From the NCBI GenBank assembly GCA_019634625.1, contig JAHCBA010000018.1, positions 1-64,000 on the forward strand: a stretch of DNA of 64,000 nt. The letters are read 5' to 3'. The stretch is from Verrucomicrobiia bacterium. GTDB taxonomy: Bacteria > Verrucomicrobiota > Verrucomicrobiia > Limisphaerales > CAIMTB01. This document shows positions 1-64,000 of this stretch, in pieces. Under the pieces are notes generated by a model. It was not told the origin of the DNA. It did no database searches and saw only the letters and a program-made list of their open reading frames with translations. The stretch's first letter is position 1. Each line of letters begins with the position of its first letter. The position numbers and the translations under genes are program-made.

Positions 1-711
1 GCCAATGAATTCGTGCTCGGGAGCCCGTTCAACGATATAGCGAATCTCGTTCGGGACATTTTCGGCCCAGCCGGTGGCATTGCCGTTAATGACGCCAAAC
101 CCGCCTTCGCTGGCCGCCTCGAATTCTTCACCAGATAGCCACCGGAGTGATCCGAGCTTTAAATGATGAATCCCGAGGCGCATCATTCTCCGAATTTCAT
201 CAATTTGGCTTTGGACGCTTTGCTCGAGCAATTCCGTTGAGTTAGTGATCCCATCTTGCGAATTGGAGAAAACCAACTCCGCGCTATCGCCAGAGAGCGC
301 CCAAGCTTGCCCGCGGGAGAAGCCAACGATTGAGCCATTGCCCGCTAGTTTGTTGGCACCAGCGACCGAATTCGAAAGCGCCTTGAGATAGGCAGTTGCA
401 GGTTGGATTGCCCCCTCCATCCAGATAACGCCCGCGTGGGACCGAGGTCTCTTGCCTGGTTCGATGACGCGATCCTGTTCGCCGGATCGTCCAAAGACAA
501 CTCTTTTAATCCAAGGCGGCCTCTCTAGAAAACTTCTGAAGTCGGCAGTTTCTGGCGAATCGGCGCTTGTTGCGGCGCCAAGCGACGACGCCGCACCCTC
601 AGGTGCATCCGCTCGAATGTCGACAGTCATCAGAAACATTAGAGATGCAGATAGTAGCCGAATGCCGCGGATCGGCACCAAGCTCCGGGAGAGGCCACGT
701 AAGTTGACCAT
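1..711 (-). CDS. Secreted protein of unknown function, 3' part outside window
   Basis: The frame is open without a stop from an ATG at 711 to the window edge, giving the first 237 residues. The N-terminus (basic MVNLRGLSRSLVPIRGIR followed by a hydrophobic stretch ending in DIRADA) looks like a signal peptide, so the protein is probably exported. The rest is polar, with no motif I recognise; a segment reading SNSQDGITNSTELLEQSVQS precedes a short helical region. It lies 22 bp downstream of the pseudopilin gene on the same strand and could be the last visible gene of that operon. Function unknown; the missing C-terminus may hold the informative part. Base composition is lower in G+C than most of the window, like the genes upstream of it. 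Confidence 0.6.
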   Translation of the reverse strand, partial: MVNLRGLSRSLVPIRGIRLLSASLMFLMTVDIRADAPEGAASSLGAATSADSPETADFRSFLERPPWIKRVVFGRSGEQDRVIEPGKRPRSHAGVIWMEGAIQPATAYLKALSNSVAGANKLAGNGSIVGFSRGQAWALSGDSAELVFSNSQDGITNSTELLEQSVQSQIDEIRRMMRLGIHHLKLGSLRWLSGEEFEAASEGGFGVINGNATGWAENVPNEIRYIVERAPEHEFIG

Positions 712-733
712 TCGCTGAATTTGGTACTGCAAC

Positions 734-1588
734 TCACCTGATGTGTGCATGGTCCTGGAGCCAGTGGAGGTCCTTCAATTGCTTGCCGACGAGAGGCATT
801 CCGCCTGCCTTGACCGCGCGCATGCTACCTAGCCAGCGGCGGGTTTCGCAGTGTCCGTCGGCGAAGGAAAATGTGCCGGCGCGGTTATGACGAGCGGCAG
901 GTGTATTGGGGCGAGTGGTTTCAGGACGCGGCCAAACAAGGAAGTGTCCGTCATCGATCGACATCTCATGTTCGTCCACGAAGACAAAGAGCGTCGCAGC
1001 CTGACCGCCCGCCTCCTCGATCTTTCGAAGGGTCTCAAATCGAGGGTGGGGATGCGCTCGAAATGAGTAATTTCCAGCAAATGTGCTATTGACAGAATAG
1101 CTTCGGGAGCGGCGTTTGCCCGAATCGAGGACTGGAGAATTGTCTGAGGGACAAACGAAAATCTGTGGCGTTGAACAGTAGGAGTACAGGACTCCCTCTT
1201 GAAGGTTCTTTTCGTCCTGGTCACGTGGGGCGCTACTCGGACCGCACCAAGAGTTCTTGGTGCTTCGCCAGGTGCCACCCTCGTTGTTTGACCAATTCAG
1301 AGCCAGAGATCCGCTGTGATCATCTGCATAGAGCTGCCATCCCACCTGGAGTTGCTTCAAATTGTTGAGGCAGGCGATGCCGCCTGCGCGCTGTTGAGCG
1401 CTCTGAATCGCGGGTAGGGTCAAACCGAAGAGAACTAGGACAATCGCAACCACTACCATCAGCTCGACGAGCGTAAATGCATCGCACCGTTCGCCACAAC
1501 TGGCGACTCTTGGTTGCGTCATAACCTCCACTGGCCGCACCCTCCGGACTCCACTCCGGGCCCGAGTTTTGCGCTCTTGGAATCGCAT
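734..1588 (-). CDS. Type II secretion/pseudopilin-like protein (H-x9-DG type)
   Basis: The product is about 284 aa with a class-III prepilin helix at residues 38-60 (FTLVELMVVVAIVLVLFGL) including the conserved Glu at +5, then a soluble region starting ACLNNLKQLQVGWQLYADDHSG. Near the C-terminus HNRAGTFSFADGH fits the H-x9-DG signature of pseudopilins that are abundant in Verrucomicrobiota and Planctomycetota. Family knowledge: such proteins are processed by a prepilin peptidase and displayed at the envelope; their precise role is unknown. The residue before the cleavage point is Ala, not the usual Gly. An internal ATG at 1522 would give a shorter leader, but its GGAGG lies only 2 nt upstream, so the 1588 start with a GAGGA about 11 nt upstream is preferred. 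Confidence 0.8.
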   Translation of the reverse strand: MRFQERKTRARSGVRRVRPVEVMTQPRVASCGERCDAFTLVELMVVVAIVLVLFGLTLPAIQSAQQRAGGIACLNNLKQLQVGWQLYADDHSGSLALNWSNNEGGTWRSTKNSWCGPSSAPRDQDEKNLQEGVLYSYCSTPQIFVCPSDNSPVLDSGKRRSRSYSVNSTFAGNYSFRAHPHPRFETLRKIEEAGGQAATLFVFVDEHEMSIDDGHFLVWPRPETTRPNTPAARHNRAGTFSFADGHCETRRWLGSMRAVKAGGMPLVGKQLKDLHWLQDHAHIR

Positions 1589-1716
1589 CTTTCGGATTTT
1601 TCCTCTCTGATTTCGGAAATGTCGAAGTAATTATCATGATTCTCGCAGAAATCCACGGCAGCTGATTTTGTCTCGTATTTGCATCTCTGTGTTTAGTTGA
1701 CTGTCTTGTTCCTTCT

Positions 1717-2922
1717 CTACTTGATCCTCCTGAGTAGAAGGATCAAAACTGGCAGGGCGGCCGTGATGCACAAGACAACCAACATTTTAGTGCGTCTGCC
1801 GGCTCGCCGCTGCTCTTCCAGGATATCATTCAGTCTATCGATGTACTTCGGCGAGTCCTTTAGATCCGCGATCGAGCGGATTCTGCCGTTTGTCGAGGTA
1901 TAGCCCAACTCCCCAATAGGAATGGGATCTTCGGTGAAGCGCCTTTCAGTAACCCTCACCTTTGGGGGAAGGCTTGGTGGAAAACCAAGTTCATGGAGCG
2001 ACGGATGCAATTCCGTCAGATAGCCGTCATAGCTGGAAGCCATTATCAAGTCTGCACTCTGTCTTGCTCCCGGTCTTGGTACAAGTATCGTTAGCTGAAA
2101 TTGCTGAGGGACGGTAAACCCGGATGCATTCGTCCACTGCGACACTGTGTAGGTAACATTTGTCGTCCAGCCATGGAATGCTGCCTTTGGCTTCCCTGCC
2201 TCCAGTCTTCCGTCGGGCCCGGCGCGATACTGCTTTCCGTCCGATAAATACACGACGCGCTCCAAAAGATTGGGTTCGGAAGGATGGAGGGTCCATTTGG
2301 CAGGGACTGTGACTCCTGAGGCCAGGACCTCGTGCATTAGAATTGTTATCGGCAGAACCTGATTGGCAGTCCTTGATTGGAAATAGGCGGTCGAACAATA
2401 TGCCAACCAGACGGGAGTTGTGAACGACATGTCCACAATCGGTACAACCCATGGATTGATTTCAACGTTCAGCGGAATCAGGCTGAGGTGCCGATCCTCC
2501 GAAATCACGTTTGTGGTGATCTTCCCCGATTTGAACTCCACCACCTCCTGCCCAACGACGGGTTGACTGACATGCGTCAAACGATACGAGTTCGTTCCGT
2601 CACCATAGTACTCATACTTCGAAACGGCCATTCCGTCACCGGATGAGGAAACATAGCTCAGATTTCCCTCTACCACGGCTTCGAATTCTTTTGTCCATGT
2701 TGCCTCCACTGTTCCCTCAAGCGAATAGGTTCTGTAGGTGACTTTCCCCAGCGCCCGAAATCCGGCGCCCTGCGCAACCCATGTCGATCCGAGCAGGACC
2801 AGAGCTGCCAGAGTTAGCGGCAACGTACTAGCCAGGCCAGTACTCGGAGAACCCAACCGGTATCTTTGCCTGCTGTTATTCGAGCATGGGTTGCTATTAT
2901 TCATGGATTCATGGGAATCCAT
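1717..2922 (-). CDS. Secreted, C-terminally membrane-anchored paralogue C of an unrecognised family
   Basis: A 401-residue protein (395 if started at the internal ATG at 2904, MNNSNPCSN). A hydrophobic stretch around residues 30-52 (TLPLTLAALVLLGSTWVAQGA) looks like a signal peptide, and the C-terminus ends in one membrane helix followed by basic residues (TAALPVLILLLRRIK), so the bulk should be outside the cytoplasm and anchored at its end. After the signal comes FRALGKVTYRTYSLEGTV, which resembles the starts of the genes at 3078-4205 and 4792-5931. A shared later block reads VRVTERRFTEDPIPIGELGY followed by TSTNGR. I do not recognise the family. It is the third of three tandem paralogues on this strand. 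Confidence 0.7.
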   Translation of the reverse strand: MDSHESMNNSNPCSNNSRQRYRLGSPSTGLASTLPLTLAALVLLGSTWVAQGAGFRALGKVTYRTYSLEGTVEATWTKEFEAVVEGNLSYVSSSGDGMAVSKYEYYGDGTNSYRLTHVSQPVVGQEVVEFKSGKITTNVISEDRHLSLIPLNVEINPWVVPIVDMSFTTPVWLAYCSTAYFQSRTANQVLPITILMHEVLASGVTVPAKWTLHPSEPNLLERVVYLSDGKQYRAGPDGRLEAGKPKAAFHGWTTNVTYTVSQWTNASGFTVPQQFQLTILVPRPGARQSADLIMASSYDGYLTELHPSLHELGFPPSLPPKVRVTERRFTEDPIPIGELGYTSTNGRIRSIADLKDSPKYIDRLNDILEEQRRAGRRTKMLVVLCITAALPVLILLLRRIK

Positions 2923-3077
2923 TCACCGTAGGCAACGAGGGTGGCAGCGAAGATTCCTGAGGCTAAAGCACAGACTTTCAAGATGCGACTGCAGCGGTTC
3001 ATATGGCCTTTCATGGTTGGTTGGGTTGTTGTACGGATTTAACTCTGATTTGAGACTGCTCCCGGGTACAAATTCTC

Positions 3078-4205
3078 TCAGGATGCGCTTCCTTTTCGGC
3101 GCCAGACAATGAAGCCGATTGTCGGAACGACGGCCAGGATAGTGAGGAGTGCAGCCCATGTCTTGGTCCGTCCTTGCGACTCGTGGTGAGCAACTTCCAG
3201 GAAGCGGCGTTCCCTCAAGAGCTGGCGCTCAAAACGTTCTCGCAGGTCCTGAGATTCCGCTGGCAGGGGGATTCCGTTGGTGGCGAGATAGGTGACATTC
3301 GTGATGCCCGAACGGCGCAACCGGTCGTCGGTCACGATAATGGGGCCTCGCTCATCCAAGGGAGGAAATGCAATCGGTTCGGAGAGCTTCATGGCCCGCC
3401 TGCATGTTCCCCTAAGAGAGGCAATCGGGATCTCCTGAAGGATGCCATCAGCACCGAGGTGGGCCCGATACATTGCGACTTCGAACGCCGCGACGTACGA
3501 AAGTCCATTGATGAAGTCAACGGCAAGCGTTCGAAACTGCATTGCCCGCCATGGGTGCGCCGAATCGGTCGAAGTTTCCGTAAACACCAGATTTTGCAGT
3601 ACATTGCCGGCATGATCCACCTCCTGCGTGTAAGGCATGGTGGCTTCCCGAGCCAGCTCGTAGTTCATGTTGAGGACCGGGCGGAGGCGTCCTGGGACCA
3701 CCTCTTTGAGCGGCAGTGATGCGCAGTAGGCGAGCCATAGAGCACCGGTATAGAAGGCGTCCTGAGGCGGAAAGTCCTCCCGGTAAATCTCGAGGTTGCG
3801 GGTTATTGATGGCCGGTTCTCCTCATTGGTCCGCTGGCGATCCGGAAAGTCGGTCAGGACGTACAGATCCTGTTCCTGGTTCTTGAATACTGTGCGCGTT
3901 GGGTTTGGGCTGGATCGGGCGCTCGACTCATCCACTTCTGCGACACACTGAATGATCCAGCGCTGACTGCTCTCAACTTCGACGGTGAAGGCGACAGTGC
4001 GGACAAAGTCCACTGCATTGCTGCGATCATAGGTCTCGAAGGTCAGAAGGCCCTCAAAACGGTGTGCTGCGTCCACAGGCGGCGCCAGGAAGAACCATGC
4101 GGCAACGAGGCTGGAGCCGATGCCTCGTAGGTAGATCGAATTCAGGGGCTTGGGCACGTGTGTCAGGTGGGGCCGTGAGCAGCCGGTTGCCTCGTGATTA
4201 TTCAT
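3078..4205 (-). CDS. Secreted, C-terminally membrane-anchored paralogue B
   Basis: A 375-residue protein with an N-terminal hydrophobic export signal (GSSLVAAWFFLAPPVDA, about residues 31-47), a body starting HRFEGLLTFETYDRSNAVDF and a C-terminal helix with basic tail (TILAVVPTIGFIVWRRKGS). Layout and spaced motifs match the neighbours at 1717-2922 and 4792-5931: a G-x-L/V-T-F/Y-x-T-Y/D start and a late block IIVTDDRLRRSGITNVTYL then ATNG. No catalytic motif is visible. It starts 4 bp after the stop of the MauE-like gene, so the two are probably co-transcribed and perhaps translationally coupled. Unknown family; topology prediction is my reading of hydrophobicity. Confidence 0.72.
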   Translation of the reverse strand: MNNHEATGCSRPHLTHVPKPLNSIYLRGIGSSLVAAWFFLAPPVDAAHRFEGLLTFETYDRSNAVDFVRTVAFTVEVESSQRWIIQCVAEVDESSARSSPNPTRTVFKNQEQDLYVLTDFPDRQRTNEENRPSITRNLEIYREDFPPQDAFYTGALWLAYCASLPLKEVVPGRLRPVLNMNYELAREATMPYTQEVDHAGNVLQNLVFTETSTDSAHPWRAMQFRTLAVDFINGLSYVAAFEVAMYRAHLGADGILQEIPIASLRGTCRRAMKLSEPIAFPPLDERGPIIVTDDRLRRSGITNVTYLATNGIPLPAESQDLRERFERQLLRERRFLEVAHHESQGRTKTWAALLTILAVVPTIGFIVWRRKGSAS

Positions 4206-4209
4206 CGCG

Positions 4210-4638
4210 TTAATGAAGCGTCTTGGGGGAAAGGCTGAAGCGCGGGTTGGGGCGTGCTGGTGTAAAATTTTTGGGCAGGAGAGTTACACTTCCCATGAAA
4301 AGGAATGCCAGGACGCCGATGGCCAGCGAATCCTGCGATGCGAATGAGAGCCGAAGGAGGTCCGGCAGGGCTCCCAGGCAGCCGAAGGTGCCCTTCCATC
4401 CGACCTGCCACGCGGCAAGGCGATAGACCCCGAACAGCATGGAGAGCCAGACGACGGCAAAGAGGCCTTCGACAGGAGGCCTGGACATGGCAAAGACGGC
4501 GACCGCGATCTCCAGAAGAATCACGCCGGAAAGGAGCTTCCTGAAATCGACTCCGAACACCGGATCGGTTCCGAGACGTACAGCTCCTACTGGGAATGCC
4601 AGACTCCACGCTTTGGCGATTGCGGTGACCAGGAGCAC
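4210..4638 (-). CDS. MauE/DoxX-like four-helix membrane protein
   Basis: A 142-aa protein that is mostly hydrophobic, with about four membrane helices (residues 1-20, 36-52, 60-78, 100-118). The pattern AKAWSLAFPVG, then DFRKLLSGVILLEIAVAVFA, resembles the MauE/DoxX membrane fold seen beside thiol-redox and methylamine-utilisation genes; in this phylum such proteins often sit in small secreted-protein operons. The start is a GTG at 4638; the frame is closed by a TGA about 54 bp upstream, and the upstream sequence is a dispersed repeat, so the N-terminus may have been reshaped by that repeat (the residues before the GTG, PTLAAVV, are also hydrophobic). Four bp separate it from paralogue B. Substrate unknown. 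Confidence 0.6.
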   Translation of the reverse strand: MLLVTAIAKAWSLAFPVGAVRLGTDPVFGVDFRKLLSGVILLEIAVAVFAMSRPPVEGLFAVVWLSMLFGVYRLAAWQVGWKGTFGCLGALPDLLRLSFASQDSLAIGVLAFLFMGSVTLLPKNFTPARPNPRFSLSPKTLH

Positions 4639-4650
4639 AACGGCTGCGAG

Positions 4651-4790
4651 GGTGGGGAGGCAGCGAATCGGAGGGACGAGCTCTGCGAGTCCTCAACCCA
4701 ACGCTCCTTACCGTTGCGGCCTCGTGGAACTCGGCCCTCCGAAGCGCCGATTGGCGACATTGGCGACGTTTGCACCGCTCCCCACCATGG
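4651..4790. repeat. Dispersed intergenic element, copy 1
   Basis: About 140 bp that aligns in the same orientation with 43835-43985 and in the opposite orientation with 10895-11020 and 40725-40842. Diagnostic pieces are GAGGCAGCGAATCGGAGGGA at one end and CTCGTGGAACTCGGCCCTCC in the middle. It fills the spacer between two genes and no coding function is apparent. Confidence 0.7.
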
Positions 4791-4791
4791 T

Positions 4792-5931
4792 TCATGTGCG
4801 GATGGAGTGTTCAGGGTGTCGGCCCCGGACTCGCTTGTGGATGAAGAGGAGGGGCGGCAGGAGCAGGGCAAGGACGAGTGCAGTTCTCAGCGAGGCCTTC
4901 CGAAGGGTTTCGACACGCTTTGCCCGCCTCATTTCAGCCTGCTTGGTGAAGAACAACTCCCTGGCGATGGGAGCGATTTCAACGGACGATAGTTCATTCG
5001 TGTCGTAGCCAACAGAGTATATCCCCAGATGGCGGTCATGGAGCCGGCGATCCGAGACGCGTATCCTGTCGGCCCGGATGGGCAGCAGGGAAGGGATTGC
5101 TTCGACTTCTCGAATCTCCCGAACTTCGATTCGATGGGTCGCTATTGGACCTGGAGCCCCATTGTTGGTTCCGGTGTTCCTTGTATCCGGTCCCACCTGA
5201 ACAAACTCAACATGGCGCGGTACCCGATGGCGGCCGACGACGGCGAAATCGGCCATTTTAAAGTATCCAACAAGGGCGCCTTCAGTGTACCTCGCAACCG
5301 TTGCCTCCGAATATCTCATGACCTCGGGATCTGCGGAAGCAGCGAAGAGAAGCTCCGAGTCCCGCCAGCGACGCTTCAGATTGGCGTCCACCGTTATTTC
5401 ACCTGTCAACTCGAGATGTTCGGGCGTTGGATGGGTCCATCGGTAGTCTGCCCGCATGATCAGTCCATCGCCATATCCTGTAGTCGTCCAAGGGGGCGCA
5501 AAGCGTCGTCCTGGACTGCCTTCTGGAAAGGCCCTTTCCGCACGCAACGCCAGGTAGATGAGGCCCTGCACTGTTCCGCCGCAGTTTGCAAGTTCCGTGA
5601 TGTATTCGGTTCGCTCGAAGGTGACACTCCTGGGGTGATTGCCACTCTCGCAGTCCATCATTGTCAAATGGACACCTTCTTCGATAAGATCCGTGACCTG
5701 ACACGAACCGAATGAGCCATACCTACCTCCCCCTGGAGGTGGGGAGATCGTGACAATCAATAGAGATTGGTCATCCATTGAAGCCCTTAACTCATGCGAG
5801 CGGTGTACCGTTTCTCCGGAGAAATCGGTTGTGTAAGTTAGTGCTCCTGCGATCTCCAGAGACTTGGCCAGGACCCCGCTTTTTGCCAGCATGAGGACAC
5901 AAAGGGTCGCGAGCATGGGTTTGGCGTTCAT
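4792..5931 (-). CDS. Secreted, C-terminally membrane-anchored paralogue A
   Basis: A 379-residue protein with a clear signal peptide (MNAKPMLATLCVLMLAKSGV then LAKS) and a C-terminal helix (ALVLALLLPPLLFIHKRVRG). The mature part begins LEIAGALTYTTDFSGETVHR, matching the G-x-L-T/V-x-x-T-x-D/Y pattern of the two downstream paralogues, and a late block IRVSDRRLHDRHLGIYSVGY then DTNE corresponds to their V-T/S-D/E-R-R-L/F blocks. It is the first gene of the minus-strand series that continues through the MauE-like gene, paralogues B and C and the pseudopilin. Function unknown. Divergence among the three is high, so the duplication is old or the family evolves fast. Confidence 0.72.
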   Translation of the reverse strand: MNAKPMLATLCVLMLAKSGVLAKSLEIAGALTYTTDFSGETVHRSHELRASMDDQSLLIVTISPPPGGGRYGSFGSCQVTDLIEEGVHLTMMDCESGNHPRSVTFERTEYITELANCGGTVQGLIYLALRAERAFPEGSPGRRFAPPWTTTGYGDGLIMRADYRWTHPTPEHLELTGEITVDANLKRRWRDSELLFAASADPEVMRYSEATVARYTEGALVGYFKMADFAVVGRHRVPRHVEFVQVGPDTRNTGTNNGAPGPIATHRIEVREIREVEAIPSLLPIRADRIRVSDRRLHDRHLGIYSVGYDTNELSSVEIAPIARELFFTKQAEMRRAKRVETLRKASLRTALVLALLLPPLLFIHKRVRGRHPEHSIRT

Positions 5932-6102
5932 CGTTGCGCTGTTTGGCCGATTCGTTGCATGGGCCCTCTCGGGGATTGAGCGTGGTTGTAATCAATGTGA
6001 CGGGAAGGGGTCAAGGCTTGTTGGGGAACTTTTTTCGGCGTATCGCGGGTTGCTGCGGCAGGCCTCGCCCTCGCCAGTTGGAACGGGGAATGGGAGGGAT
6101 TT

Positions 6103-6203
6103 GAAACCTGAAACCTGAAACCTGAAACCTGAGACCTGAGACCTGAGACCTGAGACCTGAGACCTGAAACCTGAAGGCTGAAGGCTGAAGGCTGAAGGGT
6201 GAG
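6103..6203. repeat. Heptamer tandem array (GAAACCT/GAGACCT/GAAGGCT)
   Basis: About fourteen consecutive 7-bp units drifting from GAAACCT through GAGACCT back to GAAACCT and then GAAGGCT. A related array lies at 48479-48590 with the same drift (GAAACCA, GAGACCT, GAGGGCT), so this is a recurring class of simple repeat in the genome. Confidence 0.9.
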
Positions 6204-6206
6204 ATT

Positions 6207-6293
6207 CAGTTTCCACGCGGAGTGGGAGGTGCAGGCACGATCGAGCCTGTCGGGCCGGGTCAAAGGCGACCTTCGAAATGGTGTGCCTGCAGG
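6207..6293. repeat. Element shared with the leader of the 84-bp array
   Basis: This stretch aligns without gaps, at roughly three quarters identity by eye, with 25064-25150, the sequence directly before the 84-bp tandem array. Both begin CAGTTYCCACGCGGARTGGG and end with a GAAAYGG-YRTGCCT segment that corresponds to the start of the 84-bp unit. Confidence 0.7.
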
Positions 6294-6404
6294 TTTTGGG
6301 ACGAGGACGCGCGGGGTTCGGCCCTCCGATGCGCTGGGTACTCAACCCTAACTGCGGGATGCACCGTTCCGAGGGGGGGCGCCTCGCAGGTTCCTGCGGC
6401 AGGC

Positions 6405-6449
<45 letters not shown>

Positions 6450-6537
6450 AGCCCGAAGGGCGGTACTCGTCCTTCGAGAGGACATGCACTTTGATTGATT
6501 GGGAATCTTCGAGGTTTACGGGGGGGTGATTGAGAGT

Positions 6538-6590
6538 AAGATCAAGATCAAGATCAAGATCAAGATTAAGATTAAGATTAAGATTAAGAC
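6538..6590. repeat. Hexamer array (AAGATC/AAGATT)n
   Basis: Nine hexamers, the first five AAGATC and the last four AAGATT, lying just downstream of the 3' end of the membrane-protein gene at 6611. Translated it gives alternating Leu-Asn/Leu-Asp, so apparent reading frames across it are not evidence of coding. Confidence 0.85.
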
Positions 6591-6610
6591 TGTGGTTGTT
6601 GGGGGGGGGG

Positions 6611-7177
6611 TTAGGGGGTGCGGGGGGGGGCGGGGGATTGCTGGCGGCGTTCGAGGACTTCGAGGATGCCGACGATGAAGCTTTCCGAGTATCCGGCGAG
6701 GAAGCACCAGACGAGGAGTTTGCCGAGGTCCTGGACGGTGGCCGGCCGGATCTGGAGGACCTGCTGCATGCTGAGAAGGGTGCCGTCGGGGATTTCGGGG
6801 GAGGTGAAGAGGGGAAAGAGGTTGCTGGTGAAGAGGCCTTGTCCGCCTTCGCCGGTGAGGATGCCGGACATGAAGAGGAGATAGGCGACGCCGGCCATGA
6901 GGGCGCCATAGACGAGGGGCATGATGACTGCGGTGAGATGGGTGGCGAACCGGGCGACGACGTCGTCGGAGCCTCCCTTGAGGCGGCGCAGGAGCGAGAG
7001 GCTGCCGCCGAGGGCGCCGAGCAGGAGGGATCCGGGGACGGAGCCGAGGTGTCCGGGAAAGCGGTTGCCGATGATGACGAGGGCGACCACGCCGGCGACG
7101 AGGAGGGCCTGGGCAAGGAAGATGCGCCGGAGGACCGTGGCCAGGGGGTCGGGGGGCGTTTCGGGAGGGAGGTTCAT
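6611..7177 (-). CDS. Multi-pass membrane protein of unknown function
   Basis: A 188-residue protein with three or four hydrophobic segments: residues 17-42 (FLAQALLVAGVVALVIIG), 47-66 (SVPGSLLLGALGGSLSLL), 80-105 (LTAVIMPLVYGALMAGVAYL) and 155-175 (LLVWCFLAGYSESFIVGILE). No signal peptide or catalytic motif is obvious. It lies 81 bp downstream of the DASS transporter gene on the same strand, so it may be co-transcribed with it. The family is not recognised; the C-terminal block AGYSESFIVGILEVLE would be a good query for a profile search. The spacer upstream is G-rich and featureless. Confidence 0.65.
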   Translation of the reverse strand: MNLPPETPPDPLATVLRRIFLAQALLVAGVVALVIIGNRFPGHLGSVPGSLLLGALGGSLSLLRRLKGGSDDVVARFATHLTAVIMPLVYGALMAGVAYLLFMSGILTGEGGQGLFTSNLFPLFTSPEIPDGTLLSMQQVLQIRPATVQDLGKLLVWCFLAGYSESFIVGILEVLERRQQSPAPPRTP

Positions 7178-7258
7178 GGGGCGGCAGGGGGTGGGGGGGA
7201 GGGGGACGGGGAGAGGGTCGGCAATGGGTGTGGGGCGCTGTCAAGCGTGGAACGGATG

Positions 7259-8791
7259 TCAGCGGGCCGGGGCGAGGGCGAGGACGCAGGCGACGACGAC
7301 GACGCAGCCGACGAGGTCGAGCCAGAGTCCGTGGCGGACCATGCTGAGGAGGGGGACGGCGCCGGAGCCGTAGGCGAGGGCGTTGGGCGGGGTGGAGACG
7401 GGGAGCATGAAGCCGAGGGAGCAGCCGAGGCAGGAGGCGATGGCGGGTTGAAGCGGATCGACGCCGGCGGCCTGGGCGACGGCGATGGCCACGGGAACGA
7501 TCATGGTGGCGGAGGCGGTGTTGGAGGTGGCTTCGCTGACGATGAGGCCGGCAAGGGCGAAAAGGAGGGTGAGGGAGAAGACGGAGGGATTGGGAATCGC
7601 GGCGGCGATGCCTTCGCCGGCCCAGCGGGCGAGTCCGGTGGTGAACATGAGGTCGCCGAGGGCCATGCCGCCGCCGAAGAGGAGGATGGTGCCCCAGTCG
7701 ATGCGGGCGGCGTCGGGCCAGGCGAGGGTGCGTTCGGTGGCGCCTTTTCCGGCCGTGGCGGGGAGGGCGAAGAGGAGGCCGGCGGCAAGGAGGGCGACGA
7801 TGCCCTCGGGGAGTCGTTCGCGGAGGAACAGGGAGGCGGGGGCGTCGCGACCGGCGAGGAGGGCGACGAGACCGGGCAGGATCCAGAGGGCGATGGCGGA
7901 GCCGAAGACGGCGGCGATCTGGATCTGGGGGCGGGACCATGGACCCAGGCGGGCGGCTTCGGCCCGAATCCAGGTGGCGCCGTTCCCGTTCCAGGCATGG
8001 CTGTGACGGTGGACCCGATGGAAGTGGGCGATGAGGAGGAGGGTCAGGACGAGGGCGGCGGGGAGGGCGAAGCGCATCCACTCGAAGAAGGCGATCTTGC
8101 GGTCGAGGGAACGTTCGATGAGGCCGATGCCGATGAGGTTGGGGGGGGTGCCAATGGGGGTGGCGAGACCGCCGAGGGAAGCGGCGAAGGCCACGACGAG
8201 GATGAGACTGGTGGCATGAGGTTGATGGCGCCAGTCGCGGTGGGCCTGGCCGGCTTCGGGGTCCTGGCGGGTGGCGAGTTCGCGGAGAACGGCGACCGCG
8301 ATGGGGAGCATCATGGCGGCGGTGGCGGTGTTGGAGACCCAGGCGGAGAGAAAGGCGGTGAGGAGGCCGAAGCCGGCGAACAGGCCGAGGGGATGCGAGC
8401 CGACGCGGGGGAGGGCGAGGACCGTGAGGGCGATGCGGCGGTTGAGTCCGTGCTTGATCATGGCCTCGGCGAGGAGGAATCCGCCGAGGAAGAGGAAGAT
8501 CACCGGATCCGAGAAGGGACGAAGGGTATCGCGGGCGTTGGCCACGCCAAGGACGACGCAGAGGGCGGGTCCGATGAGGGCGGTGGCGGCGAGGGGGAGG
8601 GCTTCGCTGAGCCACCAGGCTCCGACGAGCGCGATGACGGCGAGGAGGCGGTGGGCGGGTTCATCGAGGCCGGGAATGGGAAGGCACCAGACGAGTAGGA
8701 AGAGAATGGGGCCGGCGACGAAGCCGAGGCGGCGGCGGACGTTTTCGAAGCGTTCTTCGGCGGGGGAGAGGAGGCTTTGAGTCGGGGACAC
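7259..8791 (-). CDS. DASS (SLC13/CitT-type) sodium-coupled anion symporter
   Basis: A polytopic protein of about 510 aa with the two signature motifs of the divalent anion:Na+ symporter family, AWVSNTATAAMMLPIAVAVL in the N-terminal half and SEATSNTASATMIVPVAIAV in the C-terminal half; in characterised members the two SNT clusters bind Na+ and the substrate carboxylates. Likely substrates are dicarboxylates, citrate or sulfate; which one cannot be told. The frame extends upstream to 8896, but that stretch is a 21-bp direct repeat (8811-8845) translating as repeated SSLRLPP and overlaps the end of the ABC-F gene, so the GTG at 8791 (product starting SPTQSLLSPAEERF) is preferred. The next gene downstream is an unrecognised membrane protein. 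Confidence 0.85.
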   Translation of the reverse strand: MSPTQSLLSPAEERFENVRRRLGFVAGPILFLLVWCLPIPGLDEPAHRLLAVIALVGAWWLSEALPLAATALIGPALCVVLGVANARDTLRPFSDPVIFLFLGGFLLAEAMIKHGLNRRIALTVLALPRVGSHPLGLFAGFGLLTAFLSAWVSNTATAAMMLPIAVAVLRELATRQDPEAGQAHRDWRHQPHATSLILVVAFAASLGGLATPIGTPPNLIGIGLIERSLDRKIAFFEWMRFALPAALVLTLLLIAHFHRVHRHSHAWNGNGATWIRAEAARLGPWSRPQIQIAAVFGSAIALWILPGLVALLAGRDAPASLFLRERLPEGIVALLAAGLLFALPATAGKGATERTLAWPDAARIDWGTILLFGGGMALGDLMFTTGLARWAGEGIAAAIPNPSVFSLTLLFALAGLIVSEATSNTASATMIVPVAIAVAQAAGVDPLQPAIASCLGCSLGFMLPVSTPPNALAYGSGAVPLLSMVRHGLWLDLVGCVVVVACVLALAPAR

Positions 8792-8808
8792 GGGGAGGGC
8801 AGAGGGCG

Positions 8809-8849
8809 GAAGGCGGAGGGAGGAGGGCGGAAGGCGGAGGGAGGAGGGG
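8809..8849. repeat. Short direct repeat, two copies of about 21 bp
   Basis: GGGCGGAAGGCGGAGGGAGGA occurs twice in tandem in the spacer between the ABC-F stop and the transporter start. It is a local duplication that keeps the transporter frame open artificially at its 5' side. Confidence 0.8.
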
Positions 8850-8850
8850 G

Positions 8851-10764
<1,914 letters not shown>

Positions 10765-11078
10765 GGGGGACGAGGATGCCGGGATTGGGAGTTGGGTTCA
10801 ATGGGTGGAGGGAAGCGGGGGGTGGCGGTGTTGCGGAGCGGCAAGGGTGGAGGGGATGGGGGGAGGGCCTGCGGCATCGATCGCGATCCCGATTTCGAGG
10901 GGAGAGGGACGAGTTCCACAGGGTCGTACGGGTGTGGAGCGATGGGATGAGGACTCGCGGAGCTCGTCCCTCCGATTGGCTGCCTCCTCACCGACACCTT
11001 GGGGATGCACCGGCGGCGGTGGCGGGCGATTCGGGAGCTTTGACATGGGGGAGCGGGGGGGTAAGCTCGCCGGCTCTT
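10765..11078. other. Divergent spacer between ABC-F and asd, with repeat
   Basis: This 314-bp region separates divergently transcribed genes and should hold promoters for both, but I see no confident -35/-10 pair. Most of its middle is a copy of the dispersed 130-bp element. The asd frame can be read upstream through this region, but that extension is composed of repeat sequence and has no homology to the enzyme. Confidence 0.5.
10895..11020. repeat. Dispersed intergenic element, copy 2 (inverted)
   Basis: Contains GAGGACTCGCGGAGCTCGTC followed by CCTCCGATTGGCTGCCTCC and ends with GGGATGCACC. It is the reverse orientation of the copies at 4651 and 43835 and the same orientation as the one at 40725. 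Confidence 0.7.
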
Positions 11079-12080
11079 ATGAATCGGAATCCTCGGGTGG
11101 CGGTGGTGGGAGCCACGGGTGCGGTGGGTGTGGAGATGGTGGAGACGCTGGTGCGGCGGCGTTTTCCGCTGAGCTCGCTGACGCTGCTGGCGTCGGCGCG
11201 GTCGGCGGGGCGGGTGCTGAAGGCCGGGGGTGGGGAGTGGAAGGTGGAGGAATTGAAGGCGGATTCGTTCGGGGGCCTGGACCTGGCGCTGTTCAGCGCG
11301 GGGGGGGCGATCTCGAAGGAGTATGCGCCGCTGGCGGCGAGGGCGGGATGCGTGGTGGTGGACAACTCGAGCGCGTTCCGGATGGACGAGGCGGTGCCGC
11401 TGGTGGTGCCGGAGATCAACCCGGAGGATGTGCGGCTGCACCGTGGGATCCTGGCGAATCCGAACTGCACGACGGCGATCACGTTGATGGCGCTGCATCC
11501 GCTGCACCGGGCGTTCGGGGTGGTGCGGATCTTCGCGTCATCGTACCAGGCGGTGTCGGGGACGGGGGCGAAGGCGATCGATGAACTGCGGCGGCAGGTG
11601 GGCGAGGTGGAGGCGGGGCGGGAGCCGACGACGGAGGTCTATGCGCATCCGATCGCGTTCAATGTGATTCCGCAGGTGGATGGGTTTTTGCCGGACGGGT
11701 ACACGAAGGAGGAGATGAAGCTGCAGAACGAGGGGCGGAAGATCATGCATCATCCGACGTTCCGGGCGAGCATCACGTGTGTGCGGGTGCCGGTGTACCG
11801 GGCGCATTCGGTGGCGGTGAGCGCGGAGTTCGAGCGGCCGGTGACGCCGGAGCTGGCCCGGGAGGTGTTGTCCGGGGCGCCGGGGGTGGATGTGGTGGAC
11901 GAGCCGGAGGCGGGGCTGTACCCGATGCCGCTGCGGGCGAGCGGGCTTTACAACTGCCAGGTGGGGCGGATTCGACGGGACTGCGCGATGGAGAACGGGC
12001 TGGCGTTCTGGGTGTCGGGGGACCAGTTGCTGAAGGGGGCGGCTTTGAACGCGGTGCAGATTGCGGAGCTGCTGTTGTAG
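11079..12080 (+). CDS. asd: Aspartate-semialdehyde dehydrogenase
   Basis: A 333-aa cytoplasmic enzyme that reduces aspartyl-phosphate to aspartate-semialdehyde with NADPH, feeding lysine/diaminopimelate, threonine and methionine synthesis. Visible features are the N-terminal dinucleotide loop VAVVGATGAVG, the substrate segment GGAISKEYAPLA, the catalytic cysteine in NPNCTTAI (about residue 127) and the later active-site segment RVPVYRAHSVAV with its catalytic His. Length matches bacterial Asd. The ATG at 11079 (MNRNPRVAVVG) places the Rossmann loop at the very N-terminus as expected; upstream in-frame sequence is repeat DNA. It stands alone on the plus strand between a divergent ABC-F gene and the convergent lspA. 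Confidence 0.95.
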   Translation: MNRNPRVAVVGATGAVGVEMVETLVRRRFPLSSLTLLASARSAGRVLKAGGGEWKVEELKADSFGGLDLALFSAGGAISKEYAPLAARAGCVVVDNSSAFRMDEAVPLVVPEINPEDVRLHRGILANPNCTTAITLMALHPLHRAFGVVRIFASSYQAVSGTGAKAIDELRRQVGEVEAGREPTTEVYAHPIAFNVIPQVDGFLPDGYTKEEMKLQNEGRKIMHHPTFRASITCVRVPVYRAHSVAVSAEFERPVTPELAREVLSGAPGVDVVDEPEAGLYPMPLRASGLYNCQVGRIRRDCAMENGLAFWVSGDQLLKGAALNAVQIAELLL

Positions 12081-12270
12081 GGGGGTGGAGTTGGGAAGGG
12101 TGGGGTGGGAGGGTGCGGGCACGCTAAAGCGTGGACACCAAGCGCTTGGGGGGCGTGGGGAGGTTGGGGGATTGCGTGGGATGGGGGGCGGGGTGGAGTT
12201 GGGAAGGGATGGGTGGGAGGGTGCGGGCACGCTGAAGCGTGGACACCAAGCGGCCGGGGGGGGCGGGGTG
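12081..12270. repeat. Duplicated palindromic element between asd and lspA
   Basis: Two near-identical units of about 60 bp, each GTTGGGAAGG followed by GGGAGGGTGCGGG and the palindrome CACGCTAAAGCGTG (12120-12133) or CACGCTGAAGCGTG (12228-12241), then GACACCAAGCG. The same palindrome followed by GACACCAA occurs twice at 54.1-54.3 kb. The hairpins sit between convergent genes, so they could also act as transcription terminators, though no T-run follows. Confidence 0.8.
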
Positions 12271-12804
12271 TTACGGTGCTGGATGGGATGGCGGGGGGGC
12301 GGTGGCGTTGGGAGGCTGGTGGGAATCCGGGTGGGACCGCCAGGAAAGCAGGAAGACGATGCCGACGCCGGTGCAGATGGCGGTATCGGCGATGTTGAAG
12401 GCGGGGAAGCCGAGTTCGACGCCGTCGCGGCGGTGAAGGTGGAAGTAGATGAAATCCACGACGTGGCGGTGGACGATGCGGTCGAGGAGATTGCCGGCGA
12501 TGCCGCCGAGGATGAGGCCGAGGGCGACCTGACCGGGGCGGGTATGGGCCTCGAAGTAGTGGCGGGCGATGAAGAGGACGACGAGGGCGAGGGCGGAGAC
12601 GGCGGCGAGGAGATGATTGTTATCGTGGAAGAGGCTCCAGGCGGCGCCGGTGTTGCCCCAGTGGACCCAGCGGAAGAAGCCGGGGATGACCTCGACCTCG
12701 CGGCCGAGGGGGAGTCGATGGACGACGATCCACTTGGTGAGTTGATCGAGGGCGAAGAGGGCTGCGGCGATCGAGACGATGCGCCGTTCCGGGGAGCGCT
12801 TCAT
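12271..12804 (-). CDS. lspA: Lipoprotein signal peptidase (signal peptidase II)
   Basis: A 177-aa inner-membrane aspartyl protease that removes signal peptides from prolipoproteins after lipidation. It has four hydrophobic segments and both conserved catalytic blocks: [11 protein letters not shown] (first Asp) and [11 protein letters not shown] (second Asp). The early block [13 protein letters not shown] and the [10 protein letters not shown] motif are also typical. The frame continues upstream to 12930, but those 42 residues are proline-rich and not homologous, so the ATG at 12804 (MKRSPERRI) is chosen. A proline-rich C-terminal tail of about 20 residues exceeds the usual end. The window codes for lipobox proteins at 40.4 and 53.5 kb that would be its substrates. 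Confidence 0.93.
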
Positions 12805-12993
12805 GGGTGGGGGATCGGAGCGGTCACGAGGCCCGGTCGTGTAGCAGTCCCCGGGTTCCGGGTCACGCGGGAAAGGCTTGGGAACGGGCGGGAATGGGGC
12901 AGACAACCCTATTAATCCCCAATAATGCATTGACCCGTGATGTCGCGCTGTGCGGCAATGAAGATTCGTTGAGGGCTTTTTTTTAACGACACC

Positions 12994-15900
12994 ATGCCCA
13001 GAGGTCGCAAGAACACCGGGACTCCCGTCATTCGCTCGTCAGCCGCCGCGGCGCGGTACGACGCCCACCACAACGTGCTTGGGCGCGCCTATGGCGCGCT
13101 GGCGGATCTGCGACGGGAGCTGTCCGATTCGAAGAGCGCCGTGGCGGAGCGGACGGAGATTCTGAACCAGTTTGCGGCCTGCGCGGACCGGCAGCGGGCG
13201 TGGCTGTTGTTGGAGGATTATTTCGAGAAGTTGTCCTTGGCGCGCCGGGATTTCCCGGGGGACGACTGGTGGACCCGGTTGATGGCGGCGCAGGGGAAGG
13301 CGCGGCTGGAGGAGACGGCGCATTTATTTTTGCGGGCGAACCGGGCGCTGCCGAACGAGCTGTTGAGCCATGCGAACTTCGAGCGGTTTGCGCAGCAGCA
13401 GCAGGCGGAGCGGGACCAGCAGATGGTGGGGGATCTGGAGCGATGGTTGTTTCCTCCGGCGCCGGACCATCTGGATTCGCCGCGGGCGGGGCTGCGGGTG
13501 TTGTGCGAGGCGCGGCGTGGGGAGAACGGGGACGGGCTGAGCCGGCTGGCGATCACGTTCAATGTGGTGCGGAGCCGGACGGGGCAGAAGGAGCGGACGT
13601 TGCAGGAGGTGATCGAGCTGACCTTGCGGGCGACGCAGGAGCAGGAGTTGTTTCCGCCGGAGGACTGGGAACTGATCCGCTGGCTGGCGGAGAACTACCG
13701 TCAGCGGGACCCGATGCCGGAGCCGCTGCTGATCGAGGGGGTGGAGTTGCTGCGGTGGCTGTTGAGGTGGGGGCGGCTGGAGCGGATGCTGGCGGTGGCG
13801 GAGCCGCATGCGCCGCTGCGGTTCCGGGGCCAGCTGGCGCGGTTCATTTACCGGTTGGACAATGGGGACCGGGAGTTGAGCCTGGCGCATTCGCTGGCCA
13901 CGCCTGGGGGGGCGTTTCCGCTGGAGGAGGCGCATTTCTTTTCGGGGGAGCTGCCGCTGGTGCTGGTGGGCGGGGAGTTCCACCTGGTGGAGAATCCGCC
14001 GGCGAACCGGTTGTTGAGCGGGCTGCTCGAGAAGCCCGTGCTGCCGATTCGCAAGCTGAGCCACCGGCTGCTGACCCAGCTTCGGCGGGCGCATTCCAAG
14101 GAGGACAACCGTTGGGACAGCCTGTGCACGACGCACGCGGCGCAGCCGCAGTTCGTGTTCGAGCTGAGCGAGGAGGTGGTGCGGTTGCGGCTGATGGCGA
14201 TCAGCGAGCGGGACCAGTCGCCCTGGCAATGGAACGGGCACGAGTGGGTCTATGCGGGGCCGGGGACGCGCAAGGGGGAGAAGCCGGACCTGATGGACGA
14301 CGCGCGGTTGGACGACGCGATCGCGTGGCTGCGCCGGCTCGACTGGTTCACGCCGGAGCCCGGGGTGTGGGTGGGGGATGCGAACGAGAACTTTCTGGGG
14401 ACGCTGTCGCTGGTGTGGTCGAGCAAGCCGGCGGGGGCGGAGTTTCTGGGGAACCCGGCCTTCCAGCGGTTGTTCCTGCAACCGCGCAAGCTGAAGCCGA
14501 AGCTGCTGGTGCGGGGGAGCGGGATCGACTGGCTGTCGGTGTCGGCGGAGTGGGAGCAGGAGGGGATGCGGCTGTCCCCGGCGGATCTGCAGCGGCTGGC
14601 CTCGGCAACGAGCCGGTACGTGAAGCTGCCGGACGCGGGATGGGTGGAACTGGACACGGAGGCGGTGACGCAGGCGCACGAGACCATGGCGGAGCTGGGC
14701 GTGGACGGGTTGGTGCCGATTGCGCAGAAGGTGGACATGGTGCAGGCGAAGTCGCTGGAGGACGGGGCGCTGCAGAAGTTCGGGGATTCGCCGGAGGCAC
14801 GGGCGCTGCGACAGCGGTTGAGCCAGTTCAAGGGGGTGCCCGAGGTGGAGCTTCCGGAAGGGCTGGATGCCGAGATGCGCCCGTACCAGAAGGAGGGCTT
14901 CGATTTTCTCTGTCATCTGCACAACGTCCGGCTGGGCGGGATTCTTGCCGACGACATGGGGTTGGGGAAGACGCTCCAGACCCTGGCGTGGCTGCTGTGG
15001 CTCAAGCTGAAGCACGGGAAACGTTCGAAGCCGGTGCTGGTGATTTGTCCGGCGTCGGTGCTGCACAACTGGCGGCGGGAAGCCGAGAAGTTCACGCCGG
15101 CGATGCGGGTGCTGGTGATGGAGAGCGGGTACATGCGCCATCAGTTGCGGAAGCAGATTCCGAACTTCGACATCGTGGTGACCAACTACGCGTTGTTGCG
15201 GCGGGACCTGGAGGAGCTGCAGAAGTTCGATTTCCAGGCGCTGGTGCTGGACGAGGCGCAGTTCATCAAGAACCCGGGCGCCCAGGTGACGCAGTGCGTG
15301 AAGCAGTTGAAGGCGCAGACGCGGCTGGCCCTGACCGGCACGCCGCTGGAGAACCGGCTGCTCGACCTGTGGAGCATCGTGGACTTCATCCAGCCGAACT
15401 ACCTCGGCACCCAGGTGGACTTCAACGAGACCTACGAAGCGCCGCGGGAAGACCCGGCGGGCCAGCGGATCAACCGGCGGCGTCTGTCGGCGAAGCTGCG
15501 TCCGCTGATGCTGCGCCGTCTCAAGCAGCAGGTGGCCAAGGACCTCCCCGACCGGATCGAGGAACGGCGCGACTGCGAACTGGGCGAGGAGCAGCGGAAG
15601 ATGTACCTGGCGGAGCTGCGGCGGAGCCGGGACCAGGTGATGCAGGCGTTGCAGACCAAGGGGCTGGCCCAGAGCCGCATGCATGTGCTGGCGGCGCTGA
15701 CCCGGCTGCGGCAGATCTGCTGCCATCCGCAACTGGTCGGGAGCAACACCGCTTCGGGCAAGACGGAGACCCTGTTCGAGCTGCTCGAGCCCTTGCTGGA
15801 GAAGGGGGAGAAGGTCCTCGTGTTCTCGCAGTTCGTCGAGATGCTGAAGCTGATCGAGAAGGAGTGCGGCACGCGCGAGATCGCCACGCACATCCTCACG

Positions 15901-16263
15901 GGCAACACCAAGGACCGCCAGGAGGTGGTGACCGCCTTCCAGGAGGAGAAGCGGGCCTGCGTGTTCCTGCTGTCGCTGCGGGCGGCGGGCACGGGTTTGA
16001 ACCTCACCACCGCCAGCTACGTGATCCTGTACGATCCGTGGTGGAACCCGGCGGTCGAAGCCCAGGCCATCGACCGGTCGCACCGGATCGGCCAGACGCG
16101 GACGGTCAACGCGTACCGGCTGATCAGCCCGGGGACGGTCGAGGAGAAGATCTGGGATCTGCAGCAGAAGAAGGCGCAGACCATCAGCGACGTGCTGGGC
16201 GAGGAAGGCTTCGCCAAGAATCTGTCGAGCACCGATCTCGAGTACCTGTTCTCGGAGGACTGA
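12994..16263 (+). CDS. SNF2-family DEAD/DEAH-type helicase
   Basis: A 1089-aa protein. The C-terminal half is a complete SNF2/RapA-type ATPase: Walker [17 protein letters not shown] near residue 652, the DEAQ box [10 protein letters not shown] near 753, the motif III-like [10 protein letters not shown], and the helicase C lobe with [16 protein letters not shown] and [10 protein letters not shown] near 1028. The N-terminal 500 residues are helical and unassigned, and resemble the SNF2-associated region of bacterial family members. Family knowledge: double-stranded-DNA translocases that remodel protein-DNA complexes; bacterial members are also found in defence systems, but nothing in the neighbourhood suggests that here. 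The ATG at 12994 follows an A/T-rich stretch. The downstream CotH gene starts 31 bp later. Confidence 0.9.
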
Positions 16264-16293
16264 TACGGCTGAGGCCGGTGAAAGCAGGCTTGC

Positions 16294-17940
16294 TTGGGGC
16301 GGGGGGAGAGGCGTAGAGGATCGGACATCGAACCGCCTGTCCTCAGCGCACCCCTGAATCCACCGCCCCGGCGTCCGCGACGGTCCTGGGCGCGTCGGCT
16401 GCTGATCTTCGGATTGGTGCTGGCGGGAAGCGGGGTGGGGCTGGTGGTGGGGTTGGGGGTGACGGGGTATCTGCTGTGGCAGCGGCCCGGGGTGCGGACC
16501 TGGGTGATGGAGCGGTCCCTGGAGGGGCAGTTGCGCAGCCTGCAGGAGCCGGGGACGGGCGGCGGGCCGGCGTACGAGGGGCCGGTGTGGGAGGCGCGGG
16601 GACTGGCGTCGGGGGAGGCATTGTACGACCCGATGCGGATCTGGGAGGGGCACCTGCGGTTCACGGCGGAACAGTGGGAGGGGCTGGGTCCGGTGCGGAT
16701 TCCGTCGATGCCGGACTGGCTGGGGCCGGACGGCACGCCACGATTGCGCAATCCGCATGCGGCCCGGCCCGGGGTGGCCGGCGTGTTCGGGTTCGATCTG
16801 CCGTGGTCGCGGGGCGACTTCGAGTTCGGGGGGGTGGTGTTCACGAATGTCGGGGCGCGATTCAAGGGGAACGGGACGTTCCTGGCCGGGCTGCGGAGTT
16901 ATCGACGTCCGTTCAAGCTCGACCTGAACCGGCATGTCCGGGGTCAGAGGCTGGCGGGACGTTCCACGCTGAACCTGCACAATCTCGAGGCGGACCGGTC
17001 GTTCTTGAGCGACACGCTGGGGTACGAGTTTTTCCGGGACGCGGGGGTGCCGGCGCCACGGACCACCTTTCTCCGCCTGTATCTGGGGATTGAAGGGCGG
17101 TGGGAGCGGGAACTGCTGGGATTGTACCTGATGGTCGAGAATCCCGATGCGGCCTGGTTGCGTTCGGCGTTCGGGGTGGATGGCGTGGCCCTGTACAAGC
17201 CGGTCACGCCGGAACTGTTCGATGACTTGGGGGACGACTGGGCGGCGTATGCGGCGGTCTATGATCCCAAGACGAAACCGGACGAGGGGCAGCAGCGGCG
17301 TTTGATGGAATTGTGCCGCTGGGCGACCCGTGCGGAAGGCGCGGCGTTTGAGGAGGGGTTGGAGGGGTTTTTCGACCTGGATGCCCTGGCCCGGTTCTTC
17401 GCCGCGCTCTGCCTGACCGCCAGCTACGACAGCGTGCTGGACAACGGACAGAACATGTTGTTCTGGCACGATCCGCGGACCGACCGGTTCGGGTTCAGTC
17501 CATGGGATCTGGATCATTCGTGGGGCGAGTTCCCGTTTGTGGGCACGGCGGAGCAGCGGGAACGGGCGAGTCTCTTTCACCCGTGGGTGGGGCGGAAACG
17601 GTTTCTCGAGCGGTTGTTCGCGTCGGAGATTTTTCTGCGGCGGTACCGGGCGGAACTGGAGCGGATGCTCGGGACGCAGTTCGTGCCGGAACGGCTGGAT
17701 GCGCGGCTGGACGAGCTGGCGGCGCTGATTCGTCCGGCGGTGGCCGAGCAGTCCGGCCGGCGGCTGGGGCAGTTCGAGCGTGCGGTGGGCGAGCCGGATT
17801 ATTCGGGGCCGAGGGACCGGCACGTGCATGACGAGCGGCGGCGGGCGGTTCACCAGCTCAAGCGGTTCTTCGCGGCGCGCGCGGAGGAAGCGCGGGCGCA
17901 ACTGGAGGGGAGATCGGCCGGGGTCATCCTCGGGCGCTGA
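16294..17940 (+). CDS. CotH-like kinase family protein, membrane-anchored
   Basis: About 548 aa with one N-terminal membrane helix (residues 35-62, LLIFGLVLAGSGVGLVVGLG) and a large outer domain. CotH fold signatures are visible: FKGNGTF in place of the usual RGNSS-type strand, KLDLNRHVRGQRLAGRSTLN, and FSPWDLDHSWG, whose Asp residues are the metal/catalytic positions of CotH kinases. Spore-coat CotH phosphorylates proteins; in Planctomycetota and Verrucomicrobiota many secreted CotH proteins have unknown targets. The start is uncertain: the only suitable codon before the helix is a TTG at 16294, 31 bp after the SNF2 stop. Both genes are probably in one transcript. Confidence 0.8.
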   Translation: MGRGERRRGSDIEPPVLSAPLNPPPRRPRRSWARRLLIFGLVLAGSGVGLVVGLGVTGYLLWQRPGVRTWVMERSLEGQLRSLQEPGTGGGPAYEGPVWEARGLASGEALYDPMRIWEGHLRFTAEQWEGLGPVRIPSMPDWLGPDGTPRLRNPHAARPGVAGVFGFDLPWSRGDFEFGGVVFTNVGARFKGNGTFLAGLRSYRRPFKLDLNRHVRGQRLAGRSTLNLHNLEADRSFLSDTLGYEFFRDAGVPAPRTTFLRLYLGIEGRWERELLGLYLMVENPDAAWLRSAFGVDGVALYKPVTPELFDDLGDDWAAYAAVYDPKTKPDEGQQRRLMELCRWATRAEGAAFEEGLEGFFDLDALARFFAALCLTASYDSVLDNGQNMLFWHDPRTDRFGFSPWDLDHSWGEFPFVGTAEQRERASLFHPWVGRKRFLERLFASEIFLRRYRAELERMLGTQFVPERLDARLDELAALIRPAVAEQSGRRLGQFERAVGEPDYSGPRDRHVHDERRRAVHQLKRFFAARAEEARAQLEGRSAGVILGR

Positions 17941-18092
17941 GCCCTTCGCGGCCCCGGGGAGGTGTCCATGAACGCGCGGAAAGGGCTCTCCGTGCTCCCT
18001 GCCGCAATGGGCAGGGATTCAGAGCAGGGCAGGAGGGAGTGAGGGCAATGGTGGGATGCATATTGAGAGCAGAAAGAGAGCGGAGAAAAACC

Positions 18093-18872
18093 ATGATGCG
18101 TGAACGTCGGATCAGGAGCTGGGTGGCAGGGTTGCTGGTGGTGCTGTGCGTGCCGCTGGCGGCGGAGGCGAGTTTGTGGGAGCGGTTGGGGTTGCGGAAA
18201 CGGGCGGCGACGGCGGAGGCGCCGACGGAATCGGAACTGGTGTCGGGATTGAAGGAGGCGTTGCAGCGGGGCGTGCGACAGGCGGTGGACCGGTTGGGGC
18301 GGGAGGACGGATTTCTGGCCGATGCGCAGGTGAAGATCCCGATGCCGGAAGGGTTGCAGCGGGTGGAGGGCGTGTTGCGAACACTGGGACAGGGGCATCT
18401 GGCCGATGAATTCACGGTGGCCTTGAACCGGGCGGCGGAGGCGGCGGTGCCGGAGGCGGCAGCGATCCTGGGGGATGCGATCTCGAAGATGACCCTGGCG
18501 GACGCGCGCGACATCGTGATTTCGACCAACACGGCGGCGACGGATTACTTCCGGAGGACGAGCTTCGGCGACCTGGAGGCGCGTTTTCTGCCGCGGGTGC
18601 GGGAGGCGACGGAGAAGGCGGGGGTCACCTCGGCCTACAAGCGGGCACTGGACCGGGCGGGGTTGGGGGCGGGCGGTGGCGGAGGGTTGCTGGGAGGGTT
18701 GGGGCGGTCGCTGCTGGGGCCGGAGAATCTTGATCTCGACGCCTACGTGACCCGGAAGAGCCTGGACGGGTTGTTTTTGAAGATTGCGGAGGAGGAGCGC
18801 CGGATCCGGGACGATCCGGCGGCGCGGACCAGCGCGCTGCTGGAGCGGGTGTTCGGGCGGGTGTGGCGATGA
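18093..18872 (+). CDS. DUF4197 family protein
   Basis: A 259-aa exported protein. An export signal ([20 protein letters not shown]) is followed by the DUF4197 pattern: [59 protein letters not shown], then AATDYFRR and the terminal [20 protein letters not shown]. The function of the family is not established; members are periplasmic or envelope proteins. The ATG at 18093 has GGAG 8 nt upstream, whereas the longer frame from 18039 adds an unlikely leader. The stop codon overlaps the ATG of the following pseudopilin gene (ATGA), implying translational coupling. A glycine-rich loop at about residues 203-215 interrupts the family profile. Confidence 0.88.
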
Positions 18873-19624
18873 ACAGGAAGGAGGGCGCGGTGAGACACGA
18901 GGAAACGCATCGGTCGGGGGTGGGGCAGGAGCGGGGCCGTTGGGGATGGCAGGGGTTCACGTTGATCGAATTGCTGGTGGTCATTGCGATCATTGCGATC
19001 CTGGCGAGCATGCTGCTTCCGGCATTGAGCCGGGCGAAGACGCAGGCGCTGACGGCGCGGTGCCTGTCGAACCTGCGGCAGGTGGGGATCTCGATGGCGA
19101 TGTACACGGGGGACAATTCGGACCGGTTTCCGTACTCGGGGCGGCGCTGGCCCCAGATGCCGTTTGTGGATCTGCTGCGGTTGCTCGATCCGTACATCAG
19201 CACGAACGGGCGGGCGTTCTATCTGTGTCCGGCGGACAAGGGGCTGCCGTGGAACATTGCCTGGGCGCGCCAGCACGGCGGGGGGAACAACCTGCGGACC
19301 AACGAGCTGCCGTTCGCGAATTCGTACTACTACTATCACCAGTTCTACAACGACGACACGTACGCGCCGCAACTCACGCCCCGGACGACCACGGAGGTGA
19401 AATACCCGGCCCAGAAGGGGATCGCGCCGTGTTTTGCCGAACCGGAGCACGGACACCTGGGGGACCGGAACATCGCCCACGGGAAGGACGGGTTTCCGTT
19501 GCTGTTCGTGGACGGGCATTCCGAATTCGCGAAGTACCGGCGGCTGAACAAGACGGAGCCCTACGGGGAATACAACCTCGACTGGACCGTGGGCGGGCTG
19601 ACCCAGGGGCGGGATCTGCGGTAG
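18869..19624 (+). CDS. Pseudopilin-like protein (prepilin-type N-terminus, C-terminal DGH motif)
   Basis: A 251-aa protein with a 29-residue basic leader, then the prepilin motif [10 protein letters not shown] with Gly at -1 and Glu at +5, and the helix [20 protein letters not shown], a near-diagnostic sequence of Verrucomicrobiota/Lentisphaerota pseudopilins. The soluble part has [20 protein letters not shown] and near the end [17 protein letters not shown], a variant of the H-x9-DG tail with a spacing of ten. It is likely exported by a type II/IV pilus-type machinery and cleaved by prepilin peptidase; the role is unknown. The ATG overlaps the stop of the DUF4197 gene by ATGA. It faces the STAS gene convergently. 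Confidence 0.88.
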
Positions 19625-19653
19625 GGGAACGGAAGCGTCGCGGCCCGGATGGG

Positions 19654-20208
19654 CTACGAGTCGGCGGGGTCGGGCTGGCCGGCGCGGCGTTGGCCGGCCC
19701 TGGCGAGTTCCTGTCTCAGGAGCGGAAGGAGCTGGGCGAACCGGCGGGCATTTTCGTCGTTGAGGGCGGCGAGCCGTTCGTGACCGTCGAGACTCAGGGC
19801 CATGATCTCCTCCTTGGAACGGTCGCGGTCGGCGATGTCGAGCGGCGCGAGGTCGGGAGCGGGCGGGAGATCGACACGGTCGAAGAGGTCGTCGAGGCAG
19901 AGGGTGTCGAGGAGTTCGATGATGGACCGATTGGCACCGGTGACGGCGACCTGGAGCGGCTTGGCGCCGGGGGGGCGGCGGTTGATCCGCTCGGCGAGGC
20001 GGAGCAGGACGCCGGCGAAGGTGCTGTCCACGCGCCCGCACGAGGAGAGGTCGAGAAGGATCGAGGCGAACCCGCGTTTCTCGATGTCGAGCAGGAGGTT
20101 TTCGAACCGCCCGCATTCCCGGCAGACGCCGGGGCCGTCCACGCGGACGACGGCGAGATCGCCGGCGGCGAGGGCGGAGAAATGGGTCGTGACGGCGTTG
20201 GCATCCAT
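19654..20208 (-). CDS. STAS-domain (anti-anti-sigma-like) protein with C-terminal extension
   Basis: A 184-aa soluble protein. Residues 10-110 form a STAS domain: VVRVDGPGVCRECGRFENLL, then ILLDLSSCGRVDSTFAGVLL, where the Ser in VDST is the position phosphorylated in SpoIIAA-type anti-anti-sigma factors. The remaining 70 residues are charged and helical (EEIMALSLDGHERLAALNDE) and not part of STAS. Partner-switching control of a sigma factor or another regulator is therefore plausible but not shown; no anti-sigma kinase is adjacent. The ATG at 20208 has GAGG 7 nt upstream; a GTG at 20223 is also in frame. It follows holA by 45 bp on the same strand. Confidence 0.82.
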   Translation of the reverse strand: MDANAVTTHFSALAAGDLAVVRVDGPGVCRECGRFENLLLDIEKRGFASILLDLSSCGRVDSTFAGVLLRLAERINRRPPGAKPLQVAVTGANRSIIELLDTLCLDDLFDRVDLPPAPDLAPLDIADRDRSKEEIMALSLDGHERLAALNDENARRFAQLLPLLRQELARAGQRRAGQPDPADS

Positions 20209-20253
20209 GGCGGGCCTCACCACGAAATCAGGGTACCTCTTCCGGTGACGACA

Positions 20254-21432
20254 TCAACGGGCCTTGGCGGTCACAGGGTTGGGGGATGGCGGCGTGGCGG
20301 GGCTGGCGATGCGGGTGATGGCCATTTGGAGAACCAGGGCGCCATCCAGGTCACTGCCGACCAGGCGCCGGTTGCATTGCAGGAGTTCCTCCATGGCGAG
20401 GACGAGTTCCCCGGGGGTGAAGCGGGCGCATTGCTGGGCGGCGCGGAAGAGGACGTAGGAATTGATTTCGAGGGGGTTGTAGCGGCGGTCGGCGGGCAGG
20501 CCCTCGACGGAGAGGGTCTTCAACTGGGCACAGAACGAGCGGTAATCGGAGGATTTGCGGAGCAGTCCTTCGGCGAACATTTCGCGAACCAGGATGAGGG
20601 TACGGATCTTGGTGATGAGGCCGTAGAGGAGGCCGATCTCGGAGCGCTGGCGATCCGACTGCATGGCCCAGAGTTCGTCCTGGAGGCAGCGGAGGGCGCG
20701 GGGGAGATCGCGGTCGCCGAGGGCATCGGCGAGGGCGAAGGCGCGCGCGTGACGTCCCCGGGTCACGACGGCTTCCACGTCGGCGAGGGCGATGTCCTGG
20801 CGGTCCCCGACATAGGTGGCGAGTTTGGCGGCTTCGGAGGCGAGGAGGCGGCTGTTGGGACCGACCTGCTCGACGAAGCTGGAGAGGGCTTCGCCGGAGG
20901 GGCGTTTGGCGAGGGCGCGGAACTCGGCGGCGGCGATGGACTCGGCTTTTTCGCGCCAGTCCCGATCGTCGGGGCTGAGGGCGGGGAAGTGTTCGATGCG
21001 GGCGCCGCCGGAATCGGCGAGGGTGTCGAGGGTCTTGTAGAAGGCGCGGCGGCGATCGATTTTGCCGGTGCTGACGGCGAGGCGGACGTTGCGCCAGTCG
21101 AAGGCGGCGAGTTCGCGGCCGAGATCGGCGAGGGAGGCCTGGACCGACTGGGCCTCGGAGACGCGTCCTTCGCCGGTGAAGTTGCAGCTCCTCAGCCAGA
21201 TGGACTTGGAGCCGCCGAAGAAGGGGAGGGTGCGAAGGGCTTCGCGGAGGCGGCCGAGGACACGGAGCGCCTCCTCGGCATTGGCGGCCGTGCCGTCGAT
21301 GACTTCGCAATCGGCGTCGGGGGCTTCCCGGCGCCAGTCTTCGAACACCTGTTTGGTGCGGCGGGTGACGGCGTGGTCATCATCGCCCCAGGCGATGAAG
21401 AGAGGGGGGGAGCCGGCGGGGGTGCGGCCCAT
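20254..21432 (-). CDS. holA: DNA polymerase III delta subunit
   Basis: A 392-aa protein matching the delta subunit of the clamp loader, which opens the beta sliding clamp. Visible family features are the N-terminal AAA-like segment LFIAWGDDDHAVTRRTKQVF, then LRTLPFFGGSKSIWLRSCNF, the collar-region SFVEQVGPNSRLLASEAAKL and DVEAVVTRGRHARAFALADA, and the C-terminal alpha-helical part (LLYGLITKIRTLILVREMFA). Length is a little over the usual 340. The start ATG overlaps the TGA of the upstream bifunctional-nuclease-family gene, suggesting coupling. Sequence conservation of delta subunits is low, so the assignment rests on the order of these blocks. Confidence 0.85.
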   Translation of the reverse strand: MGRTPAGSPPLFIAWGDDDHAVTRRTKQVFEDWRREAPDADCEVIDGTAANAEEALRVLGRLREALRTLPFFGGSKSIWLRSCNFTGEGRVSEAQSVQASLADLGRELAAFDWRNVRLAVSTGKIDRRRAFYKTLDTLADSGGARIEHFPALSPDDRDWREKAESIAAAEFRALAKRPSGEALSSFVEQVGPNSRLLASEAAKLATYVGDRQDIALADVEAVVTRGRHARAFALADALGDRDLPRALRCLQDELWAMQSDRQRSEIGLLYGLITKIRTLILVREMFAEGLLRKSSDYRSFCAQLKTLSVEGLPADRRYNPLEINSYVLFRAAQQCARFTPGELVLAMEELLQCNRRLVGSDLDGALVLQMAITRIASPATPPSPNPVTAKAR

Positions 21433-21902
21433 CAGTCTCCCTCGCCTTCCGTCTTGTCAGGGGAACCGGACTGGTTGAGCTGGTCGAGGACCTCCGACAT
21501 GTCCTCGACCTGTTCGAAGAGGGGTTCAGCCACGTAGATGGGCCGGCCGTGGGCGACGGCGAGCGCGATGCAGTCGCTCGGGCGCGAATCGATCTCCACC
21601 AGTTTGGTGCCCAGCTCGTTTTCCTCCTTGAGGATGAGCCGGGCGAAGTAGGTGGAATTGCGGAGTTCGGAGATGACGGTGCGTTCGAGCGTGATGCCGA
21701 AGCCCTTGAAGATGCTGCCGATGAGGTCGTGGGTGAGGGGGCGTTCGTTTTGGGCTTTGCGCAGGAAATTGGAGATGACGCGGCCCATTCCGGTTTCGAC
21801 CTGGATGACAAAGACCTTTTCCTCGTTGCCGATGAAGATCGCGATGCCTCCATTCGCGGGGACCAGGCCGCGAATCTGAACGGGCACGACGTCGTTCTTC
21901 AT
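21432..21902 (-). CDS. Bifunctional nuclease family (BFN/DUF151) protein
   Basis: A 156-aa protein with the DUF151 pattern: an N-terminal VPVQIRGLVPANGGIAIFIG, then VFVIQVETGMGRVISNFLRK, RPLTHDLIGSIFKGFGITLE and the signature EIDSRPSDCIALAVAHGRPI. Plant BFN1-type proteins with this domain have RNase and DNase activity; the bacterial function is not settled. The acidic C-terminus (EDMSEVLDQLNQSGSPDKTE) is typical. It precedes holA with a stop/start overlap, and a 177-bp spacer separates it from the glutathione peroxidase gene upstream, so it may head its own transcript with holA and the STAS gene. Confidence 0.9.
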   Translation of the reverse strand: MKNDVVPVQIRGLVPANGGIAIFIGNEEKVFVIQVETGMGRVISNFLRKAQNERPLTHDLIGSIFKGFGITLERTVISELRNSTYFARLILKEENELGTKLVEIDSRPSDCIALAVAHGRPIYVAEPLFEQVEDMSEVLDQLNQSGSPDKTEGEGD

Positions 21903-22079
21903 GGGCGCGAGTCTGGTCGGCGGGATCGAAATTACAAGCCGTGCCCGAGCGGGAGGGGAGGGGGCCGATCGGGGCGGAAGGAGGCGTTGCGCGATTCCCG
22001 GGATGGCCCGGGCCGCCAGGCATTGCGGGCCGTGTGGAACCGGGAGCCCGGTTTGCGGATTCCCGGTGCCGGTGCCGGG

Positions 22080-22637
22080 CTATTTCGCGTCGAGGAAGGC
22101 TTCGATGGCCTTGACCACTTCGGGGTCGTCGGGGGCGGTCCGGGGTTCGAAGCGGCGGAGGACCCTGCCGTCGGCGGTCACCAGGAACTTCCCGAAGTTC
22201 CAGGCGATGTCGCCGGGGAACGTCGCGTCCTTGCCGGTGAGGGCGGCGTAGAGGGGATGCTGTTCGGGACCCTTGACGTGGACCTTCTCCATCAGGGGGA
22301 AGGAGACGTCGTAGCGGGTTTTGCAGAACTCGACGATTTCCTGGGGGGTGCCGGGTTCCTGGGCGCCGAAGTCGTTGCAGGGGAATCCGACCACGGCGAG
22401 GCCGCGGGGCTGGTAGGTGCGGTGGAGTTTTTCGAGGGCGGTGTACTGGGGGGTGAGGCCGCATTTGGAAGCGACGTTGACCACCAGGTAGAGCCGGCCG
22501 GGCTGTTCCTTGAGGGTGGTCGGCTTGCCTTCGATGGTGCGGACGGGGATTTCGGTGATGGGCGGGTTCACAACGGCGAGGGCGATGGGGGCGGCGGCGA
22601 GGAGGCCGGCCCAGAGGGACGGTTTGAGGAGGCTCAT
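22080..22637 (-). CDS. Glutathione peroxidase-family thiol peroxidase, exported
   Basis: A 185-aa protein with an N-terminal export signal (LWAGLLAAAPIALAVV) followed by a GPx fold. Catalytic features are present: NVASKCGLTPQY with the peroxidatic Cys (not selenocysteine), FPCNDFGAQEPG with the Gln and a possible resolving Cys, and WNFGKFLV with the Trp-Asn pair. Cysteine-type bacterial enzymes of this family usually use thioredoxin and reduce hydroperoxides; periplasmic location is inferred from the signal. It starts 49 bp downstream of the symporter stop on the same strand and may be co-transcribed. Confidence 0.92.
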   Translation of the reverse strand: MSLLKPSLWAGLLAAAPIALAVVNPPITEIPVRTIEGKPTTLKEQPGRLYLVVNVASKCGLTPQYTALEKLHRTYQPRGLAVVGFPCNDFGAQEPGTPQEIVEFCKTRYDVSFPLMEKVHVKGPEQHPLYAALTGKDATFPGDIAWNFGKFLVTADGRVLRRFEPRTAPDDPEVVKAIEAFLDAK

Positions 22638-22686
22638 GGCGGCGCGAAACTGCGGGTCCGGCGTGGATTGTCAATGTCCCGAACGA

Positions 22687-24732
22687 TCAGCGGGCGACGC
22701 CCCAGGGGCTGAAGATGGCATAGAGGACGAGGGTAATGGCGATGACGCCGATGCCGGCGACGGCGGCGGGTTTGGAGGTTTTGAGGTCGAGTTGGGTGAC
22801 ACGCTTGAATTCGCGGGGCTGGGCCAGGGGTTTGAGGGCGGTGATCACCGCCATCACCAGGATGCAGAGGGCGAAGCAGACGGCCATGCGGTTGATGAAC
22901 TGGAGGCCGGGCACGGTGAGTTTGAGGAGGCCGTAGGCGGCGATGTTGGTGAGCAGGGCGGCGACACCGCACATGGCGGGGGCGCGGCGGACCAGGATGC
23001 CGAAGGCAAACGCGGCGAGGATGCCCGAGGAAATGAAGCCCTGACCCTCCTGGATGATGGTGAAGATGCTGTTGCTGATGCGGGGATTGCCGAGGGCGGG
23101 GGCGAGGAAGACGGCGATCATGGCGAACACCACCACCGAGAGGCGGCCGACGAGGATGATGCGGCCGGTGGGCGCCTGGGGGGCGAGGTGTTTCTTGTAG
23201 AGGTCCATGGTCAGGATGGTGGATGCCGCATTGAGCATGGCGGCGAGGGAACTGACCACGGCACCGAGGAGGGCGGCGAAGACAAAGCCGACCAGGCCGA
23301 TTCCCTGGGGCAGGACATGGCCGAGGAGCTGGGCGAGGGCGGTGTCGTACTTGAAGGCGATCAGCTTTTCGGTGGTGGTCTTCTGGCCCGCCGCCTGGGC
23401 GGCTTCCGCCGCGGCGCGGTTGAAGGCCTCCACCTCGACGGCCCAGTCGGGATGCACGGCGTGCCAGGACTTGTCGTCGGTGGTGAACTGGGGATAGCGG
23501 CCGGGGACAGCCTGGTCGAAGCGGGCCTGGGTGATCGGCAGGACGTAGGCATTGCGCGTCCGCACGGCGGCGGCCGTCGTGGCATCGGGGTACACCGCCA
23601 GGAGATAACGTCCGGAGGGCCAGGCGGCCACGGCCTCGGCGTCGGGGGCAATGGCGACTTCGACGAAGCGGGACTGGGGATTGGCCTTGTGGTAGCGGGA
23701 GAGGACGTTGGCGTTGTCGGAGGCCGCCTCAAGGCGCATGTCGGTCGAGTAGAGGTTGAAGGCGATGATCCCGGGGACGACGATGACGAAGGGGATCAGG
23801 AGCTTCATGAAGGCGGCGAAGACGATGCCTTTCTGGCCTTCGGCGAGGGATGCTGAACCCAGGGTGCGCTGGGTGATGTACTGGTTGAGGCCCCAGTAGT
23901 AGAAATTCGGAATCCACAGGCCCATCAGCAGGGCGGTCCAGGGCAGGACGGCGTCGTCGGCGGGCAGGAACATGTTCATGCGCGAGCCGTTGAGGTCCCA
24001 GAAGCGCTCGATGGCGCCGGCCTCGGGGGCGAGGGAACGGATTTCGACGGCGCCGGTCTGGGCGCTGACGACGGCGGCGGCCTCGGTGGCCATGCCGAGT
24101 TTCTGGAAGGCGAAATACATGACGATGCCGCCGCCAAGAATGAGGGCGCTGCCCTGGAGAAGGTCGGCCCAGGCGCAGGCTTTGAGACCGCCGGCGGTGA
24201 CGTAGAGCATGGCCACGGCGCCGATGACGAGGGCGCCGGTGGAGAGGCTGACTGGAAAGCCGGCCTTGCCGGCGAGGGAACTGATGGTGAGGGCGCCGGA
24301 GTAGGTGACCGCGCCGAGGAGGAGCATGTAGATGAAGATGGTGGCCAGGGCCATGATGGTCCGGGCGGCGGCGTTGTACCGGTATTCGAGGAACTCGGGC
24401 ATGGTGTAGATCCCGGCGCGCAGGAAGTACGGGAGGAATCCGAAGCCCACGATCACCAGGGTCACGGCGGCCATCCATTCGTAGCTGGCAATGGCCAGGC
24501 CCACGTGGCTGGCGGCGTTGCCGCTCATGCCCACGAACTGCTCGGTGGAGATGTTCGCGGCGATGAGGGAGAACCCGATCAGCCACCACTTCAGTCCGCG
24601 GCCGGCCAGGAAGTAGTCCTCGCTGCCCGCTTCGCCGCGGCTCTTCCAGAGGCCGATGGAGACCACCGCCACGATGAAGACCACGAAGATGAGAACATCG
24701 AGCGGAAGGATTCGGAAGCTCTCGGTGCCCAT
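22687..24732 (-). CDS. Sodium/solute symporter (SSS/SLC5 family) with large loop insertion
   Basis: A 681-aa polytopic protein. SSS features include LKWWLIGFSLIAANISTEQF, GMSGNAASHVGLAIASYEW and the family motif YYWGLNQYITQRTLGSASLA. About 13 or 14 helices are likely. Between about residues 335 and 455 lies a hydrophilic stretch of some 120 residues (from STDMRLEAASDNANVLSRYH to FNRAAAEAAQAAGQ) that is not part of the core fold and would face one side of the membrane. Sugars or related solutes are plausible substrates, by analogy with SGLT-like relatives; the actual one is unknown. The 1.3-kb repeat-rich tract upstream must contain its promoter. Confidence 0.9.
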   Translation of the reverse strand: MGTESFRILPLDVLIFVVFIVAVVSIGLWKSRGEAGSEDYFLAGRGLKWWLIGFSLIAANISTEQFVGMSGNAASHVGLAIASYEWMAAVTLVIVGFGFLPYFLRAGIYTMPEFLEYRYNAAARTIMALATIFIYMLLLGAVTYSGALTISSLAGKAGFPVSLSTGALVIGAVAMLYVTAGGLKACAWADLLQGSALILGGGIVMYFAFQKLGMATEAAAVVSAQTGAVEIRSLAPEAGAIERFWDLNGSRMNMFLPADDAVLPWTALLMGLWIPNFYYWGLNQYITQRTLGSASLAEGQKGIVFAAFMKLLIPFVIVVPGIIAFNLYSTDMRLEAASDNANVLSRYHKANPQSRFVEVAIAPDAEAVAAWPSGRYLLAVYPDATTAAAVRTRNAYVLPITQARFDQAVPGRYPQFTTDDKSWHAVHPDWAVEVEAFNRAAAEAAQAAGQKTTTEKLIAFKYDTALAQLLGHVLPQGIGLVGFVFAALLGAVVSSLAAMLNAASTILTMDLYKKHLAPQAPTGRIILVGRLSVVVFAMIAVFLAPALGNPRISNSIFTIIQEGQGFISSGILAAFAFGILVRRAPAMCGVAALLTNIAAYGLLKLTVPGLQFINRMAVCFALCILVMAVITALKPLAQPREFKRVTQLDLKTSKPAAVAGIGVIAITLVLYAIFSPWGVAR

Positions 24733-25063
24733 AGGTGAGGTGGGCGAAGGGTGCCGGACCGGGGCGCCGGGGTCGAGTGCAACGTCGTGGGCTGTCCTGC
24801 GTCGAGCGCATCGCCATGTTGTCGGAGATGCGATCGGTCGAGGAATACGACGAGGGGACCGTCGGGGTCGGGGGCGGAATCGAACAGTGAACGGACTCCG
24901 GGGATGCGCGAAGCCACTTGGCTCCTGTCGATACCGATTCCGATAGCGACCCCGACCCCGATTCCGTTGCCCCTTCCGACACCTCGGAGATGCGCCCTAC
25001 TGCGTCGAGCGCATCTCGGTTTCTTGCAGCAGGCCTCGTACTCGTGATCGTGATCGTGATCGC
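24733..25063. other. Upstream region of the symporter gene, degenerate simple repeats
   Basis: This 331-bp stretch shows no gene. It contains degenerate hexamer-like runs (GATTCCGATAGCGACCCCGA around 24936, and CTCGTGATCGTGATCG after GCAGGCCTC at 25029). The symporter promoter should lie in its first part, but I could not identify one with confidence. Confidence 0.5.
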
Positions 25064-25150
25064 CAGTTCCCACGCGGAATGGGAGGTTCGGGCAGGATCG
25101 AAGCGATCGGGCCGGACCCAAGGCGGAGCTCGAAACGGCATGCCTATGCA
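25064..25150. repeat. Leader element of the 84-bp array (second copy of the 6.2-kb element)
   Basis: Gap-free match to 6207-6293. Its last 20 bp (GAAACGGCATGCCTATGCA) coincide with the first, degenerate unit of the tandem array, suggesting that the array grew by amplification from the end of this element. Confidence 0.7.
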
Positions 25151-26012
25151 CGCGAGTTGCGTCCATTTCAGGTGAAGGGATGCGGTGCGGGAGGGGAGGG
25201 TTGGGCAAATGAGCTGAAATGGCGTGCATGTGCACGTGAGTTGCGTCCATTTCAGGTGAAGGGAAGCGGTGCGGGACGGGAGGGTTGGGCAAATGAGCTG
25301 AAACGGCGTGCATGTGCACGTGAGTTGCGTCCATTTCAGGTGAAGGGAAGCGGTGCGGGAGGGGAGGGTTGGGCAAATGAGCTGAAACGGCGTGCATGTG
25401 CACGCAAGTTACGTCCATTTCAGGTGAAGGGATGCGGTGTGAGAGGAGAGGGTTGGGCAAATGAGCTGAAACGGCGTGCATGTGCACTTGAGTTGCGTCC
25501 ATTTCAGGTGAAGGGAAGCGGTGCGGGAGGGGAGGGTTGGGAAAATGAACTGAAATAGCGTGCATGTGTACGTGAGTTGCGTCCATTTCGGGCGGAGGGA
25601 TGCGGTGCGGGACGGGAGGGTTGGGCAAATGAGCTGAAACGGCGTGCATGTGCACGTGAGTTGCGTCCATTTCAGGTGAAGGGATGCGGTGTGAGAGGGG
25701 AGGGTTGGGCAAATGAGCTGAAATGGCGTGCATGTGCACGTGAGTTGCGTCCATTTCAGGTGAAGGGAAGCGGTGCGGGAGGGGAGGGTTGGGAAAATGA
25801 ACTGAAATGGCGTGCATGTGTACGTGAGTTGCGTCCATTTCGGGCGGAGGGATGCGGTGCGGGACGGGAGGGTTGGGCAAATGAGCTGAAACGGCGTGCA
25901 TGTGCACTTGAGTTGCGTCCATTTCAGGTGAAGGGAAGCGGTGCGGGAGGGGAGAGTCGGGCAAATGAACTGAAACGGCGTGCATGTGCACGTGAGTTGC
26001 GTCCATTTGAGG
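25131..26012. repeat. Tandem array of eleven 84-bp units carrying a palindrome
   Basis: The marker TGCACG-x-GAGTTGCGTCC occurs at 25147, 25231, 25315, 25399, 25483, 25567, 25651, 25735, 25819, 25903 and 25987 (with small variants), always exactly 84 bp apart. Each unit contains an outer inverted pair CTGAAATGG / CCATTTCAG about 42 bp across and an inner pair CGTGCA-TG-TGCACG, followed by a G-rich spacer (GGTGCGGGAGGGGAGGGTTG). Units differ by scattered substitutions, not by length. Because 84 is a multiple of three, frames stay open on both strands; the minus-strand translation is a 28-residue repeat beginning MDATHVHMHAVS, but I do not regard it as a gene. Confidence 0.95.
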
Positions 26013-26053
26013 GGCAGGGGGAGCGGGAAGGGGTGGAGGATCTGGGATGACGG

Positions 26054-27205
26054 TCAGTTCAGCGACTTGGTGGAGGCGTGGCGGTCGATGCGGGCGGCGA
26101 AGTGGTCGAGGGGGAGGATCTCGTCGGCGGCGCCCATGCGGATCGCTTCGCGGGGCATGCCGAACACGACGCAGGTGGCCTCGTCCTGGGCGAGGGTGCG
26201 GGTGCCCGCCTGTTTCAGGCGGAGCATGCCGGCGGCGCCGTCGGCGCCCATGCCGGTGAGCAGGACCGCCAGCGCGTCGGGGGCGGCGCCGGCCTTGAGG
26301 GCCGAATCGAAGAGCACGTCCACGGCGGGTCGCTGATGGTGCACGGTCGGTCCGTCGCTGAGGAACGCGACGTAATGCGAACCGACCCAGCGAACGAGGA
26401 GATGGCGCCCGCCCGGAGCGACGAGGACGCGTCCGGGCTGGATGCGGTCGCCGTCCTGAGCCTCGCGGACCTCGAGGGTGCAGAGTTGGTTGAGGCGTTC
26501 GGCGAAGGCGGCGGAGAAGTAGGCCGGGATGTGCTGGACGACACAGATGCCGGGGAGGTCGGAGGGCAGGCGGGTCAGGATCGACTTGAGGGCCTCGGTT
26601 CCACCGGTGGAGGCGCCCATGAGGATCAGGGTGCGGGGCGGGTAGGTGCGGGGCGGGCGCCCGGACTCCGGGACTGGGGGGATGCCGACGGCGGGGTGGC
26701 GGGGTGACGGGATGGGGGCGGGGACCGGGACAGCGACAGGATTGGCCGGGAGAGGGGAGACTGGCGCGGGGGTGGGGGCGGCGGGTTGGGGCGGTTGGGA
26801 GCGGCGCCGATGGCGGGACAGGGCGGCGGCCTTGATCTTGGCGACCAGTTCGGCGGTATCGGCGACGGTGTAGGCGTTGCCCGGTTTGGCGACGACATCG
26901 ACGGCGCCGGCCTGAAGGGCTTCGAGCGCCTGGGAGGAACCCGACTGGGTGAGGGAACTCATGATCACGACCGGCATCGGCCGGTGCTGCATGATCCGCT
27001 TGAGGAAGGTCAGCCCGTCCATCCGGGGCATCTCGATGTCGAGGGTGATGACGTCGGGATCGAGGGCGAGGATCTTGTCGCGGGCGGCGTAGGGATCGAC
27101 GGCGGTGCCGACGACCTCGATGTCGGGGTCACGGCCCAGGTTGTCAGCCAGCATGGTTCGCACCAGGGCGGAGTCATCGACGATCAGCGTCCGGATGCGT
27201 GACAT
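26054..27205 (-). CDS. cheB: Chemotaxis response regulator protein-glutamate methylesterase
   Basis: A 383-aa two-domain enzyme that removes methyl groups from, and deamidates, chemoreceptors. The receiver domain (residues 1-125) has the acidic pocket and the phospho-Asp in VITLDIEMPRMDG, plus the switch segments VVIMSSLTQSG and VVAKPGN. A proline/alanine-rich linker of about 60 residues follows. The catalytic domain has LMGASTGGTEALKS (Ser), VVQHIPAYFSAAFAERLN (His) and LLTGMGADGAAGM (Asp), the complete triad. It is the last gene of the cheR-cheD-HDOD-cheB series and starts 46 bp after the HDOD stop. The linker is longer than in enteric CheB. Confidence 0.96.
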   Translation of the reverse strand: MSRIRTLIVDDSALVRTMLADNLGRDPDIEVVGTAVDPYAARDKILALDPDVITLDIEMPRMDGLTFLKRIMQHRPMPVVIMSSLTQSGSSQALEALQAGAVDVVAKPGNAYTVADTAELVAKIKAAALSRHRRRSQPPQPAAPTPAPVSPLPANPVAVPVPAPIPSPRHPAVGIPPVPESGRPPRTYPPRTLILMGASTGGTEALKSILTRLPSDLPGICVVQHIPAYFSAAFAERLNQLCTLEVREAQDGDRIQPGRVLVAPGGRHLLVRWVGSHYVAFLSDGPTVHHQRPAVDVLFDSALKAGAAPDALAVLLTGMGADGAAGMLRLKQAGTRTLAQDEATCVVFGMPREAIRMGAADEILPLDHFAARIDRHASTKSLN

Positions 27206-27251
27206 GAGGGGGGGCCTGGGGGGGCGGGAGGAGGGTTGGGGCGGGGGTGAA

Positions 27252-28100
27252 TCAGGAGCCGACGCGGAACAGGGTTTCGATGGTGGCGAGTTGTTCGAAG
27301 GTTTCGATCATGAAGCGCGGCAGTTCCTCCGCGGAGATTCCGAGGAGGTCCAGGACCTCGTCACGTCCGCGCATGGCGAAGGGGAGGCAGCCATAGCCCA
27401 TGCCCATGGAGTGGGCGATCATATTGCCGAGATAGACATGGGCGGCGAGGCGGGCATGGGGGCCGGCGTCGAGGGGGGCATGATGGTGGGTGACGGCATC
27501 GACGAGGTTGGCGGGGAGGCGCCATCGGGTGAGGAGTCGGCCGCCCACCTCGGCGTGGTGGAAGCCGAGGAGGGCTTTTTCGGATTCGAGGAGGGACTGC
27601 TGGCGGTCCTGGGTTTCCGCCACGAGTTGGTGGTACTGGTGTTCGAGGGCTTCGCTGAGGACGATCTTGCCGATGTCGTGGAGGAGGGTGGCGGTATAGA
27701 CGGTGGATTCCGGGGTGCCGAGGTGACGGGCGACGGCCTGGGCGGCGATGGCGGAGGCGACGGAGTGTTTCCAGAGTTCGCCCTTGTCGATGCCATAGCC
27801 TTTCTGGGCGGGGCCCAGGGTACGGCTGCCGACCAGGGCGGTGACCAACTGGTACACCTGGCGGAAGCCGAGCCGGGTGACGGCTTCGTGGAGGTCGTCG
27901 GCCGGGGTGGAGGCGGCGAAGAAGGCGCTATTGCAGAGCTGGAGCACGTTGGCGGTGAGGCCCGGGTCGTAGTTGATCACGGCCACGACGCGGGAAGTGT
28001 CCACATTCTCCTCGCGGAGGAGCGCCAGCAGCTCGGGGAGCACGCGGGGCGCCGGGGGCAGGTTCTTCACCCGGTTCAGATAGTCGTCTAGTTCCCGCAT
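27252..28100 (-). CDS. HDOD-domain protein
   Basis: A 282-aa protein with an HDOD domain over about residues 15-215: NLPPAPRVLPELLALLREEN, then VVAVINYDPGLTANVLQLCN, and the HD-like block ATLLHDIGKIVLSEALEHQY. Unlike many HDOD proteins it keeps the HD pair in LLHDIGK together with FHHAEVGGRLL and THHHAPLD, so the metal site may be intact; whether it hydrolyses anything is unknown. HDOD proteins commonly act in signalling and regulation of motility. Its first 13 bp overlap the end of cheD, which indicates co-translation with the chemotaxis genes. The C-terminal 60 residues (RDEVLDLLGISAEELPRFMI) are outside the domain. Confidence 0.88.
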   Translation of the reverse strand: MRELDDYLNRVKNLPPAPRVLPELLALLREENVDTSRVVAVINYDPGLTANVLQLCNSAFFAASTPADDLHEAVTRLGFRQVYQLVTALVGSRTLGPAQKGYGIDKGELWKHSVASAIAAQAVARHLGTPESTVYTATLLHDIGKIVLSEALEHQYHQLVAETQDRQQSLLESEKALLGFHHAEVGGRLLTRWRLPANLVDAVTHHHAPLDAGPHARLAAHVYLGNMIAHSMGMGYGCLPFAMRGRDEVLDLLGISAEELPRFMIETFEQLATIETLFRVGS

Positions 28101-28612
28101 AGCAGCACGGTTTCCGCCACCTGCCCGGACACCTTCAGACGCACCTCTCCGGTGGCCAGGGAGAGGTACACGGTTCGATTGACGAGGCCGCCCACCTGTT
28201 CGGCGGCGATCCGGAGTCCATGCCGTTGGAACAGCTGGGTGAGGGCCTCGTAGTTCCGGCGGCCGATATTGAAGAAGCCGCCGGTATCCATGATTTGGGA
28301 GCCGCCGGCGATGGCGATGCGCAGGCGCATTTTTTCGGCGCCGAGCTGGTAGGCGGCGCGGAAGAGGGCGGCGACCCCGGTATCGACGAACATGCCTGGC
28401 TGGGCGGCGGCCTTGACCGGATCGATGGAGGAGTCCGGGAGCATGATATGGAGGAGGCCGCCGACGCCGACGACGGGATCGAAGATGGCGACGGCGAGGC
28501 AGGAGCCAAGGGAGTAGGTGGTCAGCGTGACCGAGGGGTTGTTGGAGACCGCCAGGTCGGCGATGCCGACGATGACCCGGTGTTCGAATCCGACGAGTTT
28601 GGGCGCGGGCAT
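28088..28612 (-). CDS. cheD: Chemoreceptor glutamine deamidase
   Basis: A 174-aa protein of the CheD family, which deamidates specific glutamines of chemoreceptors and can interact with CheC. Catalytic features are present: the Cys in YSLGSCLAVAIFD, the His in VGGLLHIMLPDS, and a conserved FVDTGVAALFRAAYQLGAE segment; further on come IAGGSQIM and FNIGRRNYEAL. The ATG at 28612 (MPAPKLVGFEHRV) gives the normal length; sequence upstream in this frame belongs to the overlapping cheR region and is not homologous. It starts 8 bp after cheR ends and overlaps the following HDOD gene by 13 bp. Confidence 0.94.
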   Translation of the reverse strand: MPAPKLVGFEHRVIVGIADLAVSNNPSVTLTTYSLGSCLAVAIFDPVVGVGGLLHIMLPDSSIDPVKAAAQPGMFVDTGVAALFRAAYQLGAEKMRLRIAIAGGSQIMDTGGFFNIGRRNYEALTQLFQRHGLRIAAEQVGGLVNRTVYLSLATGEVRLKVSGQVAETVLLCGN

Positions 28613-28620
28613 GGTCGGGA

Positions 28621-29442
28621 CTATGCCTTGCGGTACACGCTGGGTTGGAGGCAGCTCAACCCGGTGGCCAGTCCGGTGAGGCTTTCCGAATGGCCGGTGA
28701 GGAGGCAGCCATTCGGGGCGAGGAACCGGGCCAGGCGTCGGACGAGTTCCTCCTGGGTGGTGCGGTCGAAGTAGATCATCACGTTGCGGCAGAAGATGGC
28801 CTCGAACGGCTGGTCGAACCGGTATTCGCCGAGGAGGTTGATCTGCTCGAAGCGGATCCGGTCGCGGAGCCACGATTTGACCCGGACGTGTCCTTCGTAA
28901 CGGCCTTGTCCGCGTTGGAAGTACTGGCGCAGCCAGTTGGGCGGCAGGGATTGCACGCGATCCAGGGGATAGATGCCGGCCGATCCGGCGGCCAACGCCT
29001 TGGTGGAGATGTCCGAGGCCAGGATCTCCCAGTCCCAGCCTTCCTGAGGGGGATAGTGGTCGGCGAGGTGGCCGGCGATCGAGTAGGGTTCCTCCCCGGT
29101 GGCGCAGGCGGCGCTCCAGACGCGGAAGCGCCGCTGGTTCGGTCGGAGCACATGGGGCAGGGCGTTGCGAATCAGGAAATCGAAGTGGTCCGGTTCACGT
29201 TGGAATCCGGTGAAGTTGGTCGCCAGCGCATCGACGACCTGCTGGATCTCGTTCTCGTCGGCGCGGCATCGGAGGAGATCGCAGTATTCGGCGAAGGTGT
29301 CGCATCCATGCCAGCGCATCCGTTTGCCGAGGCGGGCCCGGATGAGGGCGTGTTTGCCATCGTGCAGGCGGATGCGGGAGCGTTCATAGACGAGGTCGAT
29401 GATGAAGTCGTAGTCGGAGACGTTTTCCGCGCGGGTTGGCAT
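28621..29442 (-). CDS. cheR: Chemotaxis protein methyltransferase
   Basis: A 273-aa enzyme that methylates chemoreceptor glutamates using S-adenosylmethionine. The N-terminal helical domain contains RIRLHDGKHALIRARLGKRM and LATNFTGFQREPDHF; the catalytic domain has the SAM motif VWSAACATGEEPYSIA, the acidic loop ILASDISTKALAAG and the terminal motif IFCRNVMIYFDRTTQEELVR. The ATG at 29442 (MPTRAENVSDYDF) gives the usual length; the open frame upstream is intergenic. It is the first gene of the minus-strand chemotaxis series, and a sigma-28-like promoter lies about 65 bp upstream of the start. Its substrate could be the receptor encoded at 42.2-43.8 kb. Confidence 0.96.
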   Translation of the reverse strand: MPTRAENVSDYDFIIDLVYERSRIRLHDGKHALIRARLGKRMRWHGCDTFAEYCDLLRCRADENEIQQVVDALATNFTGFQREPDHFDFLIRNALPHVLRPNQRRFRVWSAACATGEEPYSIAGHLADHYPPQEGWDWEILASDISTKALAAGSAGIYPLDRVQSLPPNWLRQYFQRGQGRYEGHVRVKSWLRDRIRFEQINLLGEYRFDQPFEAIFCRNVMIYFDRTTQEELVRRLARFLAPNGCLLTGHSESLTGLATGLSCLQPSVYRKA

Positions 29443-29513
29443 GGGGCATCCGGGGATGCTGGGTGACGGATCTCGACCGGGACCCGGCGGGCCCATGCGC
29501 CCCCACAGGTGGG

Positions 29514-29540
29514 GCATCGGCGGAAGAGGGCCTTTCCTTA
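29514..29540 (-). promoter_or_regulatory. Sigma-28 (FliA)-like promoter for cheR
   Basis: Read on the minus strand: TAAGGAAA, 11 bp, GCCGATGC. The enteric consensus is TAAAGTTT-N11-GCCGATAA, so the spacing is exact, the -10 matches 6 of 8 and the -35 keeps TAA. It would start transcription near 29507, about 65 bp before the cheR ATG. Confidence 0.5.
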
Positions 29541-29816
29541 ATGGTGGGGCGGGGGAATTCCGGCTGTTTCTGCTGGAATCCGGACCGGGCCCGGCAACGA
29601 GCGCCCGGTGGGGAGGGCGAGGGGGGTTGAATGTTGCCGGGTGGGCGTGCCGGGGTGTCGGGTCCGGGCAAATCTCGCCGGGTTGAACCGGGCAGTGGAG
29701 GATTCTGCCTAGACGAACGGGCTTGGGGGTGGGCTGGCGGTCCGGGGGGCTGCGGGTCGGGTTATCCGTTGATTCCCATTGGGTTGGAGCCTGCTGGCGG
29801 GGGGTTGCGAACGGTC

Positions 29817-29832
29817 TGGCACAGCGACTGCT
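29817..29832 (+). promoter_or_regulatory. Sigma-54 (-24/-12) promoter for fliW
   Basis: TGGCAC-AGCGA-CTGCT: the -24 GG (29818-29819) and -12 GC (29830-29831) are separated by 10 bp as required, and 10 of 11 consensus positions of TGGCAC-N5-TTGCT match. Transcription would begin near 29843, just upstream of the fliW start codons. No enhancer-binding activator is encoded in the window. Confidence 0.68.
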
Positions 29833-29856
29833 ATTTGGCCGGCGACAACGACGAGC

Positions 29857-30288
29857 ATGACGACCATGGCCCCCAGCGAGCGAACGAACACCGGGATCGG
29901 CGACGACCAACGGGTGGAATTGCCCCTTGGGTTGCTCGGATTCGAGCGCATCAAGAAGTACGAAGTCGTCGGGATGCCGGAGGAGGCGCCGTTTCTCTGG
30001 CTGCAGATGGCGGAGGACCCGAAGCACGCCTTCCTGGTGGTGCCGCCGGCGGTGGTGCTCACCGACTACCGGCCCGACCTGAGCGAAGAGGACGTCCGGT
30101 TCCTGGGGATCGAGAACCCGGCGGACGCCTGGGTTCTCAATATCGTCACCCTCCGGCACAACGGTTCGTCCACGGTGAATCTCAAGGGTCCGGTGGTGTT
30201 CAACCGTCGGACGCGGGTCGGGAAGCAGGTCATCCCGTTGAACGCCGCTTCGTTTCCCCTGCAACACCCCCTTGGTGTTGTCGCCTGA
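29857..30288 (+). CDS. fliW: Flagellar assembly factor FliW
   Basis: A 143-aa protein (140 if the second ATG at 29866 is used). Family blocks are visible: RVELPLGLLGFERIKKYEVV, PFLWLQMAEDPKHAFLVVPP, then WVLNIVTLRHNGSSTVNLKG and PVVFNRRTRVGKQVIP. FliW binds either CsrA or flagellin: free FliW antagonises CsrA, so flagellin translation is matched to secretion. The gene order fliW-csrA-flagellin here is the classical arrangement. A sigma-54-type site lies about 25 bp upstream. No clear Shine-Dalgarno sequence precedes either ATG. The stop is 18 bp before csrA. Confidence 0.93.
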   Translation: MTTMAPSERTNTGIGDDQRVELPLGLLGFERIKKYEVVGMPEEAPFLWLQMAEDPKHAFLVVPPAVVLTDYRPDLSEEDVRFLGIENPADAWVLNIVTLRHNGSSTVNLKGPVVFNRRTRVGKQVIPLNAASFPLQHPLGVVA

Positions 30289-30306
30289 ACCTTCTTCGAC
30301 ACGGCC

Positions 30307-30594
30307 ATGCTCGTTTTAACCCGAAAGATCAACGAAAGCGTCGTGATTGGCGGATCGATCACGGTGCGGATCGTGCGGATCGACGGCGACCAGGTCCGGT
30401 TGGGCATCGAGGCGCCGCAGGACGTGCCGGTGCACCGGCAGGAAGTCTATGACGAGATCCAGCGCAGCAACCGCGAGGCGGTGCACACGGTGCGCCCGGT
30501 GTTGCCACGATGGAAGGGCGCCCAGCCCGCTCCGCAAACCCTCACCCCCCACAACGTCACCCCTGTAACGGCGCCTGGCGCCGCGCACTCCTAA
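30307..30594 (+). CDS. csrA: Carbon storage regulator CsrA (translational repressor)
   Basis: A 95-aa protein whose first 60 residues are canonical CsrA: MLVLTRKINESVVIGGSITV, then IVRIDGDQVRLGIEAPQDVP and VHRQEVYDEIQ. CsrA binds GGA-containing hairpins near ribosome-binding sites; with FliW next door it most likely controls flagellin translation. The C-terminal tail of about 30 residues (LPRWKGAQPAPQTLTPHNVT and onward) is longer than in most homologues; in FliW-regulated CsrA an extended C-terminus is part of the FliW binding surface, which fits. It starts 18 bp after fliW, and the flagellin gene starts 12 bp after it. Confidence 0.95.
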   Translation: MLVLTRKINESVVIGGSITVRIVRIDGDQVRLGIEAPQDVPVHRQEVYDEIQRSNREAVHTVRPVLPRWKGAQPAPQTLTPHNVTPVTAPGAAHS

Positions 30595-30606
30595 TCCCTT
30601 CCTCTT

Positions 30607-31416
30607 ATGGTCATCAACACGAACATCCAGGCCCAGGCATCGGCGTCCATGCTGGCCACCAGCAGCAGCATGCTGGCGAAGTCATTGGCCCGACTGAGTT
30701 CGGGATCCAAGATCGTCAATCCCGCGGATGACGCAGCCGGCCTGGCGGTGGCCTCGCGGCTCGATGCGCAGGTGCAGCGCCTCTCGGCGGCGCGCAACAA
30801 CGTCGGGAACGCGGTGTCGTTCACCCAGACCCAGGACGGCTATCTGAAGAAGATCGCCAAGGCGCTGGACCGGATGAGCGAGCTGTCGATCCTGGCCCAG
30901 GACGTCACCAAGGGCGGCTCGGACCGGGACCTGTACCAGACCGAGTTCAAGCAGTTGCAGGAGTACATCTCGAACACGGCGAGCAAGGATTTCAACGGCG
31001 TCTCGCTGTTCAACGGGGCGAACCTGGACGTGACGATCGACTCCGAGGGGAACACGTTCACGATGGACGGGTTGAATCTCGGGGACACCGCGTACACCGC
31101 CGCGTTGGATTCGGGGACCACCATTTCGACCACCGGTGGGGCGGCGACGGCGCTGACCAACATCAAGGAGGCGATCAACCAGCTCGCGTCGGACCGCGCC
31201 ACCATCGGGGCGTATCAGTCGCGTCTGAACTTCACCTCGGAGCAGCTTCAGGTGAACAAGGAGAACCTGATGGCCGCCAGTTCGCGGATTCAGGATGTGG
31301 ATGTGGCCGAGGAGAGCACCCAGTACGCGCGGTACAACATCCTGGTGCAGGCGGGAACGGCGATGCTCGCCCAGGCCAACTCGCTTCCGCAGAGCGCGCT
31401 GAGACTTCTGCAGTAG
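30607..31416 (+). CDS. fliC: Flagellin
   Basis: A 269-aa flagellin with both conserved terminal regions: N-terminal MVINTNIQAQASASMLATSS, then LARLSSGSKIVNPADDAAGL and FTQTQDGYLKKIAKALDRMS; C-terminal YQSRLNFTSEQLQVNKENLM, AASSRIQDVDVAEESTQYAR and LVQAGTAMLAQANSLPQSAL. The terminal helices form the D0/D1 core of the filament. Only about 70 residues lie between them (around NGANLDVTIDSEGNTFTMDG), so there is no large D2/D3 surface domain. Ser/Thr-rich central residues (DSGTTISTTGGAATALT) are possible glycosylation sites. It follows csrA by 12 bp and precedes two giant glycosyltransferase-type genes on the same strand. Confidence 0.96.
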   Translation: MVINTNIQAQASASMLATSSSMLAKSLARLSSGSKIVNPADDAAGLAVASRLDAQVQRLSAARNNVGNAVSFTQTQDGYLKKIAKALDRMSELSILAQDVTKGGSDRDLYQTEFKQLQEYISNTASKDFNGVSLFNGANLDVTIDSEGNTFTMDGLNLGDTAYTAALDSGTTISTTGGAATALTNIKEAINQLASDRATIGAYQSRLNFTSEQLQVNKENLMAASSRIQDVDVAEESTQYARYNILVQAGTAMLAQANSLPQSALRLLQ

Positions 31417-31561
31417 GCCGGGCTTGAAGGGCGCCGTGAGTCGGGCCAATGGAGGATTTCAGGGGGGAGGAGCGTTGGACGCCCCGCCTCCTGACGTTGG
31501 CGCCCACGGGAATGGGCAGGGGTGGGGTGCATTTTCGGAGCAGGACGGACCGCAGGCGATT

Positions 31562-34456
31562 ATGACCACATCCGAGATTGAAGGACTGGAAGTGCGGGCT
31601 GGGGGGGCATGGGAGCCCGGGGGCGGATCGGACGAAAGTGGGGATGGACGTGGGATCCGGCGGGCGGGCCGGTGCTCGATCGGATTGTTCAACGACACGG
31701 GGCGGATGGGGCATGTCGGGTGCCAGGGGGTTGCCAGGGGGCACGCGCGGATGCTGGAGAGGCTGGGGATCGAGGTGCCGCTGAGGTCCTGGCTGGGCGA
31801 GTGGTCGGATCTGTGGAAGGGCAGTCTTCGGGAGTCGCTTCGGGCCTTTCACGCTTCGCCGCTGGCGGGACGGCTCCCGTCGTTGCACGCGGTGGTGGTC
31901 AACGGGGAAGGGACGATCCACCACGGTCACGGACGGCATCTGCTGACGATACTGGCCGGGGCGCAGGAGCTGGGATTGCGGACGCACCTGGTCAACGCCG
32001 TCTTCCAGGCCTGCGACACGTTCGGGCCGACGCTGAAGCGGCTGGACGATCTGACCGTTCGGGATGCGCGCTCATCGGAGTACCTCGCGAGTCTGGGAGT
32101 GCCGCATCGCCTGGTGCTGGATTCGATTCTGGAAGCGGATTTCGTCGAGGAACCCACGGTGGATTTCGGGGGGCGGACCGTGGTGACGGACTGGCATGCG
32201 GTTCGCGACGAGGATTGCGGCGGGTTGCTGCGCGGCCTGATGGCCGAACTGGGCGACCGGGCCGCCTATTATCCATTGGAGTCGCCTTCGAGCGCCGCGG
32301 AGTGGCGGTCGGCGGTGGCGAATCTGCGCACCGCCGGGCTGGTGGTGACGGGCCGGCACCACGGGGTGTACCTGGCCGCCATGGCGGGGGTTCCCTTTGT
32401 CGCGCTTGGTTCCAACACCTGGAAGGTCGAGGGCCTGCTGGACCTGCTGCCGGGACGACTGCGGGTTTGCCGAAGCGCGCGGGAACTGGGCGAGGCCCGG
32501 AGGCGGGCGCTGTCGGATGCCGGGTTGTTCGAGGAGATCCGCCGGTGTCTGGAGTCGGCCCGACCATTGCCCACGTTTGAGCCGCTGGCAGGGGCTGGCG
32601 AAGGTTCCGGTGCCGGCGGTCCGGTGTTGGAGACGACGCCGGAATGGACCTTTGCCGGACAACTGGCGGAGTTCTTCGGAGCGCGTTCGGTGCTCCATGT
32701 CGATTTCGGGCCGGATGGCGCGGTGCGGTTGCTGGCGCGCCGCGGGGAGGGGGAGGTGGGAGCCTGGCGGACCCTGTATCCGTCGGGGCGAACCCCGGTG
32801 TTGCCCTTCGGCGACGGGGCGTTCGATGCGGTGTCCAACCTTGGCAGTCTGGCGTCCCTGGACGATGGGGCGTTGAGCGGGTGGGTGTCCGAACTGGCGC
32901 GGGTGGCGGGGTCGGAGCTGTGGATTGCGGTTCCGACCTCGCCATCCCGCCCTGCGGAGCATTGGGCGTCGCTGTTTGGGGAGGCGGGCTGCGAGCCGCA
33001 TCCGCGGTGTGAGGAACTGGGGCTGGGAAGGCCGGACGCCCGGGCTTCCGGCACGGCGACGCTGGTGCTGAGGAAAGGCACGGCGGGTTCGGGACGGGTG
33101 GGGCAGGGCGGGCGGCGGACGGATCGGGGCCTGGTGTGTCTGGCCACCAATTATCTGCTGATGACGGAGCCGACGCGGGCGATGTGGGAGGAGCTTGGGC
33201 TTCGGCTGGCCGATCACGGCGTGCGGCTGGTGTTGTTGAGCACCAATCCGGCGGACCGACCCCTGCCGTTTCCGGTCCACGCGCATCCGTACCTCATGCG
33301 GGAATTTGCCACGGCGTATCCCGGGTTGGGATGCGGGGAGGGATTGGGCGCGTCGGCGCGGGAGCTGGAGTGGTTAAGGGCGGACATGAGCCGGGTTGCG
33401 GCCGGGTATTCGCTGGAGTCGGCGCTGGAGGGGCTGGTGCGATTCCGCGGTTGGGCGCGGGCCATGCTGGAGATTCTCGAACCCGGGTTCGCCCTGCTGG
33501 CGGACAACACGCTGTGCCAGACGGCGCTGCTGCAGCGGTGGTGGGGCGACGCGGGGGTGCCCGTGTGGATTTCGGAGCGGGGTTTGCTTCCTGAAACGCT
33601 GATGATCGAAAGCCGCGGCATCCAGGCCTGGTCGGATCTGCGCACGCACTGGCTGGCGGGGAAGGGGCGGTTGGGCGCGGCGGCTTCGGGCCGGTATGGG
33701 GAGGCGCGGGACTATTACCGGACGAGGCGGCCGGAGAAGTACGTGCAGGCGGCGTATGGCGGGGGGGGCGGGGACATCCGGCGCCGGCTGGATCTGGGAG
33801 GCAGACGGCTGGTGGTGTTTCTGGGCGGGGGATACGAAGCGAACGGGCACGCGCCCCGAGGCGGGCGGTACGAGAGGCATTACTACAGCGGGTTCCCGAC
33901 CACGCAGGAGGCCCTGATGGGGCTTTGGCGCGCGGTGGAGCAGCGTTCCGACACCGCGCTGGTGTTCAAGCCCCATCCGCTGGATCCGGACCCGTACGCG
34001 GTGGCGCGGATCGAAGGGGTGGAGGTGATGCGGGACGTGAATGTCCATGCCCTGATCGATGCCGCCGACGTGGTGGCGGCCCAGTACACCACGCTTCAGT
34101 TCGAGGCGGCGTTGTACGACAAGCCCGTCCTGCTGCTGGCGCGGAGCGCGTGGTGGGGTCGGGGTGCGACGTACGAGGTCGATGAACCCACGCGCCTGCC
34201 GGAGATGCTGGATGCGGCCTTGAGCGGCCGGGACTGGCCGGCGATCCGGGCGGAGGCCCAGGCGTTCCTGGAGGAGATTCTCGACGGGTATCTGATCGGT
34301 TGTCACTCCGAGGTGCCGGCGCGCCGGAACCTGGAGGATCTGGCGGCCTTCATCGCCCGCACGGGAATCGACAGCCGGGCCCTTCCGCCCGCGGAGGAGC
34401 GGTGTCGCCATCTGGCCGGGTGGCTGTCCGCGTGCCGCCCATCGGCCCATTCCTGA
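31562..34456 (+). CDS. Polysaccharide pyruvyl transferase / methyltransferase-like / capsule-type glycosyltransferase fusion
   Basis: A 964-aa protein with three parts. Residues about 35-310 resemble polysaccharide pyruvyl transferases (VVVNGEGTIHHGHGRHLLTI near 111; VVTGRHHGVYLAAMAGVPFV near 263). Residues about 375-470 look like a degenerate class I methyltransferase (VLHVDFGPDGAVRLLARRG, then LPFGDGAFDAVSNL). Residues 550-920 resemble capsule/CDP-glycerol-type GT-B enzymes (ISERGLLPETLMIESRG near 670, VFKPHPLDPDPYAVARIEGV near 800, AAQYTTLQFEAALYDKPVLL near 839). The ATG at 31562 is chosen because sequence upstream is proline/glycine-rich and non-homologous. It lies 145 bp after flagellin, so decoration of flagellin or of a surface glycan is a reasonable inference, not proven. 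Confidence 0.72.
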   Translation: MTTSEIEGLEVRAGGAWEPGGGSDESGDGRGIRRAGRCSIGLFNDTGRMGHVGCQGVARGHARMLERLGIEVPLRSWLGEWSDLWKGSLRESLRAFHASPLAGRLPSLHAVVVNGEGTIHHGHGRHLLTILAGAQELGLRTHLVNAVFQACDTFGPTLKRLDDLTVRDARSSEYLASLGVPHRLVLDSILEADFVEEPTVDFGGRTVVTDWHAVRDEDCGGLLRGLMAELGDRAAYYPLESPSSAAEWRSAVANLRTAGLVVTGRHHGVYLAAMAGVPFVALGSNTWKVEGLLDLLPGRLRVCRSARELGEARRRALSDAGLFEEIRRCLESARPLPTFEPLAGAGEGSGAGGPVLETTPEWTFAGQLAEFFGARSVLHVDFGPDGAVRLLARRGEGEVGAWRTLYPSGRTPVLPFGDGAFDAVSNLGSLASLDDGALSGWVSELARVAGSELWIAVPTSPSRPAEHWASLFGEAGCEPHPRCEELGLGRPDARASGTATLVLRKGTAGSGRVGQGGRRTDRGLVCLATNYLLMTEPTRAMWEELGLRLADHGVRLVLLSTNPADRPLPFPVHAHPYLMREFATAYPGLGCGEGLGASARELEWLRADMSRVAAGYSLESALEGLVRFRGWARAMLEILEPGFALLADNTLCQTALLQRWWGDAGVPVWISERGLLPETLMIESRGIQAWSDLRTHWLAGKGRLGAAASGRYGEARDYYRTRRPEKYVQAAYGGGGGDIRRRLDLGGRRLVVFLGGGYEANGHAPRGGRYERHYYSGFPTTQEALMGLWRAVEQRSDTALVFKPHPLDPDPYAVARIEGVEVMRDVNVHALIDAADVVAAQYTTLQFEAALYDKPVLLLARSAWWGRGATYEVDEPTRLPEMLDAALSGRDWPAIRAEAQAFLEEILDGYLIGCHSEVPARRNLEDLAAFIARTGIDSRALPPAEERCRHLAGWLSACRPSAHS

Positions 34457-34476
34457 AAACCTGTCCTGACCGCGCC

Positions 34477-37400
34477 ATGTCCAACCCCGAGACCAGCCCC
34501 TGCCCGAGTGCCCGTTTTCCGTTCGATGCCGACCGGTTCGAAGAGTGGGCGCGGCGGGACGAGTCGCTGCGGCGTCCGCTGGCCCTGATGGAGCGGCCGG
34601 GGTCCGGTCTGCGGGCGATCTCCCTGGATTTCTTCGATACGCTGGTATGGCGGATGGTGGCGAAGCCGACGGATGTGTTTCTGGAAGCGGGGCGGCGGCT
34701 GATCGCGGACGGGACGATTCCCGCGCGATGGTCGGCGGAGGATTATGGGGTGTTGCGGCGGGTGGCCGAGGGCAAGGCCCGCGGGCGGGAGGCGGGGGCA
34801 TCGCAGCCGCGGGAGGACATCGAGTTCCGGGCGATTGCGGCGGAGATGGCGCGCCTGTTTCCGGACGGGGAAGCGGTGCAGGCGACGGAGCAGCGATGCG
34901 AGGAGGAACTTTGTCTACCGAATCCCGGCATGCTCGGGTTGGTGCATCTGGCGCTTCGTCGCGGGCTGGAGGTGTGGATTCTCTCCGACTTCTACCTTGG
35001 GCCCGAGGCGCTGCGAGGCATTCTGGCCGCCAACGGCGTGGATCCGTCGCTGTTTCGGTTGATTCTCACCTCGGGTGCGACGGGGCGCTGCAAGGGGACG
35101 GGAAACCTGTTTCGGCAGGCCCTGACGGAGCGCGGGCTGAAGCCGGAGCAGGTGATGCATGTTGGGGACAATTTCGAGGCGGACGTCCTGGGGGCGCGCC
35201 GGGCCGGGGTCTTGGGCTGTCACTACCGCACCGCCGCGCGTCCGCTTGCCGCGGTGGTGGAGCGCGAGTCCATGCTGCAGGGCGGAGCGGCGCCTGTCTT
35301 CAGCAGCACCCATCTGCGCTATCTCGCCGCCAGGCAGTTTGGAGGTGCGACGGCGGAGGCGTTCTTCGGTCGTGCCGGAGCCTTTCTGTTGGGGCCGGTC
35401 CTGTCGCGGTTCGCGACGTGGGTGGTGGACGAGTTTCGGGAAGCGGGGGTGAGCCGGGTTGGGGCGCTCATGCGGGAGGGGGAGATCCTGGGAGCCCTGA
35501 TCGACCGGGAGGCGCGGAACCGGGGTGTGACGCTGTCGGTGGCGCCGCTTTTCGCCAACCGGCGATCCACGGAACTGGCGTCGATGGGACGATTGTCTGC
35601 GGACACGCTGATCGACTGGCTGAGCCGGCGCACCACGCTGACGATCGGGGAGATTCTGGGGCAGTTCGGGATCCGTCCGTCCGCCGGGCGCCGGGTGCCG
35701 ATTCCGTTGGACCAGCATGCGGACACGCGCAAGCGGATCCTGGACCTGGCGGAGTATCTGTTCACCCCGGAGATTGCAGACCGGATCGAGGCCACCAGCC
35801 GGCAGGAGCGGTCGCGGATTGTGGAGTACCTGAGGCCCTGGATGGAGGGGGAAGGCGGGCTGGGGTTGTGCGACCTGGGATACAACGCGACGGCCCAGAA
35901 GCAGATCTGCCGGATTCTCGAACTGGAAGGGATCGCGAAGCCGGTGGTCGGCTGCTATCTGGTCACGTGCGAACGGGCGGCCAGCCGGGTGCTGGACGGC
36001 ATCGACATCCGCCATTTTCTTGGCGCGTTCGGGCATCCGCCGATCCACCTGCAGGCGTTTCTGCGATCGCCCGCGTTTATCGAGCAGTGCCTGAACGCCT
36101 CCGTGGGCACCACGGTGGGCTACCGGCGGGAATCCGGGGGGGGCGTCCGACCGGTGTTGGAGGACAGCCGGTTTTCGCCGGAGTTCGAGGGGCACCAGCG
36201 GGCCTTCAAGGAGGGTGTTCTCCGGTACCAGGAACTCTGGCACTGGGCGAGGGCGACGAAGCCGGCGCTGCTGGGAGGCGGGGACGCGGGTTCGCGCCGG
36301 GTGCTGGCGGATGTGGATGTGGCGCAGCGACCGATTCTGGCGAGGGCGGCCGCTTTTCCGCTGGCGAGCGAGCTGGCGCATTTCGGGGGGATACCGCTGG
36401 ACGACCACTATTTCGCGGGCGGCATCAAGCCGCTTTGCGGTCCTTCGGATCGTGCGGTCATCCGGACCAGGGGGTATGCCAAGGCGTTGGGGGATCAGGC
36501 GGTTCTCTGGCCGCAGGCGGCGCTCCTGGCGGAGGCGCCCCATCGGACTCGGGACTTCTTCGCGCATGGTCGCGCGGTGCTGCTGGGTGCCTCCACGCTG
36601 GATCCGGACACCACGGCGCCGGTGCTTTCGATGCCGCTGCTTGCCCCGCGCGACACCGGCCGCCTGGGCGAGGTGCTCGCCCATCTGGCCGCGGCGCCGG
36701 GCGGGGGAGAGATTGAACTGGTCCTGGGCCACCGGACCGCGGACGACGCCACGGCGACGACGCTCCGCGACTTCGCCGCCGGGCGCCCGCACGTCCGGGT
36801 GGCGGAGGTCGCGACGGGAATCCCGGCGGGCCAGTTTGCGGGCCACGCGGTCGATCAAACCACCGCCGAGTGGGTGCTGCTTGCCGATCCCTCCGTGCCA
36901 TGGGCGTCGGGGATGATGGCAAAGGCCATCGCCGCGTGCGACGGGGCCGAGGCGATTGGGGTGTGCCGGTTGACAGAGACGGCGATCGTCGTCCGGCGGG
37001 TGGCGTGTCTCGAGGCTGGCGGACTCGATGGCACGGGTGGGTTTGGGGCGGCGCTGGAACGTTTGCATGGGCGAGTGTGCGCGCTGGGTTGGAGCGAGGC
37101 GCCGGGATGCCTGATCGGGGAGGGATCCGCGCCGACGACGTCACCGGAGGTTGGTGCCGGGATGACTGGGGAGCGGCATCCGGTCACGACGTCCGCGTCC
37201 CAGCCGAACGAGGTGGGGACGGGAGGGGTTTCGAAGCCGGTCCGACTGCATTGGATCGGCACGTATCTGGATCATGGCAGTCTGTCCCATGTGAACCGAT
37301 GTCTGGTGGGTGCCCTGGCGCGGGCCGAGGGCGCGCAGGTCACAATGGAGGGCGACGCCCGGGAGCTGAAGGGGCACGTCGATTCGGGGGCCTTTGCCTC

Positions 37401-40383
37401 CCTGGTGCCCTTGCTCCAGCGGGGACAGGACGACGCGGTTGTCACCGTCCGCCATGCCTGGCCTCCGGACTGGTCACGTCCCAGGACCGGCAAGCTGGCG
37501 GTCATCCAGCCCTGGGAGTATGGGCCGCTGCCACGCGACTGGGTCGCCCAGGCCGGCCAGGTCGATGAGTTCTGGGTTCCCTCCGAATATGTCCGACGCT
37601 GCTATGTCGAGTCCGGTGTTCCCGCCGCCAAGGTCCACGTCGTCCCCAACGGGATCGACCCGGAGCGATTTCGTCCCGACGCCCCGCCGCTGCCGCTGGC
37701 CACGAAGAAGGCTTACAAGTTTCTCTTCGTGGGCGGAACCATTCATCGGAAGGGTCCGGACGTCCTTCTCAAGGCCTATCTCGATGCTTTCACGGACAGC
37801 GACGATGTCTGCCTGGTGATCAAGGATTTTGGCGGGTCGAGCGTGTATGCCGGGCAGACCCTGGAGGCGCGCATCCGCGAGCTGCAGGTCCGTCCCGGGG
37901 CGCCGGAGATCCTGTATCTCGATGCGGAGCTGCCGCCGGAATCCATGCCGGGACTGTACACCGCCTGCGACTGTCTGGTGCATCCGTATCGGGGGGAGGG
38001 CTTCGGACTGCCGGTGCTCGAGGCCATGGCCTGCGGGTTGCCGGTCGTGGTTACCGATGGCGGCGCCACCGACGATTTCGCGCGGCCCGAGATCGCGTAC
38101 CCCCTTCCCGCGGTGCAGAAGCGCCTTGGGAACCGTGTTGGAGAGATGATGCTGGTGGACGCGGTGCGATTGCTGGAGCCGGATCCGGCGGCCCTTTCGG
38201 AGCGCATGCGCTGGCTGGTGGCCCATGCGGACAGGGCCCGGGAGGTGGGGCGCGCTGCAAGCTGTCATGTGCACCTGCACTGGACGTGGCAACGGGCCGC
38301 CGAACGGGTTGTGGAACGGCTCCGCTCGATGACGGAAGGCGTTCCTGCGGCTTCGGGCCCGGGGACAGTCCTGGCGCCGAAGGCCATTGTCCTGCCGCCC
38401 TGTGCGCGGCTTGGGAACCTGCAGGGGGCGCGAGATCTGCTGGCGCGCCGAAAGCCCCGTGAGGCGTGGGAGGCGACCCTCGAGGCCCTGCGGCTCCGTC
38501 CGTTTCATCCGGAGGCGTATCTGCTGCTCGCCGAGATCGCCCAGGAGGTCGGGGATGTTCCCGCGGCGCGCCGGTGCGCCCAACGGGCCCGCGATCTGGT
38601 TCCCGAGTGGAAGCCCGTCCGGAAGTTCCTGAAGCGCCTGCCCCAGCACGGCCGAGCCCGACCGCAGCCCTGGCTGGCGATCCCCGGCGAGGCGGCCCGT
38701 TCGAGGGCGCACCCGACCGGGCAGGGCGGTGCCGGTGCGGCGTCCGGGGCGGACGCATCGGAGCCTTCGCGACCCCGCCTCAGTGTCTGCCTGATCGTGC
38801 GCAACGAGGAGGAGTTCCTGCCGGCCTGCCTCGCATCGGTCAGGTCGATTGCCGACCAGATCGTGGTGGTGGACACGGGTTCCACGGATCGCACGGTGGA
38901 GATCGCGGGGGAGTTCGGGGCGGAAGTGTATTCGTTCGAGTGGTGCGACGACTTCAGCGCGGCCCGGAACGCCGCACTCGAGCGGGTCACCGGGGACTGG
39001 GTGCTGGCGCTGGACGCCGACGAGGAACTGCCACAGGCCGAGCACGGCAAGTTGCTTGCCGCCATCGGGCGCGCCGGGTACATCGGCTATCGGCTGCCCC
39101 TGGTGAATGTCGGAGTCGAACACGAGGGGGTGTCCTACGTTCCCAGGCTGTTCCGGAACGCCCCGGGCCTGTTCTACATCAGCCGCGTCCACGAACAGAT
39201 CTTCTCGAGCATCCTGGTGCGCGCCGAGGAGTGGGGTTTGGAGACGGACCTTGGCACGGCGCAGTTGCGGCACCACGGGTACGCCAACGAGGTGGTGCGG
39301 CGACGCGGGAAGACGGAACGGAACCTCGCGCTTCTGGACCTCGCCGTGCAGGAGTTTCCGGGCGACGCCAATCTGCTCATGAACCTCGGACTCGAGCTGG
39401 TGCATGCCGGTCGGCTGGACGCGGGTCTGGCCCGGTATGCCGAGGCACTGAGGGCCTTGGAGGACCGGCCTGAACAGGCGCGCGTGCCGGAGTTGCGTGA
39501 GGCCTTGTTGACCCAGTACGCCAGTCATCTGCTCAAGGCGGGGCGCCATGACGAGATTCTCAGGCTCCTCCAATCCCCGGTGGCGCGGAAGGCGGCCCTG
39601 ACGGCGTCCCTGCAGTACGCCCGGGCGCTGGCCTTCATCGGATCCCGGCGATACGCCGAGGCGGTCGAACCATTGAGGCAATGCCTGGCCACCCGGAAAC
39701 TGCCCTGTCTCACCCCGGTCCTGCCGGAAGTCCTCCGGGACGCCCCGCACCGGCTGCTGGCCCAGTGTCTGACCCGGGCGGGTCAGCCGGAGGCCGCTCT
39801 GGCCGCGTTGCTGGCCGGCCTCAAGGAGAATGCCGAGGCGACGGGAATCCGGTTGGATCTCGCCCGGCTTCATGCGGCGCAGGGCCGGCCGGTCGAAGCG
39901 CTGCAGTTGCTCAACGAGCTGATCTCGCATGGCTGCAACGAGGTGGAAGTCTGGCGGGTGGGCGCGGAGATCGCCCTGGGGAACCGGGACACCATCCCGT
40001 TCGCGCTCGAGTGGACCTCCGAGGCGATCCGGCATCAGCCGACGGCTCCGGTGTTGATGGCCCAACGGGGGGAGGCGCTCCTCCTGCATGGGGATCCGGC
40101 AGGCGCTCATCCATGGTGGGTGCGGGCGGCGGCCAACCGCGATCCCTCCGCCCTGGCGGCAAGGACCCTTTGCGAACTGGCCCAGGGTCGATCCATCGGT
40201 CCGCTTCCAACAGGGGACGAACCGCACATCAGTCGGGCGTTCCTGGACTGGTATCGCCGGCTGATCGAGCTGCATGCCGATTCCCCGGCGATCCACGCGG
40301 TCAACGAACGGATCAACGACCTCGCCCGGCACCTTCCTGGTGCCGCCCGCCTCCTCGAGAGCGCCATGGCCGAGGTGGCTTGA
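34477..40383 (+). CDS. Giant multidomain glycosyltransferase (HAD, GT4, GT2, TPR)
   Basis: A 1968-aa protein. Residues 45-250 are a HAD-type domain (SLDFFDTLVWR near 48, ILSDFYLGPEALRGILAANG near 170, HVGDNFEADVLGARRAG near 227). Residues 280-640 are a conserved region often fused to such HADs (VGALMREGEILGALIDREAR). Residues 740-900 look like a worn GT2-type domain. Residues 924-1290 are a GT4 enzyme (LHWIGTYLDHGSLSHVNRCL, VGGTIHRKGPDVLLKAYLDA, EGFGLPVLEAMACGLPVVVT near 1174). Residues 1433-1610 are a GT2 domain (SVCLIVRNEEEFLPACLASV, VVDTGSTDRTVEIAGEF, LALDADEEL near 1510). TPR-like repeats occupy about 1300-1400 and 1610-1960. The ATG at 34477 is 20 bp after the preceding stop. Likely target: flagellin or surface polysaccharide. 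Confidence 0.8.
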   Translation: MSNPETSPCPSARFPFDADRFEEWARRDESLRRPLALMERPGSGLRAISLDFFDTLVWRMVAKPTDVFLEAGRRLIADGTIPARWSAEDYGVLRRVAEGKARGREAGASQPREDIEFRAIAAEMARLFPDGEAVQATEQRCEEELCLPNPGMLGLVHLALRRGLEVWILSDFYLGPEALRGILAANGVDPSLFRLILTSGATGRCKGTGNLFRQALTERGLKPEQVMHVGDNFEADVLGARRAGVLGCHYRTAARPLAAVVERESMLQGGAAPVFSSTHLRYLAARQFGGATAEAFFGRAGAFLLGPVLSRFATWVVDEFREAGVSRVGALMREGEILGALIDREARNRGVTLSVAPLFANRRSTELASMGRLSADTLIDWLSRRTTLTIGEILGQFGIRPSAGRRVPIPLDQHADTRKRILDLAEYLFTPEIADRIEATSRQERSRIVEYLRPWMEGEGGLGLCDLGYNATAQKQICRILELEGIAKPVVGCYLVTCERAASRVLDGIDIRHFLGAFGHPPIHLQAFLRSPAFIEQCLNASVGTTVGYRRESGGGVRPVLEDSRFSPEFEGHQRAFKEGVLRYQELWHWARATKPALLGGGDAGSRRVLADVDVAQRPILARAAAFPLASELAHFGGIPLDDHYFAGGIKPLCGPSDRAVIRTRGYAKALGDQAVLWPQAALLAEAPHRTRDFFAHGRAVLLGASTLDPDTTAPVLSMPLLAPRDTGRLGEVLAHLAAAPGGGEIELVLGHRTADDATATTLRDFAAGRPHVRVAEVATGIPAGQFAGHAVDQTTAEWVLLADPSVPWASGMMAKAIAACDGAEAIGVCRLTETAIVVRRVACLEAGGLDGTGGFGAALERLHGRVCALGWSEAPGCLIGEGSAPTTSPEVGAGMTGERHPVTTSASQPNEVGTGGVSKPVRLHWIGTYLDHGSLSHVNRCLVGALARAEGAQVTMEGDARELKGHVDSGAFASLVPLLQRGQDDAVVTVRHAWPPDWSRPRTGKLAVIQPWEYGPLPRDWVAQAGQVDEFWVPSEYVRRCYVESGVPAAKVHVVPNGIDPERFRPDAPPLPLATKKAYKFLFVGGTIHRKGPDVLLKAYLDAFTDSDDVCLVIKDFGGSSVYAGQTLEARIRELQVRPGAPEILYLDAELPPESMPGLYTACDCLVHPYRGEGFGLPVLEAMACGLPVVVTDGGATDDFARPEIAYPLPAVQKRLGNRVGEMMLVDAVRLLEPDPAALSERMRWLVAHADRAREVGRAASCHVHLHWTWQRAAERVVERLRSMTEGVPAASGPGTVLAPKAIVLPPCARLGNLQGARDLLARRKPREAWEATLEALRLRPFHPEAYLLLAEIAQEVGDVPAARRCAQRARDLVPEWKPVRKFLKRLPQHGRARPQPWLAIPGEAARSRAHPTGQGGAGAASGADASEPSRPRLSVCLIVRNEEEFLPACLASVRSIADQIVVVDTGSTDRTVEIAGEFGAEVYSFEWCDDFSAARNAALERVTGDWVLALDADEELPQAEHGKLLAAIGRAGYIGYRLPLVNVGVEHEGVSYVPRLFRNAPGLFYISRVHEQIFSSILVRAEEWGLETDLGTAQLRHHGYANEVVRRRGKTERNLALLDLAVQEFPGDANLLMNLGLELVHAGRLDAGLARYAEALRALEDRPEQARVPELREALLTQYASHLLKAGRHDEILRLLQSPVARKAALTASLQYARALAFIGSRRYAEAVEPLRQCLATRKLPCLTPVLPEVLRDAPHRLLAQCLTRAGQPEAALAALLAGLKENAEATGIRLDLARLHAAQGRPVEALQLLNELISHGCNEVEVWRVGAEIALGNRDTIPFALEWTSEAIRHQPTAPVLMAQRGEALLLHGDPAGAHPWWVRAAANRDPSALAARTLCELAQGRSIGPLPTGDEPHISRAFLDWYRRLIELHADSPAIHAVNERINDLARHLPGAARLLESAMAEVA

Positions 40384-40448
40384 ATCCGGGCCCGGCTCCG
40401 GCCCACCGAACCGGCTCACCGAACCGGCTCAATGTCCGGGCCAGGCGG

Positions 40449-40643
40449 TCATGGGTGGGCGCTGACCGGCCGAATCGTCCAGCCGGGCTCGGCCACCGGA
40501 CGGGAGGCGGAGGCGAGACCTTCCATCGTGGACGAATCGCGGGTGACCTGACGATTCGAGGCGCAGCCGGCGTTGGCCAGAAGGGCCCCCGCAACGAGGG
40601 CGAGAAGACCGTGCTGCTTGATACGACGGATAAGCATGGCCAC
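40449..40643 (-). CDS. Small predicted lipoprotein
   Basis: A 64-aa protein with a basic N-terminus, a hydrophobic stretch and a lipobox: MLIRRIKQHGLLALVAGALL then ANAGCAS, with Cys at about residue 27. The short remainder (NRQVTRDSSTMEGLASASRP) has no known fold. It would be lipidated and processed by LspA. It is convergent with the giant glycosyltransferase gene. Translation could begin at the first ATG (40643) or the second (40637). The signal-like composition supports it being real, but at this size the call is tentative. Confidence 0.55.
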   Translation of the reverse strand: MAMLIRRIKQHGLLALVAGALLANAGCASNRQVTRDSSTMEGLASASRPVAEPGWTIRPVSAHP

Positions 40644-40945
40644 TGACTACGCAATTTTCCTAGTCCTGGCAAGCCTTCCCTCTGGCGGGCGGCGTTGACC
40701 CGTGCCTCGCGGGGTTCGTCCCTCCGAAGGGTGAAGCGGGGCGGTGAAGTCGGAGGGCCGAGTTCCACGATGCCGCGGGGGAGGGGTGCGATGGGATTGA
40801 GGACTCGCGGAGCCCGTCCCTCCGAGGCGGTGCAACCATGAGTTTCCCGTATGGCGTTCATGGCGCGGGCTGCAATCGACGGGAGCCCATTGGGTGACCC
40901 GGCCGGCCTGTCGATAGGAACAGCAGCGTGAATGGAAGCGGCCTA
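40644..40945. other. Divergent spacer with dispersed repeat
   Basis: About 300 bp between the small lipoprotein and the beta-barrel gene. Its centre, roughly 40725-40842, is a copy of the dispersed element. No other structure was recognised. Confidence 0.5.
40725..40842. repeat. Dispersed intergenic element, copy 3 (inverted)
   Basis: Contains GTCGGAGGGCCGAGTTCCAC and GAGGACTCGCGGAGCCCGTC followed by CCTCCGA, in the same orientation as the copy at 10895. The preceding bases (CCTCGCGGGGTTCGTCCCTC at 40707) are a partial second copy of the same motif. Confidence 0.65.
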
Positions 40946-42229
40946 ATGCAGAGTTTCACCGTGGAAGGTGCCGGACGCATTCTGGCCCTGGTGCCATGTC
41001 TGGCACGACTGATGGCGACGGCCGGGCTATCGGCCGGGGCGCCGCAGGAGCCGGGGCAGGCCCGTGCATCGTGGAGTCCGAGCGTGGCGCTGGCGGTCAA
41101 GGAGGAGTACGACGACAACCTCTTTGCGCAGGACGTGACACCCCTGGGCGGATTGAGTTCCTTTGTCACGACGCTGATTCCATCGGTCGGCATGAGTTAC
41201 CGTTCCGGGAAGGAGGTATCAGTCTCCCTCGACTACGCCCCGGAGCTGGCCTTCTTTCATTCGCACCCGTCCGAGGACCATGTGCTCCATCGTGTCGGAC
41301 TCAACGGTGCGGTGGCGTCCGGCGCGGGCATGTGGGAGTTGCGCCAGTCTCTCGTGGCCATCGACGGGAGCCGCATCGGGCCCACATACACCGGGGAGGG
41401 TGGGGCGCCGGCGGCGGGCGGCCCGAGGGTGAGGGACCGACGGGACGCGACGGTGTATCGCGGGAGCCTGCGGGTCACGCACGAGACATCACCGCTGCTG
41501 GTTCGTCCGGGCGTGGCAGCCTACGTGCATGATTTCGGGACCGAACACCGGGCCACGCCCGGATACCAGAACTTCGTGGATCGGGCCGACGTTCATGGCG
41601 GGGTCGATCTGGGGACGAAGGTTGCCGACGGGTTGTGCGCCTGGGTCGGGTATCGGTACGGATTCCAGGACCAGGCCGGACTGCTGTCCTACCCGGAGGA
41701 ATACGACAGCACGTATCACAGGGTCCTGTTTCAAGTTGAGGGATCGCCCGTGCGGTGGGCCAGGGTGGCGGTCGCGATCGGACCGGAGTTCCGTCGGTTC
41801 GGAGACCGGGTGCCGGCGAGTTTCGGCGACCGGGATGTCCGGAACCTGTTCATCGACGCCAGCGGCACGCTGACTCTGGGGCCCTCGGACACGGCGACCG
41901 TGTCGGTGAAGCGATTTCAGCAACCCGGATTTGCCGGGCGCTCCGTCTATGACGACACGACCTACGAACTGAGGTGGAAGCACACATTCTCGGAGCGATG
42001 GGACGTTGTGATGGGCGGACGGGCCTACAACACGGACTTCGCGTATCCGGCGGTCCGGGATGACTGGATCTTCAGTGTCAGTGCAGCGGTTTCCCACACC
42101 ATCAACTCCCAGTTCAATGCAGAGATCTCCTTCACCCATGAGGTCGGCGAGAGCCGAATTCCAGACACCCGGGCGCGCGACTACCACCGCAACGTGGCGG
42201 CCGTCGGACTCCGTTACACGTTCCGATGA
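40946..42229 (+). CDS. Outer-membrane beta-barrel protein
   Basis: About 427 aa. A hydrophobic N-terminal stretch ([20 protein letters not shown]) is followed by amphipathic alternating strands typical of an outer-membrane barrel ([60 protein letters not shown]), and the last residues [13 protein letters not shown] end in Phe-Arg after an aromatic strand, much like the Bam-recognised C-terminal strand. It resembles the outer-membrane beta-barrel proteins that accompany exopolysaccharide export in this phylum. A GTG at 40928 is also in frame. Its stop is just before the GTG proposed for the chemoreceptor gene, so the two are probably coupled. Confidence 0.75.
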
Positions 42230-42236
42230 TGACGTC

Positions 42237-43760
42237 GTGGCGGGGCGGCCGGAGCCGGACGGACGAGGCGTCGCCGAGGGGCGGGTGGCCTGGAGTCTGA
42301 GGCACCGTCTGCTGGTCCTGCCGGCCCTGTTTCTCCTTGGAATTGCCGCGCTTCAGATGGCCGGGTTCATCATGGACCGGGCGATGCGGGAGAAGGTGTT
42401 TCTCGCCCGGATCGAGCGGGAGTTGAACGAGAGCCATCGGTACACGCTGCGGTGGCTGGTGGATGTCCAGATTCAAACCATCGTCAGCCGGATGGGGGAC
42501 GCGCGGACGGCCGAGGAACGGAAGGAGATCATCGTCCGGGAGACGGACGTCGCCCGGTTCTTCCCCGACGGCTCGGGCTACTTCTTCGCCTACGATCTCA
42601 ACGGGGTGCGCATCAACATGCCCGTGGACAAGTCGGGCAACGGGAAGGCGATGCTCGATGCCGTGGACGAGCGGGGCAATCGGTTCATCGAGCAGTTGGC
42701 GCAGGTCGCACGCGGCGGGGGGGGCTTTGTCGAGTACTGGTTCACCAAGCCGGGCGAGGGTATCCAGCCGAAGCTGAGCTATGCGGCGCTGGTTCCGGGG
42801 ACGGACATCTGGGTGGGCACGGGCGTTTACACGGACAACGTGGAGGCCGAGATCCGGGCGATTCGCGGCGAGGTGGGCGCCCTCGTGCGACGGTACCAGA
42901 CGATGCTGGGCGGGATTGGCGGAGTGGTCCTGGCGGTCACGGTGGGGCTGTCCCTGTGGATCGCCGCCCGCATCGCGGCGTCGGTGCGTGTCATCTCAGG
43001 CCGCATCGCGACCTCGACGGAGCTGTTGAACACCGCCGCCGACCAGGTCCAGGAAGCCAGTCAGTCCCTGGCGGACGGAGCCAGCCGTCAGGCGGCTTCG
43101 CTGGAAGAGACCAGCGCGTCGATCGAGGAGATGTCGAGCATGACGCGCCGGAACGCCGACAGCGCGGCGAAGGTCAACGAGCTGGGACGCGAGGCGCTCG
43201 AGGCCGCCCGGCGCGGGGCCGGCGAAATGCAGGCGATGAACGAATCGATGGTGGCGATCCAGGCATCGAGCGAGGACATCGAGAGGATTCTGAAGACCAT
43301 CGACGAGATCGCCTTCCAGACCAATCTCCTGGCCCTGAATGCGGCCATTGAAGCGGCCCGTGCGGGGGAAGCGGGCATGGGGTTTGCGGTGGTGGCCGAT
43401 GAGGTGCGGGCCCTGGCCCAGCGGAGTTCCCGGTCGGCCAAGGACACCGCCAGCAAGATCGAGGGAGCCGTGGCCGCCACGTCGCGCGGCGTCGCGCTCA
43501 GCCGGACGGTCAGCAGCGGTCTGGAGGCCATCGTCGCCAAGGTCCGGATGGTGGACGAACTCACCGCGGGGGTGGCCTCGGCGTCCCGCGAACAGAGTTC
43601 CGGGATCGAGCAGGTCAACGGGGCGGTGACCCAGATCGATCGGGAAACACAGACCACGGCGGCCGCCGCCGAGGAATCCGCAGCCGCCGCCCAGCAGTTG
43701 CGCGCGCAGGCCGCCGCCCTGCGACAGGCCACCACGGAGCTGGCCCGCCTGACCCGCTGA
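42237..43760 (+). CDS. Methyl-accepting chemotaxis protein with single Cache sensor
   Basis: A 507-aa chemoreceptor. Membrane helix 1 ([20 protein letters not shown]) and helix 2 ([20 protein letters not shown]) flank a periplasmic sensor of about 190 residues with Cache features: [20 protein letters not shown], then [20 protein letters not shown]. The cytoplasmic domain has the universally conserved hairpin tip [20 protein letters not shown] followed by [20 protein letters not shown], which binds CheA and CheW. Glutamine/glutamate methylation sites would be targets of the CheR, CheB and CheD genes at 26-29 kb. No ATG is suitable; the GTG at 42237, 8 bp after the barrel stop, gives the expected N-terminus. 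Its ligand is unknown. Confidence 0.92.
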
Positions 43761-44115
43761 TCTTGCGGGGCGCGGGGCACACGGCCGCGGCCGTTTCGAG
43801 GACGAGGGGGACTGGGCTGTTCGCGGTGCATCCCGGCGTGGTGGGTGGGGAGGCAGCGAATCGGAGGGACGCGTTCTGCGCGTCCTCCACCCAACGCGCC
43901 ACACCATTGCGGTCTCGTGGAACCCGGCCCTTCGAAGTGCCGCTTGGCGGGATTCGCACCTCTCCCCACGACTCCCGGATGCACGGGGCTGTTCGCCGGG
44001 GGCGAACGGGGCCTGGCGCGCGTCGCTTTTCGTCAACAAGGTCTTGTCGGATTCCCGCCCGGTCCTGCAAGGTGAGGCGTTCCATTCAGTTGTAACGGAC
44101 GTGCGTAATCCTTGT
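43761..44115. other. Intergenic region with dispersed repeat
   Basis: This 355-bp spacer follows the chemoreceptor. The dispersed element occupies 43835-43985. The last 100 bp (GTCTTGTCGG ... TTGTAACGGACGTGCGTAATC) should hold the promoter of the next gene but matches no consensus strongly. Confidence 0.5.
43835..43985. repeat. Dispersed intergenic element, copy 4
   Basis: Starts GGTGGGGAGGCAGCGAATCG and contains GGTCTCGTGGAACCCGGCCC; aligns over about 140 bp with 4651-4790 in the same orientation. Confidence 0.75.
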
Positions 44116-47100
44116 ATGAATACCATTCACAAATCATGGGCGGCCATGGCCGGACTCGCCGTGCTGGCGGCGACCGCCGTGCCGAATCAAGTCGAGGCGG
44201 CCTCCGCGAAGATCGCGTGGGTCAGCTTTCATTCCGCGGACGGGACGCCCTCGGCGGCGGCGGCCGGGGCCGGGTTCACCCAGGCTCCGGATGCCGAGTA
44301 CACGCAGTTGCTGCGGGCGGCCGGGCACGAGGTGACCCGGTACGTGACGACGGCCACGCCGGACGTGGCGTTTCTGAACACCTTCGATCTGGTGATTGTG
44401 AGCCGGTCGGCGCCGAGCGGGCATTACCAGACCGAGGCGAGCGCGGCGTTGTGGAACGGGCTGACGGTGCCGACGCTGCATCTGGGCGGGTATGTGCTGC
44501 GGGGCAGCCGGCTGGGGTATGTGTACGGGGAGACGATTCCGGACACGACGGGGCCGATCCGGTTGACGGTGAACGAGCCGTCCCATCCGGTGTTCGCGGG
44601 TGTGGCCCTGGATGCATCGGGGACCATGGTGAACCCGTATGCGGGATTGGTGAGCTACAACAGCGTGGTGCAGCGGGGCATCTCGGTCGTCACCGATGAA
44701 GTGGTGGCGGGCGGGACGGTCCTGGCCTCGGTTGGAACGGAGATGGGTCAGGTGACTGGCGGCATGATTGTCACGGAAGTACCCGCGGGAACGGTGATGG
44801 GCACGTCGTGGGGCGAAGTGGCGGCCGCCAAGCGGTTGGTGGTGCTGACGGGGAGCCGGGAGATGGGGATCACCTCCGAGGGCGCGGGGATCTTCGACCT
44901 CGACCCGGACGGTGTGCGGATCTTCCTCAATGCGGTGAGTTATCTGGCCGGGGTGGAGGTGACGGAACCGCCGCCGCTGGTCAGCCAGTTGCAGCCGGCG
45001 GTGGGGGCGACGCGGTATTATGCGCCGCGCGGGATGTCGTTCCGGATCAGCAGCGGGACCGCGGGGGGAGTGCCGGAGGGGAACATCACGGTGGTGCTGA
45101 ACGGCACCGATGTGAGTTCGGCGCTGACGATTGGCGGCACGCTGCAGGAGCGGACGGTTTCGTATTCGGCGTTGACCGCGGGATTGCAGTACACGGGGAC
45201 CATCACGGTGCGCGACGCGGCGGGCCGGGAGAGCACGGTGGAGTTGAACTTCGACACGCTGGCGCCGTTCGCGTTGCCGGCGGCGTTCGCCTATGCGAGC
45301 GGCACGGCGGTGGAGGGGGCCCCGGGATTCCGGGCCCGGATTGTGCAGGGCTACGATTTTCCGGAACTGCCCAACACGGCGGACCGCGCCGAGGCGCAAC
45401 TGGCGGGGACGCTGATTGATCCGCTCACGGAAGAACCGTATCCGGACCTGGCGATTCCCAGCACCGACAACCCGGACGGGTCGTACAACCAGCAGCTCAT
45501 CAACTGGAATGTGGATGCGCAGGGCGTGGGGGCGGAGATCGGGAATTTCCGGGCGCCAGAGTACCCGGATGATCCGATTCCGGGGATCAACTACGTTCAG
45601 AACATTGCAGCGGAGGTCCTGACCTACCTCGAACTCACTCCTGGCCGGCACGTGATGGGCGTGAACAGCGACGACGGTTTCGTGGTGTTCTCCGGGGTGC
45701 ACCACAAGGATCTGCTGGCGGTGAGCCTGGGCCGGTTCGACGGGGGCCGGGGTTCGGCTGACACGATCTTCCAGTTCGAGGTGACGGAGGCGGGGCTGTA
45801 TCCCTTCCGGCTGCTGTATTACCAGGGCGGCGGCGGGGCCAATCTCGAGTGGTTCACCGTCGATCCGATCACCGACCAGAAGGTGCTGGTCAACGACCGG
45901 ACCCAGGCCGGTGCGGTGCGGGCCTGGCGGCAGGTGACGGCTGGCGAACGGCCCCGGATCGTGTCCATCGCCCCCACGGCGGGGGCGATCAACCAGCCCA
46001 CCGACACGGAAGTACGGGTCGTGGTGCAGGATGGCGCGACGCAGGTCCAGGAAGGTTCCGTGCAGGTGACGTTGAACGGCCAGCCGGTGACGGCGCAGGT
46101 CAGCAAGGCGGCCGGACAGACCACCATCCGGTATTCGGCGGCGGGTGGGTTCCAGGGGGACACCCGGTACACGGTGGGGGTGGGCTACACGGACAGCGCC
46201 GCGAGTTCGAGGACGGTGAGTTTCGAGTTCACGACGCAGTACGTGCCACCTCCGGCGGAGGAGGGGGCGAACATCGTCTGGGTGAGCTTCCATGCCGGGG
46301 ATGACGAACCGTCGCAGGCAGCCGCCGACGCCGGGTTCACCCGGGCACCGGATGCCGGGTACACGGATCTGCTGGCCTCCGCGGGTCACACGGTCACGCG
46401 TTACGTCACCTCCACATTCCCGGACGTGGACTACCTGAACACGTTCGACCTGGTGATCATCAGCCGGTCGGTGCCGAGCGGCGACTATCAGCAGCCGGAC
46501 AGCACGCTGCTCTGGCACAGCATCACCAAGCCGGCGATTCTGATGGGCGGGTACATCCTTCGCGCCAGCCGCCTGGGCTACACCACCGGGGAAACCATTC
46601 CGGACACCGGCGGGACAATTCACCTGCAGGTCAATCAGCCCAGTCACCGGATCTTCTCGGGGATCGCGCTGGATGCGGCCGGGCTGATGGTGAACCCCTA
46701 CGCGCAGCGGGTCAGCCACCAGGGCGCGCTGCAGCGCGGGATCTCGGTCAACTCCAGTCCGATCGCCAGTGGCGGAACCGTGCTGGCGACCGTGGGCACG
46801 GTCGGGGATCCGGCGATCAACGGGATGATCGTGGGCGAGTTTCCGGCGGGGACCACCATGAGCAACCCCTCGGCGGATGTGACGGCGGCCAGGCGTCTGG
46901 TGCTGTTGTCGGGCAGCCGCGAGGCGGACGGGACGACCGCCAATGCGGCGGGCATCTATGACCTGGCGGGCGATGGCGCCAAGCTGTTCCTGAACGCGGT
47001 GCGGTACATGGCGGGTCTGCCGGATCCGACGCCGACCGAAGTGTCCCTGGGTGCAAGTGTATCGGGGGGACAGCTGACCCTGGTCTGGCCGGAGGCTGGG

Positions 47101-47250
47101 ACGGAGGCCTTCGTATTGCAGGGCACCGGGGCGCTGACGGCTCCCAACTGGCAGGCGGTCGGCGGGTCGCCGACGGTGGAAGGCGGGCAGCGAAGGGTCA
47201 CCGTGCCGACGGCGGAAGCGGCCCAGTACTTCCGCCTGTTCCGGCCCTAG
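44116..47250 (+). CDS. Large secreted protein with two homologous halves around Ig-like and PA14-like modules
   Basis: A 1044-aa protein. A signal peptide (AAMAGLAVLAATAVPNQVEA) is followed by a domain beginning KIAWVSFHSADGTPSAAAAG that is repeated near residue 719 as IVWVSFHAGDDEPSQAAADA; both copies continue with AGFT-x-APDA-x-YT and, further on, NTFDLVI-S-RS, GYVLRGSRLGY versus GYILRASRLGY, and GETIPDT. Between them are two Ig-like segments (ISSGTAGGVPEGNITVVLNG; VQEGSVQVTLNGQPVTAQVS) and a PA14-like region (GVNSDDGFVVFSGVHHKDLL, LYYQGGGGANLEWFTVD). The C-terminus ends in a verrucomicrobial-type carbohydrate-related domain (LTLVWPEAGTEAFVLQGTGA). The repeated domain is probably ThuA/flavodoxin-like in fold, but that is a guess. 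Likely an extracellular binding protein. Confidence 0.75.
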   Translation: MNTIHKSWAAMAGLAVLAATAVPNQVEAASAKIAWVSFHSADGTPSAAAAGAGFTQAPDAEYTQLLRAAGHEVTRYVTTATPDVAFLNTFDLVIVSRSAPSGHYQTEASAALWNGLTVPTLHLGGYVLRGSRLGYVYGETIPDTTGPIRLTVNEPSHPVFAGVALDASGTMVNPYAGLVSYNSVVQRGISVVTDEVVAGGTVLASVGTEMGQVTGGMIVTEVPAGTVMGTSWGEVAAAKRLVVLTGSREMGITSEGAGIFDLDPDGVRIFLNAVSYLAGVEVTEPPPLVSQLQPAVGATRYYAPRGMSFRISSGTAGGVPEGNITVVLNGTDVSSALTIGGTLQERTVSYSALTAGLQYTGTITVRDAAGRESTVELNFDTLAPFALPAAFAYASGTAVEGAPGFRARIVQGYDFPELPNTADRAEAQLAGTLIDPLTEEPYPDLAIPSTDNPDGSYNQQLINWNVDAQGVGAEIGNFRAPEYPDDPIPGINYVQNIAAEVLTYLELTPGRHVMGVNSDDGFVVFSGVHHKDLLAVSLGRFDGGRGSADTIFQFEVTEAGLYPFRLLYYQGGGGANLEWFTVDPITDQKVLVNDRTQAGAVRAWRQVTAGERPRIVSIAPTAGAINQPTDTEVRVVVQDGATQVQEGSVQVTLNGQPVTAQVSKAAGQTTIRYSAAGGFQGDTRYTVGVGYTDSAASSRTVSFEFTTQYVPPPAEEGANIVWVSFHAGDDEPSQAAADAGFTRAPDAGYTDLLASAGHTVTRYVTSTFPDVDYLNTFDLVIISRSVPSGDYQQPDSTLLWHSITKPAILMGGYILRASRLGYTTGETIPDTGGTIHLQVNQPSHRIFSGIALDAAGLMVNPYAQRVSHQGALQRGISVNSSPIASGGTVLATVGTVGDPAINGMIVGEFPAGTTMSNPSADVTAARRLVLLSGSREADGTTANAAGIYDLAGDGAKLFLNAVRYMAGLPDPTPTEVSLGASVSGGQLTLVWPEAGTEAFVLQGTGALTAPNWQAVGGSPTVEGGQRRVTVPTAEAAQYFRLFRP

Positions 47251-47296
47251 GCGGGACGGTGCAGAAGGGCGCCGTGAATGGCGCCACGATCGAACG

Positions 47297-47334
47297 CCCC
47301 GGCGAGGCAGCCCCTCGCCGGGGTCTTCGCTTTT
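47297..47334 (+). terminator. Rho-independent-type terminator
   Basis: An 11-bp perfect stem CCCCGGCGAGG / CCTCGCCGGGG (47297-47307 and 47313-47323) with a 5-nt loop, followed by TCTTCGCTTTT. It lies between the convergent 1044-aa protein gene and the sugar isomerase gene, and as a near-symmetric hairpin might stop both transcripts. Confidence 0.8.
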
Positions 47335-47346
47335 CGGGGGCGGAGA

Positions 47347-48177
47347 CTACCCAACGAGGCCGCCGACGAAGATGGCTCCGGCGCGAAGGTCGGCGACCCG
47401 CTGGTGGCCTGCCTCGCGTTCGAGGCAGAGATCGCCGGTGTAACCGATCTCGGAAAGCACGGCGAAGAACGTGCGCCAATCGACTTCTCCGGTGCCCACA
47501 ACCACCTCGTCACCCCAGGTCCCCGGGACCCGGGTGCGGATGGCATCCTTGAGGTGGACCTGTTTCACCCAGGGACCGAGTTGCCGGAGCGCGGCGATGG
47601 GGTCGCCCTTGTCGTAGAGGAGCATGTTGGCGGGGTCGAAGTTGACGCCGAGTTCGGGTCTGGCGAAGCGGGTGAGGAACTGCGCGAGGGTTGCCGCGGT
47701 CTCCTGGCCGGTTTCGAGTCCGAGGTGAATGCCCCGGGCGGTGAAGAGGTCGGCGACCTGGTGCAGGCGCCGGGAGAGCTTCTCGTACGCCGGATCAGCT
47801 TCGTCGTGCGGGAGAAAGCCGGCGTGGAAGGTGACGATCCGGAGACCGAGGCGGGCCGCCAGGTCGGCGGTGAGCTGGATGTTGCGCCAGTTCTCCTCCC
47901 AGGTGGCGTCGGGTACGATCCCGCCGGTGCGCTGGATGGACTCGAGGGAGGAGTAGTCCTCGCCCACCGTGCCGAACATGCCGGAGACGAGGCTGCAGCC
48001 GGCGTCGCGCAGCCGCTGCGGGGTCTCGCTCCAGACGCCGGGGTCGGCACGGAGCGGATCGAGGGCGATCTGGACCCTCTTGACGCCGGTGTCGAGGAGG
48101 CGCTGGACCAGGGTGGCGGGGGTGTCGGGCTGGAGGGACCAGCTGCACACGGCGAGTCGGGAAGCAAGGGACGGCAT
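47347..48177 (-). CDS. Sugar phosphate isomerase/epimerase (xylose-isomerase-like TIM barrel)
   Basis: A 276-aa cytoplasmic protein of the AP-endonuclease/xylose isomerase-like barrel family. Likely metal ligands are visible: Glu in IHLGLETGQETA, Asp in LGVNFDPANMLLYD, His in VKQVHLKDAI and Glu in GDLCLEREAGHQ. N-terminal SRLAVCSWSLQPDTPATLVQ and a TFHAGFLPHDE loop fit hydroxypyruvate isomerase- or inosose dehydratase-like members. Members interconvert keto and aldo sugars or epimerise them; substrate unknown. No signal peptide is seen. The gene is preceded by a small gene 6 bp upstream and likely co-transcribed with it. Confidence 0.88.
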   Translation of the reverse strand: MPSLASRLAVCSWSLQPDTPATLVQRLLDTGVKRVQIALDPLRADPGVWSETPQRLRDAGCSLVSGMFGTVGEDYSSLESIQRTGGIVPDATWEENWRNIQLTADLAARLGLRIVTFHAGFLPHDEADPAYEKLSRRLHQVADLFTARGIHLGLETGQETAATLAQFLTRFARPELGVNFDPANMLLYDKGDPIAALRQLGPWVKQVHLKDAIRTRVPGTWGDEVVVGTGEVDWRTFFAVLSEIGYTGDLCLEREAGHQRVADLRAGAIFVGGLVG

Positions 48178-48183
48178 GGGGAA

Positions 48184-48405
48184 TCAGAGGAGTTTGGAGT
48201 CGTCGCGGCGTTCGGCGCGTTGGAGCTGTTTCTTCACCACCTCGATGTGGCGGGTGACCTCGAAGAGGGCGCGGAGAATCTCGCCGCGGGCGGCGGTGTC
48301 CTCGACACGGTTGGCAAGCGGATGCATGGCCGTGACGGCGGCGGCAATACGGAGGCACGCCTCGCGGAGTTGTTCGGTGACGGGCGCTTGGGGATCGGAA
48401 TCCAT
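48184..48405 (-). CDS. Small hypothetical helical protein
   Basis: A 73-aa protein (MDSDPQAPVTEQLREACLRI start) that is predicted helical and charged, ending VVKKQLQRAERRDDSKLL. No domain recognised. It stops 6 bp before the sugar isomerase gene, which argues for a real gene in the same transcript. An in-frame ATG at 48429 would add eight residues. Function unknown. Confidence 0.5.
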   Translation of the reverse strand: MDSDPQAPVTEQLREACLRIAAAVTAMHPLANRVEDTAARGEILRALFEVTRHIEVVKKQLQRAERRDDSKLL

Positions 48406-48904
48406 GCGGGGAAGGGTGGGCCGACCCAAGGGGGAAGACGAGCGTGGAAGGGGGGAGGGGGGAGGGGGAGGGCTGAGACCAGAAATCAGAAACCAGAAAC
48501 CAGAAACCAGAAACCAGAAACCAGAAACCAGAAACCTGAGACCTGAGACCTGAGGGCTGAGACCTGAGGGCTGAGGGATGAGGGATGAGGCTGAAGGTTG
48601 TATTGAGGATTCGCGCTCCGCTACCGGGAGGCGCCGCCGGGAGTCCCCCTAAACCCCTTGGCGTTCGAGGGTTGAATGGGTTGCTCAAAATTCTGGGGAA
48701 ACTGCTTGCACCCACAACCTGTTGTGCCAATCTCGGTCCCGCTCCCCAACCCAAGGGGTATTTTCCATCGCCAGGCATCGCGATGGGGAGGTGTCCCAAT
48801 CGGGCGCGGGAGCGGAGGATCGGCCCCCTGGAGGAGGAGTCAACCACGGGTGGGCTATCCATGACGCCAGGAACCCAGCTCCAACCGCCCAGACCCATCC
48901 CGCA
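48406..48904. other. Divergent spacer upstream of nrdJ with heptamer array
   Basis: About 500 bp separating divergent genes. It contains the heptamer array and then a non-repetitive stretch (48600-48900) that must hold the nrdJ promoter. The nrdJ frame can be read upstream to 48722, but that extension lacks homology. No riboswitch-like conserved element for cobalamin was identified by eye. Confidence 0.5.
48479..48590. repeat. Heptamer tandem array (GAAACCA/GAGACCT/GAGGGCT)
   Basis: About sixteen 7-bp units: first GAAACCA repeated about seven times, then GAAACCT, GAGACCT and interspersed GAGGGCT and GAGGGAT. The same family as the array at 6103. Confidence 0.9.
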
Positions 48905-51900
48905 ATGATCGACGCCTCCAGCCCGTTGTCGTCCACCCCCTCCGCCAGCCGTCGTCGCCCGTCGTCCGCGTCCCGCCCGGCGCCCGCCTCCAAGTCTTCC
49001 GCGTCCCGCTCCCGCAAGTCGGCGGCCCGCTCTGGACGCCGTTCCCGTCTTGCCATCGAGCGGGTGTTCAGCGACCCGAAGGTGCATCCGTTCGATCAGT
49101 TGGAATGGGAACGGCGGATGGCGGAGATCACCGACGATTCGGGCCGCGCCATCTTCCGACAGGACAACGTCGAGGTTCCCAAGGGCTGGTCCCAACTGGC
49201 CACCAAGGTCGTCTGCTCGAAGTATTTCTACGGCGACCCCGCCAAGCCCGAACGGGAGGTCTCGGTCCGCCAGTTGATCCACCGGGTCACCCGCACCATC
49301 GCCGACTGGGGGGTGAAGGACGGCTATTTCTCCAAGGAGGACGGTGAGACCTTTTACCAGGAACTCACCTGGCTCTGCATCAACCAGTACGGCGCCTTCA
49401 ACTCGCCCGTCTGGTTCAATGTCGGCCTCTTCCACCAGTACGGCATCGGCAACACCAGCGACCGCGGCAACTGGTTCTTCAACCGCAAGACCGGCCGCAC
49501 CGAACGCGCCCCCACCCAGTACGAGTATCCCCAGTCCTCCGCCTGTTTCATCCAGTCCGTGGACGACAACATGGAGAGCATCATGCACCTCGCGTACAGC
49601 GAGGCCATGCTCTTCAAGTTCGGTTCCGGCACCGGCACCGACCTCACGCCCATCCGCAGTTCGCGCGAAAAACTCTCCGGCGGCGGACGCCCCAGCGGGC
49701 CCCTCAGCTTCCTCAAGGTCTATGACCAGGTCGCCAACGTGGTGAAGTCCGGCGGCAAGACCCGCCGCGCCGCCAAGATGAACACCCTCCGCGACTGGCA
49801 TGGCGACATCGAGGAGTTCATCACCGCCAAGATGCGCGAGGAGAAGAAGGCCTGGGCCCTCATCGAACAGGGCTACGACGGCTCCTTCAACGGCGACGCC
49901 TACGGCTCGGTGATGTACCAGAACGAAAACCTCTCGGTCCGCGTCTCCGACGACTTCATGCAGGCCGCCCAGGACGGCCGCGAATGGTGGACCCGCTCCG
50001 TCACCACCGGCAAACCGCTCGAAGCCAAGGACGCCTCCCGCCTGCTGGACATGGTGGCCGAGGGCACCTGGGTCTGCGGCGATCCCGGCCTCCAGTACGA
50101 CGGCGCCATCCAGAAGTGGCACACCTGCCAGGGCACCGAACCCATCCACTCAACCAATCCCTGCAGCGAATACGTCTTCCTCAACAACACCGCCTGCAAT
50201 CTCGCCTCCCTGAACCTCATGCGGTTCAAGGCCCCCGACGGGCGGTTCGACATCGAACGCTTCAAGGCCGCCGTCCGCATCTTCATCACCGCGCAGGAGA
50301 TCGTGGTGGACAACGCCAGCTACCCCACCGGCCCCATCGCCGAGAACTCCCACATCTACCGCACCCTCGGCCTCGGCTACGCCAACCTCGGCTCGCTCAT
50401 CATGAGCTACGGCCTGCCCTACGATTCCGACGAGGGCCGCGCCCTGGCCGGCGCCATCACCGCCATCATGACCGGCCATGCCTACGAGCAGAGCGCCGAA
50501 ATCGCCGCCATCCTCGGGCCCTTCCCCGGCTACCGCGACGCCCGCTGCGCCGGGGTCGCCAAGCCCGCCGCCAGGGACAACGTCGAGTCCATGCTCAACG
50601 TCATCCGCCTCCACCGCGCCGCCGTCGAGGACATCCATCCCAGCGTCGAGTTCAATCCCCTCAAGGACGAGGCCCGCCGCTGCTGGGACCGCGCCCTCCA
50701 TCGCGGCGAGGAGGTCGGCTACCGCAACGCCCAGGTCACCGTCCTCGCCCCCACCGGCACCATCGCGTTCCTCATGGACTGCGACACCACCGGCATCGAA
50801 CCCGACATCGCCCTGATCAAGTACAAGGTCCTCGCCGGCGGCGGCACCCTGAAAATGGTCAACCGCACCGTCCCCGAAGCGCTGCGGCGCCTGGGTTATT
50901 CCGAGACCGAGGTGGAACGGATCGTCGAGCACGTGGCCAGCCAGGACACCATCGAGGACGCCGTTCAGGACGACGGCACCGTGGTTCCGACCCCGCTCAA
51001 GGCCGGTCATCTCCCCGTCTTCGACTGCGCCTTCAAGGCCCACCGGGGCGCGCGCAGCATTCATTACCGGGCCCACATCGGCATGATGGCCGCCGCCCAG
51101 CCCTTCATCTCCGGCGCCATCTCCAAGACCGTCAACCTCCCCCACGACGCCACCATCGCCGACATCCGGGACGCCTATGTCGAGGCCTGGCGGCGCGGAC
51201 TCAAGTGCGTGGCCATCTACCGGGACGGATCGAAGCGTTCCCAGCCCCTCAACACCCGCAAGACCGGCGAAGGCGTCAACCGGGCCGCCGCCGAGGCCAA
51301 CGCCATCCAGGGACTCGACACCCGGATCAAGGAACTCGAGGCCGAACTCGCCCATCTCCGCAACGAGGCCACCAAGCCCACCCGGCGGCGCCTTCCGGAA
51401 ACCCGCCGGGCCGTCACCCACAAGTTCGCCATCGCCGACCACGAAGGGTATCTCACCGTCGGGCTCTTCGATGACCACCAGCCCGGCGAACTCTTCGTCA
51501 CCATGGCCAAGGAAGGCAGCACCATCGGCGGCCTCATGGACACCATCGGGGCGCTGACCTCGATGGCCCTCCAGTACGGAGTGCCGCTTGAATCCCTGGT
51601 GAAGAAGTTCGCCTACCAGCGGTTCGAGCCCAGCGGCTTCACCCGGCATCCCGACATCCGCAACGCCGCCTCCATCATCGACTACGTCTTCCGCTGGATG
51701 GCGCTCGAATTCATCCCCGGCTTCCGCGAGGCCACCTCACCCCGGCACGGCCCCCAGCCCGAACTCGAAATGCCCGGACTCGAGGAGGAGCTCAAAAAAA
51801 AACTGAACCGGCCCGTTCCTGAGCTCCCCCTGGCCACCGAGCCGCCGGTGGTCGATGTAAAGACCCAGGCCACCCCGGCGCCCCGTCCGGCGCGGCCCGG

Positions 51901-52045
51901 CGCCCTTCCGGGCGCCAGCCTCCTCACCGCCACCTTCCAGAACCAGGGCGACGCCCCGAGCTGCCCCAACTGCGGCCACATCGCCGTCCGCAGCGGCGCC
52001 TGTTACAAATGCCTCAACTGCGGCGAAAGCCTGGGGTGTTCGTAG
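48905..52045 (+). CDS. nrdJ: Adenosylcobalamin-dependent (class II) ribonucleotide reductase
   Basis: A 1046-aa enzyme that makes deoxyribonucleotides using adenosylcobalamin as radical source, without oxygen dependence or a separate small subunit. Visible features: the early cysteine region YPQSSACFIQSVDDNMESIM, the active-site motif THSTNPCSE-like HSTNPCSEYVFLNNTACNLA, VTVLAPTGTIAFLMDCDTTG, and the C-terminal region with a zinc-ribbon CPNCGHIAVRSGACYKCLNC that carries the reducing cysteines. The Ser/Arg-rich first 50 residues (ASSPLSSTPSASRRRPSSAS) are unusual and perhaps disordered. The ATG at 48905 is preferred over upstream frame. It implies the organism obtains or makes B12. Confidence 0.95.
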   Translation: MIDASSPLSSTPSASRRRPSSASRPAPASKSSASRSRKSAARSGRRSRLAIERVFSDPKVHPFDQLEWERRMAEITDDSGRAIFRQDNVEVPKGWSQLATKVVCSKYFYGDPAKPEREVSVRQLIHRVTRTIADWGVKDGYFSKEDGETFYQELTWLCINQYGAFNSPVWFNVGLFHQYGIGNTSDRGNWFFNRKTGRTERAPTQYEYPQSSACFIQSVDDNMESIMHLAYSEAMLFKFGSGTGTDLTPIRSSREKLSGGGRPSGPLSFLKVYDQVANVVKSGGKTRRAAKMNTLRDWHGDIEEFITAKMREEKKAWALIEQGYDGSFNGDAYGSVMYQNENLSVRVSDDFMQAAQDGREWWTRSVTTGKPLEAKDASRLLDMVAEGTWVCGDPGLQYDGAIQKWHTCQGTEPIHSTNPCSEYVFLNNTACNLASLNLMRFKAPDGRFDIERFKAAVRIFITAQEIVVDNASYPTGPIAENSHIYRTLGLGYANLGSLIMSYGLPYDSDEGRALAGAITAIMTGHAYEQSAEIAAILGPFPGYRDARCAGVAKPAARDNVESMLNVIRLHRAAVEDIHPSVEFNPLKDEARRCWDRALHRGEEVGYRNAQVTVLAPTGTIAFLMDCDTTGIEPDIALIKYKVLAGGGTLKMVNRTVPEALRRLGYSETEVERIVEHVASQDTIEDAVQDDGTVVPTPLKAGHLPVFDCAFKAHRGARSIHYRAHIGMMAAAQPFISGAISKTVNLPHDATIADIRDAYVEAWRRGLKCVAIYRDGSKRSQPLNTRKTGEGVNRAAAEANAIQGLDTRIKELEAELAHLRNEATKPTRRRLPETRRAVTHKFAIADHEGYLTVGLFDDHQPGELFVTMAKEGSTIGGLMDTIGALTSMALQYGVPLESLVKKFAYQRFEPSGFTRHPDIRNAASIIDYVFRWMALEFIPGFREATSPRHGPQPELEMPGLEEELKKKLNRPVPELPLATEPPVVDVKTQATPAPRPARPGALPGASLLTATFQNQGDAPSCPNCGHIAVRSGACYKCLNCGESLGCS

Positions 52046-52081
52046 GCTTCCAAGCAACTTCATCTGGAATTGAGGCCGCCC

Positions 52082-52852
52082 GTGGACTTTATCCACAATG
52101 ACCTTGGCTACCGAAAGGGTGGCGAAGTTGTCGAGATCACCCTGACGAGTGGCGCGAATGTGCGGCTGCTTGATAGTTCCAACTTTTCCTCATACAAGAA
52201 TGGTTGCAGACACACCTACATCGGCGGCCTCGCCAAGCAATCTCCGCTACGCCTGCAGATTCCAAGATCTGGTCACTGGCATGTCGCCATCGATATGCAG
52301 GGATTGAGAGGCAGCACACGCGCAGGCGTGCGTATGCTGCCTGGGGCTCTTCCAGTTATTCGCCAAGCACCTCTTTCTTACACTCCAAGCTTGCTCCGCG
52401 ACCACGCGCAGCCTTCGCCACATTCCTCAGGCCAAGTCCATGACGTCTTTATCTCTCACGCCTCAGAAGACAAAGAAGAAATTGTCAGACCGTTGGCGAA
52501 TGCACTGATAGCCCAAGGACTGGATGTTTGGTATGACGAGTTCGCTTTGCAAATTGGAGACAGTTTGCGGCAGAAGATCGACCAGGGCCTCGCTCACAGT
52601 CGGGTCGGCTTGGTTGTTCTCTCAGCGTCGTTTATCATCAAGGGCTGGCCTAATTACGAACTCGACGGAATCGTTACAAGATCGGTCTCTGGAGAGCAGA
52701 TTCTTCTCCCAATTTGGCACGGACTCACCAAACAACAGGTGGTAGAGTACAGTCCTTCACTCGCCGATAAGGTCGCCCGAAGTACCGCGACGCATACAGT
52801 CGAAGAGATAGCGGCAGAGATCGCTGATCTCATCAGATCGCGAATACATTGA
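52082..52852 (+). CDS. DUF1883-TIR domain protein (candidate immune effector)
   Basis: A 256-aa protein. Residues 1-95 match DUF1883 (DFIHNDLGYRKGGEVVEITL, ANVRLLDSSNFSSYKNGCRH, SPLRLQIPRSGHWHVAIDMQ). Residues 120-256 are a TIR domain of the TIR_2 type (HDVFISHASEDKEEIVRPLA, GLDVWYDEFALQIGDSLRQK, GLVVLSASFIIKGWPNYELD), with Glu in NYELDG at the position of the NADase catalytic glutamate. Such proteins consume NAD or make signalling nucleotides in phage defence; DUF1883 is an uncharacterised partner domain. The GTG at 52082 has GAGG 6 nt upstream. G+C and codon use are clearly lower than in nrdJ before it, suggesting transfer. Confidence 0.87.
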   Translation: MDFIHNDLGYRKGGEVVEITLTSGANVRLLDSSNFSSYKNGCRHTYIGGLAKQSPLRLQIPRSGHWHVAIDMQGLRGSTRAGVRMLPGALPVIRQAPLSYTPSLLRDHAQPSPHSSGQVHDVFISHASEDKEEIVRPLANALIAQGLDVWYDEFALQIGDSLRQKIDQGLAHSRVGLVVLSASFIIKGWPNYELDGIVTRSVSGEQILLPIWHGLTKQQVVEYSPSLADKVARSTATHTVEEIAAEIADLIRSRIH

Positions 52853-52976
52853 ATCAAGCACGACCGAAGGCGGTAGAGGCAACCGCAGGAGCGCACCTGG
52901 ATTTCAGGGTCAGAATCTGTCCCCGCCGGGCCCCATCCGCCATCGGCTAATTGCGACGCCGCAAAGAAAACCCGCC

Positions 52977-53399
52977 ATGAAAACTTGGTTAAAGCTTGTT
53001 GGTTCACAGAAAGCGCCGCTAACTGAAGCTCCTTGGCATGGCAGCTACACCGAGGAGAGAATTGGATTTCGCAAGGCCAGTAGGCCCAGTATTCAGGCAG
53101 GAGATCACCTGTTTCTTTACGCTCCGGGAGGCTCCAGACGAATATTCGCCTTAGCAGAAGCGCTTGGCCACCCCGAAATCGACCCGAATTATAATCAGAA
53201 CGAGCACGGAAGTTGCCGATGGCAGCTATCCGTGCGATATATCATGAACTTGCCTGTGGCTTCTGGGATTCTGATTGATGACATTCTGTGCGGCGAGCGG
53301 GACTTGACATTGTCGGTGCGGCAAGCCTCTCACGTGGCGCTGCTCGCAGGCGAGAGTCGGTTAGCGTACAGTAAACTCCAGGAAAAGTGCAGCGCATGA
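52977..53399 (+). CDS. EVE/PUA-like domain protein
   Basis: A 140-aa protein starting MKTWLKLVGSQKAPLTEAPW. The block AGDHLFLYAPGGSRRIFALA followed by EALGHPEID, and later RWQLSVRYIMNLPVASGILI, follows the strand pattern of the EVE/PUA superfamily, small domains that bind modified bases and often accompany restriction or other defence genes. The match is by pattern, not certain. It lies 124 bp after the TIR gene, has the same lower G+C, and is flanked by a 9-bp inverted repeat. It may belong functionally with the TIR protein or be an independent insertion. Confidence 0.55.
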   Translation: MKTWLKLVGSQKAPLTEAPWHGSYTEERIGFRKASRPSIQAGDHLFLYAPGGSRRIFALAEALGHPEIDPNYNQNEHGSCRWQLSVRYIMNLPVASGILIDDILCGERDLTLSVRQASHVALLAGESRLAYSKLQEKCSA

Positions 53400-53533
53400 T
53401 TTCTGGGCGTCAGACGAACCAATTTAACTCATGTGAGGTCAGTTCTCTGATTCTGACATTTGCCTTTCACCACGGCAGATCAGGCAGATGAAGTCAGGAT
53501 CCTAGATCTGTTCCGGGCGCGGGAAGGGGCCGG

Positions 53534-53974
53534 TCAGGGGGTTGCACGGGCCTGCTCCCGGGCCAGTCGGATCTCGGCGTGGAGAAGGTCGATGCGGATT
53601 TCATCGGACTCCCTGCGGGTGCCGCGATCGGTGGAGCGCTTCTCGGCGAGTTGAAGCCGGGCCTGGTGGGCCGCCACGAGATTGGTGAGCTGCATCAGTG
53701 TTTCGTGGTGCCGATGGCGTGCGAGGGACAGATCGATGAGGGCTTCCGTCAGTTCGACCTGGGCCGTGCCAGTGGCGTCAGGGCGGCCGGCATCCGCTCT
53801 GAGTGATTCGAAATCCAGCATGCGCTGGCGAATCTCCACGATCTGCTGGAGTTTCTCCACGATCCGTGGATCCGGGGCGGGCCCGGTGGCCGGATTGTCA
53901 CGGACTACATCGGGTGTGCAGGCGGTGCAGAGAAGTGCGGCGGTGAGGGACGTCAAGAGAGGTGTGGCTCGCAT
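53534..53974 (-). CDS. Predicted lipoprotein with coiled-coil
   Basis: A 146-aa protein with a lipoprotein signal: MRATPLLTSLTAALLCTAC, where LLCTAC is the lipobox and Cys is about residue 19. After a Pro-rich spacer comes a long helical region (DPRIVEKLQQIVEIRQRMLD, EALIDLSLARHRHHETLMQL, NLVAAHQARLQLAEKRSTDR) resembling the helices of TolC-type or periplasmic adaptor proteins, though far too short to be one. Function unknown. It is convergent with the EVE-like gene and followed upstream by palindromic repeats. Confidence 0.75.
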   Translation of the reverse strand: MRATPLLTSLTAALLCTACTPDVVRDNPATGPAPDPRIVEKLQQIVEIRQRMLDFESLRADAGRPDATGTAQVELTEALIDLSLARHRHHETLMQLTNLVAAHQARLQLAEKRSTDRGTRRESDEIRIDLLHAEIRLAREQARATP

Positions 53975-54388
53975 CGGAGCAGCGTGATGCCAGGCATGGC
54001 GGAGTCAAGGTGAGCCAGGCTCGGAAAGGCACCCCCTGAAGCGGGATTCTCATCATGGGGGGGCCCTGTGCCGCCCCGTTGGGTGTCCTCGTTTCAGCCG
54101 GTCACGGTGTTGCCCCAGCGTGCTGCTCCGATTCCAAGGCCCGACACGCTAAAGCGTGGACACCAAACCGCCGGTGCCGATTCCCCGGCTGTGCGAGTAT
54201 TCGGGGACCTGAAGTGGGTCCGGTTCCGCCCCGTTGGGTGTCCCGGCTTCAGCCGGTCACGGCGTTGCCCCAGCGTGCTGCTTCGATTCCAAGGCCCGAC
54301 ACGCTAAAGCGTGGACACCAAACCGCCGGTGCCGATCCGGTATCCCGACCCCCGGAGCCGGTGTATTGCTGAGTCAACGTCGATCCGA
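53975..54388. repeat. Spacer with tandem 111-bp unit carrying CACGCTAAAGCGTG
   Basis: This 414-bp gap contains no gene. A 111-bp unit is present twice, at 54071-54181 and 54226-54336, beginning CCGCCCCGTTGGGTGTC, containing TTCAGCCGGTCACGG and the palindrome CACGCTAAAGCGTG (54145-54158; 54300-54313) and ending ACCGCCGGTGCCGAT. The palindrome and its GACACCAA flank also occur at 12.1-12.2 kb, and the TCAGC-GGTCACGGCGTTG piece recurs at 60702-60727. Confidence 0.9.
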
Positions 54389-56230
54389 CTAGAACGCGAA
54401 GCACTCGCAGCCACCGTCGAGAAGGCCCCGCGGGCCGAGCATCCACTGCGGGAGGTTGAACGGGTTCGGCCGTGCGGGCGTTGGGATGTGCCGGGCGCAG
54501 CCGCAACCGGGAGCGTGCCTCTGAAATTGCGGTGCAGGGTCGGGCTTCCAATAACCAGGATAACTGCGAATGGGAGACCATTCCGGCATCGCTGGCGGGA
54601 CGCCCGGGTCGAGCGGGGCGAACTCCTCCGCTGCATAGACAGGCTTTCCGCCCAGGATGGTGAGGACAGATTCAAGACCCTTGATCTCATCCTCCGCGAT
54701 CGAGAAGTAATCCGCGCTGAGCACCGCAACATCGGCGAAGCACCCCACCGAGAGGGTGCCTCGCGTGTCCTGCTCGCGGGACATCCATGCGCTGCCGTGG
54801 GTGTAAAGACGGAGGGCCTCCTCACGGGAGAGCACCGCCTTGTCGGGGTAGAGGGACAGACCGCCGAGGGTCTTGCCGGTGGAGAGCCAGTAGAGGGAGA
54901 CGAACGGATTGAAACTTGCGACCCGCGTGGCGTCCGACCCGGCTCCCACGGGCAGACCCATCTCCAGCATCCGACGGATCGGCGGCGTGCGCCCGGCGGC
55001 TTCCGACCCATAGCGATCCACGAAATACTCGCCCTGGAAGGCCATGCGATGCTGCACGGCGATCCCGCCATCGAGAGCTTTGACACGCTCGATGTTGCGA
55101 TCCGAGATCGTCTCACAATGGTCGAAGAACCAGTGGAGACCGGCAAGCGGGGCGTGTTTGTTGACGCGTTCGAAGACGTCAAGGAACCGGCTGATCGACG
55201 GGTCGTAGGTCGCATGAAGGCGGAAGGGCCAGCGATTCTCGGCGAGGAATCCCACCACGCGCTCGAGTTCGTCTTCGAGTTTCTCCTCAAGGTCGGGACG
55301 CGGCTCGAGAAAGTCCTCGAAGTCGGCGGCGGAGAAGACGAGCATCTCGCCGGCACCATTGCAGCGGAGCATCTCATCGCCCTGGCCGGGTTTGATGATC
55401 TTGTTCCAGCGCACGAAGTCCTCCAGCTCGCCACCGGGCTTTTGAGTGAAGAGATTGTAGGCAATGCGCAGGGTCATCTCCCCACGCTGGTGGAGCTGCT
55501 GAACAATCTCGTAGTCCTCGGGATAATTCTGAAAACCGCCGCCCGCATCGCAAACCCCGGTAACTCCGAGCCGGTTGAGCTCCCGCATGAAATGCCGGGT
55601 GGAGTTGTATTGATACTCGGCTGGCAGCTTCGGTCCCCTGGCCAGGGTGGCATAGAGGATCAGCGCGTTCGGCCGGGCCACGAGCATGCCGGTCGGATGG
55701 CCGGCCTTGTCGCGAACGATCTCGCCACCGGGAGGATTCGGGGTGTCCCTTGTATAGCCGCAGGCTTTGAGCGCCGCCCTGTTCAGCAACGCACGGCAAT
55801 AGAGATGCAGCACGAAGACGGGCGTATCTGGCGCGGCGGCATTGATCTCGTCCAAGGTTGGCATGCGACGTTCGGCAAATTGAAACTCACTCCACCCGCC
55901 GACGACGCGCACCCATTGGGGCGCCGGGGTTCTCCCGGCCTGGTGGCGGAGCATCTCAAGCGCGATGGAGACGGATGGCACGCCCTCCCAGCGCAGTTCC
56001 ATATTGTAGTTGAGCCCCCCGCGAATGACGTGGAGATGCGAGTCATAGAGTCCTGGGATCACGCGTCGCCCGCCGAGGTCGATGACCTGGGTGTCGGGAC
56101 CGGATTCGTATGTCCCGGCGTTGTCCACGCCAACGATCCTGCCCTTGGCGATGGCGATTCTCTCGGCCTCCGGATGTTTCGGATCGAGGGTGGTGATGCG
56201 CCCGTTGGCGAGGATGAGATCAGCTTTCAT
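54389..56230 (-). CDS. Amidohydrolase (YtcJ-like)
   Basis: A 613-aa metal-dependent hydrolase. The N-terminus KADLILANGRITTLDPKHPE and the metal motif VIPGLYDSHLHVIRGG are typical of the YtcJ/N-substituted formamide deformylase branch; later blocks are LHWFFDHCETISDRNIERVK (a metal-site His), MAFQGEYFVDRYG and LPVGAGSDATRVASFNPFVS (the catalytic Asp). The C-terminal 60 residues are Cys- and Pro-rich (APGCGCARHIPTPARPNPFN) and not part of the fold. It probably hydrolyses an amide or imide substrate; the isochorismatase-family amidases upstream fit the same kind of chemistry. The ATG at 56230 overlaps the end of the ABM-domain gene by 11 bp, indicating co-translation. Confidence 0.88.
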   Translation of the reverse strand: MKADLILANGRITTLDPKHPEAERIAIAKGRIVGVDNAGTYESGPDTQVIDLGGRRVIPGLYDSHLHVIRGGLNYNMELRWEGVPSVSIALEMLRHQAGRTPAPQWVRVVGGWSEFQFAERRMPTLDEINAAAPDTPVFVLHLYCRALLNRAALKACGYTRDTPNPPGGEIVRDKAGHPTGMLVARPNALILYATLARGPKLPAEYQYNSTRHFMRELNRLGVTGVCDAGGGFQNYPEDYEIVQQLHQRGEMTLRIAYNLFTQKPGGELEDFVRWNKIIKPGQGDEMLRCNGAGEMLVFSAADFEDFLEPRPDLEEKLEDELERVVGFLAENRWPFRLHATYDPSISRFLDVFERVNKHAPLAGLHWFFDHCETISDRNIERVKALDGGIAVQHRMAFQGEYFVDRYGSEAAGRTPPIRRMLEMGLPVGAGSDATRVASFNPFVSLYWLSTGKTLGGLSLYPDKAVLSREEALRLYTHGSAWMSREQDTRGTLSVGCFADVAVLSADYFSIAEDEIKGLESVLTILGGKPVYAAEEFAPLDPGVPPAMPEWSPIRSYPGYWKPDPAPQFQRHAPGCGCARHIPTPARPNPFNLPQWMLGPRGLLDGGCECFAF

Positions 56231-56780
56231 GGGCGGGATGGGGTGTGGAGTGAAGCCACGAATGGGAGAGACGCACGAGGGCGGGCATGGCGAACCAGGT
56301 GAGAGTGACGACGATGCTGGCTGAGACGATGGCAGTGAAGACGAGGGGATGCGCGACCGGGGCGAGAATGGGCCGAAGCAGCGAAGGCACAAGCGTGCTG
56401 ATCGGCCAGACGGCCATCCAGGTGAGGAGCGCCATTTTCCAGCGTGGTGGCATGGGACCCTTCGTATCGCGGAACCATGCCTCCAGCCCGCTGAGCTGGC
56501 GATACTCCGCTTCGCCCTCGACCATGGGTTCGATCCTGCGCACCCACTCCTTGTAGAGCGGTGTTTCGTAGAACGCGTCGCGAGCGTGCTCGGTGGCGAA
56601 GCTGCGAAGGATGCCAAACTCCCGCGAGGCCGCGCCCGGCGGCGGGTGCAGGCAATGCACGCCGAGGGTGCCGGGTTCGCCCAGCGATCGCTGGGCGAAC
56701 TCGGCGAGCAGGTGCTTGAAGTCTTCCACGCGGTCCTGGCGGACGCGTCGCGTGATCGCGATGTGGATCGGCGGGGTCAT
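56220..56780 (-). CDS. ABM-domain protein with C-terminal membrane helices
   Basis: A 186-aa protein. Residues 1-95 form an antibiotic-biosynthesis-monooxygenase-type ferredoxin-like domain (PIHIAITRRVRQDRVEDFKH, LGVHCLHPPPGAASREFGIL, FYETPLYKEWVRRIEPMVEG), and about residues 115-175 contain two membrane helices (ALLTWMAVWPISTLVPSLLR; LVFTAIVSASIVVTLTWFAM). Members of this fused type are annotated as uncharacterised monooxygenase-like membrane proteins. It overlaps the amidohydrolase start by 11 bp and lies 29 bp after the isochorismatase stop upstream. An in-frame ATG at 56795 would add five residues. Enzymatic activity is uncertain. Confidence 0.8.
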   Translation of the reverse strand: MTPPIHIAITRRVRQDRVEDFKHLLAEFAQRSLGEPGTLGVHCLHPPPGAASREFGILRSFATEHARDAFYETPLYKEWVRRIEPMVEGEAEYRQLSGLEAWFRDTKGPMPPRWKMALLTWMAVWPISTLVPSLLRPILAPVAHPLVFTAIVSASIVVTLTWFAMPALVRLSHSWLHSTPHPAHES

Positions 56781-56809
56781 TTCGCTCGCTCCCATCGGTC
56801 GCAGGCCGA

Positions 56810-57487
56810 TCAGTGACCCGGCTTTTTCGGAACGATCTGCGGCTTCTGCGCCGACTGGGGCGCGTGATGGACCATCGTGTAGGCGTATTCCACGCCCACT
56901 CCGTAGGCGCCTCCCTGGCCTTGGATCAGGGCCGTGAGTTTGTCGTAGTGCTCGCGCCTCGCCCAGTCGCGCTGCCATTCAAGCAGGGCGGCAATGGTGG
57001 TCACGCGCACCGCCCCGGCCTGCACCATGCGCGAGAGAGCGGCGTCGTGAGCGGCGGGCGAGGTCGCGCCGCAACAATCCTCGACGACGTAGATTCCGTA
57101 GCCTGCGCCGAGCATTTCGAGGGTCGGCCAGGTCACGCAGACCTCGGTCCAGAGGCCGGTCATGAGGATGTTCTTCCTGCCGGTGGCCTCGATGGCCCTG
57201 CGGAAGCCCGCGTCATCCCACGAGTTCATGGACGTGCGTTCGATCACCTCCTTGCCGGGGAACACGTCGAGCAATTGCGGCCAGATGTAGCCGCTAAACG
57301 ACTCTGTCTCCACAGCAGTGAGGACGGCCGGGACATTGAACTCCTTCGCGACCTTGGCAAGCAGGGTGACGTTGTTGATGAGGGTGGCGCGGTCGATGCT
57401 TGCGACACTGAACGTCATCTGAGGCTGGTGGTCGATGAAGACAATGGCGGTGTCCTGCGGTGTGTAGAGTTTATGATAGGGGCTCAT
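56810..57487 (-). CDS. Isochorismatase-family (YcaC-like) hydrolase 1
   Basis: A 225-aa protein of the cysteine hydrolase family. Visible are the N-terminal Asp motif TAIVFIDHQPQMTF, the Lys region and the nucleophile block NILMTGLWTEVCVTWPTLEM with the Cys, followed by VVEDCCGATSPAAHDAALSR. Length and the GLWTEVC motif match YcaC-type enzymes, whose in vivo substrates are unknown. The C-terminal 30 residues (VHHAPQSAQKPQIVPKKPGH) are an extension. It is 91 bp downstream of a second paralogue and precedes the ABM-domain gene. The pair probably arose by local duplication and then diverged. Confidence 0.92.
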   Translation of the reverse strand: MSPYHKLYTPQDTAIVFIDHQPQMTFSVASIDRATLINNVTLLAKVAKEFNVPAVLTAVETESFSGYIWPQLLDVFPGKEVIERTSMNSWDDAGFRRAIEATGRKNILMTGLWTEVCVTWPTLEMLGAGYGIYVVEDCCGATSPAAHDAALSRMVQAGAVRVTTIAALLEWQRDWARREHYDKLTALIQGQGGAYGVGVEYAYTMVHHAPQSAQKPQIVPKKPGH

Positions 57488-57578
57488 GGGTTTGGGCCGG
57501 GTTGTGGTTCGGGTGTTGTCTTCTGCGGAGGCGTGGTGGATGGAATCTGCATTGGGACGGACGCTTGTGGGCCTTGCC

Positions 57579-58235
57579 CTACTTCTGCGACTGTTGTGCG
57601 CTGGCCGCCAGGAGTTGCAGCTCCCATGCGAGCGCGACGCCGCTGGCTCCGCCGTGCTCAAGGACGACGCTGGAGAGTCCGGCGGCGGTCTTTTCGCGCG
57701 CCCAATCCCGCTGCCATTCGGAGGCCACCGCCAGCCATGTGATCGGCACCGCACCGGCCTGCACCATGCGACGCACCGCCATGTCGTGGGCCTCCTCGGT
57801 GACGCCACCCGACGCATCGGTGACGACGAAGACATCATACCCTTCACCGAGCGCCTGGATCGCCGGCATCGCGAGGCAGATCTCCGTCCAGAGCGCGGCG
57901 AGGATGAGCTGCCTGCGTCCGCTTCTCTTCACGACATCGGTGACCGCCGGATCCTCCCATGTGTTTATGAAGGTGCGGTCAATCGGCTTCTGGGCGGGGA
58001 AGACATCCTGGAGTCCCTTGATGAGGTGGCCGCCACGCTCTTCGATCACGGTGGTGAGAATCGTCGGGACATCGAAGACCTTCGCGGACTTGGCAAGGCC
58101 GATGACGTTGTTGAGGATGATTGTCGGCTCGTGACTGTTCAGGTTGGCGAACTGGAAGGGTTGATGGTCGATCAGCACGAGGATGCTGTCTTCGGGACGA
58201 AGCAGGGCTTTAAGCCCGGTCTTGTTGTCATTCAT
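57579..58235 (-). CDS. Isochorismatase-family (YcaC-like) hydrolase 2
   Basis: A 218-aa paralogue of the neighbour. Equivalent motifs are SILVLIDHQPFQFANLNSHE (Asp), VFDVPTILTTVIEERGGHLI, and LILAALWTEICLAMPAIQAL with the catalytic Cys, then VVTDASGGVTEEAHDMAVRR. It begins the minus-strand catabolic series (two isochorismatases, ABM protein, amidohydrolase), divergent from the oxidoreductase gene across a 511-bp spacer. Substrate unknown. Confidence 0.92.
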   Translation of the reverse strand: MNDNKTGLKALLRPEDSILVLIDHQPFQFANLNSHEPTIILNNVIGLAKSAKVFDVPTILTTVIEERGGHLIKGLQDVFPAQKPIDRTFINTWEDPAVTDVVKRSGRRQLILAALWTEICLAMPAIQALGEGYDVFVVTDASGGVTEEAHDMAVRRMVQAGAVPITWLAVASEWQRDWAREKTAAGLSSVVLEHGGASGVALAWELQLLAASAQQSQK

Positions 58236-58746
58236 GATACGGTTTCTTGGCGGGGTTGTGTGTTCCGGAGGTGACCGGAGGCGGGGACTCCCGGACTCGC
58301 TGGAGGTTCGGGACCACGCAACGACGCTATGGCAGGCGCAGGAAGCGGCCCAATGCCTTGTTTCTTGGCTCGCTCAGCCTTTTGGGTTGGCCCGTGCCGT
58401 GAACTGTCAAGACGGGAGGGACGCCTGCCTGATCCTTGTGCGTGGAGCTTTGCCGTTCGGGCGGGGGGCGCATCCCCGCGGCTTTGGCTCAGCGGAGGGG
58501 CTTCATCCGCCGCGGAACCGGAAGGGCCGGCGAGGGGGGTGAACTGCCGGGATCACGCAGGAGGCGAAACCTCTCGATTCGCTGGCCACCCATCCGCGAA
58601 GTATGGGCGAGCCAGCCAACGAGGTATTGGACGTCCTGGCTCGACGGAAGCAGTCTGCAGGCATCACATTCTGTAGATAGAGACAACACCGGAACATCAC
58701 GAATCCATACCATGAACTCCACACCGCGGAAGACAGCAGGGCTGCC
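58236..58746. other. Divergent spacer of the amidase/oxidoreductase cluster
   Basis: This 511-bp region carries no convincing gene. As the spacer between divergent operons with a LysR gene nearby it is the likely operator region, but I could not pick a clear T-N11-A box. A short GGCATCACATTCTGTAGATA stretch 85 bp before the oxidoreductase start is the most A/T-rich part. Confidence 0.45.
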
Positions 58747-59715
58747 ATGAAAGCGATGATGATCAGATCATTCGGCGGCCCGGAATCATTCGAGCTTTGT
58801 GACGTTCCAAAGCCCGTTCCGAACGCGGGCCAGGTTCTGGTCCGGGTCCATGCAACCTCGATCAATCCTCTGGATTACCAGGTCCGGCGTGGCGATTATC
58901 CCGACCTTGTGCGCCTGCCGGCCATTACCGGACACGATGTATCGGGCGTGGTCGAAGACGTCGGGCCGGGTGTGACGACCTTCTCTCCAGGAGACGAAGT
59001 CTGGTACACCCCGCAGATATTTGGCGGACCGGGAAGTTATGCGGAGTATCACGTTGCTGCCGAGGGCATCATCGGAAGGAAGCCTGCCTCGTTGAGCCAT
59101 CTTGAGGCGGCAAGCCTGACCCTGGTAGGCGGGACGGTGTGGGAGGCCCTGATTGTGCGTGGGGCACTACGGGTGGGGGAAAGCATTCTGGTGCATGGTG
59201 GAGCGGGAGGAGTGGGTCATGTGGCGATCCAGCTCGCACGAGCCATGGGAGCGAGGGTGTTTACGACCGTGCGCGAGGCAAACTTTGAGTTCGCAAAGAG
59301 GCGGGGTGCCGATGTGGTCATCGACTACACACGGGAGGACTATGTGGACGTCATCCTGCGGGAAACGGGCGGCCTCGGGGTCGATGTCGTGTTCGACACC
59401 ATCGGCGGCAACACCTTGTCGCGCAGCCCCGACACGCTTGCCCAGCTGGGCCGCGTGGTCACGATCGTGGACATTGCAGCGCCGCAGAACCTCATTCAGG
59501 CGTGGGGCAGGAACGCCAGTTATCACTTCGTTTTCACAAGGCAGAACCGCGGCAAGCTGGATGAGTTGGGCGCCTTGGTTGAGCGCGGTCAGTTGCGGCC
59601 ACACGTTGGTGCCGTTTATTCGCTTGCCGATATTCCGCGCGCCCATGCCCTGCTGGAGACTCCCAATAACGGTGTTCAGGGAAAGATCGCGATTGCGGTG
59701 CGCGGGAGTTCTTGA
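58747..59715 (+). CDS. Quinone-oxidoreductase-like NADPH-dependent MDR enzyme
   Basis: A 322-aa medium-chain dehydrogenase/reductase without the structural zinc cysteines. N-terminal [20 protein letters not shown], the substrate-side [19 protein letters not shown], and the nucleotide-binding loop [20 protein letters not shown] followed by GARVFTTV identify the quinone oxidoreductase branch; [20 protein letters not shown] follows. It reduces quinones or alpha,beta-unsaturated carbonyls with NADPH in characterised homologues. The gene is divergent from the isochorismatase series and is followed 57 bp later by the LysR regulator. Confidence 0.92.
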
Positions 59716-59772
59716 CTCGATGACCCATCCGATCCAGGAGGACCCGATTTTTGCCTCGCCCATACTCCTGGT

Positions 59773-60684
59773 ATGGACGATTGTCATTGGGTGGAACTTC
59801 GCCATCTGCGTTATTTCGCCGCCGTCGCCGCGCACGGATCGTTCAATCGTGCAGCCGAAGTCCTGCACCTCACCCAGCCGGCACTGAGCCGTCAGGTGAA
59901 GGATCTTGAGGGTGAACTGGGAGTGACCCTCCTCGTGCGGGGATCCAACTCGGTGACGCTTACGGGAAGCGGTGAGCTGTTTTATCAGGAAGCATGCGAA
60001 GTGCTTGCACGTGCGGACGACGCGGTGCGCCGGGTGCGTGGGGAAGCGGGGAAGGATGTCTTGCGGATGGGCTATACCTCGTCGATGACCAGCAGCATCA
60101 TTTCCACGGTGCTGGCCAAATTCCAGGCAACCGCGCCCGGCGTGCGTATCGAGTTGGCGGATCTGGCACCCCGGGAGATCGGTGAAATGGCTGGCGAAGG
60201 GCGGCTGGACCTCCTGGTCGGTCCCGGACTTGCGGTTCCGAAGGGGATTCCGGGGTTTCAGTTGAGCGAACTGTGTCGCATGGAGTCTGTGCTGGTTCTA
60301 CCGGCGAGGCACCCGTTGGCGAAGTTGAAGCGCATCCCCGTCCCGCGACTGGATGGTTTGCCACTGGTTGGTCTGGCGAAGGACAACTATCCCGAATATG
60401 TGCCCAGGGCGAGGGAGCTGCTCAAACCCTTTGGCATCTCGCCGAGTTTCATTTCGTTGGTAAACGATACCTTTGCGACCCTTTTTGTGGAACTGGAAGC
60501 TCAGAATGCCGCAGTCATGCTTGTCGAGGGGATCGTCGAGATGCTGCCGCAGACTCTGGTGGCCAGGCGGTTTGCGCCGAGGCTGGCCAGTGTGCCGGTA
60601 ATGATGGGTCTCCCCGCCGTGCGCGCCAAGCCATGCGCGGCGGCCTTTGCGCGATTGCTGATCGATGCCGCGAGGCTCCGGTAG
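59773..60684 (+). CDS. LysR-type transcriptional regulator
   Basis: A 303-aa regulator. The N-terminal winged helix is clear (ELRHLRYFAAVAAHGSFNRA, AEVLHLTQPALSRQVKDLEG, ELGVTLLVRGSNSVTLTGSG), followed by the effector-binding domain (VLRMGYTSSMTSSIISTVLA, GRLDLLVGPGLAVPKGIPGF). Tetramers of the family bind divergent promoter regions, so the 511-bp spacer 5 kb upstream of its end and between the isochorismatase and oxidoreductase genes is the expected target. The ATG at 59773 adds a few residues (DDCHWV) before the canonical MELRHLR-like start. Inducer unknown. Confidence 0.94.
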   Translation: MDDCHWVELRHLRYFAAVAAHGSFNRAAEVLHLTQPALSRQVKDLEGELGVTLLVRGSNSVTLTGSGELFYQEACEVLARADDAVRRVRGEAGKDVLRMGYTSSMTSSIISTVLAKFQATAPGVRIELADLAPREIGEMAGEGRLDLLVGPGLAVPKGIPGFQLSELCRMESVLVLPARHPLAKLKRIPVPRLDGLPLVGLAKDNYPEYVPRARELLKPFGISPSFISLVNDTFATLFVELEAQNAAVMLVEGIVEMLPQTLVARRFAPRLASVPVMMGLPAVRAKPCAAAFARLLIDAARLR

Positions 60685-60686
60685 GA

Positions 60687-60716
60687 CCCGCCGATGGAAG
60701 TCCCGGCATCAGCGGG
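60687..60716. terminator. Hairpin between convergent genes
   Basis: CCCGCCGATG ... GCATCAGCGGG forms a stem with one mismatch (60687-60696 with 60706-60716) between the LysR and kinase genes, which converge. No T-run follows, so it is only a candidate terminator. The right half overlaps a fragment of the repeat seen at 54.2 kb. Confidence 0.35.
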
Positions 60717-60742
60717 TCACGGCGTTGTCCCTGGAGGGTCCG

Positions 60743-63700
60743 TTACCGCGGGACGGGCCACGTGCCCGCGAACCGGTCCGGAAGACTCCGTTCCGGCAGG
60801 CAGAGCGACCAGGCGGTCAGGATCATTGCCAATACGGTACCCACAAGCGCAGGCCACCCCGAGTTCAAGCCGAGCGCCAGGGCGGACAGGAGCACGGCGG
60901 AGAATGCCGGGCTCCATGCCAGGAGCGCGCGCCACAGCAATCGCGGCCGGGACGCCTGCGTACCATCGCGCCGCACATACGTGACGCCGGCGGCCAGCAA
61001 CACCAGGCCGCCACGGAATGCGAGCGCGGCAATCACCGCGGGAATGCCCACGTAGATGGCCAGCGCCGACCAGATCATGAGCGGAATGAACAGCGGGCCG
61101 GGTGGCAGACTGGCCGTCCTGGACGTTTTCGTCAGGGGCGTGAGGACCTTCTCGGCCTCCGCCAGTTCCTCCGCCTGGGGCGACGCGTAGTCTTGCAGGC
61201 TGCGCCGGGCAAACTCGCGGGCATCGGGTGGGATGAAGATGCGCGCCATGGCGCCCGACCAGATGGGTTCATTGGTGATGATCGCGCCGTAGTGGGCGGC
61301 AACGTAGGTGCCGATCAGGCGGTCATCGGGAAGGGTGCCCCTTGGAATGAAGGGCGACTGTTTGGCACGCCAGAGGTTCAGAACCTGGCTCAACTCCACC
61401 AATCCGGGATTCTCCCGCTGCCACCGTTCCATCATGGCGACACCGGTGAATGCACCCAGTCCGGCCATCAAAGGGAACACGATGCAGGCCGAGACGACTG
61501 CCAGCCTGCGCAGTCGGGTCACCTCGGTGGCCCGCCGCAGCAGGGGTCGAAGGGCCAGCGCAATCGCCTGCGCCCCCTTCAGGCCCGGCAGACTTTCCAG
61601 GAGCCGTCGTGCGTGCAGCGGCATCCTTCCTGTCACTGCCGGCGGGCCGGGATTGCCCCGTCCCTGCAACGCCATCTTCGCGACGTTGCCAAGGAACGGC
61701 ACTGCGGCGGGGGCGTTATCGGGGCTTGGCGGCGGTCCGGCATCGTCGCTTCCCGGCCCGGACAACCTTCCTGGCGTCGGAAGGTCGAGCAGTTTCGCCC
61801 GTCCTTCGCGGGTAATCCAAACCCGATCCAATCCGAGCACCGCCGGCGTGCTGCCATCCCGTTCCGCCGCGCTCAACTCCGCGGCGAGGTCATACAGCCA
61901 GAATCGGACCTGCCCCCACGGTTGTGGTTGCTCGAGCAGGCACGGCAAAGGCTGGCCTCCGACCCCTTCGAACGCATCCCAATTCCCGTCGGCGTCGCGG
62001 CGCCCGCTCAACCACCGCAACCGGCCCACCCGCGACACGCATTGGAGCGGCGTCGGGAGCGGAGGCGTGCCCGGGGGCACAATTCGGAGGAGCACCCGTC
62101 GCAGCAGTCTCAGATCATACCCCTCCATCCACTCGGCTTCCCCGGCCTTCCCGAGCGATTCGAGCACATGATACGGCCCGACGATGGGTCGCGTTTCCAC
62201 GCCCGCAGGCGAAGGTTCGGTGAAGGGGAGCACGGGACGCCGTTCGAGCACCGCGCGCGACACCACCCGCGTTCCCGTCAACCAATCCTGCACCGCGGCG
62301 AATCCGTTCCGCCGTCGCGCGGTGGCGAACAGCAGACCCAGCACAGCGTAGTAGGACAGACTCAGGACATAGGTGCCGGGGGTGGGTCCGGCGTAGGACA
62401 GCGGATCGCGCGTCACCAGCATGACCGTCCAATAGGGGATTACCGGCACGGTCGTGTAGATCGCCGCGCGTGCGAGGGCCTGGGGCAGGCGTGGAAAGCT
62501 CCGGTCCAGCCGCAACACCCGAAGGCCGCACAGGGCCTTGCCCGGCGTCGCGCCCCGCTGCCACTCGCTGATACCGTACCAGGAAACCGCCATCGAGAAC
62601 CAGAACACGATGAACCCCATCATCCACGTCGGGGACTCGATCATGCGTTCCAGCATTGAGAAGGGATCCCCGAAGATCCCCAACCCAAGGATCAATCCCA
62701 GCAGGGACAACGCTGCGAGATCCAGGATTCCAGCCAGGATCCGCAAGCCCAGCGTTGCCGGCGTCGGTGCCGTGGATGCGTAGGGTTCCAGTGCGCGACG
62801 CAGATCCGCATAGCTCCTGAACCGTTCCAGCGGTTGCTTGTTGAGGCAGCGCAGGATTTCCCGCGCCAGACCCGTGGGGATTTCCTTCCGATACACCTGC
62901 GGGGAGGGTGCGCGTTTCTCGATCGCCTGGGAGATGAGAAGCGGCAGGGTCTGGCCCTCGAACGGCAGCCGCCCGGTCAGCAAGTGAAACAGGGTCGCCC
63001 CCACCGCATACATGTCCGACCGGGCACTCAGTTCTTCGCCCCGAAGCTGTTCCGGCGAGCAGAACGCCGGCGTCCCCACCATCAGGCCGGCCTCCGTGAC
63101 GTGGCCTGGGTCACGGGGCAGCGTGGAAATGGACAGCCCGAAGTCCCCGATCTTCACCAGGCCTTCGTCATTCTCGAAGCAGTTCGAAGGTTTGATGTCG
63201 CGATGCAGGATGCCCGCCTCCTGAGCCGCCTCGAGTCCTTCGATGATCTGCAACACCACGTCCACCGCGCGCGGCACCGTCAGCGGACCGTGCTTTGCGA
63301 GGCGATCCTGGAGCGTGCCGCCTGCCACGAACTCCATGCTGATCACCGGGGTTCCGTCGATTTCCTCGGTGCCGTACACATACACGCAGTTCGGATGATT
63401 CACGGAGGCCGCCAGGCGTCCTTCGCGAAGGAACCGGGCCCGGTCCGCGGGCGCTCCCAGCTTCTGATGGATCACCTTGAGTGCCACCCTCCGCCCGGAG
63501 TCGGTCTCTTCCGCCTCATAGACCACGCCCATGCCGCCCTGCCCCAACCGGCGCAGGATACGGTAGCGCCCGAACGCACGGCCTTCCTCGGGTCCGCCCT
63601 GCGGCGGTCCCTGCGGTGCCCCCAACACCACGGTTCCGCCGGGACCGACACACGTTTCCGGAGCAGAATCCGCCGCGAGGCCAACCTTCAGCATGCATTC

Positions 63701-63772
63701 CGGGCAAAGCCCCTTCAGCGTTCCCTCCGCCAGGGGCTTGCCGCATTCGGGACAGGTTTGATGGGTGCTCAT
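60743..63772 (-). CDS. Serine/threonine protein kinase with zinc ribbon, RDD membrane domain and a pseudokinase-like segment
   Basis: A 1009-aa protein. Residues 9-28 form a zinc ribbon (CPECGKPL ... GLCPECMLK). The kinase domain at 69-330 is intact: RLGQGGMGVVYEA (P-loop), VALKVIH (Lys), HRDIKPSN near 189, DFGLS near 207 and a GTPAFCSPEQLRGEE activation segment. An RDD-like membrane domain follows (LRILAGILDLAALSLLGLIL ... RGATPGKALCGLRVLRLD). Residues 525-700 look like a second, degenerate kinase (PYHVLESLGKAGEAEWMEGY, LGLDRVWITREGRAKLLDLP) lacking HRD and DFG. The C-terminus has more helices and ends in another RDD-like signature (PERSLPDRFAGTWPVPR). The sigma-factor gene lies 80 bp upstream on the same strand, a common pairing in this phylum. 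Confidence 0.9.
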   Translation of the reverse strand: MSTHQTCPECGKPLAEGTLKGLCPECMLKVGLAADSAPETCVGPGGTVVLGAPQGPPQGGPEEGRAFGRYRILRRLGQGGMGVVYEAEETDSGRRVALKVIHQKLGAPADRARFLREGRLAASVNHPNCVYVYGTEEIDGTPVISMEFVAGGTLQDRLAKHGPLTVPRAVDVVLQIIEGLEAAQEAGILHRDIKPSNCFENDEGLVKIGDFGLSISTLPRDPGHVTEAGLMVGTPAFCSPEQLRGEELSARSDMYAVGATLFHLLTGRLPFEGQTLPLLISQAIEKRAPSPQVYRKEIPTGLAREILRCLNKQPLERFRSYADLRRALEPYASTAPTPATLGLRILAGILDLAALSLLGLILGLGIFGDPFSMLERMIESPTWMMGFIVFWFSMAVSWYGISEWQRGATPGKALCGLRVLRLDRSFPRLPQALARAAIYTTVPVIPYWTVMLVTRDPLSYAGPTPGTYVLSLSYYAVLGLLFATARRRNGFAAVQDWLTGTRVVSRAVLERRPVLPFTEPSPAGVETRPIVGPYHVLESLGKAGEAEWMEGYDLRLLRRVLLRIVPPGTPPLPTPLQCVSRVGRLRWLSGRRDADGNWDAFEGVGGQPLPCLLEQPQPWGQVRFWLYDLAAELSAAERDGSTPAVLGLDRVWITREGRAKLLDLPTPGRLSGPGSDDAGPPPSPDNAPAAVPFLGNVAKMALQGRGNPGPPAVTGRMPLHARRLLESLPGLKGAQAIALALRPLLRRATEVTRLRRLAVVSACIVFPLMAGLGAFTGVAMMERWQRENPGLVELSQVLNLWRAKQSPFIPRGTLPDDRLIGTYVAAHYGAIITNEPIWSGAMARIFIPPDAREFARRSLQDYASPQAEELAEAEKVLTPLTKTSRTASLPPGPLFIPLMIWSALAIYVGIPAVIAALAFRGGLVLLAAGVTYVRRDGTQASRPRLLWRALLAWSPAFSAVLLSALALGLNSGWPALVGTVLAMILTAWSLCLPERSLPDRFAGTWPVPR

Positions 63773-63852
63773 AACGCTTCTTCCAACCCGTACAGAGGAA
63801 ACGCCGCCGGAAGGTTACACGTACGGGTCCCGCCATCGCCCATTCGTAATGG

Positions 63853-64000
63853 TCACGGCCCGGCGAGCGCCCGCAGCAGATGGCGCAGCTCGTCTTCGAC
63901 CTCGTCCGGGGTGGCCACCGTCTCGGCGACGAGTTCGCGCAGCACGGCGCGGTAACGTCGGCGCAGGCGATGCACGGCCACCTTCACAGCGCCCTCGGTC
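63853..64000 (-). CDS. ECF-type RNA polymerase sigma factor, C-terminal fragment
   Basis: Only the last 48 residues are inside the window; the frame is open to the right edge. The translation TEGAVKVAVHRLRRRYRAVL, then RELVAETVATPDEVEDELRH and LLRALAGP, is the end of region 4 of ECF-like sigma factors (helix-turn-helix recognition helix), here of the kind found with serine/threonine kinases in Planctomycetota and Verrucomicrobiota. In such pairs the kinase is thought to act on the sigma factor or its targets. The stop at 63853-63855 lies 80 bp upstream of the kinase ATG. The domain organisation of the N-terminal part is not visible. Confidence 0.8.
   Translation of the reverse strand, partial: TEGAVKVAVHRLRRRYRAVLRELVAETVATPDEVEDELRHLLRALAGP

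Follow-up and report, generated by a model that had tools for sequence, protein, structure and literature searches.

An 84-bp tandem array next to cheB and a dispersed family of 46-bp palindromes in a Verrucomicrobiia genome

The 84-bp tandem array that separates cheB from a symporter gene in this Verrucomicrobiia genome is one cluster of a dispersed family of 46-bp palindromic dyads, with about 108 copies genome-wide at about 58 loci, of which 18–20 are clusters; since a number of the clusters are located at contig ends, and units match between some of these ends, the locus count is probably a slight overestimate and the real arrays probably extend further. We judge the chances to be roughly even that the array arose when one member of a lineage-specific REP/REPIN-like family was tandemly amplified in place together with its flank, with the intact copies of the family being 3′-UTR hairpins. 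What had looked like an isolated oddity in the window (the whole 64,000-nucleotide stretch that was analysed) is thereby placed in a catalogued family whose consensus is clear and whose copies follow a position rule.

The dispersed palindromes

The genome searched is a single draft of 6.74 Mb in 88 contigs, with the array as the query. The original prediction had proposed looking for single copies of the repeat unit elsewhere in the genome, and the palindrome is indeed present singly, but it is not the 84-bp unit that is dispersed; what the loci have in common is a dyad of 46 bp whose centre, CGTGCATATGCACG, hardly varies and whose consensus is AAATSGMCNNAAACTT-CGTGCATATGCACG-AAGTTTNNGKCSATTT. 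In the single copies the half-site reads AAAT-(G/C)-G-(A/C)-C-N-N-AAAC-(T/G)-(T/G)-CGTGCAT, with positions 2–3, 8, 11–12 and 17–23 conserved at 88–100% and positions 5, 7, 9, 10, 15 and 16 variable. There are 68 exact occurrences of the 14-bp core and none of a reversed control, and when two mismatches are allowed the core GCGTGCATRTGCACG is found 137 times against 10 for the control; searching the genome with a covariance model built on the 46-bp dyad yields 150 matches, counted per strand.

The copies within sibling clusters are spaced at 95, 102–104, 104/124/125, 110, 114/136, 116, 120/121, 123/124, 134, 145/146, 150/151 or 160 bp, the cluster with the 95-bp spacing including a third copy after another 244 bp, and the spacers in each cluster are private to it and purine/pyrimidine-skewed. 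The constant unit length remarked on for the 84-bp array holds there, but it does not extend to these siblings. Because sibling periods range from about 95 to 160 bp and the spacers are private, the 84-bp register of eight helical turns is not a feature of the family, and the suggestion that each palindrome is presented on the same face of the helix is not supported. Taken modulo 10.5 bp, 18 spacings show no clear clustering of phase (Rayleigh p ∼0.10, uncorrected), and helical register as a design rule was rejected on account of the varying sibling periods.

One cluster looks old: at L226:988-1244 (G000:C4:142287-142543) four diverged palindromes follow one another in irregular steps of 76, 67 and 68 bp. 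We also note that array units match across contig ends, between the start of C11 and the end of C39 and between the end of C28 and the start of C63, which suggests that each of these pairs of contigs may join through an array that the assembly does not span.

A strict search for solo half-sites returned only members of arrays, members of decayed clusters and one match at a contig edge. Abutting transposon ends were considered as an origin of the dyad and rejected, the solo half-sites sought being essentially absent.

The array next to cheB

Features of the array and its surroundings are collected in Table 1.

Table 1. Coordinates of the array, its neighbours and element A in the window
Feature	Position	Strand	Remarks
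Element A, intact copy	6207-6288		
Sodium:solute symporter family gene (PF00474)	22687-24732	minus	
Open frame, judged spurious	24591..26006	minus	overlaps symporter gene start in another frame
Truncated element A copy fused to unit 1	25064..25145	plus	junction GAAACGG(C/T)(A/G)TGC
Unit 1 palindrome, hybrid	25123..25168		element A supplies the left arm, the palindrome family the right; 8/21 pairs
Tandem array	25126..26019		84-bp period, 10.6 copies (TRF)
Palindromes 2-11	25207..26008		46 bp each, 84-bp start steps, 38-bp spacers; starts 25207, 25291, 25375, 25459, 25543, 25627, 25711, 25795, 25879, 25963; 12-14/21 pairs complementary
Array-private spacer, one example	25253..25290	minus	pyrimidine-rich and G-poor in the cheB-sense reading
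C-rich gap of 45 bp	26009..26053	minus	between the cheB stop and the palindrome that cheB transcription would reach first
cheB, response regulator and CheB methylesterase (PF01339)	26054-27205	minus	

Eleven units in exact 84-bp steps were originally predicted, and eleven palindrome centres are found at exactly that spacing; TRF likewise reports a period of 84 bp with zero indels, and both flanking genes are as described. The start had been placed at 25064, which is too far to the left, as the first ∼62 bp are part of a separate dispersed element. The units were said to contain nested palindromes, and palindromic they are, but the palindrome is longer than claimed, extending over 46 bp around a conserved core of 14 bp, which is seen only against the sibling loci. 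The proposed outer pair CTGAAATGG/CCATTTCAG is whole in units 2 and 8 but in no others, and the inner CGTGCA...TGCACG is exact in six units of the array. On the sense strand an array unit has 23 C against 4 G within 42 nt.

Pairwise comparison of the units shows a single difference between units 6 and 9 and two to four among units 2, 3, 5 and 8, whereas unit 11 loses homology past its palindrome and has 21–29 differences from every other unit. The relationships within these two groups are nested duplications of the kind that unequal exchange or slippage would give, and growth of the array was likely neutral, by way of unequal exchange. A rival explanation, to which we would assign about the same chance of being right as of being wrong, is that the array is a functionless neutral minisatellite, formed when a copy of the palindrome underwent slippage or unequal crossing-over. 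It is favoured by the higher-order duplications, including the two differences that separate units 3, 5 and 8, by the weak predicted folding of the array units (−16 to −18 kcal/mol, z ∼−2.5), by the existence of other arrays of every size, many at contig ends, and by the absence of the array after cheB in the congeners, where other sequence or genes are found (flagellin in two); it leaves unexplained why ∼18 independent loci with different spacers amplify the same palindrome, and why the family lies at the 3′ ends of genes.

The left end of the array is occupied by element A, a separate dispersed family with at least 15 loci and dozens of copies in the genome (the two in Table 1 and also L045–L058). 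An element A copy consists of a number of 6–7 bp simple repeats (such as CTGAGAC, CGTAAT or CGTGAT), after which the element usually starts, followed by CAGTTCCCACGCGGAATGGGAGGTCCGGGCAGGATCGAACCCATCGGGCC...GGTGTGCCTGCGGGTTCGAGGACG...CCGCCCTTCGGGCTGAGTACGAG. The original prediction held that the array was seeded from the end of the element at 6.2 kb; that copy is an intact element A and not a single array unit. A truncated copy is indeed fused to unit 1, but none of the 16 other copies examined enters a palindrome, these running on into GCGGGTTCGAGGACG, which is element A's own 3′ part, and most arrays have no element A. Heptad repeats of the kind that precedes element A (TGAAACC, CTGAAGG, ACCAGAA, CTGAGGG) are present in the window at 6102-6202 and 48478-48594.

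Coding of a repetitive protein by the 471-aa frame on the minus strand can for practical purposes be dismissed. It owes its existence to a period, 84 bp, that is divisible by three; the periods of most siblings are not, and the overlap with the symporter start is out of frame; a protein-coding repeat was accordingly ruled out as an effect of the period. A CRISPR array was also ruled out, since the spacers are copies of one another and not unique, and Rfam 15 gives no match above the gathering score anywhere in the window.

Arm pairing, gene ends and transposases

The original prediction had proposed looking for covariation between the palindrome arms, and it is found among the single copies but not among the array units. 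Changes in the arms are matched on both sides in 49 cells against 27.4 ± 3.6 after shuffling (0/500), and in the single copies (n = 37) 11.7 of 16 outer pairs are complementary against 10.0 shuffled (0/2000), although the copies are related by descent, so that these shuffle tests are inflated and the p-values uncorrected; the array units tested alike are the better control, and with one unit per array the same test shows no covariation (8.8 versus 9.05 shuffled). Ten copies are near-perfect 46-bp palindromes with differing arms, pairing at 20 or 21 of 21 positions, and as RNA the perfect copies are predicted to fold into hairpins with energies of −36 to −39 kcal/mol (z ∼−10). Covariation could arise without selection, through correction of imperfect palindromes at the time of replication.

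Conservation of C8, A11, A12, A2 and A3 outside the core suggests that there may be sequence recognition besides hairpin formation, and it leaves room for a protein that would read the dyad. One possibility is that a nucleoid protein, gyrase or an unknown dimer binds the dyad as duplex DNA, the arrays being multi-site clusters. The letters conserved in both arms cluster at ∼0–6, 12 and 21 bp from the centre, and the array units hold the half-site consensus though their arms no longer match, both of which agree with binding. We nonetheless regard this explanation as unlikely, because array periods keep no constant helical phase, a binding site would not need perfect complementarity at otherwise free positions, and there is a strong bias of the copies to gene 3′ ends.

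This bias is evident when the copies are placed relative to genes. With gene ends taken from a home-made finder, a simple three-periodic model trained on this genome, palindrome sites lie a median of 43 bp past a facing stop codon but 160 bp from a start codon. The copies are intergenic, the sole call inside an open reading frame (L113) lying upstream of the likely true start; 28 loci are between tandem genes, four between convergent and four between divergent genes, and 23 of the 28 sites between tandem genes are nearer to the upstream stop. The segment from stop codon to palindrome has a C-minus-G skew of 0.31, compared with 0.02 in other 3′ flanks (p = 0.004, uncorrected), and the skew exceeds 0.2 at 62% of loci versus 19% of control 3′ flanks; roughly one site in three has no C-rich leader, and at several the leader is G-rich. 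The hairpin is not followed by a U-tract (T makes up 15% of the 12 nt past the palindrome, not counting the stem's own ATTT), and it is therefore not a standard intrinsic terminator. The neighbouring genes are functionally unrelated (tyrosyl-tRNA ligase, nickel insertion protein, aminotransferase, chemotaxis receptor, flagellin-like), so the loci do not constitute a regulon.

Among the readings first offered, a structured transcript fits best, though as an account of the dispersed family and not of the array. Under our preferred reading of the intact copies as 3′-UTR hairpins, a copy would form the 3′ portion of the mRNA made from the gene before it and would fold into a 21-bp hairpin, which would block 3′-to-5′ decay and/or mark ends made by Rho; Rho could load on the C-rich stretch that is often present between stop codon and hairpin. 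A Rho RNA-binding domain is encoded by two genes (L215, at G000:C2:140785, and G000:C24:55472). In the 84-bp array the palindromes would have decayed and the copies been multiplied by unequal exchange or slippage, such that the array may do little beyond the copy nearest cheB. If the hairpins do have such a role at mRNA 3′ ends, whether protective or end-defining, deletion of single copies would reveal the effect directly.

It is also possible, although we lean against it, that the dyad is a selfish miniature mobile element, moved by some enzyme that would act on its hairpin in single-stranded DNA, its location at gene ends then reflecting only where an insertion is least harmful. Such an element would account for ∼108 copies here and none in four congeners, and for the lack of half-sites on their own outside the contig-edge and decayed cases; Y1 transposase (Y1_Tnp) genes are expanded, with 30 here and 3–8 in the congeners, and REPINs provide a precedent (PMC3116915). 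However, none of the 30 Y1 genes has a palindrome copy within the ∼2 kb examined around it, and an association with RAYTs (REP-associated tyrosine transposases) was rejected on this basis; the dyads contain no unpaired GTAG or CGTC tag, GACG/CGTC occurring only within the paired arms and variably so. We consider it doubtful that this is a new class of mobile palindrome, a perfectly symmetrical 46-bp dyad at ∼58 gene ends of one species that would be moved by an enzyme unrelated to known REP transposases and kept as an RNA or single-stranded-DNA hairpin, its 14-bp centre being fixed while the arms covary freely.

Among the Y1 genes, one of 326 aa (L187–L201, L203; G000, e.g. C19:23689-24669) is present in ∼17 copies that are 90–94% identical. 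Homology between these copies stops at the start and stop codons, with unrelated flanks, and a 9-bp hairpin, CCGGCGACG...CGTCGCCGG, lies within the beginning of the coding sequence.

Distribution and comparison with known repeats

Judged from the genomes compared, the family is lineage-specific and confined to one species. The exact 14-bp core is absent from all 57 relatives, including four congeners, and the covariance model of the dyad has no match in those congeners or in the other relatives. A 19-letter pattern searched in 84,980 species genomes matches only two Hyphomicrobium contigs; both matches come from one conserved context, have the core alone in common with the family, and are unrelated and chance-like. 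Viral contigs contain no family match, and spread by viruses was rejected on this basis. A search for an analogous family with another core in congener G002 (arms of at least 16), covering a small sample of 243 kb, found only two unrelated palindromes. Being limited to one species, with copies that range between the perfect palindrome and the decayed array, the family could shed light on how repeats of this kind originate, how they spread in the absence of an obvious transposase and how arrays grow.

Several known systems resemble these palindromes in part. As with intrinsic terminators, a hairpin follows soon after the stop codon, but here there is no U-tract and the core sequence is fixed. 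The BIMEs of Escherichia coli are intergenic clusters of palindromes with spacers, sometimes in many copies, in which REP orientations alternate; our clusters likewise combine palindromes and spacers between genes, but each unit is itself symmetrical and no sequence is held in common with BIMEs.

REPs tagged with GTAG or CGTC have an unpaired tetranucleotide at one end of a 5–13 bp stem and lie between tandem or convergent genes, near the upstream 3′ end; they are probably transcribed, and some are lineage-specific (Di Nocera 2013, PMC3733652). The present family shares the short palindromes, the tandem or convergent genes and the position close to where the upstream gene ends, but has a stem of 21 bp, full symmetry and no end tag. 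In the broad sense of REP, the copies are repeated, extragenic, palindromic and numerous, and their 3′-end location, rarely between divergent genes, is also REP-like.

A REPIN is made of two REPs in inverted orientation that form one hairpin with compensatory changes. In Pseudomonas fluorescens SBW25, REPINs with such changes also occur in tandem clusters that take in flanks (Bertels and Rainey 2011, PMC3116915). Here too the unit is a symmetrical palindrome with conserved and compensating variable parts, extragenic and in places repeated as near-identical tandem units together with flank. The compensatory changes are those of the single copies, and solo halves are essentially absent. In contrast to SBW25, it is the centre that is conserved, the halves abut without a spacer, no transposase gene is nearby, and clusters reach eleven units rather than four. 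The REP-like position, the symmetry, the covariation of the arms and the clusters that include flanks, in conjunction with the lack of a tag or transposase link, lead us to file these palindromes as an untagged, lineage-specific REP/REPIN-like family.
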